Assembly: GCA_009694195.1 (NCBI GenBank)
Contig: SHVQ01000011.1
Coordinates: 1-64,000 of the forward strand
Origin: Rhodospirillales bacterium
GTDB lineage: Bacteria > Pseudomonadota > Alphaproteobacteria > Rhodospirillales > SHVQ01
DNA: 64,000 nt
Reading direction: 5' to 3'
The number at the start of each line of letters is the position of its first letter. The first letter of the stretch is position 1. Of this stretch, positions 1-64,000 are shown in pieces. The translations under genes were made by a program, and so were the position numbers. The notes beneath the pieces are model-generated. The model was given only the letters and a program-made list of their open reading frames with translations. It was not told the origin of the DNA and searched no databases.

Positions 1-303
1 CTCTCCTCTTGCACCATGCTCGATTGCCGTCCGTATGACTCAGAGAGGCTCGTACAGGGGCATTTGCAGCACGCCAGGGGAGAAGGGCCAGAGATATGTC
101 GGATGGGCCTCAGTGAGGCTCTAGGAGCGTCTACAAGTGCGCAACTGGCAAGCCGATCCAACCTTCAGAGGAAACTTTGAGATCGTTGCTCGTAGTGGAT
201 TCACTAGGGGCAGAACTAGGGGTACAATGCTCACTGAAACGGCTGTGCAGATAGAGTTCCGCCTCTAAAAAACGCAGGAATTACCGCGACCCGCTCACAC
301 GAT
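1..303. other. Non-coding left edge, lower GC
   Basis: No convincing gene is visible in this stretch. Its base composition is clearly more AT-rich than the rest of the window, and reading frames are short and broken. It contains a small hairpin sequence near 107-119 (GCCTCA/TGAGGC arms) and two copies of an 8-base word at 203-222. It lies directly against a fragment of guaA, so the likeliest reading is the end of an integrated element. Its integrase, if any, lies outside the window. Confidence 0.4.
203..222. repeat. Two direct copies of ACTAGGGG, 12-bp period
   Basis: ACTAGGGG occurs at 203-210 and again at 215-222, about 90 bases before the guaA-homologous segment begins. Closely spaced short direct repeats near the end of an element are typical of integrase arm-type or excisionase binding sites. 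That role is inferred only from position. Confidence 0.35.
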
Positions 304-399
<96 letters not shown>

Positions 400-747
400 C
401 GGCGCATGCCCGGGCGCGGCGACGACACGTAATAAAGTAACAAAGAGCGCGATTTCCGCCGCGATCCCTGGCCGTTTTATCGCAAGAAATCAATAGGGAT
501 TCAGACGCTTGGATGTCTCGCCGGCGATCGAGCGGGAGCGACGCAACGCCGCGTTTGTACAATTTGTACGTTGTGTACGGGCGCCCGCGAAAACTATCTG
601 GTTGACGTACCGCGCCCGCCGCGCCCGGACGAGGGCAAGCAGCATCGACCGGCCGCAGGACCGGCGGTTTTCCTTCACATTGGTTATTTGGGGACTTTTA
701 AAGCCTACCACACGTTACCGGTCCCCGTAAGGTGTTTTGACGCACGC
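400..747. other. Intergenic, no gene supported
   Basis: This is the convergent space between the guaA fragment and the small membrane gene. Short frames on both strands have arginine-rich, unrecognisable products and were not accepted. The only structured signal is the GTAC-containing palindrome at 557-569 and a related GTGTAC copy just after it. Confidence 0.4.
557..569. promoter_or_regulatory. Operator-like palindrome GTACAA-T-TTGTAC
   Basis: A perfect 6+1+6 inverted repeat sits at 557-569. A further related word (GTGTAC, 573-578) continues the roughly 9-bp spacing. TetR-type regulators often bind GTAC-centred inverted repeats, but no regulator gene lies next to it and both flanking genes end here, so the target is unknown. 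Confidence 0.3.
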
Positions 748-1008
748 TCAAGGTTTCGGCGCCTGCGCCTTGAATATGTTCTTGAGGCCCTCCCAGCTGC
801 TCCGCTCCTCCCCCACCCAGAGGAAGATCGCCAGCCACAGGAGCAGCGTGCCGACGTAAAGGCCGGTGAGCGCGTAGCGGGTGCCCCGCTCGCCGAGCAG
901 GCGGCCGAGAGCCGCGCCGGCGGACTTGCCGACCAGCCCATATCGCCGGCGCACGTACATGCCCGCGACGATCACGAGAACGCCAATCGCAATGACGGCC
1001 CAGTCCAC
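748..1008 (-). CDS. Small two-TM membrane protein, unknown function
   Basis: This 86-residue protein starts with GTG at 1008, chosen because a strong GGGAGGAG ribosome site lies about 6 bases upstream on the minus strand. It has two hydrophobic segments, at about residues 3-18 and 46-66, joined by a basic loop (VRRRYGL...). A short charged C-terminal tail follows. It is probably an inner-membrane protein. It is divergent from the lipoprotein/ABC exporter pair that starts at 1139, sharing a 130-bp promoter region. I do not recognise a family. Confidence 0.6.
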   Translation of the reverse strand: MDWAVIAIGVLVIVAGMYVRRRYGLVGKSAGAALGRLLGERGTRYALTGLYVGTLLLWLAIFLWVGEERSSWEGLKNIFKAQAPKP

Positions 1009-1138
1009 GCTGTCTCCTCCCGGCCCGATCGAACGGGACGATATCCTACAGAACGGCGGGCGCTCTGCTGAGACTCGATTTCCCTTCGAGGCTCCCTATT
1101 TCTTGGTAGTCTAGGACCCCATGCGGCAAGTCTTTTCC

Positions 1139-1324
1139 ATGAACGCACCCCGAATCCGCCCGCTCCCGCTCCTGCTCCTCTTGGCCGCCCTCGCGGCCTG
1201 CGAGACGGCCACGAGCTCGGCGACGCCCTCCGATTTCGTCAAGTGGGGCTTGGAACAGGGCTTGCGCAACGCCTGCGCCTCCAGCGGCCGGTGCTCGAAC
1301 CGCAATCCGGAAACCTGGCCGTGA
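1139..1324 (+). CDS. Small lipoprotein, unknown function
   Basis: The start at 1139 gives MNAPRIRPL followed by a leucine-rich core and a lipobox (ALAAC), a standard lipoprotein signal, leaving a mature peptide of roughly 40 residues. An ATG at 1121 would add six residues without changing the signal. The mature part has two more cysteines (NACASSGRC) that could form a disulphide. It ends 28 bp before the ABC exporter and is probably co-transcribed with it. The function is unknown, and many such short alphaproteobacterial lipoproteins are envelope proteins. Confidence 0.6.
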   Translation: MNAPRIRPLPLLLLLAALAACETATSSATPSDFVKWGLEQGLRNACASSGRCSNRNPETWP

Positions 1325-1352
1325 CCGGCGGCTCGCGGACGGAGGATTAGGC

Positions 1353-3230
1353 ATGGCGAGGAGAACGCGTCCCAGCGCCTCGGGGAGCGTGCGCGCGGGC
1401 CACCGGAGCGACATCGCCACCATCCGGACGCTGCTCCCCTATCTCTGGCCGGCCGGGGAGACGGAGATGCGCGCCCGCGTGGTCGCCGCCCTCTTGCTGC
1501 TGCTACTGGCGAAGGCGGTCAACGTCGTCGTGCCGGTCTTTTATAAATACGCCGTCGACGCGCTCAACGGCGTCGCCGGCGCCGTCGTCGCGGTCCCGAT
1601 CGGGCTCCTGGTCGGCTACGGCATCGCGCGAATCCTGGCGCAAGGCTTCGGCGAGCTTCGCGACGCGGTGTTCGCCAAGGTCGTCCACCGGGCGATCCGC
1701 CAGGCCGGCCTCGCCACGTTCCGCCACCTGCACCAGCTTTCCTTGCGCTTCCACCTCGACCGCAAGACGGGCGCCGTCAGCCGGGCGATCGAGCGGGGCA
1801 CGACGGGCATCGAGTTCCTGCTCAGCTTCATGCTGTTCAACGTGCTGCCGACGCTGTTGGAGATCGTCCTCGTCTGCGGTGTCCTGTGGAAGCTCTACAA
1901 TTTCTGGTTCGCGCTGGTCACCTTCGTCACCATCAGCGCCTACATCGGCTGGACCCTCACGATCACCGAATGGCGGAACCAGTACCGCCGCCACATGAAC
2001 GAGACCGACAGCGAGGCCAGCACCAAGGCGATCGACAGCCTGCTCAATTACGAGACGGTGAAATACTTCGGCAACGAGGAGCACGAGGCCCGGCGGTTCG
2101 ACCAGGCCTTGCAGCGCTACGAGCACGCCGCCGTGAAGAGCAAGACATCGCTCTCGATCCTCAACGTCGGCCAGGGCAGCGTGATCGCGATCGGCCTCAC
2201 CATCGTCATGGTCATGGCGGGCCACGGCGTCGCCGACGGCTCCATGACGGTCGGCGATTTCGTCCTCGTGAACGCCTATCTCATCCAGCTTTACCTGCCG
2301 CTCAATTTCCTCGGCTTCGTCTACCGCGAGATCAAGGCGTCGCTCACCGATCTCGAGGCCATGTTCCGCCTCCTGAGCGAGCCGGAAGAAGTGAAGGATC
2401 CCCCCGGCGCGTCGCCCCTCCAGGTGTCCGGCGGCGAGGTCCGGTTCGAGAACGTGACCTTCGGCTACGACCCCCGGCGCGTCGTGCTGAAGGACGTCTC
2501 GTTCACGGTGCCCGCCGGCCGCGCCCTCGCCATCGTCGGCCCGAGCGGCTCCGGCAAATCCACCATCTCGCGCATTCTCTTCCGCTTCTACGAAGTGAAC
2601 GCGGGCCGGGTGCTGATCGACGGCCAGGACATCCGGGCCGTCCGGCAGGACTCCGTCCGCGCCGCGATCGGCATGGTCCCGCAGGACACCGTCCTCTTCA
2701 ACGACACGATCTATTACAACGTCGCCTATGGCCGCCCGGGCGCCGCGCCTTCGGAAGTGGAAGCCGCCGCCCGCCACGCGCGCATCCATGACTTCGTGAT
2801 GAGCCTCCCGGACGGCTACCAATCCACGGTCGGCGAGCGCGGCCTCAAGCTCTCAGGGGGCGAGAAGCAGCGCGTCGCCATCGCGCGCACGATCTTGAAG
2901 AACCCGCGCATCCTCATCTTCGACGAAGCGACCTCGGCGCTCGACAGCCACACGGAAAAGGAAATCCAGGACTCGCTCCGGGAAGTCTCGGCCGATCACA
3001 CGACCTTGGTGATCGCGCACCGGCTTTCGACCGTGGTGGACGCGAACGAAATCCTCGTCCTGGTTGAGGGCCGCATCGTCGAGCGTGGAAGCCACGCGGG
3101 GCTCCTCGCCCAAGCGGGCGTCTACGCCGGCATGTGGGCGCGCCAGCAGGAGGCGCGCAAGGCCGCGGAAGTGCTGGAGCGCACGGGCGAAGGCCCGGCG
3201 GCGCTCGCGAAAGGCGAGGCGGCGGAGTGA
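1353..3230 (+). CDS. ATM1/HMT1-type ABC exporter
   Basis: This 625-residue half-transporter has an N-terminal six-helix domain (about 40-330) and a C-terminal ATPase. Walker A GPSGSGKST is at 396-404, the signature LSGGE at 500-504, and Walker B ILIFDEATSALDS at 520-532. The stretch containing NYETVKYFGNEEHEARRF is a hallmark of the ATM1/ABCB7 subfamily rather than lipid or drug exporters. Bacterial members export glutathione-linked sulfur or metal species across the inner membrane. It lies next to, though opposite in strand to, a long Fe-S/sulfur operon, which fits that role. The last codons lie inside a 22-bp sequence that recurs at 3954-3975. Confidence 0.9.
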   Translation: MARRTRPSASGSVRAGHRSDIATIRTLLPYLWPAGETEMRARVVAALLLLLLAKAVNVVVPVFYKYAVDALNGVAGAVVAVPIGLLVGYGIARILAQGFGELRDAVFAKVVHRAIRQAGLATFRHLHQLSLRFHLDRKTGAVSRAIERGTTGIEFLLSFMLFNVLPTLLEIVLVCGVLWKLYNFWFALVTFVTISAYIGWTLTITEWRNQYRRHMNETDSEASTKAIDSLLNYETVKYFGNEEHEARRFDQALQRYEHAAVKSKTSLSILNVGQGSVIAIGLTIVMVMAGHGVADGSMTVGDFVLVNAYLIQLYLPLNFLGFVYREIKASLTDLEAMFRLLSEPEEVKDPPGASPLQVSGGEVRFENVTFGYDPRRVVLKDVSFTVPAGRALAIVGPSGSGKSTISRILFRFYEVNAGRVLIDGQDIRAVRQDSVRAAIGMVPQDTVLFNDTIYYNVAYGRPGAAPSEVEAAARHARIHDFVMSLPDGYQSTVGERGLKLSGGEKQRVAIARTILKNPRILIFDEATSALDSHTEKEIQDSLREVSADHTTLVIAHRLSTVVDANEILVLVEGRIVERGSHAGLLAQAGVYAGMWARQQEARKAAEVLERTGEGPAALAKGEAAE

Positions 3231-3235
3231 CGCCG
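3214..3235. repeat. 22-bp direct repeat, copy 1
   Basis: This sequence covers the last six codons and stop of the ABC exporter gene plus five bases. An exact copy occurs at 3954-3975, close to the 3' end of mnmA. The two copies bracket the orphan gene at 3487-3831. Confidence 0.75.
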
Positions 3236-3246
3236 TCTTTCACGGC

Positions 3247-3440
3247 GTCATTCCCGCGTCCTTCGACTCGCGCGCCTCATCCTGAGGAGGTTGCGCAGCA
3301 ACCGTCTCGAAGGAGAGGCGCGCGGCTCAGGATGAGGAGCGGGAATCCAACTTCTACCTATGGTCTGGACCCCGGCTCTCGCTCAGGGTCTGCGGGGAAT
3401 CCCCGCAAGAGGCCCCTTGGCTCGGCCGGGGTGACGACGG
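3247..3440. repeat. Dispersed intergenic repeat, copy A
   Basis: The element opens with a TCATTCCCGCG word, then has CCTCATCCTGAGGA, TCTCGAAGGAGAGG and a matching GCGGGAATCC, so the ends can pair into a long imperfect hairpin. It then continues with TCTGGACCCC and GGGGTGACGA blocks. Closely related copies are at 54470-54609 and, partially, at 16933-17048. Shorter relatives are at 57160-57238 and 61557-61614. It is non-coding and always intergenic. Confidence 0.8.
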
Positions 3441-3486
3441 AGGGCCCTACGTCGCCCTGGCGGCGAGCGGGCGGGGGGTTCAAGAA

Positions 3487-3831
3487 ATGAATATCGACCA
3501 ATTGGCCATCGCGATCTCCGGACTTGATCGGGACGAAGCGGTTCAGGGCTTGTCGTCGGCATTGACCGAATGGAAGGCGGACGACACGACGGTCGAAGCG
3601 CTCAAGGGGAGGATCGAGCGTTACCTCGGTCATGCCGGGATCGAACGCCAAGACACCCGTCAAAAGGTTCATGAGCTCTGGTCGGACTTCGTCGACCGGA
3701 ATATCGACTCCATTGGCGGCATGACCATGAATGAACGTCTCTGGAGTTTTGGCTTGTTCGAGAGATTCGACCTGGCCGCGAGCGAGGAGCAAAAGGCTCT
3801 CCTCTACAAGAAGCTGATGGCGAGGCCGTGA
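3487..3831 (+). CDS. Orphan hypothetical protein, 114 aa
   Basis: This soluble, mainly alpha-helical acidic protein has no signal peptide or membrane segment and matches no family I recognise. Features visible are a C-terminal stretch rich in E, R and L (residues 80-112) and one short GGMTM loop. Its coding sequence is less GC-rich than its neighbours. On both sides it is flanked by matching repeat blocks: 3431-3464 resembles 3967-4000, and 3214-3235 is identical to 3954-3975. This suggests an inserted or duplicated cassette. It has no operon partner, being convergent with mnmA. Confidence 0.6.
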   Translation: MNIDQLAIAISGLDRDEAVQGLSSALTEWKADDTTVEALKGRIERYLGHAGIERQDTRQKVHELWSDFVDRNIDSIGGMTMNERLWSFGLFERFDLAASEEQKALLYKKLMARP

Positions 3832-3891
3832 GGCGCCCGGTGGATTGACTCAAAACTTTGCGACCTCCGCTTGACCTCCCCCTTCGAGACG

Positions 3892-3914
3892 CCCTCGGGT
3901 CAACAGCCCGAGGG
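3892..3914. terminator. Hairpin between orphan gene and mnmA
   Basis: CCCTCGGG (3892-3899), a 7-base loop, and CCCGAGGG (3907-3914) form a perfect 8-bp stem between two convergent genes. The T tract after it is weak (TTCCCC), so it may be a bidirectional terminator or part of the local repeat family. Confidence 0.5.
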
Positions 3915-3953
3915 TTCCCCAGGGCGAGGTCCCGGCAGTTACGAAAGGGGCGA

Positions 3954-3975
3954 GCGAGGCGGCGGAGTGACGCCG
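3954..3975. repeat. 22-bp direct repeat, copy 2
   Basis: This is identical to 3214-3235. It runs on into a segment (3967-4000) that matches 3431-3464 with about two mismatches and that also encodes the last residues of MnmA on the other strand. The repeat therefore forms part of a functional gene end. Confidence 0.75.
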
Positions 3976-3982
3976 GAGGGCC

Positions 3983-5101
3983 CTACGCCGCCCTGGCGGC
4001 CGGCGGGCGGGCGATCCAGCCGCCGCCGAGCACGCGATCGCCGTCATAGATGACGCAGGCCTGGCCGGGCGCGACGCCGGCGAGCGGCGCGTCCAACACC
4101 ACTTCGGCTGTTCCGGCGCCGGTGCCGAACACCGCCGCGGCGGCGGGCTCCTGCGTCGAGCGCAGCTTCACGGACACGCGGAGACCGGTTTCGCCGGGAG
4201 CGTCGTCGGCGAGCCAGTTGAGCCTGTGGACGAACACCCGGCGGTCGAGCAGGCTCGCGTAGGGCCCGACCACGACCCGCCGGGTTTCCGGCTCGAGGCT
4301 CAACACGTAGAGCGGCTCCGGCGCCGCGATCCCGAGGCCGCGCCGCTGCCCGACGGTGAAATTGATGATCCCCTCGTGGCGTCCGAGCACGCGGCCTTCG
4401 AGATCGACGACGTCGCCGGGATCGCAGGCGCCCGGCCGCAGCTTCTCGACCACGCGGGCGTAGGAGCCGTCGGGGACGAAGCAGATGTCCTGGCTGTCCG
4501 GCTTTTCGGCGACCGAGATGCCGAGGCGGGCCGCGTGCGCCCGCGTCTCCCTCTTTTCCATGCCGCCCAAGGGAAACCGGAGGAATTCGAGCTGGTCGCG
4601 GGTGGTGGCGAAGAGAAAATAGCTCTGGTCGCGGGACCCGTCGGCCGCCCGCCTGAGCTCAGGGCCGCGGCTTCCCTCGACCCGGCGCGCGTAGTGGCCG
4701 GTCGCCAGCGCGTCGGCGCCGAGCTTCCTGGCCGTGCCCAGGAGATCGCGGAACTTCACCGTCTGATTGCAGCGGACGCACGGGATCGGCGTCTCGCCCC
4801 GCGCGTAAGTTTCGGCGAAGTCCTCCATGACGGACGCCTTGAAGCGGTCGACGTAGTCGAGGACGTAGTGCGGGATCGAGAGCGCGTCGGCGACCCGGCG
4901 CGCGTCGTAGATGTCCTGGCCCGCGCAGCAGGTCTTGCCGCGCGGGACCGCCGGCTGGTCGTAGAGCTGGAGCGTGATGCCGACCACGTCGTAGCCCTGC
5001 TCCTTCAGGAGCGCGGCCGTGGTCGCGCTGTCGACCCCGCCGGACATGGCGACGACGACGCGGGTCTTCGCGGGCGGCTTATCGATCCCGAGGGAGTTCA
5101 T
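3983..5101 (-). CDS. mnmA: tRNA-uridine 2-sulfurtransferase MnmA
   Basis: This enzyme adds sulfur to U34 of Lys, Glu and Gln tRNAs using persulfide from a cysteine desulfurase. The protein is 372 residues. It has the PP-loop ATP site ([12 protein letters not shown], residues 15-26). It also has the two catalytic cysteines: C111 in [10 protein letters not shown] and C207 in SQDICFVP. The start at 5101 is chosen because its ATG overlaps the tenA stop as ATGA, giving translational coupling. It is the last gene of the SUF operon, which supplies the sulfur it uses. The C-terminal codons overlap a repeat sequence that is also found upstream of the orphan gene. Confidence 0.95.
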
Positions 5102-5796
5102 GGGCGGACTATAGGTTTCCGGGATTGGGCCTTCAATCCCATCTGCCAGAAGGCGGCTTCGAGTTGGGTTGCCTGGCGGAAGGTGGCTATCAGCGAGGCG
5201 AGCCGGCCTTCGCCGCCGCGCCGGACCATGAGCGCATCCAGGGTCGAGCACCCGGCCGCGGCGATGCTCTGATATTCGGCCGAGGCGTACATCTCGATCC
5301 ACGCCCAATACGGGTTGCCGTCCTTTTTCGTCCTCGGGTCGGCGGCAAGCGCGGCCCCGATCTCGCCGTAGCCGACGATACAGGGCGCGAGCGCCACGTG
5401 AAGGTCGAGAAGATCGCCCGCAAGGCCCCTCTCCAACACATAGCGCGTGTAGGCCATCGTCTCCTCGGCCTCGGGAACGGACTCCAACGCCGCCGCGCCG
5501 AGCCCCCACCCGGCGCAGTACTTGATGTGAAGCTCCATCTCCACGTCGATGATGGCGGAAAGCCCGGTTGCCGCCTGCCGGATGTCGGCCAGCGTTTCAC
5601 CCTTGTAGGCGGCGAGCGCGTAGGCGCGGGCGAAGTGGATCAGGAACAGATAATCTTGCGCGAGATAGCGGCGGAAGCACGCCTCGGGCAACGTTCCGTC
5701 CGCCACGCCCTTGACGAAGGCGTGCTCCGTGTAGGCCGCCCACTCGGCAGCGCACGCGGTCTTCAGTCGGCGAAAGAGAGGGGCGTCGGAAGGCAT
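5098..5796 (-). CDS. tenA: TenA family thiaminase II / aminopyrimidine hydrolase
   Basis: This 232-residue all-helical protein has the TenA layout. An acidic residue sits in the LAQDYLF motif (D48), the catalytic cysteine C139 in [11 protein letters not shown], and a C-terminal glutamate in the ATQLEAAFW motif. This makes it the cysteine-containing (TenA_C) class, which hydrolyses aminomethyl- or formylaminopyrimidines for thiamine salvage. It is the penultimate gene of the SUF run, after ferredoxin and with its stop overlapping the mnmA start. No TPP riboswitch was seen in front of it. Its place in a sulfur operon is unusual and may reflect shared demand for sulfur in thiamine thiazole synthesis, but that is inference. 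Confidence 0.9.
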
Positions 5797-5813
5797 GGGC
5801 TGGCGGCGGCCCC

Positions 5814-6149
5814 TCACCCTTCCAGCAGCAGGTTGCGGTGGACGGTCGGGAGCCGGACCACGATGCCGTCGAGCTCCCGGCACATCGTGATCTGGCAGCC
5901 GAGCCGCGAGGTCTTCGTCAGGCCGAAGGCGAGATCGAGCATGTCCTCTTCCTCCTCGCTCAGTGCCGGGAGCTTGCCGAACCATTCGGGATCGACGATC
6001 ACATGGCAGGTGGAGCACGCCATCGAGCCTTCGCAAGCGCCTTCGAGGTCGATCCCGTGCCGGTGCGCGATCTCGAGCAATGAAACGCCGTCCGGCGCGT
6101 CCACCTCGCGGCGTTCGCCCTTGCGGTCGATGAAGGTCATCCGGGACAT
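5814..6149 (-). CDS. fdx: Adrenodoxin-type [2Fe-2S] ferredoxin
   Basis: This 111-residue ferredoxin has cluster ligands C39, C45, C48 and C85 in the pattern CX5CX2C...C (CEGSMACSTC and LGCQI). That spacing matches the adrenodoxin/ISC-ferredoxin class that donates electrons during Fe-S cluster assembly. An internal ATG at 6140 would shorten it by three residues. It sits 17 bp before tenA and about 35 bp after sufA in the same operon. Confidence 0.93.
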   Translation of the reverse strand: MSRMTFIDRKGERREVDAPDGVSLLEIAHRHGIDLEGACEGSMACSTCHVIVDPEWFGKLPALSEEEEDMLDLAFGLTKTSRLGCQITMCRELDGIVVRLPTVHRNLLLEG

Positions 6150-6184
6150 AGAAGAGAAACGGCAGCCCTCAGCGGGCTCGGCGC

Positions 6185-6523
6185 CTAAATCGAAAAGCTC
6201 TCGCCGCAGCCGCAGCGGCTCTTCTCGTTCGGGTTCTTGAAGACGAAGCCGCTCTGCAGCTTGTCCTCGACGTAGTCCATCTGGCTCCCAATCAGGAACA
6301 TGACGGCGGTCGGGTCGATGAAGATTTTCACGCCCTTGTCCTCGACCACCTCTTCCAGGTTTTTCTTGGCCTCAGCGTACTCGACCATGTAGCTCATCCC
6401 CGAGCAGCCGCGCGAGCGCAGGCCGACGCGGAGACCCTGTACCGGCTTCTCGCTTTTGGAGATCAACGCCTTGACGCGGTCGGCGGCGGCATCGGTGAGC
6501 GTAATCACTGAAGGCAGAGGCAT
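6185..6523 (-). CDS. sufA: A-type Fe-S carrier (SufA/IscA/ErpA)
   Basis: The 112-residue HesB-fold protein has all three conserved cysteines: C40 in RGCSGMSY, and C104 and C106 in SRCGCGESF at the C-terminus. A-type carriers accept clusters from the SufBCD scaffold and deliver them to apo-proteins. The sequence alone does not separate SufA from IscA, and the SUF context is why I use sufA. It lies between sufT and fdx on the same strand. Confidence 0.92.
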   Translation of the reverse strand: MPLPSVITLTDAAADRVKALISKSEKPVQGLRVGLRSRGCSGMSYMVEYAEAKKNLEEVVEDKGVKIFIDPTAVMFLIGSQMDYVEDKLQSGFVFKNPNEKSRCGCGESFSI

Positions 6524-6563
6524 GTCCGTTCCTTACAACCAGAGTCCCAAAGGATAGATAGTC

Positions 6564-6980
6564 CTAGTCCATGCCGAGGGCAAGCTTGGCATCCGCGGAC
6601 ATGCGGTCGGGCGTCCACGGCGGCTCGAACACGAGCTTCACGTCGACTTCGCCGACGCCCTCCACGCCCGCCACGGCATTCGCGACGTTGCCCGGCATCT
6701 CGCCCGCCACCGGGCAGGCGGGTGCCGTCAATGTCATGATCACGTTCACGTGCCCGTCGGCGGCGATGGCGAGCTCGTAGATGAGGCCGAGATCGTAGAT
6801 GTTCACCGGGATTTCCGGATCGTGCACGGTGCGCATGGCGGCGACGACGGCGTCCTCGGAGGCGACCGTCGTCCCCGGCTGGAGGGGCGCTCCCGCCTTC
6901 GCCGTCAACGGCGCGATCACCTCGGTTAAGCCTTCCGGCTTCGAGTCGCCTTTCGGCTGGTCGGTCATATCGTCGGTCAT
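6564..6980 (-). CDS. sufT: SUF-associated DUF59 protein SufT
   Basis: The protein is 138 residues with a variable acidic N-terminus and a DUF59 (PaaD/MIP18-like) domain. The domain carries the signature DPEIPVNIYDLGLIY and a conserved cysteine in TAPACPV. SufT proteins help mature Fe-S enzymes under high demand. The start at 6980 is chosen because its ATG overlaps the sufU stop (ATGA). A second in-frame ATG lies four codons later. Confidence 0.9.
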   Translation of the reverse strand: MTDDMTDQPKGDSKPEGLTEVIAPLTAKAGAPLQPGTTVASEDAVVAAMRTVHDPEIPVNIYDLGLIYELAIAADGHVNVIMTLTAPACPVAGEMPGNVANAVAGVEGVGEVDVKLVFEPPWTPDRMSADAKLALGMD

Positions 6981-7459
6981 ACCTGGCCCCTTTCGGTGCT
7001 GACTTCGACCGGCTGCTTGCTCTCGACGGCCGCGTGCATCGTGTGCCACGCGAGCGTCGCGCACTTGACCCGGACCGGGAATTCCCGCACGCCCGACAAC
7101 ATGGAGAGCCGGTCGAGGGTGTCCTGGTCCGCGTTCTCGCAGGTCTTGGCGTCGTCCTTCGTGCACATCTCGTGGAAGCACCGGAACAGCTTCTCGGCCT
7201 CGGCGACGGACCTGCCCTTCAGGATTTCGGTCATCATGGAGGCCGACGCCATGGAGATGGCGCACCCCTTGCCCTGGAACGCCAGGTCCCGGATCACGCC
7301 GCCGCCGTCGACCGCGAGATAGACGACGAGCATGTCGCCGCAAATCGGGTTGTTCCCGTGGGCCTGGCGGTTCGCATCGGCGATGCAGCGGAAGTTCCGC
7401 GGGCGCTTGCCGTGGTCCAGGATCACTTCCTGATAAAGCTCTCGCAAATCGTCGAACAT
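6977..7459 (-). CDS. sufU: SufU/NifU-type scaffold or sulfur relay protein
   Basis: The 160-residue IscU-fold protein has the cysteines C40 (NPICGD), C66 (GKGCAIS) and C133 (VKCATLAW), with the conserved D42. The insertion between the second and third cysteine (about 67 residues apart) is the SufU hallmark, against IscU. SufU takes persulfide from SufS, usually in a zinc-dependent way. The gene begins one base after the sufS stop and overlaps sufT by 4 bp, so the three are probably translated together. Having SufU without SufE in this operon suggests that SufU is the SufS partner here. Confidence 0.92.
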   Translation of the reverse strand: MFDDLRELYQEVILDHGKRPRNFRCIADANRQAHGNNPICGDMLVVYLAVDGGGVIRDLAFQGKGCAISMASASMMTEILKGRSVAEAEKLFRCFHEMCTKDDAKTCENADQDTLDRLSMLSGVREFPVRVKCATLAWHTMHAAVESKQPVEVSTERGQV

Positions 7460-7460
7460 G

Positions 7461-8732
7461 TCAGCCGAAAAATTCCTTCACGACGCCGATCGCATCGACC
7501 AGCGTATCCACTTCTTTCTTGGTGTTGTAGAGACCGAAGGAGGCGCGCGCCGTCGCCGCCACGCCGAAGCGGTCCATCACCGGCTGGGCGCAGTGGTGGC
7601 CGGCCCTCACCGCCACGCCGGCGCGGTCGAGGATGGTCCCGATGTCGTGGGCATGGGCCTCCTTCATCACGAAGGCGACGATGGCGGCTTTGTCCTTGGC
7701 CCGGCCGTGAATCTCGAGGCCGTCGATCCTGGAGAGCCGCTCGGTTGCATAGGCGAGGAGCCCGCTTTCGTGGGCCCCGATGTTGTCGAGGCCGAGCGCG
7801 CTCACGTAATCGACCGCGGCGCCGAGGCCGACCGCCTCGACGATCGCGGGCGTTCCCGCCTCGAACCGGTGGGGAGAGTTTTTGTAAGTGGTCTTCTCGA
7901 AGCTCACGGACGCGATCATCTCGCCGCCGCCCTGGTAGGGCGGCATGGAATTCAAGAGATCGAGCCGGCCCCAGAGCACGCCGATGCCGGTGGGCCCGTA
8001 AAGCTTATGGCTCGAGAAGACGTAGAAGTCGGCGCCCAGCGCCTGCACGTCCACGGGCATATGGGGCACGGCCTGGCAGCCGTCGACCAGAACCCTGGCC
8101 CCCCGCGCGTGGGCGAGGCGGACGATCTCGCGCATCGGCGTGATCGTGCCGAGCGCGTTCGATACGTGGGTGATCGCGACGATCTTGGTCTTCGGCGACA
8201 GCAGCTTCTCGTAAGCGTCCAAGACGAAGCCGCCTTCGTCGTCGATGGGGGCGATCTTCAGCACGATCCCCTTCTCGTCGCGCAAGAGCTGCCACGGCAC
8301 GATGTTGGAGTGATGCTCCATATGGGAGATCACCACTTCGTCGCCGGGCTTGAGGAACGCGCGGCCGTAGGTGGCGGCGACCAGGTTGATCGCCTCGGTC
8401 GCGCCGCGGGTGAAAATCACCTCGTCGACGGAGGGCGCGTTGATGAAGCGGGCGACTTTCTCCCGCGCCGCCTCGAAGGCGTCGGTCGCGGTCTGGCTCA
8501 GCTTGTGCACGCCGCGGTGGACGTTCGCGTAATAGGTTTCGTAGGCCTTGGTCATCGAGTCGATGACGATGCGCGGCTTTTGCGCGCTGGCGCCGTTGTC
8601 GAGATAGACGAGCGGGCGGCCGTAAACGGTCTCCCGGAGGATCGGGAAATCCTGCCGGACCCTTTCCACGTCGAACGCCGCCGTCGAATTGTTGCCCGCG
8701 ACCGCTTTGAGTGCCGACTGTCCGGGCGTCAT
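7461..8732 (-). CDS. sufS: Cysteine desulfurase SufS (group II)
   Basis: This 423-residue PLP enzyme converts L-cysteine to alanine and an enzyme persulfide. The PLP lysine is K243 (FSSHKLYGPTG) and the persulfide cysteine is about C381 in RAGHHCAQP, the short-loop form typical of SufS. The start at 8732 overlaps the sufD stop as ATGA. An ATG at 8762 inside sufD would add ten residues and is less likely. It is the third cysteine desulfurase in this operon. Confidence 0.95.
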   Translation of the reverse strand: MTPGQSALKAVAGNNSTAAFDVERVRQDFPILRETVYGRPLVYLDNGASAQKPRIVIDSMTKAYETYYANVHRGVHKLSQTATDAFEAAREKVARFINAPSVDEVIFTRGATEAINLVAATYGRAFLKPGDEVVISHMEHHSNIVPWQLLRDEKGIVLKIAPIDDEGGFVLDAYEKLLSPKTKIVAITHVSNALGTITPMREIVRLAHARGARVLVDGCQAVPHMPVDVQALGADFYVFSSHKLYGPTGIGVLWGRLDLLNSMPPYQGGGEMIASVSFEKTTYKNSPHRFEAGTPAIVEAVGLGAAVDYVSALGLDNIGAHESGLLAYATERLSRIDGLEIHGRAKDKAAIVAFVMKEAHAHDIGTILDRAGVAVRAGHHCAQPVMDRFGVAATARASFGLYNTKKEVDTLVDAIGVVKEFFG

Positions 8733-10075
8733 CGGCCCCTCCACTGTTCCTGCAGATAGCATTGCGCCGGAAGCCAATGGACGACCTTGTCCATCATCGC
8801 CTCCCGCACGCCGATATCCGAGACTTCCTCCACCGCTTCCGCGAGGAAGGCCTGAACCAGGAGATTGCGCGCGAGCGCTTCCGGGATCCCGCGCGAGCGC
8901 AAATAGAAGAGCTGCGCGGCATCGAGCTGCCCCGCCGCGGCGCCGTGGCTGCATTTCACGTCGTCGGTGTAAATTTCCAATTCCGGCTTCTGGTCGATCT
9001 CGGCGCCGGCCGAAAGGAGGAGGGCCTTGCTGAGCTGGTGGCCATCCGACTTCTGCGCCCCCTTGTGCACGACGATGCGGCCCTGGAACACCGCGCGGGA
9101 CTCATCGTCGAGCACGCCCTTGAACACTTCGCGGGACGACGTGTGCGGCGCCAGGTGCTCGATCACGGTCGTGTTGTCGCAGTGCTCGGCGCCGCGCATG
9201 AGGTAAGCCCCGTTGAGCTTGCAGGAGGCGCCCGGGGCGGCGAGCCGAATCGAAACCTCGCTCCGGGAAAGGCGTCCGCCGACGGCAAGCCCGAAGGCCT
9301 CGTAATGAGCGTCGCGCCCGACCCGGACATGGGCGGTCGCGAGGTTGATCGCGTCGATCGACTCGGCCTCGACCGTGTAGTGGCGCAAGCTGCCGCCGTC
9401 CCGCACGTCCACCTCGGTCGCGCCGTTGACGAAATAGGCGCCGGCGCCGAGCCCGACGTGGTGGACGAGGACGGTCGCGCTCGCCCCCTCTTCCACGAGA
9501 ATCAGGTTGCGGGGCGAATACATGATCGGCCGGTCGGTGAGGCCGCTCACGTGGACGATCTCGATCGGAAGGTCGAGAGATGTGCCGCGCGCGATCTTCA
9601 CCACCACGCCGCTGTCCATCAACGCGGTGTTGAGGGCGAAGAAGGCCTGCGGCGTTTCGCCGGCGACGCGTCCCAGGTGGTCGGCGATCCAGCCGGAACC
9701 GGCCGCGAGGGCCTTGGCCAAGGGCTCGATGGAGACGCCCGCCGGCAAGCCGGCGACGTTGGACAATTCCTGGCGATAAAGACCGTTGATGAAGACGATG
9801 CGGGCGGCCGCACCCTTCAAGAGCGCAGGGATGACGTCGACGTTGATCCGCCCGTCCGCTTCGGTCGCCGGGCGGAACTGCGTATCCTCGAAGGGCCGGA
9901 GACGCGTGTAGCGCCAGGCCTCGAGCTTCGCCGTCGGCAGGCCGAGGGTGCGGAACCGCTCGCGCCCTTGCGCGCGCAAGTTGGCGAGCCAGGGAAGGCC
10001 GCGCCCGGGGAGCGCGCCCTTGCCGGCATCGAAGCCCTGCAGCAACTGGTCGGCCGAAATCGCTTGTCGCGCCAT
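8729..10075 (-). CDS. sufD: SUF scaffold subunit SufD
   Basis: The 448-residue protein of the SufB/SufD family has a beta-helix core and the C-terminal block CSHGAAAGQLDAAQLFYLRSRGI that identifies the family. The conserved Cys and His of this block (in DDVKCSHGA) are kept. SufD pairs with SufB and the SufC ATPase in the SufBC2D scaffold that builds clusters. The gene is 17 bp downstream of sufC and overlaps sufS by 4 bp. Confidence 0.95.
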   Translation of the reverse strand: MARQAISADQLLQGFDAGKGALPGRGLPWLANLRAQGRERFRTLGLPTAKLEAWRYTRLRPFEDTQFRPATEADGRINVDVIPALLKGAAARIVFINGLYRQELSNVAGLPAGVSIEPLAKALAAGSGWIADHLGRVAGETPQAFFALNTALMDSGVVVKIARGTSLDLPIEIVHVSGLTDRPIMYSPRNLILVEEGASATVLVHHVGLGAGAYFVNGATEVDVRDGGSLRHYTVEAESIDAINLATAHVRVGRDAHYEAFGLAVGGRLSRSEVSIRLAAPGASCKLNGAYLMRGAEHCDNTTVIEHLAPHTSSREVFKGVLDDESRAVFQGRIVVHKGAQKSDGHQLSKALLLSAGAEIDQKPELEIYTDDVKCSHGAAAGQLDAAQLFYLRSRGIPEALARNLLVQAFLAEAVEEVSDIGVREAMMDKVVHWLPAQCYLQEQWRGR

Positions 10076-10092
10076 ATCCGCTTTCTGCCCTT

Positions 10093-10854
10093 CTACTCGG
10101 CCGCCACGGCTTTGAATTCCGCGTAACCCGTGCGCTCGAGCTCGGCCGCCAGCTCCTTGCCGCCGGAGCGCTGGATGCGCCCGTGCGCGAGCACGTGCAC
10201 GCGGTCCGGCTCGATGTAGCTCAACAGCCGCTGATAGTGCGTGATCACGAGGGTCGAGCGTTCGGGCGAGCGCAGGCGGTTGACGCCGGCGGCGACGATC
10301 TTGAGGGCGTCGATGTCGAGGCCGCTGTCGGTCTCGTCCAGCACCGCGAGGAGGGGCTGGAGGACGGCCATCTGCAGGATCTCGTTCCGCTTCTTCTCGC
10401 CGCCGGAGAACCCGGCGTTGACCGAGCGCTTGAGCATGTCGTCCGGGATGCCCAGCTCCTTCGTCTGCCGGCGCAAGAGCTTCACGAACTGCATGGCGTC
10501 GAGCTCGGACTCGCCGCGCGACCGCCGGATCGCGTTCAACGCCTCTTTCAGGAACGTCGTGTTGGTGACGCCGGGGATCTCGACCGGATACTGAAAGGCG
10601 AGAAACACGCCCTTCGCCGCCCGCTCCTCCGGCTGCATCGGGGCCAGGTCTTCGCCCCGGAAGAGAATTTGACCCTTGGTGATCTCGTAGCCCTCGCGGC
10701 CGGCGATGACGTAGGAGAGCGTGCTCTTGCCGGAGCCGTTCGGCCCCATGATCGCGTGCACTTCGCCCGCCGGAAGCGCGAGATCGAGACCTTTCAATAT
10801 CTCTTTCTCGCCGACCGTCACGTGCAGGTTCTTGATGTCGAGCATCGGTCCCAT
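10093..10854 (-). CDS. sufC: SUF ATPase SufC
   Basis: The 253-residue ABC-type ATPase has Walker A GPNGSGKSTL, a signature FSGGEKKRNE and Walker B LAVLDETDSGLD, all diagnostic of SufC rather than a transporter ATPase. The first ATG (10854) has an AAGGA ribosome site seven bases upstream, so it is preferred over the ATG nine bases later. It powers conformational change of the SufBC2D complex in the cytoplasm. Confidence 0.96.
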   Translation of the reverse strand: MGPMLDIKNLHVTVGEKEILKGLDLALPAGEVHAIMGPNGSGKSTLSYVIAGREGYEITKGQILFRGEDLAPMQPEERAAKGVFLAFQYPVEIPGVTNTTFLKEALNAIRRSRGESELDAMQFVKLLRRQTKELGIPDDMLKRSVNAGFSGGEKKRNEILQMAVLQPLLAVLDETDSGLDIDALKIVAAGVNRLRSPERSTLVITHYQRLLSYIEPDRVHVLAHGRIQRSGGKELAAELERTGYAEFKAVAAE

Positions 10855-10872
10855 TGTCGATTCCTTAAAGCG

Positions 10873-12330
<1,458 letters not shown>

Positions 12331-12366
12331 TACGTGTTCCTTCCTCTTACGTCCGCGGCAGTCGGT

Positions 12367-13584
12367 TCATGAAACGGCGATGCGCGCCCGGGTCTCCGGG
12401 GCGGCGTCGGCAGCATCGCGCGTGCGCAAGCGCGTGACCGCTTCGCGGATACGGCCGGCGGCATAGTCTACGTCGCTCTCGCTCGTGAACCGCCCGAGCC
12501 CGATCCGGAGCGAGCTTTCGATCTCCGCCTCGGCAAGGCCGAGGGCCGCGAGCACATGCGAGGGCTCCTTCGAAGCGGAGGCGCACGCGGCGCCGCTCGA
12601 AAGCGCGATATCCTTGAGCGCGAGCATCAGGTTCTCCCCCGTTACATCCGCGAAACTGAGATTGAGATTGCCGGGCACCCGCCGCTCCAGGTCGCCGTTG
12701 ACGCGGACGCCCGAGAGACCGCGAGAAATCCTCTCGTAAAGCCGCGCGCGCAAGGCTTGCAGGCGCGACGCCTCGGCGTCCATCTCGGCGACCGCGATCT
12801 CGGCCGCCCGTCCGAACCCGACGGCGAGCGGCGCCGGGAGCGTGCCCGACCGCAAGCCTTCTTCCTGGCCGCCGCCGTCCATCTCGGGCACGAGGCGGAC
12901 GCGCGGGCGGCGGCGGACGTAGAGCGCGCCGATGCCCTTCGGCCCGTACATCTTGTGGGCGGAGAGGCTCATCAGGTCGATCTTCATCGCCTCCACGTCG
13001 AGGGGAATTTTCCCTGCGGCCTGCGCGCAGTCGGTGTGGAAGAAAGCGCCGCGCGCGCGGGCCAATCGGCCGATCTCGGCCAGCGGCTGGATGACGCCGA
13101 TCTCATTGTTCACGCCCATGACGGAGACGAGGACGGTCTCCTTCGTGATCGCGGCGTCGAGCGCGGCCAGGTCGATCAGCCCCGCCTTGTCGACGGGAAG
13201 ATAAGTGACTCGAAAGCCTTCCCGCTCAAGCCGGCGGGCGGTCGCAAGCACGCATTTGTGCTCGGTCGCGAGCGTCACGATGTGATTCTTCTTCGCAGCG
13301 TACGCGCGGGCGACGCCTTTCAGGGCGAGGTTGTTGGCCTCGGTCGCACCCGACGTGAAGACGATCTCGCGGGCCGTCGCGCCGATCAGCGCCGCCACCT
13401 GCCCACGGGCGATCTCGACCGCGTCCGCGGCCTCCCAGCCGTACGGGTGGCTCACGGAATGGGGGTTGCCGAACCGCTTGCCGAAATAGGGCAGCATCGC
13501 GTCCACCACGCGCGGATCGGCCGGCGTGGTCGCCTGGTAATCCAGATAGAGTGGCGTCCGCTCGTTGATCATTGCCCGTTCCAT
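12367..13584 (-). CDS. Cysteine desulfurase, IscS-like (group I)
   Basis: The 405-residue class-V aminotransferase fold has the opening motif YLDYQATTP, the PLP lysine in SLSAHKMYGPKG, and the mobile-loop cysteine in SSGAACASASKEPSHVL. That loop is very close to IscS (SSGSACTSASLEPSYVL). The start at 13584 is preferred because GAGG lies five bases upstream. An ATG at 13611 would overlap the preceding gene. It follows a second, different desulfurase by eight bases. It is a likely sulfur donor for MnmA at the other end of the operon, by analogy with IscS. Confidence 0.9.
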   Translation of the reverse strand: MERAMINERTPLYLDYQATTPADPRVVDAMLPYFGKRFGNPHSVSHPYGWEAADAVEIARGQVAALIGATAREIVFTSGATEANNLALKGVARAYAAKKNHIVTLATEHKCVLATARRLEREGFRVTYLPVDKAGLIDLAALDAAITKETVLVSVMGVNNEIGVIQPLAEIGRLARARGAFFHTDCAQAAGKIPLDVEAMKIDLMSLSAHKMYGPKGIGALYVRRRPRVRLVPEMDGGGQEEGLRSGTLPAPLAVGFGRAAEIAVAEMDAEASRLQALRARLYERISRGLSGVRVNGDLERRVPGNLNLSFADVTGENLMLALKDIALSSGAACASASKEPSHVLAALGLAEAEIESSLRIGLGRFTSESDVDYAAGRIREAVTRLRTRDAADAAPETRARIAVS

Positions 13585-13591
13585 GGATGCC

Positions 13592-14707
13592 TCACGCGGC
13601 CACGCGGGCACCCGCCCGCGAGAAAATGGCGCCCCACGTCTCGACGAACCGCGTCACATCGTCAGCCACAGTGGTGCGGCCGAGGCTGACGCGGATCGCG
13701 CAACTCGCGTCCTCCGGCGCAACGCCCATGGCGGCAAGAACATGACTCCTGGCGACCCGGCCGGACGAGCAAGCGGCGCCCGCGCTGACCGCGATGCCTT
13801 CAAGGTCGAACGCGATGACCTGGGTCTCGCTGTCCACGCCCGGCATGGAGAGACAGCTCGTGTTGGGAAGCCGATCGGCTGTTCGCCCGAACACCTGGAC
13901 GCCCCGGGCCATGGACGTGACCGCCTTTTCGAGGCCGTCCCGCCACGCCGCGAGCGTAGCCATATGCGCAAAATCAGCCGCTGCCTGTTCGGCGGCGGCG
14001 CCGAACCCAGCGATCCCGGGAGCGTTCTCGGTTCCGGCCCGGCGACCGCGCTCCTGTCCGCCGCCTCGAATCAAAGCGTGGAGCGTGACCTCGGGAGCGA
14101 CGACCAAGGCGCCGACGCCGGCCGGACCGCCAATCTTGTGGGCGGAGAGCGTCAGCATGTGGAGTCCGAGCGCCGCGAGATCGAGCGGAATCTTGCCTGC
14201 CGCCTGCACGGCATCGCAGTGAACGAGCGCGCCATGTCGTTTCGCCAGGAGCGCAACGTCGGCGACCGGCTGCAAGACGCCGGTCTCGTTATTGGCGGCC
14301 ATGACGGAGACAAGGGCGGGCTCCGAAGACGCCGCCAGCAGCCGCTCGAGCGCCCGGAGATCGACGACGCCCTTCGTATCCACGGGCACGGTCTCCGGGC
14401 CATCGGCGGCGTGGAGTACGGAAACATGTTCAACCGATGACACGACGATCCGCCGCCGCCCGCACCCCGTAAGCGCGAGCGTGTTGGCTTCCGTGCCGCC
14501 GCTTGTGAACAGAACATCAGCCGGGCGCGCGACGACAAGGGCCGCCACGCGCTCGCGGGCGTCCTCGATCGCGCGCCGCACCACGCGCCCGAACCGGTGC
14601 ACGGACGAGCCGTTCCCCGTAAGTGCCAGCGCCGACGCGACCGCGCGCGCCGCTTCGGGGCGCACCGGCGTCGTCGCGTTGTGATCGAGATAAACGGCCT
14701 TTTCCAT
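13592..14707 (-). CDS. Cysteine desulfurase, NifS-like (group I), paralogue
   Basis: The 371-residue protein opens with AVYLDHNATTP, has the PLP lysine in TLSAHKIGGPAG and the active-site cysteine in SAGAACSSGRVARSHVL. It is clearly homologous to the next gene but diverged, and its mobile loop has R and V where IscS has S and E. The ATG at 14707 gives the family N-terminus; an upstream GTG at 14734 would add nine residues. It lies between iscR and the IscS-like gene. Whether it serves cluster assembly or a separate sulfur pathway cannot be told from sequence. Confidence 0.88.
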   Translation of the reverse strand: MEKAVYLDHNATTPVRPEAARAVASALALTGNGSSVHRFGRVVRRAIEDARERVAALVVARPADVLFTSGGTEANTLALTGCGRRRIVVSSVEHVSVLHAADGPETVPVDTKGVVDLRALERLLAASSEPALVSVMAANNETGVLQPVADVALLAKRHGALVHCDAVQAAGKIPLDLAALGLHMLTLSAHKIGGPAGVGALVVAPEVTLHALIRGGGQERGRRAGTENAPGIAGFGAAAEQAAADFAHMATLAAWRDGLEKAVTSMARGVQVFGRTADRLPNTSCLSMPGVDSETQVIAFDLEGIAVSAGAACSSGRVARSHVLAAMGVAPEDASCAIRVSLGRTTVADDVTRFVETWGAIFSRAGARVAA

Positions 14708-14740
14708 TGTGATGTGCGCGATCCTATTCCGCACGTGGGC

Positions 14741-15226
14741 CTATTCCGCCGCGTGGGGCGTTTGGCTGCGCTGCTGCTGTTCATGGCGGAACAGCATGCC
14801 GCTCGACCCCAGCACGCGCCGGTTGACGACGTCGGCGAGCGAAACCGAGCTCAAATAGAGATAAATTTGGTTGCCGAGCTCTTCCCACAGATCGTGGGTA
14901 AGACATCGGCCTTTGCCCGAGCCGATGCATCCGTCGGCCGACCCGCTCTTACATCGAGTCGCCTTGATCGGCTCATTCACCGCGAGAATGATGTCGGAGA
15001 CCCGTGTGTCCGAGATCTCGCGGGCCAGCAGGTATCCGCCGCCGGGACCGCGCACGCTTTTGACGAGGCCGCCTTTTCTCAATCTTCCGAACAACTGCTC
15101 CAAATAGGAGAGCGAAATCTCCTGCCGATGAGCCACATCGGCAAGCGCAATCGGCTTGCCGTCGCTATGCGTGGCAAGATCGACCATCGCCATGACCGCG
15201 TACCGGCCTTTCGTGCTCAACTTCAC
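14741..15226 (-). CDS. iscR: Rrf2-family Fe-S regulator IscR
   Basis: The 161-residue protein has an N-terminal winged helix (MKLSTKGRYAVMAMVDLA). Its [2Fe-2S] ligand set is C92, C100, C108 and H111 (E. coli IscR uses C92, C98, C104, H107). The spacing between cysteines is two residues longer than in E. coli at each step. Holo-IscR represses SUF/ISC promoters and derepression follows when clusters are scarce. The gene is second in the operon, after cysE. A matching operator lies at 16151-16163, so autoregulation through the cysE promoter is likely. Confidence 0.93.
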   Translation of the reverse strand: MKLSTKGRYAVMAMVDLATHSDGKPIALADVAHRQEISLSYLEQLFGRLRKGGLVKSVRGPGGGYLLAREISDTRVSDIILAVNEPIKATRCKSGSADGCIGSGKGRCLTHDLWEELGNQIYLYLSSVSLADVVNRRVLGSSGMLFRHEQQQRSQTPHAAE

Positions 15227-15269
15227 GGCTTCATCTCCTTCGCTAGCGAATCCACACTGGCGGCTTCCC

Positions 15270-16046
15270 TCACGACATCCGTCGCGAAACGACGACGGCG
15301 GGTTCGTCCTTAACCTCGTCCGAGGGGCGAGACGGCGTCTTGGTGCGGGCGGGGGGGCCCTTCGATGCCAGTTCCTCCACCCGTTGGCTCAGAACCGTCA
15401 GCTGACTTTGAAGGGCTTCGATCGTCTGCAACACGGGGTCCGGGCAGCCCTCTGCCGGCGTGCCATAGGCGACGAATTCCTTCGTGCGGGCCTTGTTTTG
15501 GTTTTGCGGCATGACCACCTGGGCCGGATTTCCGACGGCCGTCACGCCGAAGGGGACATCCTTCGTGACCACGGCATTGGCGCCGATCCGGGCGCCCTCG
15601 CCGACGACCACGGGCCCGAGAATGGCGGCGCCGCAACCGATGATGGCGCCGTCCAGGAGGGTCGGGTGCCGTTTGTGACCCGCCTGGGTGTAAGAATTCA
15701 CGGAGGGCGCAATGCCGCCGAGCGTCACCCCCTGATAAAGCGTGACGTCGTCCCCGATGATCGCCGTTTCGCCGATAACGACGCCTGTCCCGTGGTCGAT
15801 CACGAAGCGCCGCCCAATCTCCGCACCCGGGTGAATCTCGATGGCCGTTAATATTTTGCCGATATGAGAGATCAGGCGGGCCAGCAGGTGCCAGCCGCGC
15901 CGCCAAAGCGCGTGCGAGGCCCGGTGAACGAGGACGGCATGGAAGCCCGGATAGCAAAGGACGATCTCGGCACTCGAGCGCGCTGCGGGGTCGCGCACCT
16001 TGAAGGCCTCGATGTCCTCCCGAATTCTCTTGAAAAGCATGGGCAT
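15270..16046 (-). CDS. cysE: Serine O-acetyltransferase CysE
   Basis: This 258-residue hexapeptide-repeat acetyltransferase makes O-acetylserine, the cysteine precursor. Visible are the N-terminal helix [17 protein letters not shown], the left-handed beta-helix ([20 protein letters not shown]), the active-site [11 protein letters not shown] motif and the GHKRHPTL loop. The C-terminus has a coiled-coil-like extension ([16 protein letters not shown]) and a Pro/Arg tail. Two ATGs two codons apart (16046, 16040) are both possible. It heads the SUF operon, so cysteine supply is tied to cluster assembly under IscR control. Confidence 0.93.
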
Positions 16047-16136
16047 AACACTATTTATTGCGGGTCCTGGACGATCCCTGCGGCGGCCCAAAGGTCGGGC
16101 CTCCGTCTGGTGGTGTATGACCCTCTTCTGGAAGAA

Positions 16137-16165
16137 GATATAGGAAGCCCGACTAATTGAGTCAA
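16137..16165 (-). promoter_or_regulatory. Promoter with IscR box for the cysE-suf operon
   Basis: Read on the minus strand, TTGACT (16165-16160) is followed after 17 bases by TATATC (16142-16137), a good sigma-70 promoter. Overlapping the -35 is the inverted repeat GACT-N5-AGTC (16151-16163) followed by GGG, which matches the type-1 IscR site seen in alphaproteobacteria (CTTGACT...AGTCGGG). Transcription would start near 16130, leaving a leader of about 85 bases before cysE. The box lies about 110 bp from the divergent hydrolase gene. Confidence 0.8.
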
Positions 16166-16271
16166 GAATTCTCGGTCGGAATCCTTTGGTTTAGCCGATA
16201 TTTGTCGATATGGGTAATCAGGTTTTGACCACCGTGACCGTAGCCATTCTCAGCGACAGCGACCGTCCGTC

Positions 16272-16922
16272 ATGCCGGAAGTGATTTTCAACGGCGCCGA
16301 CGGCCGGCTCGAAGGCCGCTACCAACAGTCCAAGCGCCTCAACGCCCCCCTCGCGCTCCTGCTGCACCCGCACCCGCAGCACGGGGGAACCATGAACAAC
16401 CGGGTCGTGTATGCGCTCTACCAGTGCTTCGTGAGGGCGGGGTTCTCGGCCCTCCGGTTCAATTTCCGGGGTGTCGGGCGCTCGCAGGGCCGCTTCGACA
16501 ACGGCCAAGGGGAGCTCAGCGACGCGGCCTCGGCGCTCGATTGGATGCAGGCCCAAAACCCAAACTCGAGCGGCTGCTGGATCGGCGGCTTTTCCTTCGG
16601 CGCCTGGATCGCCATGCAGCTCTTGATGCGGCGCCCCGAAATTTCCGCCTTCATCACGGTTGCGCCCCCCGCCAGCCTGCATGATTTCACGTTTCTCGCG
16701 CCGTGCCCGGCATCGGGCCTCATCATTCACGGCGACAAGGACGAGCTCGTCCCCTTGGCCTCGGTCGAGAAGCTCTCGCAGAAGCTGGCGAGCCAGAAGA
16801 ACATCGTTATCGACTACCAGGTCATCCGCGGCAGCGATCACTTCTTCCGCTCCTACCTGGACGCGGTGGAAGAAACCGTCGACGGCTACCTCAAGAAGAT
16901 GCTGACGAAGGCCGCGGCTTAG
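16272..16922 (+). CDS. Alpha/beta hydrolase (COG2945-like)
   Basis: The 216-residue protein has an oxyanion-type HPHPQHGGTMNN loop, a nucleophile elbow GGFSFGA (Ser), an acid residue in HGDKDELVP and the catalytic histidine in GSDHFF. This pattern fits the small dienelactone-hydrolase-like COG2945 group. The substrate is unknown. It is divergent from cysE and shares the region with the IscR box. In some other alphaproteobacteria I recall a gene of this group inside the iscR-suf operon, so a link to Fe-S metabolism is plausible. That is recollection and inference. Confidence 0.85.
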   Translation: MPEVIFNGADGRLEGRYQQSKRLNAPLALLLHPHPQHGGTMNNRVVYALYQCFVRAGFSALRFNFRGVGRSQGRFDNGQGELSDAASALDWMQAQNPNSSGCWIGGFSFGAWIAMQLLMRRPEISAFITVAPPASLHDFTFLAPCPASGLIIHGDKDELVPLASVEKLSQKLASQKNIVIDYQVIRGSDHFFRSYLDAVEETVDGYLKKMLTKAAA

Positions 16923-16932
16923 CGTCCTTTCC

Positions 16933-17048
16933 GTCGTTCCCGCGTCCCAAGGGGGATTTTTGCGGGGGATTCCCCCGCAGACCCCGGGCGCCTCGCACGC
17001 CTCATCCTGAGGAACGCCCGTAGGGCGCGTCTCGAAGGATGGGGTCCT
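16933..17048. repeat. Dispersed intergenic repeat, copy C (partial)
   Basis: This shares the GTTCCCGCGTCC opening, CCTCATCCTGAGGA and CGTCTCGAAGGA blocks with 3247-3440. It also contains a GCGGGGGATTCCCCCGC hairpin. It lies between two convergent genes and may serve as a terminator. Confidence 0.7.
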
Positions 17049-17059
17049 GGCCCGACTGC

Positions 17060-17638
17060 CTACTGCAGCAGGAACTTCTTGAACAGCACCGAGTTCGCGC
17101 GCGCGGGCGAGATCGCGCCGTTGACGATGGTGGTGAGCTCCTCGCGCAGCTTTTCGGCGCCCGCCTTGCCGACCAAGTCCTGGCGCTCTTGATTGCGCAA
17201 GTACATTTGCGGGCGGTCGAAGATGCGCGCTTGCACGTCGACGAGCCGCTGGCGGTCCTTTTCGGGAATTTCCACGGTGAGCTGGTACTTGAGAAAGGCC
17301 GACTTGCAGGCGCCTGTCTTCAGGTCCACCAGCTGCTCCGGATAATCGTGAAAGACGACCGGGCCGAATTCCACCGCGGCACTTTTTTGCGGGGCCTTGG
17401 CCGTTTCTCCGGATGGCGGCGTTTGCGATCCGCTTATGAGGTAATAGGCGACGCCGCCGATCGCCAGGACCACGGCCAATCCGGCCGCCGCGAGGATCAA
17501 CTTGGCTTTCCCCCCGACCGGCGGAGCACCATCGTCATCCGGGGCCGCCTCCACCTTCGGGTCCTTCGCTGCGGCATCGGCTTTCGCCGCCTCCGCACCC
17601 TTCGGCGGTGTCTTCGGGTCTGGTTTCGGCTCGCTCAT
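17060..17638 (-). CDS. fliL: FliL-like flagellar basal-body protein, orphan
   Basis: The 192-residue protein has a Lys/Ala/Pro-rich cytoplasmic N-terminus (about 1-45), one transmembrane helix (about 46-68) and a periplasmic FliL domain (about 85-192). That domain has the typical block FHDYPEQLVDLKT...FLKYQLTVEIP. FliL associates with the flagellar motor stator. No other flagellar gene is present in 64 kb, so either the flagellar genes are elsewhere or this protein has another job. It is the last gene of the glnE-fkbM-bcp run. Confidence 0.8.
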   Translation of the reverse strand: MSEPKPDPKTPPKGAEAAKADAAAKDPKVEAAPDDDGAPPVGGKAKLILAAAGLAVVLAIGGVAYYLISGSQTPPSGETAKAPQKSAAVEFGPVVFHDYPEQLVDLKTGACKSAFLKYQLTVEIPEKDRQRLVDVQARIFDRPQMYLRNQERQDLVGKAGAEKLREELTTIVNGAISPARANSVLFKKFLLQ

Positions 17639-17684
17639 CTCTCTTGTTCCCTTTTTTCCCGCGCGTCATTAAACGGAAACGGCC

Positions 17685-18148
17685 CTACAGCGCCTTGGCC
17701 TGGGCAAGAACGTCCTCGGCGTGGCCGGGGACCTTCACCCTTCGCCAAACCTGGCGGATGACGCCCTTTGCGTCGATCAGAAAGGTCGCGCGCTCGATGC
17801 CCATGTATTTTCGGCCGTACATGCTTTTCTGCACCCAGACGCCGTACGCGTTGCAGAGCGTGCCCGCTTCGTCCGAGACCAGCGGGAAGTTGAGCCGGCT
17901 TCCCGTCTTGAATTTCTGATGGCTCGCGACCGAGTCCTTCGACACGCCGACGATCTCGATGTCGGCGGCGGCGAACGTCTTCCTGAGATCGCGAAAGGCC
18001 TCCGCCTCTTTCGTGCAGCCGGTCGTGTTGTCCTTCGGGTAAAATAAAGGACGACGGTCTTCCCCTTGAGCTTCCCCATGGAAAGCTTGCGGCCGTCATC
18101 GGCCGGAAGATCGAAATCGGGCGCGCGATCGCCCACGTCGACAGGCAT
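17685..18148 (-). pseudogene. bcp: BCP-type peroxiredoxin with a frameshift
   Basis: The N-terminal part (MPVDVGDRAPDFDLPADDGR... TVVLYF) and the C-terminal part (VSKDSVASHQKF... VLAQAKAL) are in different frames. Adding one A to the four-A run at 18041-18044 (a T on the coding strand) restores YFYPKDNTTGCTKEAEAF, the peroxidatic-cysteine motif, and gives a 154-residue protein of normal length. So one base is missing in a homopolymer, just ahead of the active site. It is either a real inactivating mutation or a sequencing/assembly error. The remaining sequence shows no other decay, which favours an error or a very recent event. Peroxiredoxins of this type reduce peroxides in the cytoplasm. 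Confidence 0.88.
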
Positions 18149-18161
18149 GGCGGACTCCTTC

Positions 18162-19262
18162 TTATGCCGATGAGCTGCTCTGCGTTTGAGGAGAGAACCT
18201 TGACTCGAAGACTCCGTCAAGGGACGCAAGCCGCTCGCGGTGACACGCGAAGACATTGATTTGCTCGCGCAAGGCAAGACGCTGTTCTGCCGAAAAGCGG
18301 ACGAGCGCGAGCTGACGGCTTTCCTTGACCGATGGTCCTGAGCGGGCCGGTGGGTCCGGGGCGGGCCAGACATAGTGGTCTTCGCCGTCGCGATACGACC
18401 AACACGGGTCGAACAGCACGTAGCCAAGAGATTCCAAATAACGCAGGGGTTCCAGGGTGGCGACCGGCCGAGTCTTCTGAATCCAATTCTCGAAGATGAG
18501 GAAGGGGCGCTCCTTTCGCAAAAGCGCCTCGGCTCCGCAAAGGGCTTCGAATTCGTGTTCTTCCACATCAACCTTCATGAGAAAGGGCGGCGGCAGCTTG
18601 AGATCATCGAGGCGCGCCAAGGGGACGCGTACCATGCCCGATCGGCCGGTGGCCTTCCCCGGGTCGACGAGGCGGGCGATGCCTGTGTGCAGCGGATCGG
18701 GGATCGTCATCGCGCCTTCGCCCGATTGATTGGAGGCAGCAAGGGAATGACAGCTCACGCGGCCCGCGAGCCCGAGCTGTTGGACGACGTCCTGCAGGTC
18801 GGCAAACGTTCCGGGGATGGGTTCAAAGGCGTGAATGGGCCCGTGAAAATCAGCGATCGTGGCGGCGTAGAGCGTGAAATAACCCCAATTGGCGCCCACA
18901 TCGTAGAAGACGCGATCGCCGGACAATAAGGTGTCGAGGAGCGAAGCGACTTCCGGTTCGTGGCCGTGTTCGTTGCGGGTTTTGTAGGTTGCGTAGAAGT
19001 GGAGATGACGGGCGTCGAACGATAGGTTTTTTGGTCCACCCGGAAGGCCGACCTCGATCGTCCCTTGCCCGCCCAAGCGCAGCCCGTGGTAGGCCGAGTC
19101 GAACAAAAGCCGGGCCGGAAACTTGAGAAGCCGCTTCGCCCATCGTCGTTGATAGACGCGGAATGCAAGGCGGCACAGCTTGGCAATGGGCGGCAAATGG
19201 TGCGCGCGGAACGGAACACGCGGCGCCCTTCCTCCGATCAGAAGATGGGGTAGCTTGGTCAT
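18162..19262 (-). CDS. FkbM-family methyltransferase
   Basis: The 366-residue protein has a SAM-binding domain with motif I FYDVGANWGYFTLYAA, an acidic loop (HAFEPIPGTF) and the FkbM block PFLMKVDVEEHEFEALCGAE. The first 100 residues are basic and may contact a membrane or nucleotide-sugar substrate. The C-terminus beyond residue 280 is variable. FkbM enzymes usually O-methylate sugars or polyketides. Its ATG overlaps the glnE stop (ATGA), so it is coupled to nitrogen-regulation gene glnE, which is unexpected. It ends 13 bp before the peroxiredoxin. Confidence 0.85.
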   Translation of the reverse strand: MTKLPHLLIGGRAPRVPFRAHHLPPIAKLCRLAFRVYQRRWAKRLLKFPARLLFDSAYHGLRLGGQGTIEVGLPGGPKNLSFDARHLHFYATYKTRNEHGHEPEVASLLDTLLSGDRVFYDVGANWGYFTLYAATIADFHGPIHAFEPIPGTFADLQDVVQQLGLAGRVSCHSLAASNQSGEGAMTIPDPLHTGIARLVDPGKATGRSGMVRVPLARLDDLKLPPPFLMKVDVEEHEFEALCGAEALLRKERPFLIFENWIQKTRPVATLEPLRYLESLGYVLFDPCWSYRDGEDHYVWPAPDPPARSGPSVKESRQLALVRFSAEQRLALREQINVFACHRERLASLDGVFESRFSPQTQSSSSA

Positions 19263-22200
19263 CGGCTGGCCGTCGGTTGAGTGGTGGGCCGGTCTTTAAG
19301 AGCCGCCGCGGGCGTCTCGATCACGGCTTTGAAAATCGCATAAACCCGCTCCGCCGTCGCGCGGATTTTCGCCTCCAGGTCCTCGACACTGCCGGCGCCA
19401 CCGAGCTTCGCAAGATGCGCCTGCAGCGCCTTTGGCAGCTCCGTACCGCGTCCCTTGCCTTGGCCGCCCTCGATCGTCAGGTGCAGGAGGCCCTGCAGCG
19501 CCTGCCAGAGACCGAAGGCCGCGAGGAGCTCGGCCGCATCCTCGGGGGCGATCAGGCTTCGCCCGGCGAGGCGCTGGAGGGCCGTCCACGTGTTGGGCGA
19601 AAGGATGTCCGGGTGCGCATGGGCGTGCCTGAGCTCCAGATACTGAACGAGATACTCGATGTCGACCAAGCCGCCGCGCCGATGCTTCAGGTCCCAGACA
19701 AGCTCCGTGCCGCTTTGCTCCGCAACCATGCGGGCGCGCATGTCCGCCACGTCGAGCAGCAGGCGGTCGGGATCGTGGGGCTTGGCGAGAATTCCGCGGA
19801 TCACGCCGTCGATCCGCTCGCGGAGCTTAGGGGGGCCGGAAATCGCGCGGGCCCGCGTGAGCGCCATCTTCTCCCACGTCCACGCCGAGGTCTCGTGGTA
19901 CTGGATGAAGCCCTCGATGTTGGATGCGATCGGACCCGCCGAGCCGGACGGGCGCAGCCGCATGTCGACTTGGTAGAGCCGCCCTTCCGGCGTCAACGCG
20001 GTGACGGCGTTGATCAGGCGCTGGGCCAGGCGGGCGAAGTACTGGCTGGGCGAGATGAAGGCGTCGGCGTCGCCGGCCCCCGACGGCGTCTCGTAGACGA
20101 AGATCAGGTCGAGGTCGGAGGCCGGCGTCATCTCATAGGCGCCCAGCGTGCCGAGTGCCACGGTCGCCATGGCGGAGGACGGCGGCTGCGGGTGCTGGCG
20201 GCCGAAATCGGCCGCCACGCGCTCGTGCAGGTGCCTGAGCGCGGTTTCGGCGACGTGGCTGAGGGCGCGGGCGGCCACGGCGGGATCCAGATCGCCGCGC
20301 AGGCTTTGGACGCCGACCTGGAACTGGCGGTCGTTCGACCAGCGCCGGCAGACATTGAGCACGTCCTCGAGATTGTCGGCTTGCGAGAGAAGGCGGGCGA
20401 GCTCGGTGTCGAGCGCGTCAACGGGCGGCAGGCCCTCGAAGAAATCCGGCGCCAGCACGCTTTCGAGCACGGACGTCTGGCGGCTCAGATGCTCGGCAAG
20501 GCGGGGCGCGCCCCCCATGATCTCGGCGATCAGCCGAAGGAGATGGGGATTCGAGTAGAACGTCGAAAACAGCGGAACGCCTGCCGGCAGGTGGGAGAGG
20601 AATTCGTCGAACTTGAGAAAGGCGGTGTCGGGCTCCGGCGTTTCCGCAAAGGCCTTGAGGAGGGCGGGCATCAGCTCCGTCAGCAGCTCGCGCGCCCGTG
20701 TGCTGCGGGTCGCCCGGTAGCGGCCGTGGTGCCAGGCGCGGATCGTCGCGTGGATCGTTTCCGCGTTCTCGAACCCGAGCTTGCGGATGGTCTTGATCGT
20801 TTCGGGATCGGCGTCGACGCCCGTGAAGACCAGGTTCCCCGAAATCTCGCCCTCGGCGCCGAGGGAAGGGGCGTCCTCGAACAGCCGGGCATACCGCGCT
20901 TCGACCCGCCGGAGGTGGTGGAGAAGGACATCGGCTAACGAATCGCGATCGTCGTAGCCGAGAAAGACCGCGAGCTTCCGCACCGCGTCCGAATCCTCCG
21001 GCAACGCGTGCGTCTGTTCGTCGTCGATCATCTGCAGGCGGTGCTCGACGCGCCGGAGAAACCCATAGGCCTCCGTCAGGTCGTTCATCGTGGCGGCGTC
21101 GACGAGACCGCAGGCCACGAGCATGCGGAGCGCATCGAGGGTCGCCGGCGTCCGGAGCCGCGGCTCGCGCCCGCCCCAGATCAACTGCTGCGTCTGGACG
21201 AAGAACTCGATCTCCCGGATGCCGCCGCGCCCGAGCTTGATGTTGTGGCCTTCGACGGCGATCGTTCCACCGCCGCGGTGGGCGGTGATCTGGCGCTTGA
21301 TCGAGTGAATGTCCTGAATGGCGGCGAAGTCCAGGTTCTTCCGCCACACGTACGGGCGCAAGCGCCGGAGAAATGCCTGGCCTGCCTCCAGGTCGCCGGC
21401 GACCGGCCGGGCCTTGATCATGGCCGCGCGCTCCCAGTTCTGCCCTTGGCTCTCATAATAGATCTCGGCCGCGAGCGCCGAGATGGCGAGGGGCGTCGCG
21501 CCGGGATCGGGGCGCAGCCGAAGATCGGTGCGGAAGACGTAACCGTCCGCGGTGCGCTCCTCCATCAGGCGCTTCACATGGCGCACCAGGCGAACGATGT
21601 GGTTCTGCAGCCGGTCCGGCTGGGCGGTCTCGATTCGGTCGCGGTCGAAAAAAACCGCGATATCGATGTCGCTCGAATAGTTGAGCTCGCGGGCCCCAAG
21701 TTTCCCGAACGCAAGGACGATCACGCCCGACTCCCGTTCGGGATCGTCGGCGTGTTTCAGCGCGAAGGCCCCGTCGGCCGCCGCCTGCCGGAGCGCGAAG
21801 GCGGTGGCCCGGCTGAGCGCGATCTCCGCCAGGCTCGAAAGCGCGTCGACCACGCGGCCCAGAGGCCAAAGGCCGGAGATGTCGGCAAGCGCGACGGCGA
21901 GCGCGATGCGCCGCTTCGCCGCCCGCAGGCCCGCAGCCAGCCTGCTCTCATCGACGTCGGGGGATCGCAGCACCTTGAGGCTCGCAAGGGCTTCGGCCAC
22001 GGCTGCATCCGGGCCTGCCTTGAGCAAGGCATGCAGAAACTCCGGCTCAAGGATGCAGAGCTGGGTGAGATACGGGCTGTTGCCGAACATGGCCTCGAGC
22101 ACCGCGCGGCCGGCGGGATCGGCCGTAAGGCTTTTGGCGGCGTCGGAAAGTTGTCTATGATGGGATTCGGCCACGGCTTCGCGCCAACGCGCGAGACCCA

Positions 22201-22270
22201 ACGTGACGAGCGCTGGGTCGGAAGCCCGGGGCAGAACGGCATCCCGGTAGGCGGTGCCGAGATCGTGCAT
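19259..22270 (-). CDS. glnE: Glutamine synthetase adenylyltransferase/adenylyl-removing enzyme
   Basis: The 1003-residue bifunctional enzyme has two nucleotidyltransferase domains. The first carries GKLGARELNYSSDIDI (about residue 190), the deadenylylase half. The second carries LGTLGAYEMTPASDLDL (about residue 715), the adenylylating half. It adds or removes AMP on glutamine synthetase in answer to PII and glutamine. Length and domain order are normal. It is divergent from the AsmA-like gene, with about 60 bp between start codons. Confidence 0.96.
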   Translation of the reverse strand: MHDLGTAYRDAVLPRASDPALVTLGLARWREAVAESHHRQLSDAAKSLTADPAGRAVLEAMFGNSPYLTQLCILEPEFLHALLKAGPDAAVAEALASLKVLRSPDVDESRLAAGLRAAKRRIALAVALADISGLWPLGRVVDALSSLAEIALSRATAFALRQAAADGAFALKHADDPERESGVIVLAFGKLGARELNYSSDIDIAVFFDRDRIETAQPDRLQNHIVRLVRHVKRLMEERTADGYVFRTDLRLRPDPGATPLAISALAAEIYYESQGQNWERAAMIKARPVAGDLEAGQAFLRRLRPYVWRKNLDFAAIQDIHSIKRQITAHRGGGTIAVEGHNIKLGRGGIREIEFFVQTQQLIWGGREPRLRTPATLDALRMLVACGLVDAATMNDLTEAYGFLRRVEHRLQMIDDEQTHALPEDSDAVRKLAVFLGYDDRDSLADVLLHHLRRVEARYARLFEDAPSLGAEGEISGNLVFTGVDADPETIKTIRKLGFENAETIHATIRAWHHGRYRATRSTRARELLTELMPALLKAFAETPEPDTAFLKFDEFLSHLPAGVPLFSTFYSNPHLLRLIAEIMGGAPRLAEHLSRQTSVLESVLAPDFFEGLPPVDALDTELARLLSQADNLEDVLNVCRRWSNDRQFQVGVQSLRGDLDPAVAARALSHVAETALRHLHERVAADFGRQHPQPPSSAMATVALGTLGAYEMTPASDLDLIFVYETPSGAGDADAFISPSQYFARLAQRLINAVTALTPEGRLYQVDMRLRPSGSAGPIASNIEGFIQYHETSAWTWEKMALTRARAISGPPKLRERIDGVIRGILAKPHDPDRLLLDVADMRARMVAEQSGTELVWDLKHRRGGLVDIEYLVQYLELRHAHAHPDILSPNTWTALQRLAGRSLIAPEDAAELLAAFGLWQALQGLLHLTIEGGQGKGRGTELPKALQAHLAKLGGAGSVEDLEAKIRATAERVYAIFKAVIETPAAALKDRPTTQPTASR

Positions 22271-22332
22271 GGCTCAACGCTTTCGCATGGCTGAGACTGC
22301 GTGAACCTCCGACCCCGGTCAAGACGCCAGCG

Positions 22333-25300
22333 GTGCGGCAAAGGATCCCCGTGATCGCTCGAACACTGCGCGGACTCATGCAATGGCTGGCCGGCTTGGT
22401 GGCGGGCTTCGCGATTCTCTTTCTTGTGCTCGCCTGGCGGCTTTCGTCCGGCCCGATCTCGCTCGGCTTCCTCTCGCCCTACATGGCCCAGGTGCTGCAC
22501 CCCGAAGGGGCCCCGGTGCGCGTCGCCGTCGGCGACACCGTGCTCACGTGGGCCGGGTGGGAGCGCACCTTCGAGATCCGCGTCCTCAACGTCCGCGTCG
22601 TCCGCGCCGACGGCACGGTCGCCGCTCGCGTGCCCGAGCTTTCCGTTTCGTTCAGCGCGCAGGCGCTGATGCGCGGCATGCTGGCGCCGAAAAGCATCGA
22701 GCTGTTCGGACCCGACCTCGTGCTCCGGCGCGGCCGCGACGGCACGTTCGAGGTCAACATCGCGAGCGTGGAGGGATCGTCGCGCGAGGTCTCCGGGCGC
22801 CTATTCGAGGACCTCTTGTCGCCGCCCAACCCGACGCGGCCGACCGGTTATCTCGACCGCATTCACATCGTCAATGCGGCGCTCACCTTCGAGGACCAGC
22901 GGCTGGAGAGGGTGTGGAAGGCGCCTTCCACGGAAGTCTGGCTCAACCGCGATATCCGGGGGATCAAGGGCGAGGCATCGGTCCGTCTGGATGTCGAAGG
23001 CCAAAGGACCGATATCGCCATCATCGCCGAATACCGGTCGTCCAACGGCTCCATGTCCGTGGGGTTCAATTTCAGCGACGGACGCCCGGCGGCGTTCGCG
23101 GCGCTGGCACCCGAGGTTGCGTTCCTTGCGATGTTCGACCTGCCGATGCGAGGAACGATCACCGTCGGGATGACGGGTGAGGGCATCATCACGGAGACCG
23201 GCTTCGACTTGCAGGGCGAGAAGGGGCAGCTTCGGCTGCCGGGCCCCGTCTCGAACCTGGACGTCGTGCGCGTCGAGACGCGCGGGCGGTATGACGGCGC
23301 GTCCCACCGTCTCGTTGTCGACCGGCTCGCGGTCGATCTCGGGCCCGAGGGCGTTTTCATGCTGTCGGACCCCACGCCGCACGCCATGCCGCTCCGGTCG
23401 GTGACCCTGCAAGGCAGCTACACGACAGACGAAAAGCGATTGGACATCACCGCGTTCGAGGCGAACTTGCATGGGCCCGTCGCGAAAGCCGTGGGCTCGA
23501 TCGAGGGCATCGGCGGCGACATGGCGGTCCGGGCGACCGGAAATCTCAGTTACCTGCCGGTGGACGAATTTCGCCGGTACTGGCCCGAGTCGTGGGGGAC
23601 CGACGCTTACAATTGGTGCACGACGCACCTCTCGCGCGGCAGGGCCGAGAACCTCGAGGCCAGCTTCCACGCGCGGGCGGACAGCGCCGGCACCATGAAG
23701 ATCGCCCAGATGTCCGGCAGCATGAACATCCGCGGCTTGACCGTCGAGTATCTGACGGGAATGCCGAAGGTGCACAACGGCAACGGGCGGGCGCAGTTCA
23801 CCCACCAGACCTTCGACCTCGCCGTCGCCCACGGCGAAAGCGAGGGGATCACGGTGCGCGAGGGCCGGGTCTACATCACCCGTTTAGACGAGAAGGATCA
23901 GTTCGCCGACATCAAGCTTGTGCTCGACGGCCCGCTCCGCAAGGCGTTGACGTTGATCGACCAAAAGCCGCTCGGCTACGCGTCCGCGCTCGGAATCGAG
24001 CCTTCGAAAACGGACGGCCAGGCCCGGGCGAAGCTCGATCTCTACTTTCTCCTCGCCAAGTACCTGCAATTGAAGGACGTGAAGATCGCGGCGACGGCGG
24101 AGCTCACGGATGTTGCCGTCAAGGGCATCCTCTTCGGCCAGGACGTTGAGAAGGGGAAGCTCGCGCTTCGCGTCGACAAGGAAGGGATGGACGTCACCGG
24201 CACGGTCGCGGTCGCCGAGGTCGATACGACGTTCGCGTGGCGGGAGAACTTCGCGGCGAAACGCCCGTTCCGCAGCCGCTATGCCCTTTCGGCCCGCCGG
24301 TTTGAGCTCTCGCGCCTCACCCCATTCGGCGTGCCCATGCGCTTGTTCGGCCAAGAGGTCGCGCAGGGCGACATGGGCGCCAGCGTCGACGTGACCCTGG
24401 CGGATGCGAACAACGGAACGGTCGAGATGCGCGGCGATCTTACGCAAGCATCGATCGCGCTCCCGTTTCTCGGCTGGAGCAAGCCGGTCGGAACCAAGGC
24501 CGACGCGGAATTGCGTCTTGCGCTCCGCGGCGGCCGAATTGCCGAAATCTCGCGGTTCGCGGTGCACGCCGAAGGGACGGTCATCGACGGGCGGGCGACG
24601 TATGCCGACGGTGGGATGCTGGAGCGCATCGATCTCACGCGCGTTGCCCACGGTCGAACCGAGATGACCGGCCGGGTGATCGTGCGCGACGGCGGTCGCT
24701 GGGACGTGGCTGTCGTCGGCCCGAGTTTCGATTTTGCTCCGTTTTGGGAAGAGATTACGAACGATCCGCGGCCCAAAGACGCAAGCCTGACGGAGCCGAA
24801 GATCGAGATCTCGGCCGACTTCGATCGCGTCTGGCTGAGCCCGGAGCGATCGTTCGGCAAGGTCGCCGTGGCGGGCCGGCGCGAGGGGGAGCTTTGGCGA
24901 AGCCTGATCGTGACGGCCGAACTGGAGAGCAAGGCGCCCTTCGCGCTGAGGATCGTCCCCGCGGGGCCGGGGAAGCGCCTGTTGTCGCTCCAGTCTTCGG
25001 ACGCGGGCTCCACGTTCCGCACGCTCGATTTCTACGAGAGCATGACGGGGGGTGCGCTCGACGTCAAAGGCGAGTATGACGACACGACCCCGGGTCAGCC
25101 GTTGAAGGGGAGCGTCGCCGTCTCGGATTATCGGGTCCAGCGCGCCCCCGTGCTCGTCCGGCTGTTGAGCGTCATGGCGCTCACGGGCATCATCGACGTC
25201 CTCCAGGGCGACGGTCTCGCGTTTACCTCCATGAACATCCCGTTCACGTCGCTCGATGGGGTCGTCCACATCAACGCCGCCAAAGCTTCGGGCCCGTCGA

Positions 25301-25641
25301 TCGGGTTCACCGCGTCCGGCACGATCTACAGCTCGACGGACGTGATCCATCTGGAGGGAACGGTCGTGCCTGCGTATCTGATCAACAGCATCCTCGGCAA
25401 GCTCCCGCTCGTCGGCTCGATCTTCACGGGCGGCGAGGAAGGCGGGGGCGTCTTTGCCGCGACCTACACGGTCTCCGGCTGGAAGGACAGCCCGAAGATC
25501 GCCGTCAATCCGCTCAGCGTTCTGGCGCCCGGCTTTCTCAGGAACTTGTTCGGGATCTTCGGCGATGCCGACCTGACATCGCGCCCCGACGCTCCGGAAA
25601 ACCCGGAAGCGCGTCAGAATCCGGAAGTTCACAGCCGCTAG
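22333..25641 (+). CDS. AsmA/YhdP-like (DUF3971) envelope protein
   Basis: The 1102-residue protein starts with GTG. It has one N-terminal membrane helix (about residues 17-38) and a very long periplasmic beta-rich region. The C-terminal part (MNIPFTSLDGVVHINAAKASGPSIGFTASGTI) is the AsmA_2-type end domain. YhdP-like proteins form bridge-like tubes that carry phospholipid between inner and outer membranes. The gene faces glnE, a pairing that also occurs in other alphaproteobacteria as I recall it. A Pro/Asn-rich tail of about 25 residues ends the protein. Confidence 0.85.
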   Translation: MRQRIPVIARTLRGLMQWLAGLVAGFAILFLVLAWRLSSGPISLGFLSPYMAQVLHPEGAPVRVAVGDTVLTWAGWERTFEIRVLNVRVVRADGTVAARVPELSVSFSAQALMRGMLAPKSIELFGPDLVLRRGRDGTFEVNIASVEGSSREVSGRLFEDLLSPPNPTRPTGYLDRIHIVNAALTFEDQRLERVWKAPSTEVWLNRDIRGIKGEASVRLDVEGQRTDIAIIAEYRSSNGSMSVGFNFSDGRPAAFAALAPEVAFLAMFDLPMRGTITVGMTGEGIITETGFDLQGEKGQLRLPGPVSNLDVVRVETRGRYDGASHRLVVDRLAVDLGPEGVFMLSDPTPHAMPLRSVTLQGSYTTDEKRLDITAFEANLHGPVAKAVGSIEGIGGDMAVRATGNLSYLPVDEFRRYWPESWGTDAYNWCTTHLSRGRAENLEASFHARADSAGTMKIAQMSGSMNIRGLTVEYLTGMPKVHNGNGRAQFTHQTFDLAVAHGESEGITVREGRVYITRLDEKDQFADIKLVLDGPLRKALTLIDQKPLGYASALGIEPSKTDGQARAKLDLYFLLAKYLQLKDVKIAATAELTDVAVKGILFGQDVEKGKLALRVDKEGMDVTGTVAVAEVDTTFAWRENFAAKRPFRSRYALSARRFELSRLTPFGVPMRLFGQEVAQGDMGASVDVTLADANNGTVEMRGDLTQASIALPFLGWSKPVGTKADAELRLALRGGRIAEISRFAVHAEGTVIDGRATYADGGMLERIDLTRVAHGRTEMTGRVIVRDGGRWDVAVVGPSFDFAPFWEEITNDPRPKDASLTEPKIEISADFDRVWLSPERSFGKVAVAGRREGELWRSLIVTAELESKAPFALRIVPAGPGKRLLSLQSSDAGSTFRTLDFYESMTGGALDVKGEYDDTTPGQPLKGSVAVSDYRVQRAPVLVRLLSVMALTGIIDVLQGDGLAFTSMNIPFTSLDGVVHINAAKASGPSIGFTASGTIYSSTDVIHLEGTVVPAYLINSILGKLPLVGSIFTGGEEGGGVFAATYTVSGWKDSPKIAVNPLSVLAPGFLRNLFGIFGDADLTSRPDAPENPEARQNPEVHSR

Positions 25642-25654
25642 AATTCCGGCGCGG

Positions 25655-26665
25655 CTAATATCCGCGCTCGGGATCGACCACGTTGAACAGCGGCCGGCCG
25701 GCGAGCCAGCGGTCCAGGTTGTCGCAGAACAACGCGACCGAGTCGTACTGCCAGTCCTTGTAGTCGCTGATGCAGTGCGGCGTGACGAGGACGTTCTCCA
25801 TCGTCCAGAGCGGGCTCTCCGGCGGAAGCGGCTCTTTCTCGAAGACGTCGAGGGCGGCATACCCGATCGGCCCGTTGCGAAGGGCCTCGATCAGCGCCTC
25901 CTGGTCGGCCACGGCGCCGCGCGCGAGATTGATGAAAATGCAACCCGGTTTCATGACCGCGATCGTGCGCCGGTCGAACAGCTTCCGCGTCTCCGGCGTC
26001 GACGGGACGGATGACACCACGACGTCGCTTTGGCGGAGCACGTCCAGCATCTTGTCCGGGCCGACCACCTCGTCGACACCCGCCATGGGCGCGGGCCGGG
26101 CGCGAACGCCGAGAACCCGCATTTCGAGCGCCGCGGCCTTCTTTGCCACCGCTTGGCCGATATGGCCGAGGCCGATCACGCCGACCGTCTTCCCCTTGAT
26201 CCGCTCGACCTGCTGGTAGCTCCATTCCTTCTTCGCCTGCCGGCGCCAGAAGGACGGGAGCCGGCTCGAAAACGCGATGATGGCTCCGATCGCGTATTGG
26301 GCGAGGGTGTCGGCCGTGACGCCGGCGCCGTTGGTCACCGTGATCGCTTGCGGGTCCCAGGGCGTCAGAAACTCGCAGCCCGCGCCCGAGACGGCGATCC
26401 ACCTGACGCCGGGCGTACCGAGCGCGGCCTCGCGCGGATAGGGATGGGGATGCGTGCGGCACGTGAACAGGACCTGCGGCTTGAGCTGGGCGCCCTTCGG
26501 CGCGATCTCCGCGTAGGTTTTGGAGACCTGCATCTCGAGCTCCGGGAACCGCGTGCGGATGAGATCGAAGTAGTCCTTTTCCCACATCGTCGCGACGAGG
26601 AGACGGGTCCCCGCGCCCTTCAAGCGGCGCGGCTCGGGCAGCGCGGACTCCGGAGCTTTTGTCAT
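25655..26665 (-). CDS. D-2-hydroxyacid dehydrogenase, tandem paralogue B
   Basis: The 336-residue NAD(P)-dependent dehydrogenase has the Rossmann motif VGVIGLGHIGQAV, the substrate arginine in NLARGAV, the catalytic glutamate in DVFEKEP and the catalytic histidine in VTPHCIS. All active residues are present. It reduces 2-oxoacids or oxidises D-2-hydroxyacids; the exact substrate cannot be read. The start at 26665 gives an N-terminus matching its neighbour. It is the same length as the upstream paralogue and very similar, so it arose by tandem duplication. Confidence 0.9.
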   Translation of the reverse strand: MTKAPESALPEPRRLKGAGTRLLVATMWEKDYFDLIRTRFPELEMQVSKTYAEIAPKGAQLKPQVLFTCRTHPHPYPREAALGTPGVRWIAVSGAGCEFLTPWDPQAITVTNGAGVTADTLAQYAIGAIIAFSSRLPSFWRRQAKKEWSYQQVERIKGKTVGVIGLGHIGQAVAKKAAALEMRVLGVRARPAPMAGVDEVVGPDKMLDVLRQSDVVVSSVPSTPETRKLFDRRTIAVMKPGCIFINLARGAVADQEALIEALRNGPIGYAALDVFEKEPLPPESPLWTMENVLVTPHCISDYKDWQYDSVALFCDNLDRWLAGRPLFNVVDPERGY

Positions 26666-26712
26666 GGGGGGGACCCTTCGGGTGGCCGTGACGAGGGCGA
26701 ATTCAAGCGCGG

Positions 26713-27723
26713 CTAATATCCGCGCTCGGGATCGACCACGTTGAACACCGCCTCGCCCCTGAGCCAGCGGCCGAGATTGTCGCAGAAGAGCTCGACATAG
26801 GCCCGCTGGATGTCCTTGTAGTCGCTGATGCAGTGCGGCGTGACGAGGACGTTCTCCATGTCCCAGAACGGGCTCTCCGGCGGCAGCGGCTCTTTTTCGA
26901 AGACGTCGAGCGCGGCGTGGCCGATCGGGCCGTTGCGCAGCGCCTCGATCAACGCGGGCTCGTCGACGACGGCGCCGCGCGCAAGATTGATGAAGAGACA
27001 GCCCGGCTTCATCGCGGCGATCGCGCGCCGGTCGATCAGCTTCCGGGTCGCCGGCGTCGAAGGCACGGTGACGATGACGACGTCGCTCTGCTTCAAGACG
27101 TCCAGCATCCGCTCGGGCCCCACGACCTCTTCGACGCCTTGCATGGGAACAGGGCGGGCGCGGACGCCGAGCACCCGCATGCCCAAGGCCGAGGCCTTGG
27201 TGGCGCAGCTCCGTCCGATGTGCCCGAGGCCGACGATGCCGACCGTCTTTCCGGCGATCTGCTCCACGGCGTGGTACTGCCAGACACGGGCCTGTTGCTG
27301 GCGGAGGAAGGTCGGGATCCGGCTCGCGACCGCGATGATGGCGCCGATCGCGTACTGGGCGAGCGGGTCGGCGGTGACGCCGGAGCTGTTCGAGACCGTG
27401 ACCTTTTGGGTGTCCCACGGCATGAGGTAGTCGCAGCCGGCCCCGGTGACCGTGATCCAGCGCACGCCCGGAACCGCCAACACCGTTTCGCGGGGAAACG
27501 GCCCCGGCCGGTTGCGCCCGGCGAACATCACCTGCGGCTTCAAGGCCGCGCCCTTCGGGGCGATCTCGTCATAGGCGTGACAGACCTGCATCTCGATCTC
27601 CGGGAACCGGGCGCGGATCGGGTCGAGGTAGTCCTTTTCCCACATCGTCGCGACGAGGAGACGGGTCCCCGCGCCCTTCAAGCGGCGCGGCTCCGGCAAC
27701 GAGGAGTCCGATGCATCGATCAT
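26713..27723 (-). CDS. D-2-hydroxyacid dehydrogenase, tandem paralogue A
   Basis: The 336-residue paralogue of the next gene has VGIVGLGHIGRSC, NLARGAV, DVFEKEP and VTPHCIS, all intact. The first 30 residues (PEPRRLKGAGTRLLVATMWEKDY) and the last ten (FNVVDPERGY) are nearly identical in both. The substrate-side region around residues 60-110 differs more (RNRPGPFP against RTHPHPYP), which may mean different substrates. It begins 11 bp after the tyrS stop and is probably transcribed with tyrS. Confidence 0.9.
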   Translation of the reverse strand: MIDASDSSLPEPRRLKGAGTRLLVATMWEKDYLDPIRARFPEIEMQVCHAYDEIAPKGAALKPQVMFAGRNRPGPFPRETVLAVPGVRWITVTGAGCDYLMPWDTQKVTVSNSSGVTADPLAQYAIGAIIAVASRIPTFLRQQQARVWQYHAVEQIAGKTVGIVGLGHIGRSCATKASALGMRVLGVRARPVPMQGVEEVVGPERMLDVLKQSDVVIVTVPSTPATRKLIDRRAIAAMKPGCLFINLARGAVVDEPALIEALRNGPIGHAALDVFEKEPLPPESPFWDMENVLVTPHCISDYKDIQRAYVELFCDNLGRWLRGEAVFNVVDPERGY

Positions 27724-27734
27724 GGGCGGCGCCT

Positions 27735-29000
27735 TCAGACGGCCTTGACGAGCGCGTGCCGCTTCTTGCCGGCGGAAAGCTTGATGATGCCGAGCGCGCT
27801 GTCCACGTCGGCGAGCGTCACCGCCTGGGTTTCGGTTTTGATGGGCGTATCGTTGATGCGCCCGCCGCCGCCCTTGATGAGCCGGCGCGCCTCCCCGTTC
27901 GATGCCGCGAGGCCCGCCCGGCGCAGCAGCTCGAACGCCGGAACGCCCTTGGCAAGCGCATCGCGCGAGACCTCGATGGTCGGCAGCTGATCGCCCTGGT
28001 TGCCGTCCTCGAACGTTTTGCGCGCCGTGTCGGCCGCGGCTTCGGCGGCGTCGGTCCCGTGCGCGAGGCGCGTGGTCTCGTTCGCGAGGATCTTCTTCGC
28101 CTCGTTGATCTCGGCGCCGCGCAAGGCTTCGAGCCGGGCGATCTCCTGTGTGGGCAGGTCGGTGAAGAGCCGCAGGAATCGCCCGACGTCGGCGTCTTCC
28201 GTGTTCCGCCAGTATTGCCAGTAGTCGTAGGGCGTGAGCACCTCGGCGTTCAGCCAGACCGCGCCTTCGGCCGTCTTCCCCATTTTGGCGCCGGACGCCG
28301 TGGTGAGCAGCGGCGTCGTCAGGCCGAACAGCGCCCGCTCGTCGACCCGGCGGGCGAGATCGACGCCGTTCACGATGTTGCCCCACTGGTCGGAGCCGCC
28401 CATTTGCAAGCGGCATTGCCGGCGGCGCGCGAGCTCGAGAAAATCATAGGCCTGCAGCACCATGTAGTTGAATTCGAGAAAGGTGAGCGGCTGCTCGCGC
28501 TCCAGGCGGAGCTTGACGCTGTCGAAGCTCAGCATGCGGTTGATCGAGAAGTGGCGGCCGTAGTCGCGGAGGAACGGAATGTACTCAAGGTCGTCCAGCC
28601 AGTCGGCGTTGTTGACCATGACGGCATCCGTGGGCCCATCGCCGAAGCTGAGAAAACGGGAGAAGACGCGCTTGATCCCGTCCATGTTGGCCGCGATGTC
28701 GGCGTCGGTCAGCAGCTTCCGCGCCTCGTCCTTGCCGGAGGGATCTCCGACCTTCGTGGTGCCGCCGCCCATCAGCACGATCGGCTTATGGCCGCTTTGC
28801 TGGAATCGCCTGAGCAGCATGATCGAAACCAGGCTTCCGACGTGCAGGCTCGGCGCCGTGCAATCGAACCCGATGTAGCCGGCGATCGGTGCTGACGCAG
28901 CAAGAACCGTATCCAGCCCCTCCAGGTCCGTGCACTGGTGCAGGTAGCCGCAGTCGATGATGGCTTGGATGAATTCCGAGCGATAACGGGTCATGATCAC
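27735..29000 (-). CDS. tyrS: Tyrosyl-tRNA synthetase
   Basis: The 421-residue class I synthetase has the HIGH-type motif HVGS and the KMSKS-type motif KMGKT ([14 protein letters not shown]). Its tyrosine/anticodon features QWGNIV and a C-terminal S4-like domain are also present. GTG at 29000 has a GGAG site eight bases upstream. An ATG two codons later is the alternative. It is divergent from anmK, a common proteobacterial arrangement, with two dehydrogenases downstream. Confidence 0.96.
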
Positions 29001-29107
29001 GATCTTTGCTCCGCCGCGGCCGAACAGCTCGAACCTTGCGGGGAGGGCGCGTAATTAACCACAATCGACAGGCACGGACAACGACGGCACCGCAGGAGAG
29101 TCCAATC

Positions 29108-30211
29108 GTGGATCAAAAACCCCTCGTCGCCATCGGCCTGATGAGCGGCACCTCGCTCGACGGGATCGATGCGGCCATCGTGAAGACGGACGGCGTCGCC
29201 ATTCAAGCCTTCGGGCTCGCCCGAACCTACCCGTATCCCGACGACTTTCGCCGCCGCCTGCGGGACCTCTTGGGCCGCGAGACGAAACCCGACGACCAAG
29301 CGGTTGTCGTCGATCTCACCCTCAAGCACGCCGATGCGGTTATCAGCTTGCTGGCCGACAACGCCCTCGCGCCCTCTGCTGTCGATGTCATCGGTTTCCA
29401 CGGACAGACCGTGCTGCATCAACCCGAGCGCGGCATCACCCGTCAGGTCGGCGACGCGGCGCTCCTCGCCTCCCGGACAGGCATTCGCGTGGTGGCCGAT
29501 TTCCGCAGCCGTGATGTCGCCGCCGGCGGCCAGGGGGCGCCGCTCGTGCCCCTTTTCCATCAGGCCCTCGCGCGGGATATCCAAAAGCCTTTGGCCGTGC
29601 TTAACTTGGGCGGCGTCGGCAACGTCACCTATCTTGGACCGGGCGAGCCCGGCGACCAAAGCAACGTGATCGCCTTCGATACCGGCCCGGGCAACGCGCT
29701 CATCGACGACTGGATCGTGAAGAAGACCGGCAGGGCTTACGATGCCGATGGCGGGCTCGCGGCGAGCGGGCGCGTCGATGAAGAGGCCTTGCGGCGCCTC
29801 CTCGATCACGACTATTTCGCGCGCCGGCCGCCGAAATCCCTCGACCGCAACGATTTCAACCCGGCCCCGGTGGCCAAGCTCTCGGCCGCCGATGGGGCGG
29901 CGACGCTCACCGCGTTCAGCGCGCGGTCCGTCGGGCGCGCGGTCAAGTTCCTGCCCCGTCCTCCGCGGCGTTGGCTTGTCGCCGGAGGCGGGCGCCACAA
30001 TCGGGCGCTCATGCGTGAACTGCAGAAGGTCCTGGGCGTCCCGGTGGACGCCGTCGAATCGGCGGGGTGGCGGGGCGACGATCTCGAGGCGCAGGCATTC
30101 GCCTTTCTCGCCGTGCGGTCCCTCTATGCGCTCCCGATCAGCCTGCCCACGACGACCGGCGTGCCTCGGCCGATGACCGGCGGCACGTTGCATAAGCCGG
30201 GAGGCCGCTAA
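29108..30211 (+). CDS. anmK: Anhydro-N-acetylmuramic acid kinase
   Basis: The 367-residue kinase recycles cell-wall anhydroMurNAc to MurNAc-6-phosphate. It has GLMSGTSLDGID at the N-terminus, GFHGQTVLHQ, NLGGVGNVTYL and AFDTGPGNALIDDW, all typical of AnmK. GTG at 29108 is the start, with an AGGAG site about nine bases before. It is divergent from tyrS. Confidence 0.95.
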   Translation: MDQKPLVAIGLMSGTSLDGIDAAIVKTDGVAIQAFGLARTYPYPDDFRRRLRDLLGRETKPDDQAVVVDLTLKHADAVISLLADNALAPSAVDVIGFHGQTVLHQPERGITRQVGDAALLASRTGIRVVADFRSRDVAAGGQGAPLVPLFHQALARDIQKPLAVLNLGGVGNVTYLGPGEPGDQSNVIAFDTGPGNALIDDWIVKKTGRAYDADGGLAASGRVDEEALRRLLDHDYFARRPPKSLDRNDFNPAPVAKLSAADGAATLTAFSARSVGRAVKFLPRPPRRWLVAGGGRHNRALMRELQKVLGVPVDAVESAGWRGDDLEAQAFAFLAVRSLYALPISLPTTTGVPRPMTGGTLHKPGGR

Positions 30212-30226
30212 AGGCACGGGGCACGT

Positions 30227-30293
30227 CGTCATTCCCGCCTGCCTGCGCGAAGCCGAAGCGGCTTCGCTTCGGCGGAGGCAGGCGGGAATGACG
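30227..30293. repeat. 67-bp hairpin element between anmK and prfB
   Basis: Perfect 18-bp arms (30227-30244 and 30276-30293) carry the same TCATTCCCGC word as the dispersed repeats. A second 8-bp stem (GCCGAAGC/GCTTCGGC) lies inside them. It is between two convergent genes, so it can act as a bidirectional terminator or RNA stabiliser. Confidence 0.85.
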
Positions 30294-30302
30294 GAACGAG
30301 AG

Positions 30303-31425
30303 CTAGCTCTTTTTCTGCTCGGCGCCGCCGCGGACGCGGGCGGCCAGCGCCGCGGCCATGAACGGATCGAGATCGCCGTCGAGCACCGCCGTCACGTTGG
30401 AGGTTTCGACGCCGGTGCGGAGATCCTTCACCATCTGATAGGGCTGCATGACATAAGAGCGGATCTGGTGGCCCCAGCCGATGTCGCTCTTCGCCGCGTG
30501 ATCGGCCTGCACCTTGGCTTCCCGCTTCTGCAATTCCTGCTCGTAGAGGCGGGCTTGCAGCATCTTCATCGCGGTCGCGCGATTGCGATGCTGGGAGCGG
30601 TCGTTCTGGCACTGGACGACGATGTTGGTCGGAATGTGGGTGATGCGGACCGCGCTGTCCGTCCTGTTCACGTGCTGGCCGCCGGCGCCCGAGGCACGGT
30701 AGGTGTCGATGCGGAGATCCTTCTCCTCGATCTCGATTTTGATTTCGTCCTCGACCACGGGATACACCCACGCGGAGGCAAAGCTCGTGTGGCGCCGCGC
30801 GTTGGAATCGAACGGCGAAATCCGGACCAGCCGATGGACCCCGCTTTCCGTCTTCAACCAGCCGTAGGCGTTCGGCCCCATCACCTTGATGCTGGCCGAC
30901 TTGATGCCGGCGCCTTCCCCCGGGCTCTCTTCCAGCCACTCGATCTTGTAGCCGTGGGCCTCGGCCCAGCGCGCGTACATCCGGAGCAGCATGTCGGCCC
31001 AGTCCTGGGCTTCGGTGCCGCCGGCGCCGGCGTGGACTTCGAGATAACAATCGTTGGCGTCGGCCTCGCCCGACAGCAGCGTCTCCAGCTCCGCCTTGTC
31101 GGTCGCCTGGCCCAAGGCCATCAGGGCGGCGGCGGCCTCGTCGGCGACCGACTTGTCGCTCTCCGCCTCGCCCATTTCGAGCAGCTCCAAGTTGTCGGCG
31201 AGGCTTCGCTCGAAATCATCGACGATCTTGATGCCGCGCTCCAGGCGGGTCCGCACCCGCATGACCGCCTGCGCCTGCTCGGGATGATCCCAGAACTTGG
31301 GGTCCTCGGCCCGGGCGTTCAGCTCGACCACGCGCGTCTTCGCGGCGGCGTAGTCAAAGATGCCTCCTCAGCAGCGCGAGGGACTGCTTGACCTTGTCGA
31401 CGACGGTGACGATTTCGGCGCGCAT
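30303..31425 (-). CDS. prfB: Peptide chain release factor 2, programmed frameshift
   Basis: RF2 ends translation at UGA and UAA. The reading frame starts with ATG at 31425, runs 23 codons and meets UGA at 31356-31354. The slippery CTT-TGA-C (31359-31353) follows an internal AGGAGG ribosome site (31368-31363) by three bases. This is the textbook +1 autoregulatory frameshift, here with a perfect Shine-Dalgarno. After the shift it continues as [15 protein letters not shown] and so on, for 373 residues in total. Motifs are SPF (ISPFDSN) and GGQ ([12 protein letters not shown]). Confidence 0.95.
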
Positions 31426-31520
31426 TTGAGGAAGCCCGCTTTCGGGACGTTCTTCGGATTGGGGTTTTTAGCGAGGAACGCCCTCGGGAACAAGGGCGAC
31501 GGAAGCCGGCAGCGTCCGAG

Positions 31521-33947
31521 TCAGTAGAGGCCGCCCGTGCCGGACGAGGGAGCGCCGCCGCCGAGCGACGCCGCGCCGGTGACGCCCTCCAGCACCGGCT
31601 TCTGGCCCGCCGGAACCGTTCCCGGCTTGAACGCTTCGAGGATGACGTTGCGCTCGCCCAGCTCGGCCAGTTGTCCGTTGGCGGAGTTGACGCGAACGAG
31701 CCGGATGCCCGGCGGAATCCGGAAGGGCGTCGCGGACTTATCGGCGAGCGCCGCGGCCATGAAGTCGCGAAACACCGGCGCCGCCACGGACCCGCCCGTT
31801 TCGCGCTCGCCGAGATTTTTCGGCTCGTCGTAGCCGATGAACACGCCGACGGCCAAGTCGGGCGAGAACCCGACGAACCAAGCATCCTGCTGGTCGTTGG
31901 TGGTTCCGGTTTTCCCCGCGAGCGGCTTTCCCACCTCTCGGATGACGCGGCCGGTCCCGCGCTCGACCACGCCCTGCAGCATCGAAACCATCTGATAGGC
32001 GCTCGCGGCATCGCTGACGAGGGGCCGCGCGTCCGGAACTTCCGGTGCCGGTTGACGGGTCCAGAACAGCGCCTGGCAGTTGGCGCACGGCCGCACATCG
32101 TGACGGAAAATCGTCCGCCCATGGCGATCCTGGATTCGGTCGATCAGCGTCGGCGTGATCTTGTGGCCGCCGTTGACGAACATCGCGTACGCCGCGGTCA
32201 GGCGGAGCAACGTCGTTTCGCCGGCCCCGAGCGACATGGAGAGCTGCAGGGGAAGCTCGTCGACGACGCCGAAGCGCTGCGCGCAGTCGGCAACCTTGTC
32301 GATCCCGATCGTCTGAGCCAAGCGCACGGTCATCAGGTTGCGGGATTTCTCAAGGCCGGTCCGCAAGGTGCTCGGACCGAAGTAATCGTTCGAGTAATTG
32401 GCCGGCCGCCACTTGGGCAGCCCCGGACCCTGGTCGATGACGAAGGGCGCGTCGAGGACCAACGTGGACGGCGTAAATCCCTGGTCGAGCGCGGCCAGGT
32501 AAACGAACGGCTTGAAGGCGGAGCCGGGCTGGCGCTTGGCTTGCGTCACCCGGTTGAATTGACTGCGCTTGAAGTCGTACCCGCCGGACATGGCAAGCAC
32601 GCGGCCGGTATGGGGATCGAGGGCGACCAACGATCCTTCGATGTCGGGAATTTGCGAGAGCGCGAACGTTCCTTCGGGGTATGCGTGCCCCTGGTCGTCT
32701 TTCGTGGCCGGCACCACCACCACCACGTCGCTGACCGCGAGGACGTCGGAGGGTGTCCGTACGGCGGGCCCGAGCTTCTGTTCCGGCTTCCACGCCCGCG
32801 CCCACTTCATTTCGGCGAGCGGGATCGTCCCGCGAACGCCGTTCGCGAAGCCGACTTGGGCGCTCGTCTCATCGACGCTGATTACGACCGCCGGATAGCG
32901 GTCGCCGAGCCCGCCGGGAAGCGGGATCTGGTAAAGGGCTTCGCGCCAATCCATGCCGCGGGGCGCTCGGCCGATCGGGCCTCGCCATCCATGCCGGCGG
33001 TCGTAGGTCTCAAGCCCGGCCCTGAGCACGCGGGACGCGATCGTCTGCAGGCGCGGGTCCAGCGTCGTTCGAACGGAAAGTCCGCCCTTGTAGAGCTGCG
33101 ACTCGCCGTAGCGCTGGGCAAGCTCGCGCCGCACTTCCTCGGCAAAATAGTCGGCGACGACGAATTCCGTATCCGTGCGCGGCTGGATCGCAAGCGCGGT
33201 CGACCGCGCGCGTTGGGCCTCGTCCTCGCCGATGAAACCCGCAATCACCATGCGGCCGATGACGTAATCGCGCCGCTCCCGCGCCTGCTGGGCGTAGCGC
33301 ACGGGATGATAGTTGCTGGGCGCCTTCGGCAGGCCGGCCAGATAGGCGGCCTCTTCCACCGACAGCTCGTCGAGCGACTTGTTGAAATAGTTGAGCGCAG
33401 CCGAGGCGACGCCGTAGGAGCTCAAGCCCAGGTATATCTCGTTCAGATAAAGCTCGAGGATGCGGTCCTTTGCGAGCGATCGCTCGATCCGGAACGAGAG
33501 GATGGCTTCCTTGATTTTCCGCGTCCAGGAAACCTCGTTGGTCAGCAGGAAATTCTTGGCGACCTGCTGGGTGATCGTGGATGCGCCCACCGGGCGGCGG
33601 TCGCTGCCCCAGTTCTTCAAGTTGGTCACTCCGGCGCGCACGATGCCGAGCACGTCGATGCCGGAGTGTTGATAGAAATTCCTGTCCTCAGCCGCGAGAA
33701 ACGCGTTCACGACCATCTGCGGCATCGCCTTGACCGGCACGAAGACCCGCCGCTCCGTCGCATACTCCGCGATCAGCCGGCCGTCGCCGCCGTGGATGCG
33801 CGTCGTCACCGGCGGCTCGTATTGGGCAAGCTGGCGATAGTCCGGAAGGTCGCGCCCGAAGGCGTGGAAGACGTAGATGGTGCCGCCCGCCCCGGCGATG
33901 GCGACAAGGACGAGGACCGATACTGCGATAACGACGGCCTTCACCAT
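31521..33947 (-). CDS. mrcA: Penicillin-binding protein 1A
   Basis: The 808-residue bifunctional peptidoglycan synthase has one N-terminal helix (VVIAVSVLVLVAIAGAGG) and a GT51 domain (AAEDRNFYQHSG, GASTITQQVAKNF). An OB-like insert follows, then a transpeptidase with SxxK (PGSAFKPFV), SxN (SRN) and KTGTT. The ATG at 33947 gives a normal short cytoplasmic N-terminus. A TTG at 34037 would add 30 residues. It lies between amiC and prfB, an alphaproteobacterial gene order. Confidence 0.95.
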   Translation of the reverse strand: MVKAVVIAVSVLVLVAIAGAGGTIYVFHAFGRDLPDYRQLAQYEPPVTTRIHGGDGRLIAEYATERRVFVPVKAMPQMVVNAFLAAEDRNFYQHSGIDVLGIVRAGVTNLKNWGSDRRPVGASTITQQVAKNFLLTNEVSWTRKIKEAILSFRIERSLAKDRILELYLNEIYLGLSSYGVASAALNYFNKSLDELSVEEAAYLAGLPKAPSNYHPVRYAQQARERRDYVIGRMVIAGFIGEDEAQRARSTALAIQPRTDTEFVVADYFAEEVRRELAQRYGESQLYKGGLSVRTTLDPRLQTIASRVLRAGLETYDRRHGWRGPIGRAPRGMDWREALYQIPLPGGLGDRYPAVVISVDETSAQVGFANGVRGTIPLAEMKWARAWKPEQKLGPAVRTPSDVLAVSDVVVVVPATKDDQGHAYPEGTFALSQIPDIEGSLVALDPHTGRVLAMSGGYDFKRSQFNRVTQAKRQPGSAFKPFVYLAALDQGFTPSTLVLDAPFVIDQGPGLPKWRPANYSNDYFGPSTLRTGLEKSRNLMTVRLAQTIGIDKVADCAQRFGVVDELPLQLSMSLGAGETTLLRLTAAYAMFVNGGHKITPTLIDRIQDRHGRTIFRHDVRPCANCQALFWTRQPAPEVPDARPLVSDAASAYQMVSMLQGVVERGTGRVIREVGKPLAGKTGTTNDQQDAWFVGFSPDLAVGVFIGYDEPKNLGERETGGSVAAPVFRDFMAAALADKSATPFRIPPGIRLVRVNSANGQLAELGERNVILEAFKPGTVPAGQKPVLEGVTGAASLGGGAPSSGTGGLY

Positions 33948-34140
33948 GAGGTCGGTCCCGACTCCCGGCTCAAATCCGAAGGTACCCCATCGCTCCACCG
34001 GCCGACGACGGTCGAGCGGCTGGGCGGGCGCGAGCAAAAGGTTAATCCACTATAGCGCATTCATCATCCCGGCGTTCTGCCATTTACCCACCAAAAATGG
34101 CCGTTGTGTGGCGGCGCTCGTGCGGTTGCGAAGGGAATCG

Positions 34141-35466
34141 TTACTTCCCGTGCGTTTCTTCGACCCGCGAGAAGTAGGCATCGACGGCGCGGAGCGCCGC
34201 GTTGGCGAGGCGCATCCGATACTTTTTCAGTTTCAAGTTCCGCTCGTCCTCGGGGTTGGACAGGAAGCCCAGCTCAAGCAGGACGGAGGGCACATCCGGC
34301 GCTTTCAGGACCGCAAAGCCGGCAAACCGGTGGGTGTTGCGAAGAACCGCGGTCTCGCCCCGCAGCTGCTGGATGAGCCCGCCGGCGAACCGGGCGGATT
34401 CGTTCATCGTTTCCCGTTGGGCGAGATCGATGAGAATGCTGGTCACTTCGGGGGTCTCGTGGGAAAGGTCGAGGCCTGCGATGAGGTCGGCCTTGTTCTC
34501 TTTTTCCGCGAGATCGGCCGCCTCTTGGTCCGACGCCGTTTCCGAAAGCGTATAGACGGACGGGCCGGTGACGCCGCGGTTCTTGATCGCATCGGCGTGA
34601 ATGGAAAGAAAAAGATCGGCTCGCGCCTCGCGTGCCATGCTGACCCGATCGCGAAGACGCATGAAGACATCGCGGTCGCGCGTGAGCTGGATGCGATAGC
34701 GGCCGCTGCCCTCCAGCAGACTCTTCATCTCCAACGCGACCGCAAGGGTGATGTCCTTCTCGTAAATCCCGCTGACGCCGACCGTGCCGGGGTCGGCACC
34801 CCCATGTCCGGGATCGATCACAACCAGACGCTTCTGCCGCTTCTTGGGCGTTTCCGGCTTGCGCGGGGCGCGCTCGGCGGCGGGCGGCGGCGCGGCTGCG
34901 AGCTTCGCGCTCGGCGTCGGGACGGGGGCCGGGGAGGCGGCGAGCGGCGCTGCGGGCTCGGCCGGCACGGCCGTGGCGATGACCAGGGGCGGCTGCCGGA
35001 GTCCGGACGTGAACGCCTGATCGGATGTTTCGGCGAAGTCGAGCACCAGCCGATAGCCGTTGGCAGAGGTCGGCTGCAAGAGGAACGCGGTCGCGACGGC
35101 GGCCGGCGCCTTCACCTCGAGGACGATGCGCGAATGGCCGGGCTTGAAGAGCCCATACCGGAGCGTCTTGAAAAGACCGGTCGCCGCCGGCAGCGGCCGC
35201 TGCGGGAGCTGCCAGCCGACTTCCGGCAAATCGACGACCAGACGGTACGGATCGGCCAGGGTGAAAACGCGGAATTCGACCTGTTTCGTCAGCTCGAGGA
35301 CGAAGCGGGTTCGGCCATCCGCCTGTTGCCCCACTCGAAGATCGGTCGCGATGACTTCGGCGGCAGCGGCGCTTCCCAGACCGGCAAGGCTGCCCAGGGC
35401 AAGTTCGCAGGCCATTAACCCTGCAAAAACAGAGACTTGACGCAAAACCCACATCCCAGAGGCCAT
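34141..35466 (-). CDS. amiC: N-acetylmuramoyl-L-alanine amidase (AmiC-type)
   Basis: The 441-residue periplasmic amidase has a signal peptide (ending near GSAAAAE), an AMIN domain (about residues 35-150), a Pro/Ala-rich linker and an Amidase_3 domain. That domain carries zinc ligands in DPGHGGADPG, the EKD motif and SIHADAIK. A C-terminal ELGFLSNPEDE holds the catalytic glutamate. It splits peptidoglycan at division. It is divergent from rne and is followed by mrcA after a 193-bp gap. Confidence 0.94.
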   Translation of the reverse strand: MASGMWVLRQVSVFAGLMACELALGSLAGLGSAAAAEVIATDLRVGQQADGRTRFVLELTKQVEFRVFTLADPYRLVVDLPEVGWQLPQRPLPAATGLFKTLRYGLFKPGHSRIVLEVKAPAAVATAFLLQPTSANGYRLVLDFAETSDQAFTSGLRQPPLVIATAVPAEPAAPLAASPAPVPTPSAKLAAAPPPAAERAPRKPETPKKRQKRLVVIDPGHGGADPGTVGVSGIYEKDITLAVALEMKSLLEGSGRYRIQLTRDRDVFMRLRDRVSMAREARADLFLSIHADAIKNRGVTGPSVYTLSETASDQEAADLAEKENKADLIAGLDLSHETPEVTSILIDLAQRETMNESARFAGGLIQQLRGETAVLRNTHRFAGFAVLKAPDVPSVLLELGFLSNPEDERNLKLKKYRMRLANAALRAVDAYFSRVEETHGK

Positions 35467-35500
35467 AAATCTAGCGGCAGAACGACGCAAAGCGCCTATA

Positions 35501-35528
35501 TATATACTACCTTGCGAATCGCCATCAA
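35501..35528 (-). promoter_or_regulatory. Putative amiC promoter
   Basis: On the minus strand TTGATG (35528-35523) is followed after 16 bases by TATATA (35506-35501). It lies inside an unusual TATATATATA run in an otherwise GC-rich area. This would start transcription about 27 bases before the amiC ATG. Confidence 0.5.
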
Positions 35529-35913
35529 CGATGGGTCTCTCGCCCGGAGATTCGAGCGGCCCGCATGCCCAGGAGTTTGGCCGCGCCGAACAAGGACGTT
35601 GCCGCCCTGGGGCTGGCCCGTTATCTTTTGTGCATGGCAGCGTCGAGGGGCGGCAAGCTCTCAAGCTTCGCTCGTGCTCGGTATGTCAGGCGGCACTATA
35701 TCGGTTGACTGAATCCACCGATTTGACTGCCGGTCAAGAACACTGAAGGTTTTTCCATGTCGGATCGCGCAGCGTGCGGAGTTGCTGATGTGGTCCCCGC
35801 CGTCGGATACGTGAGCGGGGCCCTCGCATGCGCCACCGGCTTTTACTCAACACAAATCGAATGTGGACCGCTCCATCGAACGGCGGCGGAGCCACTGTGG
35901 AGTTACGACTTTT
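35529..35913. other. Long rne leader region
   Basis: There is no gene in this divergent intergenic region of about 385 bp. It contains two TTGACTG words (35705 and 35723) and an inverted repeat TTGAC-N5-GTCAA at 35723-35737. A TATATC box is at 35697-35702, and hairpin-forming sequence lies near 35870-35900. A long structured leader fits the known autoregulation of rne mRNA by RNase E, but no element was identified with certainty. Confidence 0.4.
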
Positions 35914-38517
35914 ATGGCCAAAAACATGCTCATCGACGCCACCCATCCCGAGGAAACCCGGGTCGTGGTCGTCAGCGGAAACCGTGTCGAAGATTTTGAC
36001 GTCGAGGTCCAGTCCCGAAAAGAGCTCAAAGGCAACATCTACCTCGCAAAAGTAACCCGGGTCGAGCCGTCTCTGCAGGCGGCGTTCGTCGACTACGGCG
36101 GCAACCGCCACGGGTTTCTCGCCTTCGACGAAATCCACGCCGACTACTACCAGATTCCGATCGCCGATCGGCAGGCCTTGATGGCGGAGCAAACCGCCGC
36201 AGAGGCCGCCGAGAAGGCGGCGAGCGAATCGACCGAGCGCGTGGCGCCGTCGGGCGGCGTCGAGACCGTGGGCGGAGACTCGGGCGAGGAGGAAGAAGAA
36301 GTCCGCCGGCCGCGGCAGCTCTTTCGGAATTACAAAATCCAGGAAGTCATCAAGCGCCGCCAGATTCTCCTCATCCAGGTCGTGAAGGAGGAGCGGGGCA
36401 CCAAAGGCGCCGCCCTCACCACGTACGTCTCGCTCGCCGGCCGCTATTGCGTGCTCATGCCGAACACCGCGCGCGGCGGCGGCATCTCGCGGAAGATCGG
36501 CAACAGCCCCGACCGCAAGCGGCTGAAGAGCATCCTCAACGAGCTCGACATCCCCGCCGGCATGGCGGTGATCGTCCGGACCGCGGGCTCCACGCGGAGC
36601 AAGGCCGAGATCAAGCGCGACTACGACTACCTCTTACGGCTGTGGACCACGATCCGCGAGACGACGCTCGAATCAATCGCTCCCTGTCTCATCCACGAGG
36701 AAGGCAACCTCATCAAGCGGGCGATCCGCGATCTGTACGCGAAGGATATCGAGGAAATCATCATCGCGGGCGACGAGGGCTATCGGATGGCCCGCGACTT
36801 CATGAAATTGCTCATTCCGAGCCACATGAAGCGGGTCAAGCTCGACAAAGACGAGCCCGTGCCCCTCTTCCATCGCTATCAGATCGAGAGCCAGCTCGAC
36901 GCCATCCACAACCCGCAGGTCCAGCTGCGGTCGGGCGGATACATCGTCATCAACCCGACGGAAGCCCTGGTGTCGATCGACGTCAACTCCGGCCGCGCCA
37001 CGCGCGAGCGCAACATCGAAGAGACGGCGCTGGCCACCAACGTCGAGGCGGCTGACGAAATCGCACGCCAACTGCGCCTTCGCGACCTCGCCGGACTCAT
37101 CGTCATCGACTTCATCGACATGGAAGTGAGCCGCAATCAGACGCGGGTGGAGCGCCAGCTCAAGGAGGCGCTCCGAAACGACCGGGCGCGGATCCAAGTC
37201 GGCCCCATCAGCCCGTTCGGGCTGCTGGAGATGTCGCGCCAGCGGCTCAGGCCCAGCCTGCTCGAAACGAGCACGGAGCCCTGCGCGCACTGCGGCGGAA
37301 CGGGGATACGGCGTTCCATCAACTCGTCCGCGCTCCACGTGCTCCGGGCGATCGAAGAGGAAGGGCTCCGCCATCGCGGCGCGAAAATCACGGTCCACGT
37401 TCCGCCGGCGATCGCGCTCTATATCCTCAACCAGAAGCGCACCCATCTCGCGGACATCGAGCACCGCTACGGGATCGGCACGTTCTTGGAGGCCGACGAC
37501 TCCTTGATCCCGCCGAATTATCGGATTACGCGGATTGAGGGTCCGGCGACCCAACCGCTGCCTGCCTTGCCGAAACCGGTGGCGGAGCAAAGCGAGCAAG
37601 CAGAAGCGGCGCCGACGGCGACCGAGCCGCAGACGACGCCAACGCCATCCGCGCCCGAGGTCGCCCCGCGCCCGCTGCAGCCCGGCGAGGAAGAAGGCGG
37701 GAAGCGCCGGAGACGGCGTCGCGGCCGACGCCGCGGACGCGACGGGCAACATGAGCTCCAGCCCGGTGGTCAACAGCCCGGCGGACAGCCTCATGTGGTC
37801 CAGCCTGGCAGTCAGCCGTATGTGCGGCCGGAAGGTCACTCCCCCGACACCGCCGGCCCGGCCCCTGAAGGCGTGTCCGAACCGGCCCCCTTCGCGCCGA
37901 ACGAGCCGCAGGCCGGCGCGGGCGGACCGCCGCAGCCCCGCCAGCCCCATCACGGCCCGGGCGGCCCGACGGACGCCGAGCACCGTGGGCGGCGGCGGCG
38001 CAGAGGCCGTCGCGGCGGCAAGCGACGCGGACACCGGCACCATGAGGGCGTCGATCCCATGGCGACACCAGCCAACTCCATGGCGACACCAGCCAACCCG
38101 TACGGACAGGCCGCGGGAGATATTCCGCCCGCAGGCGTTGTGGCCTCGGCGGAGCCCGTCGTTCAGCCCAACCCGTCATCGGCACCGCAGCCGGTTGTCT
38201 TTGAATCCGAGCCGCGCCAATACCGCAAGGAGCCGGCGTTCGAGCGGCAACAAGAGCCGACGTTCGCAAGGGAGATGCCTACGCCATCGGATGAGCCGCG
38301 CGAGCGGCACTATGCCGCCCCGGAGCGGGTGACGCCTCCGGAACCGCCGGCCCCTGTCGCGCACAGGCCCGCTGAAACCGTCGCCGCCGAACCCGAGCGA
38401 CCGGAGCCGGATCGCGCCGCCGCATCGAAGACCGTCATCATCGATGTCGACGCGGCGAAGGCCCCGGACGATGGATCGCAGCCGAAGCGCGGCTGGTGGC
38501 AGCGCTTCAACCGGTAA
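35914..38517 (+). CDS. rne: Ribonuclease E
   Basis: The 867-residue endoribonuclease has an S1 RNA-binding domain split by an acidic insertion (about residues 90-130, VETVGGDSGEEEEE). Catalytic aspartates are in VSIDVNSGR and IVIDFIDME. The zinc-link CxxC is in CAHCGGTGIRR. The C-terminal 330 residues are disordered, with arginine-rich runs ([13 protein letters not shown]) and Gln/Pro/Gly repeats, typical of the degradosome scaffold. ATG at 35914 gives the standard MAKNMLIDATHPEE start. Its stop touches the stop of the convergent aminotransferase with no gap. Confidence 0.95.
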   Translation: MAKNMLIDATHPEETRVVVVSGNRVEDFDVEVQSRKELKGNIYLAKVTRVEPSLQAAFVDYGGNRHGFLAFDEIHADYYQIPIADRQALMAEQTAAEAAEKAASESTERVAPSGGVETVGGDSGEEEEEVRRPRQLFRNYKIQEVIKRRQILLIQVVKEERGTKGAALTTYVSLAGRYCVLMPNTARGGGISRKIGNSPDRKRLKSILNELDIPAGMAVIVRTAGSTRSKAEIKRDYDYLLRLWTTIRETTLESIAPCLIHEEGNLIKRAIRDLYAKDIEEIIIAGDEGYRMARDFMKLLIPSHMKRVKLDKDEPVPLFHRYQIESQLDAIHNPQVQLRSGGYIVINPTEALVSIDVNSGRATRERNIEETALATNVEAADEIARQLRLRDLAGLIVIDFIDMEVSRNQTRVERQLKEALRNDRARIQVGPISPFGLLEMSRQRLRPSLLETSTEPCAHCGGTGIRRSINSSALHVLRAIEEEGLRHRGAKITVHVPPAIALYILNQKRTHLADIEHRYGIGTFLEADDSLIPPNYRITRIEGPATQPLPALPKPVAEQSEQAEAAPTATEPQTTPTPSAPEVAPRPLQPGEEEGGKRRRRRRGRRRGRDGQHELQPGGQQPGGQPHVVQPGSQPYVRPEGHSPDTAGPAPEGVSEPAPFAPNEPQAGAGGPPQPRQPHHGPGGPTDAEHRGRRRRRGRRGGKRRGHRHHEGVDPMATPANSMATPANPYGQAAGDIPPAGVVASAEPVVQPNPSSAPQPVVFESEPRQYRKEPAFERQQEPTFAREMPTPSDEPRERHYAAPERVTPPEPPAPVAHRPAETVAAEPERPEPDRAAASKTVIIDVDAAKAPDDGSQPKRGWWQRFNR
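38058..38099 (+). repeat. Two 21-bp tandem copies in the rne tail
   Basis: Two near-identical 21-base units, 38058-38078 and 38079-38099, encode two copies of a MATPAN-type peptide in the disordered tail of RNase E. The repeat is in frame and probably varies between strains. Confidence 0.8.
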
Positions 38518-39666
38518 TCACGCGCGCCATCGGTTGAGACGTTTCGCGGCCTCGACCATGTCCTCGGTCGAGCCCGCGAACGAGAAGCGGACGTAGCGGC
38601 TGCCCCGCTGGGGATCGAAATCGATCCCCGGCGTGATCGCGACGCCGGTCTCCGCCAGGATTTTCTTGCAGAAGGCAGCGCTGTCGTTGGTGAGCCCGGC
38701 CACGTCGGCGTAGAGATAAAACGCGCCGTCGGCCGACGTCAAACGCGTGAACCCCGCCTTCGGCAGCTCCTCAAGCAGGTGGGCGCGATTTTCCGCGTAT
38801 CGCCTGACGTTGGCATCCAAGTCGTCGTAGCACCCGAAGGCCGCGATCGCCGCGTGCTGCGAGATCGTCGGCGGCGAAATGAAAAAGTTTTGCGCCAGGC
38901 ACTCGACGGAGCGCATCAGGCTTTCGGGCGCCACCATCCACCCGAGCCGCCACCCGGTCATCGAGAAATACTTCGAGAAGCTGTTGACGACGATCGCGGT
39001 ATCCGAGATCGCGAGCGCGGTGTCGGCTTTCGTGCCGTACGTGATGCCGTGATAAATTTCGTCCGACACGAGCCGCACGCCGCGGTCCTCGCAATAATGC
39101 ACGATCGCCTTGAAGGGCTCGCTGGGGATCATCGTTCCCGCCGGATTCGAAGGGCTGGCGACGATGAGGCCGTCCAGGCGTCCCGGTACCTTGTCCAGCA
39201 GCGCCGGGGTCGGTTGAAAGTTGGTGTCGGGCCCGGTGAGCACGTCGACGACGTCGATATCGAGCGCGCGGAGGATGTTGCGGTACGCCGGATAGCCCGG
39301 GCTCGCGAGCGCAACGCGGTCGCCGGCGTCGAACGCGGCGAGAAACGAAAGCAGGAACGCCCCCGACGAGCCGGTCGTCACCACGACCCGGGCCGGATCC
39401 AACGACACTCCGTAAAAACGCTGATAATGACCGGCGATGGCGGAACGGAGTCCCGGAAGGCCGAAGGCATCGGTGTAGCCCAAGCGATCCTGTTCGAGCG
39501 CCGCGCGCGCCGCGTCGCACACGGCTTTCGGCGCGCCCGTGCTCGGCTGTCCGACCTCCATGTGGAGAACGCCCTCGCCGCGTGCTTGGCGCTCGTTCGC
39601 GGCGCGCATCACGTCCATGACGATAAAGGGCGAAATCGCCCCTCGCTTGGCGACCTTCAATGTCAT
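38518..39666 (-). CDS. PLP-dependent class I/II aminotransferase
   Basis: The 382-residue fold-type I aminotransferase has the PLP lysine in VNSFSKYFSMTGWRLGW, the Asn-Pro motif in SPSNPAGTM, and an arginine in VRFSFAGS for the substrate carboxylate. It is closest in style to aspartate/tyrosine/methionine aminotransferases, but the substrate cannot be assigned. It starts at 39666. Its 3' end abuts rne. The next upstream gene is a gamma-glutamyltransferase 37 bp away, so the two may be one operon. Confidence 0.88.
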   Translation of the reverse strand: MTLKVAKRGAISPFIVMDVMRAANERQARGEGVLHMEVGQPSTGAPKAVCDAARAALEQDRLGYTDAFGLPGLRSAIAGHYQRFYGVSLDPARVVVTTGSSGAFLLSFLAAFDAGDRVALASPGYPAYRNILRALDIDVVDVLTGPDTNFQPTPALLDKVPGRLDGLIVASPSNPAGTMIPSEPFKAIVHYCEDRGVRLVSDEIYHGITYGTKADTALAISDTAIVVNSFSKYFSMTGWRLGWMVAPESLMRSVECLAQNFFISPPTISQHAAIAAFGCYDDLDANVRRYAENRAHLLEELPKAGFTRLTSADGAFYLYADVAGLTNDSAAFCKKILAETGVAITPGIDFDPQRGSRYVRFSFAGSTEDMVEAAKRLNRWRA

Positions 39667-39703
39667 TGAACGGCGAAAGCTCCTTCGATGGCGCGGGGGT
39701 CGC

Positions 39704-41365
39704 CTACTTGTCGGCGCTGGTGGCGAGGCCGAATCCCCGGGTGGTGTCGGCTGCGACGGAACACGTCTCGGGCTTCGGCGGAAGGCCGCGCGTGCAATAG
39801 ATGGCGTTGACGGTTCCGAGCCCGACCGTCTCGGTGAGTTGGTGGCCACGCCGGCTGAGGGCCTGCATCAGAGCCTCGTCGAGTCCCTTCTCGTAATAGA
39901 GGAGATCGGGCAATCCGCCGTGGTGCACGCGCTTTGCCGCGAGCGCGTCCTCGAGAGGAGTCTTGGCGAGCACGGCACGGGCGACGGCGGTGACCATGGC
40001 GGTCGGCGCCACCACGCCACCCGATGCCGCCGCGGCCAGAAAGAACTCGTTGGTGTTCTTGTTGACGATCATCATCGGCCCGAGGGACGTGGGGCCCCGA
40101 CCTTCGGCGCCCGGCAAGGTCGCGAGCACGATACCCGTGCCCGGCGCCACGCGCCCGGTGCCGAACAGGTTGTTCATGGTGAGAGCGCAGGCGACCGCCG
40201 ACGATTCCCGGTCGACGACGACGAACGTCGTCGCCGCCGGGTTTTCGGCGCGCTCGACGGGGGCCGGCTGCAATTGGGCCGCCGCGACGCGGGCGTCCTT
40301 GCGATAGCTGTCCATCTGCCGCTCGGAGCGCTCGGGCGACACAAGCTGCGATGCTGGAAGTGCCACGGTCCCGTCGGGCTTCAGCCACACCGAGCGGTCG
40401 GCATAGGCGCGGAGCGCCGTCTCGGCCAGCAAATGAAGCCGCTCGTCCGGCTGGGCGTCGGCGAATCTGTCCTTGGCCGACAGCATGGACCACATCGCCG
40501 CGGCGACCGCGCCGGCGGCCGCCGGCGGCGGGGCGAAATGCAGCGTCCAGGTGCGCGTTGGGATCTGAACGGTCTCCCGCCAGGTCGGCGTGAAGGCGCG
40601 AAGGTCTTCGATACTGAGCGATCCGCCGGCGCGATTGACCGCGTCCACCAGGCGGGTGGCGATCTGGCCGCTGTAAAAATCGCCCGGGCCTTCCGTGGCG
40701 ATCCGGCTCAGCACCCCCGCGAGGTCGACTTGGCTGAGGAAATCCCCTTCGCGAACGAGGGTCTTGCCGCCCGGCCGGCCGAACACACGCCTCATCTCCG
40801 GGTCTTCGAGCAGCGCGGGCTCGACGCGGGCGACGTCATGGGCGAACGCGCGCGAGACCGGCTCGCCGAAGCGGGCGATGTTGGCGGCGGGCGAGACGAG
40901 CTGCTGCCAGCGCATGCGGCCGTACTTCGCGTGCAGGGCGAAGAATCCGCGCGGATTGGTGGGAACGGCGCTCGGCCGCGTCGCTCCGGGCGGAATCCGG
41001 CTCGGCAGCGGCGTCAGAAAGTCGATCGCCTCGGTGGTCTTCTTGGCCCAGTCGTGCACCACGCAGATTCCGCCGCCGCCGAGACTGGCCGCCGACGGGT
41101 TGGTGACGGCGAGCGCAAAATAGATGGCGACCGCCGCATCCGCCGCCGTGCCGCCCGCCGACAGAATTTCGCGCCCGACGACCGCCGCGCGCGGGACATC
41201 CGCCGCGACCCCGCCCAGAAAGCCTTTGACAAAGCCGGGCCGGCCCCGCAAAGCCTCATCTTCCTTCGATCCGCATCCGCACACTGCGACCAGGAGGAAA
41301 AGGGCGGCGATTTGACGCCACCGCCCGGCGACACTACCTTTCCTGCTGACAAGAGAACTGGACAA
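39704..41365 (-). CDS. ggt: Gamma-glutamyltransferase-family lipoprotein
   Basis: The protein of about 550 residues is of the GGT/threonine-peptidase fold, made as a proenzyme that cleaves itself. It has AAVVGREILSAGGTAADAAVA at the start of the mature part and the autocleavage threonine in ENPAATTFVVVDRES. The N-terminus reads as a lipoprotein signal (WRQIAALFLLVAVCGCGS), which is unusual because most GGTs are soluble periplasmic proteins. No ATG suits the signal: TTG at 41365 or GTG at 41380 are the candidates, and both meet or overlap the divergent gene at 41370. Confidence 0.85.
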   Translation of the reverse strand: MSSSLVSRKGSVAGRWRQIAALFLLVAVCGCGSKEDEALRGRPGFVKGFLGGVAADVPRAAVVGREILSAGGTAADAAVAIYFALAVTNPSAASLGGGGICVVHDWAKKTTEAIDFLTPLPSRIPPGATRPSAVPTNPRGFFALHAKYGRMRWQQLVSPAANIARFGEPVSRAFAHDVARVEPALLEDPEMRRVFGRPGGKTLVREGDFLSQVDLAGVLSRIATEGPGDFYSGQIATRLVDAVNRAGGSLSIEDLRAFTPTWRETVQIPTRTWTLHFAPPPAAAGAVAAAMWSMLSAKDRFADAQPDERLHLLAETALRAYADRSVWLKPDGTVALPASQLVSPERSERQMDSYRKDARVAAAQLQPAPVERAENPAATTFVVVDRESSAVACALTMNNLFGTGRVAPGTGIVLATLPGAEGRGPTSLGPMMIVNKNTNEFFLAAAASGGVVAPTAMVTAVARAVLAKTPLEDALAAKRVHHGGLPDLLYYEKGLDEALMQALSRRGHQLTETVGLGTVNAIYCTRGLPPKPETCSVAADTTRGFGLATSADK

Positions 41366-41369
41366 CGGA

Positions 41370-42737
41370 ATGAAACGCACGGCCAAGACGCTCGCCCTCC
41401 TCCTCATCGTGAGCCTTGCGCTCCCGTCGGGGGCGATGAGCCAGTCCCAACCGCGCATCAGCTTTCTCCGCGATGCCGAGACGGAAAATACCATTCGCAT
41501 CGTGGCGACGCCACTCTTCCGAGCGGCCGGCCTGAGCGCCGAGGGCGTGCGGGTCTTTCTCGTCAATGACAAGTCCCTGAACGCGTTCGTGGCGGGAGGC
41601 CAGAACCTATTCCTCAACACCGGTCTCCTGATGCGGGCCGAGGATGTAGGCCAATTGATCGGCGTCATCGCCCACGAAACCGGGCACATCGCCGGCGGGC
41701 ACTTGTCGAGAACCCACTCCCAGCTCCAGAACACGGCGGCGGCTTCGATTTTGGCCATGGTTCTCGGGGCGGGCGTCGGCGCGGCGACGGGCCGCGGGGA
41801 CGTCGGGACCGCGCTCATTCTCGGCGGCCAGTCGTCGTCCATACGCTCTTTCCTTCAATACAGCCGGGATCAGGAAGGCCAGGCCGATCAAGCGGCGTTT
41901 TCGTTTCTCGACAAGACCGGTCAGTCGGCCAGGGGCCTCTTCGAGTTCCTCAAGATCCTGGAAGACCAGGAGCTGCTCAACATCGAGCGCCAGGACCCGT
42001 ACCTCCGCACCCACCCGATCACCCAGGAACGCGTCCAGGCGGCGGCCGCACACATTGCGCGTTCGCCAAACTCGAACGCGCAGCCGCGTCCGGAGTATGA
42101 CGCGATGTTCCAGCGGGTGCGGGCCAAGCTCTTTGCCTATATCGAGTCCGTTCCGACCACGCTCGCCCGTTATAAGGACGGCGACCCCCGGGTCGAGGCC
42201 CGATACGCGCGCGCCTTCGCCTATTATCGGAAGCCGGACCTTGGCATGGCGTTGCCGCTGATCGACGGCCTTATCCAAGAGTCTCCGAACGATCCTTATT
42301 TCCACGAGCTCAAGGGACAGATGCTGTTCGAGAACGGCCGCGCCGCGGAGGCACTCCCGGCGTACGAAAAGGCCGTCAGCCTGCTTCCGAACAACGCCCT
42401 CCTCCGCCGCGATCTCGCGCACGTCCAGATCGAGCTCAACGATGAGAGTCTGCTCGATCAGGCGATCGAGAATTTGCGCATGAGCCTGGCGCGCGAACGC
42501 GACACCTCGAGCGCCTGGCGACACCTGGCGATCGCCTACGGCCGCCAAGGGAAAACCGGTCTGAGCACGGTCTCCCTCGCGGAGGAAGCTCTGCTTCAAG
42601 GCAAGATGCGGGATGCCCGCGGCCTGGCGGAACGGGCGCAGCGGTTCCTGGAGCCCAATACGCCGGCGTGGCTGCAGGCGCAGGACATTTTCGACGCCGC
42701 GGATCGGCGAATGAAGGAAATAAAAGACGGCAGATAA
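41370..42737 (+). CDS. bepA: BepA-like M48 metalloprotease with TPRs
   Basis: The 455-residue periplasmic protein has a signal peptide ending near GAMSQS and a zinc protease domain with HETGH (H102-H106). The third ligand is in SRDQEGQADQAAF. A TPR region spans about residues 250-440. BepA-like proteases assist or degrade stalled outer-membrane proteins. The gene is divergent from ggt and precedes the DUF3047 gene by 10 bp, probably co-transcribed. Confidence 0.9.
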   Translation: MKRTAKTLALLLIVSLALPSGAMSQSQPRISFLRDAETENTIRIVATPLFRAAGLSAEGVRVFLVNDKSLNAFVAGGQNLFLNTGLLMRAEDVGQLIGVIAHETGHIAGGHLSRTHSQLQNTAAASILAMVLGAGVGAATGRGDVGTALILGGQSSSIRSFLQYSRDQEGQADQAAFSFLDKTGQSARGLFEFLKILEDQELLNIERQDPYLRTHPITQERVQAAAAHIARSPNSNAQPRPEYDAMFQRVRAKLFAYIESVPTTLARYKDGDPRVEARYARAFAYYRKPDLGMALPLIDGLIQESPNDPYFHELKGQMLFENGRAAEALPAYEKAVSLLPNNALLRRDLAHVQIELNDESLLDQAIENLRMSLARERDTSSAWRHLAIAYGRQGKTGLSTVSLAEEALLQGKMRDARGLAERAQRFLEPNTPAWLQAQDIFDAADRRMKEIKDGR

Positions 42738-42747
42738 GCGCGCGTTC

Positions 42748-43482
42748 ATGCTCGTTCCTCTCCAGCCGTGGCTCCGGCGCCTTCTAGCGCGCGGCCGCTT
42801 CTTCGCATTCGCTTGGGCACTCATGCTCATCGGCTGTGCCGAAGAGACGGCCATGGTCGAGCCGGATGGAAAGCTCGACGTGCTGGGGCCTGCGCCCGGC
42901 TTCTCCACCCAGTCCCTCCCGAGCGGCTGGGTTATCGCGGGAGGGGCTGCCCAAGCGCGCTTTTCGGTGATCGAGTACGAAGGCATCCCGGTTCTCAAGG
43001 TGACCTCGGGCGATCAGGAGGTCTATGCCGTCCGGCGGGTCGACGCGAGTCTGCTGACGACGCCCTATCTAAGCTGGTCGTGGAACGTGGACGCCCATGG
43101 CCAAGGTCAACATCCCGTGCGTTTGATTGTCGGATTTCGCGGCGGGCAGACGAAATCCGGTGCATCGCGCTCGCGATGGTCGGGGCCCAGCCTGCCCGCG
43201 CACGATCGCATTCTGGCCCTCACCTGGGGCGATTCGGCGCTTAATCGCGGCACGCTCGCGGCGTCCGACGACGGTCGCGCATGGCCCACCTACACGGTGC
43301 GCGGCGGGCGCGAGAACAGTCGAAACTGGTGGCTGGAAACCGTCGACCTCGCCCAGCTCTACGCCGGGGCATGGCCGGAAGACGATCCCTCGACGGCGCG
43401 ATTGATGTTCATCGGCGTTGCCGTCGTCGCGAGCCCGAAGACGGCCGTCGCCCACGTCGCGGGCGTCCAGCTCTCCCGGTAG
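42748..43482 (+). CDS. DUF3047-like lipoprotein
   Basis: The 244-residue protein has a lipoprotein signal (LMLIGCAEE). Its body resembles DUF3047 proteins: FSVIEYEGIPVLKVTSG, YLSWSWNVD, HPVRLIVGFRGG and a C-terminal VVASPKTAVAHVAGVQLSR. It is probably a beta-sandwich, carbohydrate-binding-like fold on the periplasmic face of a membrane. Function unknown. It follows a BepA-like protease, so an envelope role is plausible. Confidence 0.7.
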   Translation: MLVPLQPWLRRLLARGRFFAFAWALMLIGCAEETAMVEPDGKLDVLGPAPGFSTQSLPSGWVIAGGAAQARFSVIEYEGIPVLKVTSGDQEVYAVRRVDASLLTTPYLSWSWNVDAHGQGQHPVRLIVGFRGGQTKSGASRSRWSGPSLPAHDRILALTWGDSALNRGTLAASDDGRAWPTYTVRGGRENSRNWWLETVDLAQLYAGAWPEDDPSTARLMFIGVAVVASPKTAVAHVAGVQLSR

Positions 43483-43590
43483 CCGCGTCACATCTTCGTG
43501 ATGGAAACCGGCGCGAACGTTTAATCTGCTTGTTGCCTGCGGGCAGGTGACGCATCATTCGTCCCTGAAAGACCATTCGGAGTCCGTTTT

Positions 43591-44364
43591 ATGATCGTGC
43601 GTATGCTTGCCAAGCTCGCTTTCGTTGTCGTTACGGTCGCGATCGGAACGGCGCTTCCGCTCGAAAATGCCCGGAGTCAATCCGCGGGAGGCGCCTTCAC
43701 GCCCGAGCAACGGAAGGCGGTCGAGGAGATCGTGCGCGAGTATCTCCGCGAGAACCCGGACGTCCTGATGGACGCGATCAGCGCGTTTCGAGAAAAGCAG
43801 GAAGCGGAAGCCAAGCGGCAGACCGCGGAAGCCTTCGAAGCGAAGCGCAACGAGCTCCTGAACGACCCGGCGACTCCCGTCGCCGGCAATCCGCAGGGCG
43901 ACGTGACCGTCGTCGAGTTCTTCGACTACCGCTGCGGGTACTGCAAGCGCGTCTTCCCCGTCGTCAACGATCTGCTGAAAAGCGACCCCAAGATCCGCTA
44001 CGTGCTCAAGGAGCTCCCGATCCTCGGGCCTGAATCCGTCGGCGCCACGCGCGCGGCTCTCGCGGCCTGGAGGATGGACAAGAGCAAGTATGTGCCCTTC
44101 CGCACCGCACTCATGGAAACGAAAGGCAGCCTGCCGACCAGCAAGATCCTTCAGATCGCCGGCAGCGTCGGCCTCGACGTGCCCAAGCTCGAGAAGGCCA
44201 TGGCCGATCCCGCGATCGAAACCATGATCGACAAGAACCGAGCTCTCGCCCAGGCCTTGGGAATCGAAGGAACGCCCGCGTTCATCATCGGCAATGAGCT
44301 GGTTCCGGGCGCCATCGACCTGGACACGTTCCGCCGGCTTGTGGCGGCGGCGCGGAAAGGCTGA
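43591..44364 (+). CDS. DsbA-family thiol-disulfide oxidoreductase
   Basis: The 257-residue periplasmic protein has a signal peptide (about residues 1-30) and an N-terminal helical region (EQRKAVEEIVREYLRENPDVL). The thioredoxin-fold DsbA domain has the active site CGYC at C115/C118 and the cis-proline in GTPAFII. The N-terminal helix is like that of ScsC/Com1-type proteins, which may oligomerise and act as isomerases. It has its own short upstream region of about 110 bp. No DsbB is nearby. Confidence 0.88.
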   Translation: MIVRMLAKLAFVVVTVAIGTALPLENARSQSAGGAFTPEQRKAVEEIVREYLRENPDVLMDAISAFREKQEAEAKRQTAEAFEAKRNELLNDPATPVAGNPQGDVTVVEFFDYRCGYCKRVFPVVNDLLKSDPKIRYVLKELPILGPESVGATRAALAAWRMDKSKYVPFRTALMETKGSLPTSKILQIAGSVGLDVPKLEKAMADPAIETMIDKNRALAQALGIEGTPAFIIGNELVPGAIDLDTFRRLVAAARKG

Positions 44365-44375
44365 ACGGGTCGGGC

Positions 44376-45080
44376 TTAGCGGATCGGCAACAGCGAAAAC
44401 CGGAATCCGTTCGGCCCGTCGATCAGAAGAAACAGCTTTTCTCGCCCCTGCGTCTTCGCCTCGCGGTACTTCGCCAGCACTTGTTCCGGAAGCCAGACGT
44501 CTTCCTGATTGACCTGAACGATGATCTCGCCGCGCTGGAGGTCCATGTTCTGGGCCTTGTCGGCGTCCACCAGGCTGATTACCACGCCGACCGAGCCCCA
44601 GCGCACGTTGAAGGCTTCGCGCACCTTGGCGGTGAGCGCGACCAGCGTGAGCCCGGCCTCAGGGATCGTCCCGAAGGAATCCTTGGCCACGCGCCACTGC
44701 TCCGGCCAGCGTCCGGTTTCCAACGTGAGGTCGAGCGGCTTGCGCCCGCGCAGCACGGCGACCGGCACCTTCTGACCGGCCTTGAGGGCGCCGACCACTT
44801 TGACCACCTGATCGACCTCGCCGACTTCGGCGCCGCCGATTTTCAGGATGATATCGCCCCGCTGAAATCCGGACTTGTCGGACGGCCCCCCGAGCGCCAC
44901 GTCGCGCACCAGCACCCCTTTTTGCGCCGGCAAGCCGAGCGCGGCGGTGACCTCGGGCGACACCCCTTGAATGTGCAGACCGACGAACGCCGCCTCGGAC
45001 TGGGCCTGCGAATCCGTCGGCATCAGCCCAAGAAACAGACAGGCGAGCGCGACAACGGTTCCCCGCCCGAGCAACCGCAC
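44376..45080 (-). CDS. PDZ-only exported protein
   Basis: The 234-residue exported protein has a signal peptide (ending near DSQAQS) and two PDZ domains (about residues 35-110 and 145-225), but no protease triad. The sequence of each looks like the PDZ pair of DegP/DegQ-type proteases (GLHIQGVSPEVTAALGLP..., GVVISLVDADKAQ...). It may be a decoy or adaptor that binds substrates of such proteases. It lies downstream of eipB on the same strand with a 90-bp gap. Confidence 0.8.
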   Translation of the reverse strand: MRLLGRGTVVALACLFLGLMPTDSQAQSEAAFVGLHIQGVSPEVTAALGLPAQKGVLVRDVALGGPSDKSGFQRGDIILKIGGAEVGEVDQVVKVVGALKAGQKVPVAVLRGRKPLDLTLETGRWPEQWRVAKDSFGTIPEAGLTLVALTAKVREAFNVRWGSVGVVISLVDADKAQNMDLQRGEIIVQVNQEDVWLPEQVLAKYREAKTQGREKLFLLIDGPNGFRFSLLPIR

Positions 45081-45170
45081 CTACTCCACCTTCTCAACCG
45101 GATTGCGAATGACCCCCTCCCCTCCTCGTCCCTTACCGCTCGCCTCCTCTTGACCGGGCCTCCTCCGACG

Positions 45171-45986
45171 TCAACACGAAGGCGCCGCAATCGGCTCGAT
45201 GGTCTCCAGATCCATGGCGACCGAAAATTCCGGGAAGTGAATGACCAGGCGCGGGACGACTCCATTGTCGATCTGGAGCGCATCCACCTCGTACTCCGGT
45301 GCCGGCGTATTGCTTTCGGCGGGAAAGAAAGCAAGGCGCATGCGCCAGCCCTGGCGATCCGTCAACGGCCCCCTGGCGACCTTGCCGTGCTGCATGGGCT
45401 CGACCTTGTTTCCGATGAAAGCACTGGCGTTCTGCGGGCCCTCGCCGCCGGCACCGTCAAACACCGTCGCCGGCGCTTGCCGCTTGCCCGCCGCCGCCTG
45501 CTCGATCAGCCAGACGGTGTGCGCGACCGGAAACAGCGTGCCCGCCGGCAAGTTGACCGTCTTCGATTCCGGGTGCGTGAAAACGGCCGCGCCACTTGCC
45601 TTTGCCTCCGGCACTTTGGCTTCGCCCTTCGAGTCGGTCGTTTTGCCGTCCGTCTGCGAGCGGCCGACGAAGCGGAAGCGAAGCCCGTCCGACGACTCCC
45701 ACCCCGTATAGCGCACGCCCTGTTTGACTTCTTCGCCCTCGGCTGTCGCGACCGCCATCAGCATGTTCTGGCCGACGATCCATCCCTCGCACGTCCGCTC
45801 GAGCTGCATCGACATCGTGCCGCGCACGCCCGTGAACCGGCCGCCTTTGGAGGCTGCGTCGAGCGAAAGGGCGTAGGTTGCACGGTGGGACGCAAGCTGG
45901 ACCTCCGCCGCGGCCTCTTTCGCAAGGCAGCAGAACGCAAGAGGAAGTGCGACGAGGAGGGCCCGCAACAACGGCGCGTTCGGCAC
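45171..45986 (-). CDS. eipB: Cell-envelope integrity protein EipB (DUF1849)
   Basis: The 271-residue periplasmic protein has a signal peptide (ending near KEAAAE). Its body has the EipB/DUF1849 features LASHRATYALSLD near the N-terminus and the two cysteines that make the family's disulphide (C66 in ERTCEGWI and C271 at the very end, PSC). EipB is a spiral beta-barrel needed for envelope integrity in alphaproteobacteria. It is divergent from wecB and followed by the PDZ protein. Confidence 0.9.
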   Translation of the reverse strand: MPNAPLLRALLVALPLAFCCLAKEAAAEVQLASHRATYALSLDAASKGGRFTGVRGTMSMQLERTCEGWIVGQNMLMAVATAEGEEVKQGVRYTGWESSDGLRFRFVGRSQTDGKTTDSKGEAKVPEAKASGAAVFTHPESKTVNLPAGTLFPVAHTVWLIEQAAAGKRQAPATVFDGAGGEGPQNASAFIGNKVEPMQHGKVARGPLTDRQGWRMRLAFFPAESNTPAPEYEVDALQIDNGVVPRLVIHFPEFSVAMDLETIEPIAAPSC

Positions 45987-46130
45987 GGCGTCGACCTCGA
46001 AATTCCGAAGGGACCAACATAAGCCTTCGGCGTGCGGACGGAAAGCCGTTCTTGCGCAATCGCGGCGCCCACGATATCCAATCCTCTCGGGCGAGGATCA
46101 ACCGGCGAATTTGCCGACGGGACGGCGTGA

Positions 46131-47255
46131 ATGCGCGTTCTCAGCGTTTTCGGAACACGGCCCGAAGCGATCAAGATGGCGCCGGTCGTCAAGGCCCTCG
46201 CGTCCGCGTCCGCAATCGAATCGCGCGTCTGCGTGACGGCCCAGCATCGCGGCATGCTCGACCAGGTGCTCGCGATCTTCCGGATCCGGCCGGATTACGA
46301 TCTCGACATCATGCAGGACAACCAGGACCTCGCCCAGATCACGTCGCTTGTCCTCGGCGGGCTGCTTCCCGTGCTCGACGAGTTCCGCCCGGTGCGCGTG
46401 CTCGTGCACGGCGACACGACGACGACGCTGGCGGCCGCCCTCGCCGCGTTCTATCGGAAAATTCCGGTCGGCCACGTGGAGGCGGGACTGCGCACGGGAA
46501 ACATCTATGCCCCCTACCCGGAGGAAATGAACCGCAAGCTTACGGACGCGCTCGCCGATCGCCATTACGCGCCGACGGAAGCTGCGCGCCGGCACTTGCT
46601 GGCCGAAGGGCGGCCGGCGGCCGGCATCGTGGTGACGGGAAACACGGTGATCGACGCGCTCATGGAGGTGGTGGGCCTGCTTCGCGACGATGCGGCGCTA
46701 CGCCACGACCAGGAGACTCGCTTCAAGGACTTCGGCGCCGACCGGCGCCTGATCCTGGTGACCGGACACCGGCGCGAGAACTTCGGGCCCGGCTTCGAGC
46801 GCATCTGCCGGGCGCTGCGAACGCTCGCCGACCGCGGCGACGCCGATATCGTCTACCCGGTGCACCTGAATCCCAATGTGCGGAAGCCCGTGTTCGCCAT
46901 TCTCAAGGATCACCCGCGCATCCGCCTGATCGAGCCGCTGGAATACGTTCCGTTCGTCTATCTCATGGAAAAGGCCTACTTTGTGATCACCGATTCCGGG
47001 GGAATCCAGGAGGAGGCGCCGGCGCTTGGGAAGCCCGTTCTCGTCATGCGCGAGGTCACGGAACGGCCGGAGGCGGTCGCCGCCGGCACGGTCAAAATCG
47101 TCGGCACCGACGAGACCGCGATCGTCGGCGAAAGCGCGCGCCTGCTCGACGACCCCGGCGCCTATGCCGCCATGAGCCGGGCCCACAACCCTTACGGCGA
47201 CGGCACGGCGAGCCAGCGCATTCTGAAGGAGATATTGCGTGAAGCCGCCGTTTAG
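46131..47255 (+). CDS. wecB: UDP-N-acetylglucosamine 2-epimerase (non-hydrolysing)
   Basis: The 374-residue GT-B-fold epimerase makes UDP-ManNAc. Visible are FGTRPEAIKMAPVV, VHGDTTTTLAAALAAFY, GHVEAGLRTGN, the GHRRENFG motif and SGGIQEEAPALGKP. It overlaps wecC by 17 bp, so the pair is translated together. Its product is the substrate for WecC. Confidence 0.96.
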   Translation: MRVLSVFGTRPEAIKMAPVVKALASASAIESRVCVTAQHRGMLDQVLAIFRIRPDYDLDIMQDNQDLAQITSLVLGGLLPVLDEFRPVRVLVHGDTTTTLAAALAAFYRKIPVGHVEAGLRTGNIYAPYPEEMNRKLTDALADRHYAPTEAARRHLLAEGRPAAGIVVTGNTVIDALMEVVGLLRDDAALRHDQETRFKDFGADRRLILVTGHRRENFGPGFERICRALRTLADRGDADIVYPVHLNPNVRKPVFAILKDHPRIRLIEPLEYVPFVYLMEKAYFVITDSGGIQEEAPALGKPVLVMREVTERPEAVAAGTVKIVGTDETAIVGESARLLDDPGAYAAMSRAHNPYGDGTASQRILKEILREAAV

Positions 47256-48501
47256 GACGATCTCCGTCGTCGGCCTCGGCTACGTCGGCTTGCCGACTGC
47301 GGCCGTGTTCGCCAGCCGCGGGCTCAACGTCGTCGGCGTCGACGTGAACGAGCGCACGGTCGATCTCATCAACCAGGGCAAGGTCCACATCGTCGAGCCC
47401 GATCTCGACATCCTGGTCCGCGGCGCGGTCGCGGCCGGGAGGCTCCGCGCGTCGACGCGGACGGTCGCAGCCGATGCCTTCATCGTCGCGGTGCCGACGC
47501 CGTTCACCGACGGCCACAAGCCCGACCTCTCCTATTTGAAGGACGCGACCGCCGCGCTCGCGCCCGTGCTCAAGCGGGGCGATCTCGTCGTCATCGAGTC
47601 CACGTCGCCGGTCGGGACCAGCGAACAGGTCTGCAGCTGGCTCGCCGAGCAACGCCACGATCTCTCGTTCCCCCATTCGGCCGGCGAGGACGCCGACGTC
47701 CAGGTCGCTCACTCGCCGGAACGCGTGCTGCCGGGCCGGGTGCTGCTGGAGCTCGTCAGCAACGACCGCGTGGTCGGCGGGGTGAGCCGGCGCTGCGCGG
47801 AGCGCGCGGCCGAGCTCTACGGGCTGGTCATCAGCGGCAAGTGCCTGACGACGACCGCCCGCACGGCCGAGCTCGTCAAGCTCGCCGAGAATGCGTTCCG
47901 CGACGTCAACATCGCCTTCGCCAATGAGCTTTCGCTCGTCTGCGAACGCTTCGGGATCGACGTCTGGGAAGCGATCGCCCTCGCCAACCATCATCCGCGC
48001 GTCGACATCCTGAAGCCGGGCCCGGGCGTCGGCGGCCACTGCATCGCCGTCGACCCGTGGTTCATCATCGACGCGGCGCCGGACGCGACGCCGCTCATGC
48101 GAACCGCGCGCGCGGTCAACGATTCGAAGCCCGGCCAGGTGGTCGAATTGGTCCGGAAGGCCGCCCTGCAACGGAAGGCCGCCGGCATCGCGTGCCTCGG
48201 CCTCGCCTACAAGGCGGACATCGACGACCTCAGGGAGAGCCCGGCCGTCGAGATCGTGCGCGAGCTCGCGCACGGCCCCGGCCTCGGCAACGGGACACGG
48301 GTGCTCGCCGTGGAGCCGCACATCCAGACGCTGCCGGAAACGCTCCGCAATCTCCCGCGCCTTCGCCTCGTGAGCCTGGATGAGGCCCTGACGCAGGCGC
48401 AGGTCATCGTCCTCTTGGCCGACCACCGGGCCTTCAAGGCGATCGACCGCGCGCGCCTCAAAGACAAGACCGTGATCGACACGCGGGGCGCCTGGCGGTA
48501 G
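47239..48501 (+). CDS. wecC: UDP-N-acetyl-D-mannosamine dehydrogenase
   Basis: The 420-residue NAD-dependent UDP-sugar dehydrogenase has VVGLGYVGLPTA at the N-terminus, ESTSPVGTSEQV, KLAENAFRDVNIAFANE and the catalytic cysteine in GPGVGGHCIAVDPWF. It oxidises UDP-ManNAc to UDP-ManNAcA. GTG at 47239 has an AAGGAG site seven bases upstream. No glycosyltransferase, flippase or polymerase is adjacent, so its polysaccharide locus must lie elsewhere. Confidence 0.95.
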   Translation: MKPPFRTISVVGLGYVGLPTAAVFASRGLNVVGVDVNERTVDLINQGKVHIVEPDLDILVRGAVAAGRLRASTRTVAADAFIVAVPTPFTDGHKPDLSYLKDATAALAPVLKRGDLVVIESTSPVGTSEQVCSWLAEQRHDLSFPHSAGEDADVQVAHSPERVLPGRVLLELVSNDRVVGGVSRRCAERAAELYGLVISGKCLTTTARTAELVKLAENAFRDVNIAFANELSLVCERFGIDVWEAIALANHHPRVDILKPGPGVGGHCIAVDPWFIIDAAPDATPLMRTARAVNDSKPGQVVELVRKAALQRKAAGIACLGLAYKADIDDLRESPAVEIVRELAHGPGLGNGTRVLAVEPHIQTLPETLRNLPRLRLVSLDEALTQAQVIVLLADHRAFKAIDRARLKDKTVIDTRGAWR

Positions 48502-48588
48502 GGCGGGCTCGAATCAGAGCGCGCACGGATGCGTTCCGTCGTTGGTCGCCGAAAGCCACAGAAAATCTGGATGGCCGCGGAACGGAGC

Positions 48589-49089
48589 TCAGTAAATGAC
48601 ACGTTGGTACTGCGCGCCGAACTTAGGGCTCGCGGTCGAATATAGGTCCTTCCAAAGTGTGTTGAAGAGAACGCAATAAGCCTCGGCGTCATAGTCGTCG
48701 CGGCCAGTATTCTTCAGACGCACGAATGCACTCGGCCCGATGGCGTCATCTCCAAGTGAGAACGTGCCCGCATCGAGAAGGCTATTCGCCATGCGAACGC
48801 CATACCCAGTCAGTTCGCGGCTCAGCAAATAGCCACAGGCTTTGACCCGGCCTTGGTGCTCAGTCGCTTTGTAGTAAATCGTTGCCCGCTGCTGGTTATT
48901 ACCGATTGTGAAGACGACGGGATAGGTCTTGTATGACCTGTCGGCCTTTTCAAGGCCGAGGGGTTCATATCCCACAATCCCCGCGCAGCCTGCTGCAATC
49001 AATGTCACCGCTAGAAAACGAATGCATTGCAGCCCCCTTTGCAGTCGGCCTTCGGCCACCGCGCGCGGCCGACGCCTTCCATCTCCCAC
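48589..49089 (-). CDS. Hypothetical lipoprotein in a lower-GC patch
   Basis: The predicted protein of up to 166 residues has a hydrophobic core and lipobox (AVTLIAAGC), then YEPLGLEKADRSYKTYPVV and a body with two further cysteines. I recognise no family. The start is uncertain: ATG at 49089 gives a long basic leader, and GTG at 49059 is an alternative. GC is visibly lower from about 48500 to 49230 than on either side, suggesting later arrival. It is transcribed towards wecC and has no partner gene. Confidence 0.6.
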   Translation of the reverse strand: MGDGRRRPRAVAEGRLQRGLQCIRFLAVTLIAAGCAGIVGYEPLGLEKADRSYKTYPVVFTIGNNQQRATIYYKATEHQGRVKACGYLLSRELTGYGVRMANSLLDAGTFSLGDDAIGPSAFVRLKNTGRDDYDAEAYCVLFNTLWKDLYSTASPKFGAQYQRVIY

Positions 49090-49251
49090 CTATTTGCCGC
49101 CTGTTCCGGCAGGTCCTTTTGGTGAAGACGGGAGCGCATCAGACTTCGCGCAACGGACGAAACACCCGCCTTGGAATCGCCTTTAACGAGTATTAACGCG
49201 TATGCCATTCGGCCATTGGGGAAAATGGTCAGGCGATGTGTGGGACGCCAC

Positions 49252-50484
49252 TCACCGCCAGGGCATCCAGCCGAGCACGCCAAGCCAAACGACGGCGACC
49301 GCCATGGAGGCGAGCGTCATCGGAATTCCGGCGCGGGCGAAGTCGCGGAAGCTCAGCGCCACGCCGGCCGCCGCCGCGCGCTCGGCAACGATCAAGTTCG
49401 CCATGCTGCCGACGAGCAAGAAATTTCCGGCGAGCGTCGAAAGGAGCGCGAGGCCGTACAAGGCGCCCTCGCCAGGGCTCGGCCACACCGCCATCAAGAG
49501 AATGACGGCCGGAACGTTGCCGATGGTGTTGCCGAGCACGAGCGCGAGCGGCGCCAGGATCGCGAGCGTCTCCGGCAGGAACCCGCGCGCAGCCAGCCAG
49601 GCGAGCCCGTCGGCGGCGATCCCGGTGCCGGCGAACGCCGCCGTCACGGAAAACAGGCAGGCGAACAACAGGAGCAGGTGCCAATCGACGGCGCCGATCA
49701 TCTCGCGGCTCGCGAGCGTGCGGCTTGCGAGGAGAGCGGCGGCGATAGCGAGCGCCCCGATTTCGCGCGGCAGCGGGGTCGCGAACATGCCGATGAGCAG
49801 CAGCGTCGCGAGGATGCCTTTCCCCACCTGCCAGCGGTGAACCGCGACGGGGGCCGGGGCGGCCGGAGCCGGCGCCGCACGCGCGAGGGAGTCGCGCCAG
49901 ACAATCGCGACGACGGCATAGACGATGCCGAGCGCGATGAGCGCCGGGATGCCGCAAACGTAGAGAAACTTCCAGAAGTCGAGCCCGCCGAGCTGGCCGA
50001 TCAGGATGTTCTGCGGATTGCCGATGACGGTCGCGGCGGAGCCCGCGTTGCTGGCGCCGGCGAGCCCGATCAGGAAGGGCCGCGCATCGAGGCCGCGGCC
50101 GCGGATGCCCGCGCAGAGAAGCGGCGTCATCGCGAACACCACGACGTCGTTGGCGAGCACGGCCGAAAGCCCGCCGGCGATGGCGACGGTGAGCGCAAGC
50201 AACGCCTTCGGGCTTGCCTCGGCCCCCGTGATGACCGCGGCGCAGCGGTCGTAGAAACCGGCGATCGCGAACTGGGCGGAGAGGATCATCAGCGCGAACA
50301 GAAGGACGAGCGTCGGCACGTCGATCGCGCGCCCGACGGCACCGAGGTCGAGGGCGCCCGCCGCCAGCAGCACGGCGACCGCCATGAGGGCGATGCCCGT
50401 GCGGTCGATTTTGAGGCCGGGGACGCGGCCCAACGCCATGCCGGCGTAGGTCGCGAGAAACACGCCGACGATGACCGCAGTCAT
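49252..50484 (-). CDS. ArsB/CitM-type ion permease
   Basis: The 410-residue integral membrane protein has about 10-12 helices and the conserved blocks GGLSAVLANDVVVFAMTPLLC and ASNAGSAATVIGNPQN. A second inverted repeat has VLGNTIGNVPAVILLM and LLVGSMANLIV. This is the ion transporter superfamily (ArsB, NhaD, CitM, SLC13). Substrate cannot be set: arsenite, citrate, sulfate and sodium exchangers all share these motifs, and no ars or cit genes are near. It is divergent from the SGNH pair. Confidence 0.85.
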   Translation of the reverse strand: MTAVIVGVFLATYAGMALGRVPGLKIDRTGIALMAVAVLLAAGALDLGAVGRAIDVPTLVLLFALMILSAQFAIAGFYDRCAAVITGAEASPKALLALTVAIAGGLSAVLANDVVVFAMTPLLCAGIRGRGLDARPFLIGLAGASNAGSAATVIGNPQNILIGQLGGLDFWKFLYVCGIPALIALGIVYAVVAIVWRDSLARAAPAPAAPAPVAVHRWQVGKGILATLLLIGMFATPLPREIGALAIAAALLASRTLASREMIGAVDWHLLLLFACLFSVTAAFAGTGIAADGLAWLAARGFLPETLAILAPLALVLGNTIGNVPAVILLMAVWPSPGEGALYGLALLSTLAGNFLLVGSMANLIVAERAAAAGVALSFRDFARAGIPMTLASMAVAVVWLGVLGWMPWR

Positions 50485-50547
50485 GGAAATTTGCCCCGGG
50501 ACCGACGTTGCGCGGAGACTACGGCCTGGGGGCGATGTTGGGTAGGG

Positions 50548-51294
50548 GTGGACCCAGCCGTCGCGCTCGGGCTCTTGATTGCGCCCTCCGCGTGGGCGGC
50601 CGACTCCCGCTGCGCCGTCCCCGAAGGCCTCGTCTATGTGGACGCCGACCTTCCCCATGCCGCCGCCGCGCTGTCGGGGCCACGCCAGCTTCACATTGTC
50701 GTCGTCGGCACCGCATCATCGACCGGCGCCGGCGTCAGCCAGCCGGGCAACGCCTACCCGCTGCAGCTTGAACGGGCGCTCGCCCGACACCTCCCGGAGG
50801 TTCAGGTGAGCGTTGTCACCAAGGCCGAGCGGGGAACCTTGGCCGAGGCGATGGTCGGCCGTTTCGAGCGCGAGGTCATCCCCGAGAGACCGGCGCTTGT
50901 CATCTGGCAGACGGGCACGGTCGAAGCGGTGCGGTTGGTCGACGTGGACGACTTCGGCGAGACCTTGGCCCACGGCATCGACATGCTCAACAGCGCCAAC
51001 ATCGATGTCATCCTGATGGATATGCAGTACAGCCCCGCCAGCATGACGCTCGTCAACACCGGCCCCTACAAGGATCAGATGCACTGGATCGCGCAGGAAA
51101 AGGATGTGCTCTTGTTCCGCCGCCACGAAATCATGGTTCGCCTGTCGCAGGACGGGATGATCAATCTGACCAGCACGGACCGGGAAGCCCAAAAGCAAAA
51201 CGCCGACCTCGTCCATCGCTGCATCGGAGACCTCCTCGCCGATATGATCGTGCGGGCAGCAGGGGTCGACCTTGCGGCACGCCCCAAGCCTTGA
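50548..51294 (+). CDS. Degenerate SGNH hydrolase-like protein (likely pseudoenzyme)
   Basis: The 248-residue exported protein has a short signal ending in PSAWA. It is collinear with the next gene's SGNH hydrolase but has lost its key residues. The nucleophile block reads VVGTASSTGAG (Thr55 in place of the serine in FGSSSTSG), the GxN block reads QTGTVEA (Val125 for Asn), and the DxxH block reads DGMI (Ile205 for His). The fold appears intact and the frame is open. It could be a ligand-binding or regulatory partner of the active paralogue. GTG at 50548 is the chosen start; the signal peptide is short and start confidence is modest. Confidence 0.75.
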   Translation: MDPAVALGLLIAPSAWAADSRCAVPEGLVYVDADLPHAAAALSGPRQLHIVVVGTASSTGAGVSQPGNAYPLQLERALARHLPEVQVSVVTKAERGTLAEAMVGRFEREVIPERPALVIWQTGTVEAVRLVDVDDFGETLAHGIDMLNSANIDVILMDMQYSPASMTLVNTGPYKDQMHWIAQEKDVLLFRRHEIMVRLSQDGMINLTSTDREAQKQNADLVHRCIGDLLADMIVRAAGVDLAARPKP

Positions 51295-51366
51295 CGATCA
51301 TTGGGATTGGCAAAGGACGCGACGCCCCTATATTCGACGCGGGCATGTAGCGTGATCCGGCTTTCC

Positions 51367-52179
51367 ATGGCCTTCTGCGACAACGTTCGTCGGCGAAAGT
51401 TTTCGTCCTTTCGGCTCATCGCCGCGGCCTTTTCCGTATTCCTGGCGCTTCCCCCCGCACCCGCGGATTCGGCGTCGCAAACGGCGGCCAGCACGGCACC
51501 GCGCGACATGCCGCGCTTGGGCACCACGCTCACCGGTTTGCGCGACCGCGTGGCGGCCGGACAGCCGGTCACCGTGGTCGCGTTCGGGTCCTCGTCCACC
51601 TCGGGCGCCGGGGCCAGCGCCCCCCAGTGGGGCTATCCCAACCGGCTCGCCGCCGAGCTTGCAACGCTGTTTCCCAACGCCCGCGTGCGCGTCCTCAACA
51701 AGGGGGTCGGCGGCGAGACCACCCGGCAAATGGTCGCCCGGCTCGACCGCGACGTGCTCGCCCATAAGCCCGATCTGGTCATCTGGCAGGCGGGCACGAA
51801 CGAGCTGCTCAGGCGGGAGGACACGGCCCAATACGTGCGCGTCCTCAGCGACGGCATTCGCAGACTCAAGGCGGCCGGCGTGGATGTCATCCTCATGGAT
51901 GCGCAGTATGCGCCGAGCGTCATCGCCCAGCCCCGCCATGCGGAGTTCGTGGCCGCCACCCGTCGCGTCGCTGAAGAAGAGCGGGTGGGTCTCTTCTCAA
52001 GATTTGCCGTCATGCAGTATTGGTCGCGCGCGGGCGGAGAGAAAGCGCCACGCGTGCTCGATCCGGACGGCCTTCACATGAACGACCTTGGCTGCGGGTG
52101 CATCGCGCACCTGTTGGCAACCGCCGTCGCCGAGACGCTGGGATCGCAGATGACACGGAGCGATTTAAGTAGCCAGTGA
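51367..52179 (+). CDS. SGNH/GDSL-family esterase, exported
   Basis: The 270-residue protein has a signal peptide (FRLIAAAFSVFLALPPAPADS) and a complete SGNH set: Ser75 in FGSSSTSGAG, Gly in KGVGGETT, Asn145 in QAGTNEL and Asp234/His237 in DPDGLHMND. It is likely a periplasmic lipase, esterase or polysaccharide deacetylase. The start at 51367 places the signal right. It is 72 bp after its degenerate paralogue in the same direction. Confidence 0.85.
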   Translation: MAFCDNVRRRKFSSFRLIAAAFSVFLALPPAPADSASQTAASTAPRDMPRLGTTLTGLRDRVAAGQPVTVVAFGSSSTSGAGASAPQWGYPNRLAAELATLFPNARVRVLNKGVGGETTRQMVARLDRDVLAHKPDLVIWQAGTNELLRREDTAQYVRVLSDGIRRLKAAGVDVILMDAQYAPSVIAQPRHAEFVAATRRVAEEERVGLFSRFAVMQYWSRAGGEKAPRVLDPDGLHMNDLGCGCIAHLLATAVAETLGSQMTRSDLSSQ

Positions 52180-52206
52180 AGCGAGCCCGGCCTTGTGACG
52201 CCGGGC

Positions 52207-52977
52207 TTAAACGGAGCGGCTCGCGTCGGCCTCCGCCACCGCGCGGAGAACCACCTCTGGAATTTCGGCGTCCTCGCCGATCGCGCCGGTGTAGCGGATC
52301 GGGCCGCCTTCATATGTGCCGATGACGCGAGGGACATCCTCCGCGGCGTGCCGGCCGGCCGAGGCGAAGAAGCCGGCCACGACGACCGGCCCGTTCAGCG
52401 TTTGAAGAACGTCCCCGAGCGCGGGCGGTTCCTCCAACAAGGCCATGCTGACGCCCTGAAACAGCCGGCGGCCCGCGATCGCTTTCGCCTGCAAGGCGAT
52501 TGCCTCCCGCGAAGCCGAGTCCCGGGGCGATCCGTGCCCGACCAGGACAAGCGACTCCGCAGCCGATCCGGACTCCGCAGCCAAGCCGCGGGCGCGCGCG
52601 ACGATGAGCGAGGCGATCTCGGCAGACAGCCCGAGCGGCCGGCACACGCGGGTCGCGCGCGCGGACGATCCCCGCTCCCGCGCCAGCAAGCGCATGGCCT
52701 CGCCGACCGCCCGCTGCACCGAGAGCCCTTCCGACATGAACATCGGCATGAGGTAGACCTCGCGGTCGCCGAGCCCCGCGGTCGCCGCCGGAAACGTTTC
52801 CGCTTCGGAGAGCGTCATGGACCGGACTTCGGCAAAGAGGTTGCGCGCGGCCAACGCCGCTGCGTGACGCTTGAACGTGCGGTCGGAAATGGGATCGAGC
52901 GCGGACCCGTGGCCGAGGAGGAGGAGCACGCTCTCGGCCCAGCGATTGGTTCCCGTCGCCCGCTGCTGTTTTTTCAT
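52207..52977 (-). CDS. CbiX-family protein (sirohydrochlorin chelatase-like)
   Basis: The 256-residue protein has two CbiX repeats, each with a LLLLGHGS or LVLVGHGS strand and histidine, and a C-terminal VVAGFFASAGRHAAEDVP. Such proteins insert cobalt or iron into tetrapyrroles. No cobalamin or sirohaem genes are near, so the metal and substrate are unknown. It is convergent with the active SGNH gene (stop codons 27 bp apart) and divergent from the aminotransferase at 53111. Confidence 0.85.
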   Translation of the reverse strand: MKKQQRATGTNRWAESVLLLLGHGSALDPISDRTFKRHAAALAARNLFAEVRSMTLSEAETFPAATAGLGDREVYLMPMFMSEGLSVQRAVGEAMRLLARERGSSARATRVCRPLGLSAEIASLIVARARGLAAESGSAAESLVLVGHGSPRDSASREAIALQAKAIAGRRLFQGVSMALLEEPPALGDVLQTLNGPVVVAGFFASAGRHAAEDVPRVIGTYEGGPIRYTGAIGEDAEIPEVVLRAVAEADASRSV

Positions 52978-52978
52978 C

Positions 52979-53018
52979 GCGCCTGGACCTACCGCTTCAT
53001 AGCGCCTGGACCTATCGC
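52979..53018. repeat. 23-bp-period tandem repeat in a divergent promoter region
   Basis: The word GCGCCTGGACCTA(C/T)CGC occurs at 52979-52995 and again at 53002-53018. It sits between the cbiX start (52977) and the aminotransferase. Two tandem sites at about two helical turns could be a regulator binding site. Confidence 0.5.
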
Positions 53019-53110
53019 GATTTTCTCGGGAATTGCCAAGCTCCGCGAATGGTGGTGAGATGAATCATCCAGATTACGTATCCGTCCACCAAACCCCCGA
53101 GGAACATCCC

Positions 53111-54445
53111 ATGCCGGCATCCGAGAAGAAAGCGTCGCTCAATTCCGAAGAGCTGTTCAAGAAGGCGCGCCAGGTCCTGGCCGGCGGAATTTCGCACGAG
53201 CTCCGCTACGCGGCCCCCTATCCGCAGTATATCGCGCGCGCCAAGGGCTCGCGCATGTGGGATGTGGAAGGCAAGGAATACGTCGACTTCGGCATGGGCA
53301 GCGCGTCCATGCTGCTCGGCCACGGCCACCCGGACGTCGTCAAGGCGATCCAGACGCAGGTGGAGAACGGCGTCTTCCACGCCAACTGCCACGAGGGCGA
53401 AGTCGAATGGGGCCTCTTGGTGCAGGGCATGTTCCCGGCCTCCGAGCGCATCCGCTTCGTCGCCAGCGGCACCGAGGCGACGCTGCTCGCGATCCGCATC
53501 GCCCGCGCATTCTCGGGCAAGAGCAAGGTTCTCCGCTTCGAGACGCAATACAACGGCTGGCACGACTACGTGACCGTCGGCACGGCCGAGCCCTACAACG
53601 AATCCCCGAGCCTCGGGCTGCCGCCGGAAGCGATCTCGTCCACGGTCGTCGTTCCGACCGATGCGGCACGCGTGGAAGACGCGCTGAAGAAGAACCCGGA
53701 CATCGGCACGATCATCTGCGAGGCGTCCGGCGCCTCTTACGGCACGGTTCCGCTGTCCCATCAGTTTCTGCGCGATCTCCGCGCGCTCGCCGACAAGTAC
53801 AAATGCGTGTTCATCCTCGATGAAGTGATCTCCGGTTTCCGCTGGAGCCCGGGCGGCATCCAGGCGCTTTCGGGGGTCAAGCCGGACATGACGACCTACG
53901 CCAAGGTGCTGACCGGCGGGCTTCCGGGCGGCGCCGTCGGCGGGCGCGAGGAGGTTATGCAACTCCTCGATCCGACCGTGAAGTTCAAGGGGAAGCAACC
54001 GGGCGTGACCCACAAGGGCACGTTCAACGGCAACCCGCTCGTCGCTGCGGGCGCCGTCGCCGCGCTCAACATCATCAAGACGGGCAAGCCGCAGAAGCAC
54101 GCCGACGCCATGGCCAAGAAACTGCGCGACGGAATGCAGAAGACCTTGGACGAGCACCAGGTCGCGGGCGTCGTCTACGGCGAGTCTTCGACATTCCATC
54201 TCTACTTCGGCAAAGTCGATCAGCGAGGGCTCGCGGGGCTCACGGCCGCGCAATTCAAGGGCGTGCCCAAGGAAACCGTGAAGGCCTTCCGCAAGGGCCT
54301 GCGCACGCGTGGCGCCGACCTCATGTCCTATCTCGGCGGGGTCACGTCGCTCGCCCACACGGACGACGACATCGGCCGCATGCTCGACATTTTCAAGAGC
54401 ACGATGCAGGACCTGATCAAAGAGGGGCTCGTCGGACGCGCCTGA
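53111..54445 (+). CDS. Class III aminotransferase, GSA-aminomutase-like
   Basis: The 444-residue fold-type I PLP enzyme has the substrate block VASGTEATLLAIRIAR, a dinucleotide-like FILDEVISGFRW and the PLP lysine K265 in TTYAKVLTGGLPGG. This is close to HemL but the context is catabolic, so it may be an aminotransferase for a beta- or omega-amino acid. The start at 53111 has a GAGGAA site upstream. ATG at 53060 would add 17 residues. It is followed by an aldehyde dehydrogenase after a repeat element. Confidence 0.85.
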   Translation: MPASEKKASLNSEELFKKARQVLAGGISHELRYAAPYPQYIARAKGSRMWDVEGKEYVDFGMGSASMLLGHGHPDVVKAIQTQVENGVFHANCHEGEVEWGLLVQGMFPASERIRFVASGTEATLLAIRIARAFSGKSKVLRFETQYNGWHDYVTVGTAEPYNESPSLGLPPEAISSTVVVPTDAARVEDALKKNPDIGTIICEASGASYGTVPLSHQFLRDLRALADKYKCVFILDEVISGFRWSPGGIQALSGVKPDMTTYAKVLTGGLPGGAVGGREEVMQLLDPTVKFKGKQPGVTHKGTFNGNPLVAAGAVAALNIIKTGKPQKHADAMAKKLRDGMQKTLDEHQVAGVVYGESSTFHLYFGKVDQRGLAGLTAAQFKGVPKETVKAFRKGLRTRGADLMSYLGGVTSLAHTDDDIGRMLDIFKSTMQDLIKEGLVGRA

Positions 54446-54469
54446 CGCGACGCGCACCTGTCTTCATGC

Positions 54470-54609
54470 GTCATTCCCGCGTCCTTCGACTCGCGCGCCT
54501 CATCCTGAGGAGCGAAGCGTCTCGAAGGAGAGGCGCGCGGCTCAGGATAAGGCGCGGGAATCCAGTCTTGTAGCTGTAACCTGGACCCCGCGCTTTCGCG
54601 GGGGTGACG
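54470..54609. repeat. Dispersed intergenic repeat, copy B
   Basis: This is the closest match to 3247-3440. It opens with TCATTCCCGCGTCC and has CCTCATCCTGAGGA, TCTCGAAGGAGAGG and GCGGGAATCC. A CCGCGCTTTCGCGG hairpin and a GGGGTGACG end complete it. It lies between two genes on the same strand. Confidence 0.85.
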
Positions 54610-54634
54610 ATTCCGGACTCAAGGAGGGACTTAG

Positions 54635-56104
54635 ATGGCGAGACAGATTCTATTGGGCGGCGCATGGGTCGACGGCAAGGGAAAGCCGTTCAACGGCATC
54701 AATCCCGCCAACGGAAGCGTCATCGACGAGATCGGAACGCCGTCGGTCGAGCAAGTGAACCAGGCCTGCGACGCCGCGTGGACGGCCGCGCGCAAGCCCG
54801 CCTGGCGCAACATGATGGGCCACCAGCGGGCCGCCATCCTCCACCGCGCGGCCGACGTCGTGATGGAGCGGAAGGAATCGCTCGCCCGCGCCCAGATGCT
54901 GGACAACGGCAAGACCATCGGCGAATGCCGCGAGCAGGTCGTCGGCACCGCCGGCATCATCCGCTACTTCGCCGCCGTCTGCGAGACACTTGAGGGCGAA
55001 GTCACGCCGGCCCGCGGCAACTTCATGTCGATGACGGTCTACGAGCCCTTCGGCGTGATCGCCTGCATCACGCCCTACAACTCGCCGCTCACGCTGGGCG
55101 CGCAGAAGCTGGCCGCCGCGCTCGCCGCCGGCAACGGCTGCGTGCTCAAGCCGTCCGAAATCACCACGATCTCCTCGCTCGAGCTCGGCCGCGCGTTCGT
55201 CGATGCCGGCCTGCCGGAGGGCCTCTTGAGCGTGCTGCCCGGAAACCGCGAGGTCGGCCGCGCCATGATCGAGCATCCGAAGACCGGCATGGTCTCCTTC
55301 ACCGGCGGCACGGCGACGGGGCGCGCCATCGCCGAGATGGCGGCGAAGCGCCTGATCCCGGCGCTCCTGGAGCTCGGCGGCAAGTCGCCCAACATCGTCT
55401 TCGAGGACGCGGACCTTGATCTCACGATCCCCGGCATCCCCTACGCGGCCTTCAGCTCCATGGGCCAGTCGTGCACGACGGGCACGCGGCTCTTCGTCCA
55501 GCAATCGATCTTCAAGGACTTTCTCAAGCGTCTGGTCGAGCACACGAGCCGCATCCGGATCGGCCTCCCGCCCGACGAAAAGGCGATGCTGGGCCCGTGC
55601 TCGTCCTTCCGCGACCGCGAGCGGATCGAGGGGTACGTCGCCAAGGGCGTGGCCGAGGGCGGCAAGATCGAGATCGGCGGCAAGCGGCCGGAAGGCGCGG
55701 CGTTCGCCAAGGGCGCCTATTACACGCCGACCATCTTCACCGGCCTCGACAACAACGCGACGCCGTGCCGGGAGGAAATCTTCGGACCCGTGCTGTGCGT
55801 GCTGCCGTTCAAGAACGAAGACGACCTTCTCGCACAGGCGAACGACACGGTCTTCGGCCTCGCCGCGGGCGTCTGGACGCGCGACTTCGGCAAGGCTTGG
55901 CGGACGGCGCGCGCGCTCGACGCCGGCACCGTCTGGATCAACACGTACCGGCAGTCGTCGGTCGCCTGCCCCTTCGGCGGCTTCAAGGAAAGCGGCATCG
56001 GGCGCGAGAAGGGCCCGCAGGGCGTCCGCGTCTACCAGCAGGCGAAGAGCCTCTATTGGGGCCTGGGCGCGCTTCCCTGGCACAAGGATTTGGCGGCGAA
56101 GTGA
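54635..56104 (+). CDS. NAD(P)-dependent aldehyde dehydrogenase
   Basis: The 489-residue ALDH-superfamily enzyme has the Asn site in ITPYNSPL, the general base E246 (LLELGGKSPN) and the catalytic C280 (GQSCTTGTR). Family length is normal. A strong GGAGG site precedes the ATG. It oxidises an aldehyde to an acid. Candidates in this context are a semialdehyde from the preceding aminotransferase or alpha-ketoglutarate semialdehyde from hydroxyproline. The substrate is not decidable from sequence. Confidence 0.92.
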   Translation: MARQILLGGAWVDGKGKPFNGINPANGSVIDEIGTPSVEQVNQACDAAWTAARKPAWRNMMGHQRAAILHRAADVVMERKESLARAQMLDNGKTIGECREQVVGTAGIIRYFAAVCETLEGEVTPARGNFMSMTVYEPFGVIACITPYNSPLTLGAQKLAAALAAGNGCVLKPSEITTISSLELGRAFVDAGLPEGLLSVLPGNREVGRAMIEHPKTGMVSFTGGTATGRAIAEMAAKRLIPALLELGGKSPNIVFEDADLDLTIPGIPYAAFSSMGQSCTTGTRLFVQQSIFKDFLKRLVEHTSRIRIGLPPDEKAMLGPCSSFRDRERIEGYVAKGVAEGGKIEIGGKRPEGAAFAKGAYYTPTIFTGLDNNATPCREEIFGPVLCVLPFKNEDDLLAQANDTVFGLAAGVWTRDFGKAWRTARALDAGTVWINTYRQSSVACPFGGFKESGIGREKGPQGVRVYQQAKSLYWGLGALPWHKDLAAK

Positions 56105-56110
56105 GCCATC

Positions 56111-56157
56111 AGCGGTCAGCCCTCAGCATTCGGGCTGATTGCTGAATGCTGACCGCT
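56111..56157. terminator. Hairpin between convergent ALDH and DLH genes
   Basis: AGCGGTCAG with AGCATTC on the left pair with GAATGCT and GACCGCT on the right (56144-56157), giving a long stem with a small bulge. It lies between two convergent stop codons and can stop transcription in both directions. There is no T run. Confidence 0.6.
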
Positions 56158-56164
56158 CGCTTCC

Positions 56165-57037
56165 TCACGCGACGCCGTGCCGCTGGAACCAGTCCCGGAG
56201 CTTGTCCCAGCCGTCCTTCGCCTGCTCGGCCCGGTAGCTCGGCCGATAGTCGGCGTGGAAGCCGTGGGGCGTGTCCGGGTAGAGAATGATCTTGCTCGAC
56301 TGCTTCGCTGCCTTGAGCGCGTCCCGCATCTTCTCGACCGTGTCGTTGGGGATGCCGGAATCGGCGCCGCCGTAAAGGCCGAGCACATGCCCCTTCAGGT
56401 CCGCCACCACGTCGATGGGGTGCTTCGGGAACATGTCGGACTTGTCGCCAACCAGGCGCCCGTACCAGGCGACGCCGGCCTTCACTTTCGGATTGTGGGC
56501 GGTATAGAGCCAGGTGATGCGGCCGCCCCAGCAGAACCCGGTGACGCCGAGCTTGGAGGCGTTGCCGCCGTCCGTCCCCGACCACTTGGCGGCGGCGTCG
56601 AGGTCGCCCATGACCTGCTTGTCCGGGACCTTGGCCGCGGCGGCGCGGGCGTCGTCGAGGTTCGTCAACTTGCTCACGTCGGCCTGGCGGGCGTAAAGCT
56701 CGGGCGCGACGGCGAGGTAGCCGAGCTTTCCGAAGCGGCGGCAAATGTCCTTGATATGCTCGTGCACGCCGAAGATTTCCTGCACGACCAGCACGACGGG
56801 GAATCCCGACCCCGAGGCGGGCTTGGCGCGGTATGCGGGCATCTGTCCGTCGGCCGTGGGGATCTTCACCTCGCCGGCGGTGAGGCCTTGCGCGTCGGTC
56901 GTGATGGCCTGGGCCGAGACCGGCCCGGTCGCCATCGTGAAGCCGGTCGCGAGCGAAGTGACGACGAAACCGCGCCGCGTCAGCGGAACGGCCGTCCGGG
57001 TCAGACTCAAGATGTCGCTATCGAGATCGTTTGGCAT
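56165..57037 (-). CDS. Dienelactone hydrolase family, Tat-exported
   Basis: The 290-residue protein has a twin-arginine leader ([20 protein letters not shown]) and an alpha/beta hydrolase domain. The catalytic cysteine is in GFCWGGR, the aspartate in [10 protein letters not shown], and the histidine in TPHGFHADY. The Cys nucleophile is typical of dienelactone hydrolases. The Tat signal points to an envelope rather than a cytosolic role, which differs from classical aromatic-degradation DLHs. The substrate is unknown. Confidence 0.88.
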
Positions 57038-57159
57038 GGGTTGGCCTCCCTTGGGTTCGCTCCGGCCATGATACAGCCGCCCGTTGCAGGATCAACAGAG
57101 GGCGGTTTCCGGGGAGCGGATTCGCCGTTACAAACCCGTGAGCCGGACACGCGACCCAG

Positions 57160-57238
57160 TCATTCCCGCGCAAGCGGGAATCCAGGGACGCAAGATCCGT
57201 CGCTCGCCCCTGGACTCCGCGACTTCGCGGGGGTGACG
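57160..57238. repeat. Dispersed intergenic repeat, short form
   Basis: ATTCCCGC-GCAA-GCGGGAAT (57162-57181) forms a perfect 8-bp hairpin. It is followed by a CCCCTGGACTCC block and a GACTTCGCGGGGGTGACG end like copy B. It lies between the divergent DLH and amidohydrolase genes, so it may also carry promoter elements. Confidence 0.75.
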
Positions 57239-57312
57239 GCTCTGGCCCTTGCCTCCCGTTGGCTTCCGCCGTTAACGTGTCGCGCACAGAACATCATCTG
57301 GAAACATCCTCT

Positions 57313-58623
57313 ATGGCTGGGCAGCGTTCTTGGACGGATGAGCTTTCTCGCGCGCTCGACACTGAAATGGCGCTCGCGGATAGGCTCTTTCGGAAGCTGA
57401 AGGAACGGACCGGCAATCCGTCCGGCAAGGGCGTCGTGCGGGACTCCTACGGCAAGGGCGAGCAGATCGCCCACGAGATATGCACGGAAGCCGCGCGCGC
57501 GCTCGATTTGGACGTGTCGACCGATTTCGCCGGCAATCTCTATATGACGCTGCCGGGAGAGGATCGGGCGGCCCCTGCGTGGTTCACGGGCTCGCATTTG
57601 GATTCGGTGCCGAGCGGCGGCAACTATGACGGCGCGGCCGGCGTCGTCGCCGGGCTCGCGGCGCTCGCCGCATTCCGCCGCGCGGGAACGAAACTAGCGC
57701 GCGACGTCACCGTCGTCGGCACGCGCGCCGAGGAGGTCGGGAGCTGGTTCACGGGCCGCCACAGCGGCCATGTCGGCAGCCGCGCGGCCCTCGGGCTCTT
57801 CTCCGAGGAAGAGCTCGATTCCGCGGTTCGCCAGGACACCGGCCTCAGCATGCGCCGGCACATGGAACAGTCGGGGTTCGATCCCAAGGCCCTCTTCGCC
57901 AGCCCGCCGCACCTTGCCCCGTCGCGCCTCAAGGGCTGGGTCGAGCTGCATATCGAACAGGGGCCGGTCTTGGAGCGCGAAGGCTACCCGGTCGGCGTTG
58001 TCACGGGAATTCGCGGGACAGTGCGCGCGCGCGACGCGGCCTGCATCGGCGCGTACACGCACTCCGGCGCCGTGCCACGCGAATACCGGCAGGACGCCGT
58101 GATCGCGGCCGCCGACTTCATCGGCGCGATGGACCAGGCGTGGGAGCGCGTCCTCGCGAGAGGAGGCGATCTCGTCTTCACGGTCGGCAAGCTTTATACG
58201 GACGCGAGCGTCCACGCACTCTCGAAGGTGCCGGGCGAAGTGCGCTTCTGCATCGATCTTCGCAGCCAGGACGAGACCGTGCTCCAGGAGATGGCGGAGC
58301 TGGTTCAGCGCCACGCGCAGGCGATCGGAAAAAAGCGCCGCGTGCGGTTCGAGATCGGGCCTGTGTCCACGCAGCATCCCGCGGTCATGGATGCGACGTT
58401 TCGCCGCACGCTCATGGAGGGATGCCGGGCCCTCGGGATCGCCGCCATGGATATCCCGAGCGGCGCCGGCCACGACGCTGCCGAGTTCGCCCACGTGGGC
58501 GTGCCCGCCGCCATGATCTTCGTCCGCAACGCCAACGGCAGCCACAACCCGGACGAGGCCATGGAGATGGACGACTTCGCGCTCGCCACGCGTCTGCTCG
58601 CCTGGTTTTTCACCACCCGATAA
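57313..58623 (+). CDS. M20-type carbamoylase / allantoate amidohydrolase-like
   Basis: The 436-residue zinc hydrolase has GSHLDSVPSGGNYDGAAGV, GTRAEEVGSWF, HIEQGPVLE and SGAGHDAAEFAH, the layout of N-carbamoyl-L-amino-acid hydrolases and allantoate amidohydrolases. These release ammonia and CO2 from N-carbamoyl or ureido compounds. The start at 57313 gives the normal N-terminus. It begins a run of four same-strand genes with two dehydrogenases and SirB1 behind it (gaps 25, 18 and 15 bp). Confidence 0.9.
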   Translation: MAGQRSWTDELSRALDTEMALADRLFRKLKERTGNPSGKGVVRDSYGKGEQIAHEICTEAARALDLDVSTDFAGNLYMTLPGEDRAAPAWFTGSHLDSVPSGGNYDGAAGVVAGLAALAAFRRAGTKLARDVTVVGTRAEEVGSWFTGRHSGHVGSRAALGLFSEEELDSAVRQDTGLSMRRHMEQSGFDPKALFASPPHLAPSRLKGWVELHIEQGPVLEREGYPVGVVTGIRGTVRARDAACIGAYTHSGAVPREYRQDAVIAAADFIGAMDQAWERVLARGGDLVFTVGKLYTDASVHALSKVPGEVRFCIDLRSQDETVLQEMAELVQRHAQAIGKKRRVRFEIGPVSTQHPAVMDATFRRTLMEGCRALGIAAMDIPSGAGHDAAEFAHVGVPAAMIFVRNANGSHNPDEAMEMDDFALATRLLAWFFTTR

Positions 58624-58648
58624 TCACGACATTGAGGGGCATCCCGGC

Positions 58649-59668
58649 ATGAAAGTCCTGCTGAACTGGTTTCCCAAAGAAGCGGAAATCAAGCGTGTCC
58701 GCGACAAGCTGCCGAAGGGCACGGCGGTAATCTCGCCGAAACCGCGGGATGTTCTGTCTCCCTATGAAGTCACGTATGAAGACGATGTCGACATCGTCAA
58801 GGACGTCGACATCATCGTCGCCCGCGTGGTGCCGCCGGGCATCTGGGAGAAGGCGGAGAACATGAAGGCGCTCGTCTGGCTGCACGCGGGCTGCGACGAG
58901 CTCGACCTCGCCATGCTGAAGCGGCGCGGCATCCTGGTCGCCAACAATCGCGGCGCCAATGCGTCCGCCGTCGCCGAGCATGCGATGGCCCTGGTCCTCG
59001 CGATTGCGAAGAAGATCGTGATGAAACACAACAATGTCCGCGCCGCAAAATGGACGGCCTTCTGGGAGACCGAAAATCAGGGCGTGCTGCTCGAAGGCAA
59101 GACCATGGCCGTCCTCGGCTTGGGCGAGATCGGCCTCCGCGTCGCCCGCCAGGCGAAAGCATTCGACATGCGCGTGATCGGCATCCGCCGCAATTCTGAG
59201 AAACCGGCGGCCAATGTCGATGCGGTCTACGGGCCGAAGGACCTCCACCGCGTTCTCGGCGAGGCCGATGTCGTCGTTCTGGCGACTCCACTCACCAAGG
59301 AGACGCTCGGCTTCATCGATGCGGCGGCATTGGCCGTGATGAAGCCGACGGCCCTCCTCGTCAACATCGCGCGCGGCAATCTCGTGCAGGAGTATCCCCT
59401 TTATCGCGCGCTCACCGAGGGCCGGCTGGCAGGGCTGGCGACCGACGTCTGGTGGAACTACACGAACGCGATTCCCGCCACCTATCATTTCCCGGTGCCG
59501 TCGCGGACGAACCTCCAACACCTTCCGAACGTGATCGGAAGCGGCGACCAGGCGGCACGCGTGCGCGAAGTCCTCGACCGTCACATCGACTGGGCGACCG
59601 AGAGCGTGGCCGAATTCATCGCGACCGGACGGATGAAGCGCCAGATCAACCTCGATCTCGGATACTGA
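58649..59668 (+). CDS. D-2-hydroxyacid dehydrogenase-like, noncanonical site, paralogue 1
   Basis: The 339-residue protein has an NAD-binding Rossmann motif (MAVLGLGEIGLRVA) and the substrate arginine in NIARGNL. The usual catalytic pair is missing. Where family members have DVFE, this has DVWW (residues 267-270), and where they have TPH it has SGD (298-300). So the Glu and His are replaced. It may use another residue, or bind rather than catalyse. It is one of a tandem pair and different from the pair at 25655-27723. Confidence 0.85.
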   Translation: MKVLLNWFPKEAEIKRVRDKLPKGTAVISPKPRDVLSPYEVTYEDDVDIVKDVDIIVARVVPPGIWEKAENMKALVWLHAGCDELDLAMLKRRGILVANNRGANASAVAEHAMALVLAIAKKIVMKHNNVRAAKWTAFWETENQGVLLEGKTMAVLGLGEIGLRVARQAKAFDMRVIGIRRNSEKPAANVDAVYGPKDLHRVLGEADVVVLATPLTKETLGFIDAAALAVMKPTALLVNIARGNLVQEYPLYRALTEGRLAGLATDVWWNYTNAIPATYHFPVPSRTNLQHLPNVIGSGDQAARVREVLDRHIDWATESVAEFIATGRMKRQINLDLGY

Positions 59669-59686
59669 CGGGAGGCGCGAACGGTC

Positions 59687-60709
59687 ATGAAAGTCCTCCT
59701 CACCTGGTTCCCTCCGGCCGACGAGCTCCAGCGGATTCGTGCCGGGCTGCCCGCGGGCACGGCGGTCGTGGCGCCGAAGCCGCGCCCCGTGCTGTCGCCC
59801 TACGAGGTCAGCGCCGCCGATATCGCCGATCACATCGGAGATGCGGACGTGATCGTCGGACAGGTCATGCCCGCCGGTTCGTGGGAGAAGGCCAAGCAGC
59901 TCAAGGCCCTCGTCTGGCTCCACACGGGCGTCCAGGAGATGCCGTTCCAGCTCCTGAAGGAGCGCGGGATCCAGCTCGCCAATACCAAAGGGGCGAACGA
60001 TATCCCGGTCGCCGAGCATGCGTTCGCGTTGATCATGACGCTGGCGAAGAAGTTGATCGTCCGCCACGAGAACGTGCTCGAGGCCCGCTGGACGGCGTTC
60101 TGGGAGCCCGAGAACCAGGGCATGCTGCTCGAAGGCAAGACCATGGCGATCGTCGGTCTCGGCACCATCGGGACCAAGATCGCGAAGCGCGCCAAGGCCT
60201 TCGACATGCGGGTCGTGGGGCTGCGCCGGCACCCGGAGAAGGGCGGCAGCGAATTCGTCGATGCCCTCTACGGGCCGAAGGACCTCCACACGATGCTCGG
60301 CGAGGGCGATATCGTCGTGGTGGTCACGCCGCTGACCGAGGAGACGACCGGGTTCATCGACGACGCGGCCATCCGGGCCATGAAACCGGGCGCCCTGCTC
60401 ATCAACATCGGGCGCGGCAATCTGATCCAGGAGCATCCTCTTTCCGTGGCGCTCACGGAGGGGCGGATCGGCGGGTTCGCGTCCGACGTCTGGTGGCATT
60501 ACATAAACGCGATCCCGTCGACCTATCACTTCCCGACGCCGTCGCGGACGAACATGCAGCACCTCCCGAACGTGGTGTGCACGGGCGACCAGGCCTCGCG
60601 CGTTCCGGAGACCCGCGGGCGCATGATCGCGATGGCGATCGAAAGTACTGCCGCGTTCATTCGGGGCGAGACGATGCCGCGCAGCGTCAACCTTGACCTT
60701 GGCTACTAG
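59687..60709 (+). CDS. D-2-hydroxyacid dehydrogenase-like, noncanonical site, paralogue 2
   Basis: The 340-residue tandem paralogue of the preceding gene has MAIVGLGTIGTKIA and NIGRGNL. The same substitutions occur at the active site: DVWWHYINAIP in place of DVFExEP, and a TGDQ in place of TPH. That both copies share these changes means the site was altered before duplication and has been kept, so the protein is probably functional. A GGAGG site precedes the ATG 18 bp after the first copy. Confidence 0.85.
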   Translation: MKVLLTWFPPADELQRIRAGLPAGTAVVAPKPRPVLSPYEVSAADIADHIGDADVIVGQVMPAGSWEKAKQLKALVWLHTGVQEMPFQLLKERGIQLANTKGANDIPVAEHAFALIMTLAKKLIVRHENVLEARWTAFWEPENQGMLLEGKTMAIVGLGTIGTKIAKRAKAFDMRVVGLRRHPEKGGSEFVDALYGPKDLHTMLGEGDIVVVVTPLTEETTGFIDDAAIRAMKPGALLINIGRGNLIQEHPLSVALTEGRIGGFASDVWWHYINAIPSTYHFPTPSRTNMQHLPNVVCTGDQASRVPETRGRMIAMAIESTAAFIRGETMPRSVNLDLGY

Positions 60710-60724
60710 AGGGCGTTTCGCCTG

Positions 60725-61552
60725 ATGGATCGGCCCGCGCTTCTCGCGCACCTGCGGAATGTCGGCGCGGCCCCCGGCGCGCAGGTCGATATCGCGGACA
60801 CGGCGCTTGTCCTGGCTGCGCTCGACCGCCCGGACGCCGATATCGCCACCTACCGCCGCTACCTCGCGGCGCTTGCGGAGGAAACGGTCAAGCAAGCGCC
60901 GGCGCGCATGCCGCTTCCGGAGCGCGCCGCGATCCTCGCCCAGGTCATTTACCGGGATCACGGGTTTTCGGGCGACACCGAGACCTACGAGGATGTGCAG
61001 AACGCCAATTTGATTCGCGTCATCGACCGCCGCAAGGGGCTGCCGGTCGCGCTCGGCATCCTCTGCATGCATGCGGCCCGCGCGTGCGGCTGGGAGATCG
61101 AGGGGTTGAACTTTCCGTCCCACTTCCTGATCCAGCTCTCCCAGGCCGGCGACCGCCTGATCGTCGATCCCTTCAACGGCGCGCGCCCGATGGACGCGCC
61201 CGCGCTGCGGCAGCGTCTCAAGGAGGTGATGGGCAGCGGAGCGGAATTAAAGGCGGACGACTGCGCCGCCGTCCACGACCGCGACATCCTTTTGCGGCTG
61301 CAGAACAACATCAAGGTCCGCGCGCTACAGAAGGACGACTTCGCACGCGCGGCAGGCGTCGTGGAAAGCATGATGGCGCTGGCACCCGTTTCGCCGGGTT
61401 TGATGCAGGAATTCGCCGTTCTGCAGGCCCGGCAGGGCAACATGAAGCGGGCCATCGAGACAGCCGAAGCGCTCCTTGCGTGGAACCTCCCGGCGGGCGA
61501 GCATGGTGCCGTTCAGGAGCTCTTGCGCCGGTTGAAGGGCAGCCTGCACTGA
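60725..61552 (+). CDS. SirB1-family transglutaminase-like/TPR protein
   Basis: The 275-residue SirB1 (YchA) protein has the conserved core ENANLIRVIDRRKGLPV-like stretch (here NANLIRVIDRRKGLPVALG) and GLNFPSHFLIQL. A C-terminal helical region follows (TPR-like, from about residue 195). SirB1-type proteins have a transglutaminase-like fold and no settled biochemical role. It begins 15 bp after the second dehydrogenase and closes the run. Confidence 0.88.
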   Translation: MDRPALLAHLRNVGAAPGAQVDIADTALVLAALDRPDADIATYRRYLAALAEETVKQAPARMPLPERAAILAQVIYRDHGFSGDTETYEDVQNANLIRVIDRRKGLPVALGILCMHAARACGWEIEGLNFPSHFLIQLSQAGDRLIVDPFNGARPMDAPALRQRLKEVMGSGAELKADDCAAVHDRDILLRLQNNIKVRALQKDDFARAAGVVESMMALAPVSPGLMQEFAVLQARQGNMKRAIETAEALLAWNLPAGEHGAVQELLRRLKGSLH

Positions 61553-61556
61553 TTTT

Positions 61557-61614
61557 CGTCGTTCCCGCGCAAGCGGGAACCCAGGTCTGGACTCCCGCTT
61601 TCGCGGGAGTGGCG
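61557..61614. repeat. Dispersed intergenic repeat, short form with two hairpins
   Basis: GTTCCCGC-GCAA-GCGGGAAC (61561-61580) and ACTCCCGC-TTTC-GCGGGAGT (61591-61610) are two perfect 8-bp hairpins with a CCAGGTCTGG block between. It lies between convergent sirB1 and the epimerase, so a terminator role is plausible. Confidence 0.85.
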
Positions 61615-61621
61615 ACTACGC

Positions 61622-62632
61622 TCAAACGACCTGAAACCCGTGCGCGTAAGGGTCTCGGCCGTCGACGAAGATCGTGTTCAACCCGGTCGTCCGCGCCCAG
61701 CCCTTGATGACGGGGCGGATCGCCGTGCGGTTGCCAAGCGGTTCGGCCGAGTCCACGCGGCCGTGGAACAGGCTTCCGATGATGCTTTCGTGGACGAACG
61801 CGTCGCCGACCTTGAGGGCGCCGCGGTCGAACAACTGCGCCATGCGGGCCGATGTCCCGGTGCCGCAGGGCGAGCGGTCGATCGCCTTGTCGCCGTAGAA
61901 GACGGCGTTGCGGGCGTGGGCCTGGGCGTCGCGCGCGCGCCCCGTCCACATCACGTGGGTGACGTTCCGGATGGTCGGGTCCTCGGGATGCACCACCGAT
62001 AGTTTTTTGTTGAGCGCCTGGCGGACGAGCGGGCTGAGGCGCAGGATATCGGCGACGCTCACCCCGTCGAGCCCGGGATAGTTGGGCTGCTCCTCGATGA
62101 TCGCGTAGAAGTTTCCGCCGTAGGCGATGTCGCACGTGAGCTCGCCCACGCCCGGGCATTCGAACCGGACGCCGGCCTCGTGGAGGAAGCTCGCGACGTT
62201 GCGGATGCTGACCGATTCGACGAACCGGCCGTTCCGCTCGAAGCTCGCCTCGACGACGCCCGCGGGGGCATCGAGGCGGAGCTTGCCCGTCTCGCGGGGC
62301 GAAACGATCCCATGCTCGAGCGCCATGGTGACGGTTCCGATGGTGCCGTGGCCGCACATGGGCAGGCACCCCGTCGTCTCGATGAAGACGATGCCTAAGT
62401 CGCAATCGGGCCGCAAGGGCGGATAGAGCACGGAGCCGGACATCAGGTCGTGGCCGCGGGGCTCGAACATGAGGGCGCGGCGCACCCAGTCGAAATGCGC
62501 GATGAAATACTGGCGGCGCTCGCTCATCGTCGCGCCTTCGAGCGCAGGGCCCCCACCGACGACCATGCGGACCGGATTTCCGCAGGTGTGGCCGTCGATG
62601 CAAAAGAAGGTGTGCGAGGATACGTCTGTCAC
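61622..62632 (-). CDS. Proline racemase / 4-hydroxyproline 2-epimerase family
   Basis: The 336-residue protein has the two catalytic cysteines of true racemases/epimerases, C93 in PMCGHGTIG and C256 in SPCGTGTSA. Dehydratases of this family have threonine at the second site instead. GTG at 62632 is used, with a GGAG site eight bases upstream. A TTG at 62698 is the alternative. An FAD amino-acid oxidase lies directly upstream, which is the usual neighbour of 4-hydroxyproline epimerase, so hydroxyproline is the best guess over proline. Confidence 0.85.
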   Translation of the reverse strand: MTDVSSHTFFCIDGHTCGNPVRMVVGGGPALEGATMSERRQYFIAHFDWVRRALMFEPRGHDLMSGSVLYPPLRPDCDLGIVFIETTGCLPMCGHGTIGTVTMALEHGIVSPRETGKLRLDAPAGVVEASFERNGRFVESVSIRNVASFLHEAGVRFECPGVGELTCDIAYGGNFYAIIEEQPNYPGLDGVSVADILRLSPLVRQALNKKLSVVHPEDPTIRNVTHVMWTGRARDAQAHARNAVFYGDKAIDRSPCGTGTSARMAQLFDRGALKVGDAFVHESIIGSLFHGRVDSAEPLGNRTAIRPVIKGWARTTGLNTIFVDGRDPYAHGFQVV

Positions 62633-62694
62633 GCGCCTGTCTCCCGTGCGGATGGTAGAGGACGCGTTCCCGCCGATCAACGTCGGGGGCGCCT

Positions 62695-63933
62695 TCAAAA
62701 GCGGTCGACGCGATAGGGCCGGAGGTCGATCCCGGGGTCGCGACCGGCCGCCATGTCGGCGACGATCTTCCCGGTGCGCGCGGCCAGCGTCAGGCCGACG
62801 TGCCCGTGCCCGAACGCGAAAAGGACGTTCTTATGGACGGGCGAGCGCGAGATCACGGGAAGCGAGTCCGGCATGGACGGGCGGAACCCCATCCAGCGGG
62901 TCATCCCCGCCGTCTCGAGGCCGGGAAGCCAGGGGCGCGCCGATTTCAGAAGAATGTCGGCCCGCCGCCAGTCGGGGGGCGCGTCGAGTCCGCCGAGCTC
63001 CACCGTGCCGGCAAGACGGATCCCGGTTTCGAGCGGCGTCATCGCGACCGCGCGCTCGCTCGAATGAACGGGGTGGCGCAACAACACGCCGGGCGTGGGC
63101 AAGTGCACGTGGTAGCCGCGCTCGGTATCCAGGGGGACCGCGCTTCCGAGCTTGGCGGCGAGCGGCTTCGACCACGCCCCGGCGGCGATCACCACATGGT
63201 CGCAAGGGTGCGATCCGGCGTCCGTCAGCACGGCCCTCGGCCCGTCCGGCCCGACCTCGAATCCCCGCACGTCGGCCTTCACGACGGCGCCCCCGTGCCG
63301 TACGACGGCCTCGGCAAGGACCTGAACCAGCCTGTAATTGTCGACCACGTGGGCCACGTCCGGATAGAACAGCGCCCGCACGAAGAGGGGCGCCAGCCCC
63401 GGTTCCAGCTGACGGAGCTCGTGGACGTCCAATTCTTCGATGCGGACGCCGCGCCGGCGCTCGATGTCCATGATCGGCTTCAGCGCATGGAAGCCCTTCT
63501 CCGTTTCGAACACCTCGATTTTTCCTGCGCGCTGGATCATGCCCTTCGCACCAGCGGCTTCAAGAAGAGGGTTGAAGGCATCGACCGCGCCTTTCATGAG
63601 CTCGCCCAAGGAGATCGAGAGCGCTTCCACGCGCGCCGTGGTGCTTTCCGCGAGAAACCGTAGGAGCCAGGGCGCAAGCTTGGGCAGGTAGCGCCAACGG
63701 ATGGCGAGGGGTCCCAGCGGGTCCAACAGCATTTTGGGCACCCGCCAGAGGATGCCCGGCGTCTGCACGGGGACGACGGCCCACGTCGCCAAAATCGAGG
63801 CATTGCCGAAGGACGCGCCTTCGCCGGGGCCCTGACGGTCGATGAGGGTCACCCGTTGTCCGGCGGTCGCCAACGATAGAGCCGAACAGACGCCGACGAT
63901 CCCGGCGCCGACGACGACCGTATGTTGGGTCAT
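62695..63933 (-). CDS. FAD-dependent D-amino-acid dehydrogenase/oxidase (DAO family)
   Basis: The 412-residue flavoprotein has the dinucleotide motif VVVGAGIVGVCSAL at the N-terminus, the FAD-linked block DRQGPGEGASFGNASI and a C-terminal VLFAFGHGHVGLTLAARTG, typical of DadA-like enzymes. With the epimerase downstream, it would oxidise cis-4-hydroxy-D-proline to pyrroline-4-hydroxy-2-carboxylate. It starts 13 bp after the stop of a truncated upstream gene. Confidence 0.9.
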   Translation of the reverse strand: MTQHTVVVGAGIVGVCSALSLATAGQRVTLIDRQGPGEGASFGNASILATWAVVPVQTPGILWRVPKMLLDPLGPLAIRWRYLPKLAPWLLRFLAESTTARVEALSISLGELMKGAVDAFNPLLEAAGAKGMIQRAGKIEVFETEKGFHALKPIMDIERRRGVRIEELDVHELRQLEPGLAPLFVRALFYPDVAHVVDNYRLVQVLAEAVVRHGGAVVKADVRGFEVGPDGPRAVLTDAGSHPCDHVVIAAGAWSKPLAAKLGSAVPLDTERGYHVHLPTPGVLLRHPVHSSERAVAMTPLETGIRLAGTVELGGLDAPPDWRRADILLKSARPWLPGLETAGMTRWMGFRPSMPDSLPVISRSPVHKNVLFAFGHGHVGLTLAARTGKIVADMAAGRDPGIDLRPYRVDRF

Positions 63934-63946
63934 GGGGGCCCTCGGG

Positions 63947-64000
63947 TCAGCCGCCTTGCCGGTGCTTCGTCGGGAACGGCACCAGATCCTCGGCGGCGAG
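63947..64000 (-). CDS. Partial CDS, C-terminus only
   Basis: The last 17 codons of a gene run off the right edge, ending LAAEDLVPFPTKHRQGG and a TGA at 63949-63947. It is 13 bp upstream of the FAD oxidase and on the same strand, so probably the operon's preceding gene. The family cannot be identified from so little. Confidence 0.6.
   Translation of the reverse strand, partial: LAAEDLVPFPTKHRQGG

Follow-up and report, generated by a model that had tools for sequence, protein, structure and literature searches.

The 64,000-nucleotide stretch of Rhodospirillales DNA analysed here (the window) carries two adjacent genes for proteins with the fold of the D-2-hydroxyacid dehydrogenases (2HADHs), in which two catalytic residues of that fold, a Glu and a His, are both absent. 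The locus raises the question whether such proteins are still enzymes and, if so, which kind of reaction they may perform.

Two tandem genes of the 2HADH superfamily

The pair and its immediate neighbours are located as follows:

57259-58623, + strand: M20 hydantoinase/carbamoylase-family hydrolase, 25 bases upstream of copy 1
58649-59668, + strand: copy 1 (P0001), 339 aa, 2HADH fold without the catalytic Glu and His; Y271, D300, H79, R242, R286
59687-60709, + strand: copy 2 (P0002), 340 aa, same substitutions as copy 1
60725-61552, + strand: SirB1-like transglutaminase-core/TPR protein, 15 bases downstream of copy 2

Both copies are intact, open full-length ORFs, arranged in tandem with a gap of 18 bases, and their products share 62% protein identity. 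PF02826 (2-Hacid_dh_C) matches them with E values of 1e-44 and 4e-42 (152 and 144 bits, against a gathering cut-off of 25.1), and PF00389 (2-Hacid_dh) with 47 and 49 bits (cut-off 24.6). The two Pfam domains, the GxGxxG motif and the two-domain fold place both proteins in the 2HADH superfamily; the original prediction of tandem D-2HDH paralogues holds for two adjoining ORFs at exactly these coordinates. Neither copy reaches the curated cut-off of the named NCBIfam equivalogs (PGDH, GhrA/B, LdhA, PdxB, FDH, VanH): the best score, 162 bits, is obtained for PGDH, whose cut-off is 454, and all others are also far below.

The AlphaFold2 model of copy 1 has a pLDDT of 93.3 and a pTM of 0.90, being less confident at a short stretch (273-275) of the loop that follows Tyr271. 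Its Foldseek neighbours are glyoxylate reductases, D-lactate dehydrogenases and PGDH, the best solved matches being glyoxylate reductases; a structure search of BFVD added no useful match.

The upstream M20 gene scores 274 bits with TIGR01879 (cut-off 204) and 475 bits with PRK12891 (cut-off 461); translation probably begins further downstream than at the listed TTG, and the gene is a probable member of the same operon as the pair. The SirB1-like gene, possibly co-transcribed with the pair, was not seen beside other members of the clade described below. A second tandem D-2-hydroxyacid dehydrogenase pair is found in the window at 25655-28416, on the - strand: both of its members feature the canonical FEKEP and PH.

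Active-site residues

The register was set by an alignment of 23 clade members and 45 canonical homologues, where the catalytic Glu column is located five residues past the Asp in DVFxxE. The key positions, numbered on copy 1, correspond to the following codons:

58883-58891, + strand: codons 79-81 (H-A-G), with His79 beside the carboxylate-binding Gly81
59117-59134, + strand: codons 157-162, GLGEIG dinucleotide motif (GxGxxG)
59372-59374, + strand: codon 242, substrate Arg, kept
59459-59461, + strand: codon 271, Tyr in the catalytic Glu column
59546-59548, + strand: codon 300, Asp in the catalytic His column (GDQ)

As originally predicted, the NAD motif and the substrate arginine are kept: GLGxIG is retained at 157-162 in both copies, with G157, G159 and G162 invariant in the clade, and Arg242 is found in 23/23 clade members and in 45/45 canonical homologues. 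The carboxylate-loop Gly81 is universal in both sets. Of the canonical Arg-Glu-His triad, then, the Arg is present in all 23 clade members, the Glu in none and the His in one.

Position 271 is Tyr throughout the clade (23/23), while canonical homologues have Glu (43/45) or Asp (2/45). The loss of both catalytic residues, claimed from the first inspection of the sequence, is therefore real, but that of the Glu occurs through Tyr271 and not, as proposed, through a WW replacing the FE of the family. The first W of the pair, W268, occupies the F column of DVFxxE and is invariant in the clade; the second, W269, falls in a variable column, where W is also found in 20 of the 45 canonical homologues. 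The register equating WW with FE was accordingly rejected. The replacement of PH by GD is correct: the canonical His (35/35 where aligned) corresponds to G299-D300 in both window copies. D occupies position 300 in 18 of the 23 members, with N and G in two members each and H in a single frameshifted copy; N or G are found in paralogues of the window's genome and its relatives. Because this position is not fixed, Asp300 cannot serve every member as the essential acid/base, and its role as a universal substitute for the His was discarded.

Other clade-specific residues, among them His79, His127 and Arg286, had been overlooked. His79 is present in 21/21 members, the same column being G or S in 44/45 canonical homologues; the substrate carboxylate is clamped by main-chain amides, those of the residues that correspond to 80 and 81 (PMC6303947), so that His79 adjoins the clamp in sequence. 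His127 (20/21) takes the place of an R found in 43/45 canonical homologues, and Lys121 that of an R found in all of them. Arg286 (21/21) lies within the region 271-293, where about 7-9 residues are inserted after Tyr271. Finally, where the second Rossmann strand ends, an invariant Arg180 takes the place of an acidic residue, a hint that the cofactor is NADP(H). A takeover of the usual catalytic role by a nearby His or acid, which would count against the new chemistry or binding role first proposed, is a real possibility here: the candidates are the invariant His79, by Gly81, along with Tyr271 and Asp300 at the former Glu and His positions.

Extent and conservation of the clade

The clade, as found, comprises 23 members, all from Alphaproteobacteria and many located on rhizobial plasmids. 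Profile scores separate it from other proteins: full-length members score at least 499, two fragments 280 and 293, the next protein 220. In a tree built by a quick method and rooted at the midpoint, it forms one side of a branch with an SH-aLRT of 98. Its distribution is rare and patchy: members are present in 4/385 genomes of an alphaproteobacterial sample, 1/397 of an order-level sample around a Devosia-labelled genome, 2/298 of a family sample and 2/398 of a phylum sample, both of the latter from Alphaproteobacteria. Among plasmid records, from a collection biased to nodule isolates, 14 pass 1e-40, and all ten whose coverage of the query reaches 80% belong to rhizobial genera. The window's genome contains five full-length copies. 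In this genome (2.5 Mb, 73% complete) both M24 genes (32 DoeA matches) and 2HADH genes (19 matches) are unusually numerous.

The changes are not private to the window pair, being spread over the whole clade of 23 proteins. Since relatives in other genomes carry the same set (Tyr271, His79 and, mostly, Asp300), the substitutions predate the duplication in the window, in agreement with the claim that they had been fixed before it. Proteins with Tyr for Glu which keep the His (L076; L013:2513-3490) were considered as intermediates and set aside: they fall outside the clade in the tree, on long branches.

Damaged members are also found: one is frameshifted in Mesorhizobium NZP2077 (L109:9001-10025), another is N-terminally truncated in Sinorhizobium CCBAU 05631 (L110:9001-9576). 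These two cases may be seen as an indication that the genes are relaxed or decaying duplicates, with no present role. Such an explanation is extremely improbable for the pair: both window copies are open over their full length, five full-length copies coexist in one genome, and close pairs elsewhere in the clade are under purifying selection, with dN/dS values (NG86) of 0.094 for G172 versus G438 and of 0.054 for two Mesorhizobium sequences. Conservation of the new residues, together with purifying selection, argues for function rather than decay. The clade is a real and distinct variant 2HADH subfamily; what is said below about its reaction is inferred.

Public annotations, such as "2-hydroxyacid dehydrogenase" or "NAD(P)-dependent oxidoreductase", conceal the missing Glu-His pair. 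No paper on the clade was found by literature searches: it appears not to be described in the searchable literature, and is known here from sequence and gene neighbourhood.

Relation to known enzymes

The best sequence and structure matches to the pair are canonical 2HADHs: glyoxylate reductase (5aov/2dbq), PGDH (1wwk) and McyI (8wph). The two-domain fold, GxGxxG, the substrate Arg and the carboxylate-loop Gly are common to them and to the clade, which differs in having Tyr for Glu, Asp, Asn or Gly for His, the new His79, His127 and Arg286, and the insertion after the Glu column.

Several known proteins show that the fold tolerates changes of the triad. In subfamily X4, represented by PAE1175 of Pyrobaculum (1qp8), whose function is unknown, both the catalytic His and Glu are lost and the NAD site is kept (PMC6303947), as in the clade. 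X4 is archaeal, however, with His replaced by Trp and Glu by Val, while the clade, found only in Alphaproteobacteria in the samples covered, features Asp, Asn or Gly and Tyr in these columns, along with the new His, and does not belong to X4; 1qp8 is merely one among many PDB matches. The type IIIK phosphoglycerate dehydrogenase SERA (4njo) is active with a substituted triad, where Lys replaces His and Glu is absent (PMC6303947); the clade, similarly devoid of Glu, mostly has Asp for the His. Plant ANGUSTIFOLIA (AN) is a further precedent, not counted as an enzyme (PMC6303947).

Two more relatives concern the reaction. The NAD-dependent formate dehydrogenase of 2HADH type works without acid-base proton transfer (PMC6303947), and is therefore a precedent for a mechanism free of a proton donor. 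It keeps the His and has Gln for Glu, whereas both copies lack Gln and His in those columns as well as the PF[HW]P loop motif, so that the pair falls outside that group. Bsp5 (6p2i), the rank 16 structural match to the copy 1 model (about 23% identity), has acyclic imino acid reductase activity (PMC11876095) and is a precedent for imino acid substrates, different from hydroxy acids, in a 2HADH fold. It is likened to the clade by fold alone, and its working with a partner oxidase is counted as a difference.

Gene neighbourhoods

M20 and/or M24 hydrolase genes are found in 10/10 rhizobial plasmid loci, versus 1/8 control loci, where canonical 2HADHs are encoded on plasmids of Rhizobium, Sinorhizobium and Agrobacterium; the Fisher value of this contrast (p 2.5e-4) is optimistic, because the plasmid loci are not independent, L093/L107 and L108/L097 being syntenic pairs. 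Ectoine genes (ehu/eut/doe) are present in 6/10 plasmid loci and 0/8 controls: they are seen in L093, L107, L108, L109 and L110, and in L097 through homology to L108 (76-89% identity).

One member in Mesorhizobium 131-2-5 comes after ehuABCD-eutA-doeA-doeB; another adjoins genes for a PLP-aminotransferase-type (EnuR-like) regulator, a class III aminotransferase, SSADH and Lrp. The order in Mesorhizobium AR02 is ehuBACD-M24-M20-EutA-like-member, where the M24 protein scores 608 bits against a DoeA cut-off of 613, and the same gene set is found in Microvirga VF16. In R. etli IE4771 two members share a cluster with a pair of M20 genes and with genes for M24, Lrp, aminotransferase and ALDH; it otherwise resembles its counterpart in R. 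tropici CIAT 899, where EutB-EutC are present. A cluster similar to those of the clade (M24, class III aminotransferase, SSADH, Asp/Glu racemase, Lrp), found in Rhizobium binae, contains a canonical Glu/His 2HADH (L125:8836-9852).

In the window's genome, the C10 copy adjoins genes of a polar amino-acid ABC transporter with an EhuA-like ATPase, which reaches 318 bits against the EhuA cut-off of 345. Also beside it are genes for a DoeA-like M24 protein, a class II aldolase, a PhyH dioxygenase and a protein resembling 3-hydroxyaspartate aldolase; the C10 association is weak by itself because of the abundance of M24 genes in this genome. The second G438 copy is adjoined by a DAO oxidase, with a Lrp-type regulator, ALDH and M24 further off; at L116 the gene adjoining a member encodes a DAO-type FAD oxidase. 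The neighbours of the C47 pair and of the G172, G274 and G438 (C64) copies are unrelated, with no ectoine-type, M20 or M24 setting, so the ectoine link is not universal. An ectoine-specific role for all members is consequently unsupported, the window pair also being without ectoine-type neighbours.

An N-carbamoyl substrate, suggested at the outset, has as its sole basis the M20 hydantoinase/carbamoylase-subfamily gene upstream of the pair. It finds no support as a common theme: M20 neighbours belong to different subfamilies, and other members lie beside M24.

Co-occurrence with EutB and EutC

Co-occurrence with EutB/EutC was counted on the plasmid records alone. Of the eight with an intact member, six lack EutB/EutC, and two carry them at about 19-24 kb. 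The S. meliloti and R. tropici clusters have EutB/EutC and no clade member; NZP2077 has EutBC along with the frameshifted member. This pattern is suggestive, not conclusive, of the clade member standing in for EutBC in some clusters; strict replacement is unsupported, as two records carry both. The likeness consists of comparable places in related gene clusters: the folds of EutB and EutC (threonine dehydratase type and ornithine cyclodeaminase type) differ from that of the clade. EutC is a proposed reductase of the EutB product, and this step in hydroxyectoine use is described as not biochemically evaluated (PMC5924519). The link to ectoine-type clusters thus offers concrete candidate substrates, and possibly a missing step in hydroxyectoine use.

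Possible function

The reading favoured here, which falls a little short of being probable, is that the pair represents a distinct, new 2HADH subfamily with a rebuilt active site, likely acting as a NAD(P)-dependent oxidoreductase in the catabolism of amino-acid-like solutes. By its sequence the site is rebuilt rather than eroded: Tyr271 and, usually, Asp300 replace the Glu-His pair, the new invariant His79 lies by the substrate-carboxylate loop, and a short insertion carrying the invariant Arg286 comes after Tyr271. Most likely NAD(P) would still be bound, with Arg242 and the Gly81 loop holding a carboxylate substrate, and hydride would be transferred. The proton may come from a new position, His79 or Tyr271; alternatively, no proton donor would be needed, if the substrate were an imine or iminium. 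The gene neighbourhoods point to amino-acid-like solute catabolism with M20 or M24 hydrolases as the setting, including ectoine/hydroxyectoine-type systems in several rhizobia.

The imine alternative may be developed into a special case of the favoured reading, in which the clade is an imino acid reductase and takes the place of EutB/EutC in some ectoine clusters. Its substrate, acyclic or cyclic, would come from a partner, which may be an FAD oxidase, a dehydratase or a hydrolase. A general-acid His would be unneeded, because a protonated iminium accepts hydride directly. The idea draws on the genes found nearby and on Bsp5, a distant relative in fold: DAO, DadA, RidA, alanine racemase or FAD oxidoreductase genes occur near members at L095, L098, L109 and L116, and the mostly exclusive presence of EutB/EutC, with EutC as a proposed reductase, is consistent with it. 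The two records with EutB and EutC as well as an intact member speak against it, and this special case is rather unlikely. The same low expectation applies to the proposal in its full form, namely that the donor has moved to His79/Tyr271 or been dispensed with, and that C-N instead of C-O redox is carried out in ectoine-type catabolism, replacing EutB/EutC in some rhizobia. It is likewise somewhat unlikely that the reaction is unchanged, with the clade acting as an ordinary 2-hydroxyacid dehydrogenase/2-oxoacid reductase where Tyr271, His79 or Asp300 performs proton transfer. Arg242, Gly81 and GxGxxG are all retained, SERA type IIIK provides a precedent, and the Rhizobium binae cluster shows a canonical enzyme in a similar place; yet several active-site columns have changed together, with an insertion, beyond what a conservative swap would need.

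The loss of both acid/base residues and the drift of position 300 in several paralogues could also be accounted for by a non-catalytic, NAD(P)-dependent binding or regulatory pseudoenzyme, comparable to AN, which lacks the catalytic residues (PMC6303947), or to a co-repressor. This is clearly improbable, given that H79, Y271 and R286, in or beside the active site, are new, polar and invariant, that the substrate Arg is retained and that members are placed among catabolic hydrolases, transporters and aminotransferases. The comparison with a co-repressor refers to CtBP, which has such a role. Being conserved, and combining a substituted triad with a new invariant His, the clade offers a direct test of the ways in which the fold may change its chemistry.

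Two further gene groups were observed. In the window, at 61622-63933 on the - strand, a 4-hydroxyproline epimerase gene (564 bits, cut-off 376) overlaps a D-amino-acid-dehydrogenase-like DAO gene: facing the pair, they likely form a hydroxyproline catabolic operon. The Mesorhizobium 131-2-5 plasmid carries a bacterial ubiquitin-like operon (L131:3285-7380), a row of genes for multiubiquitin-domain, E2/UBC and ThiF proteins.
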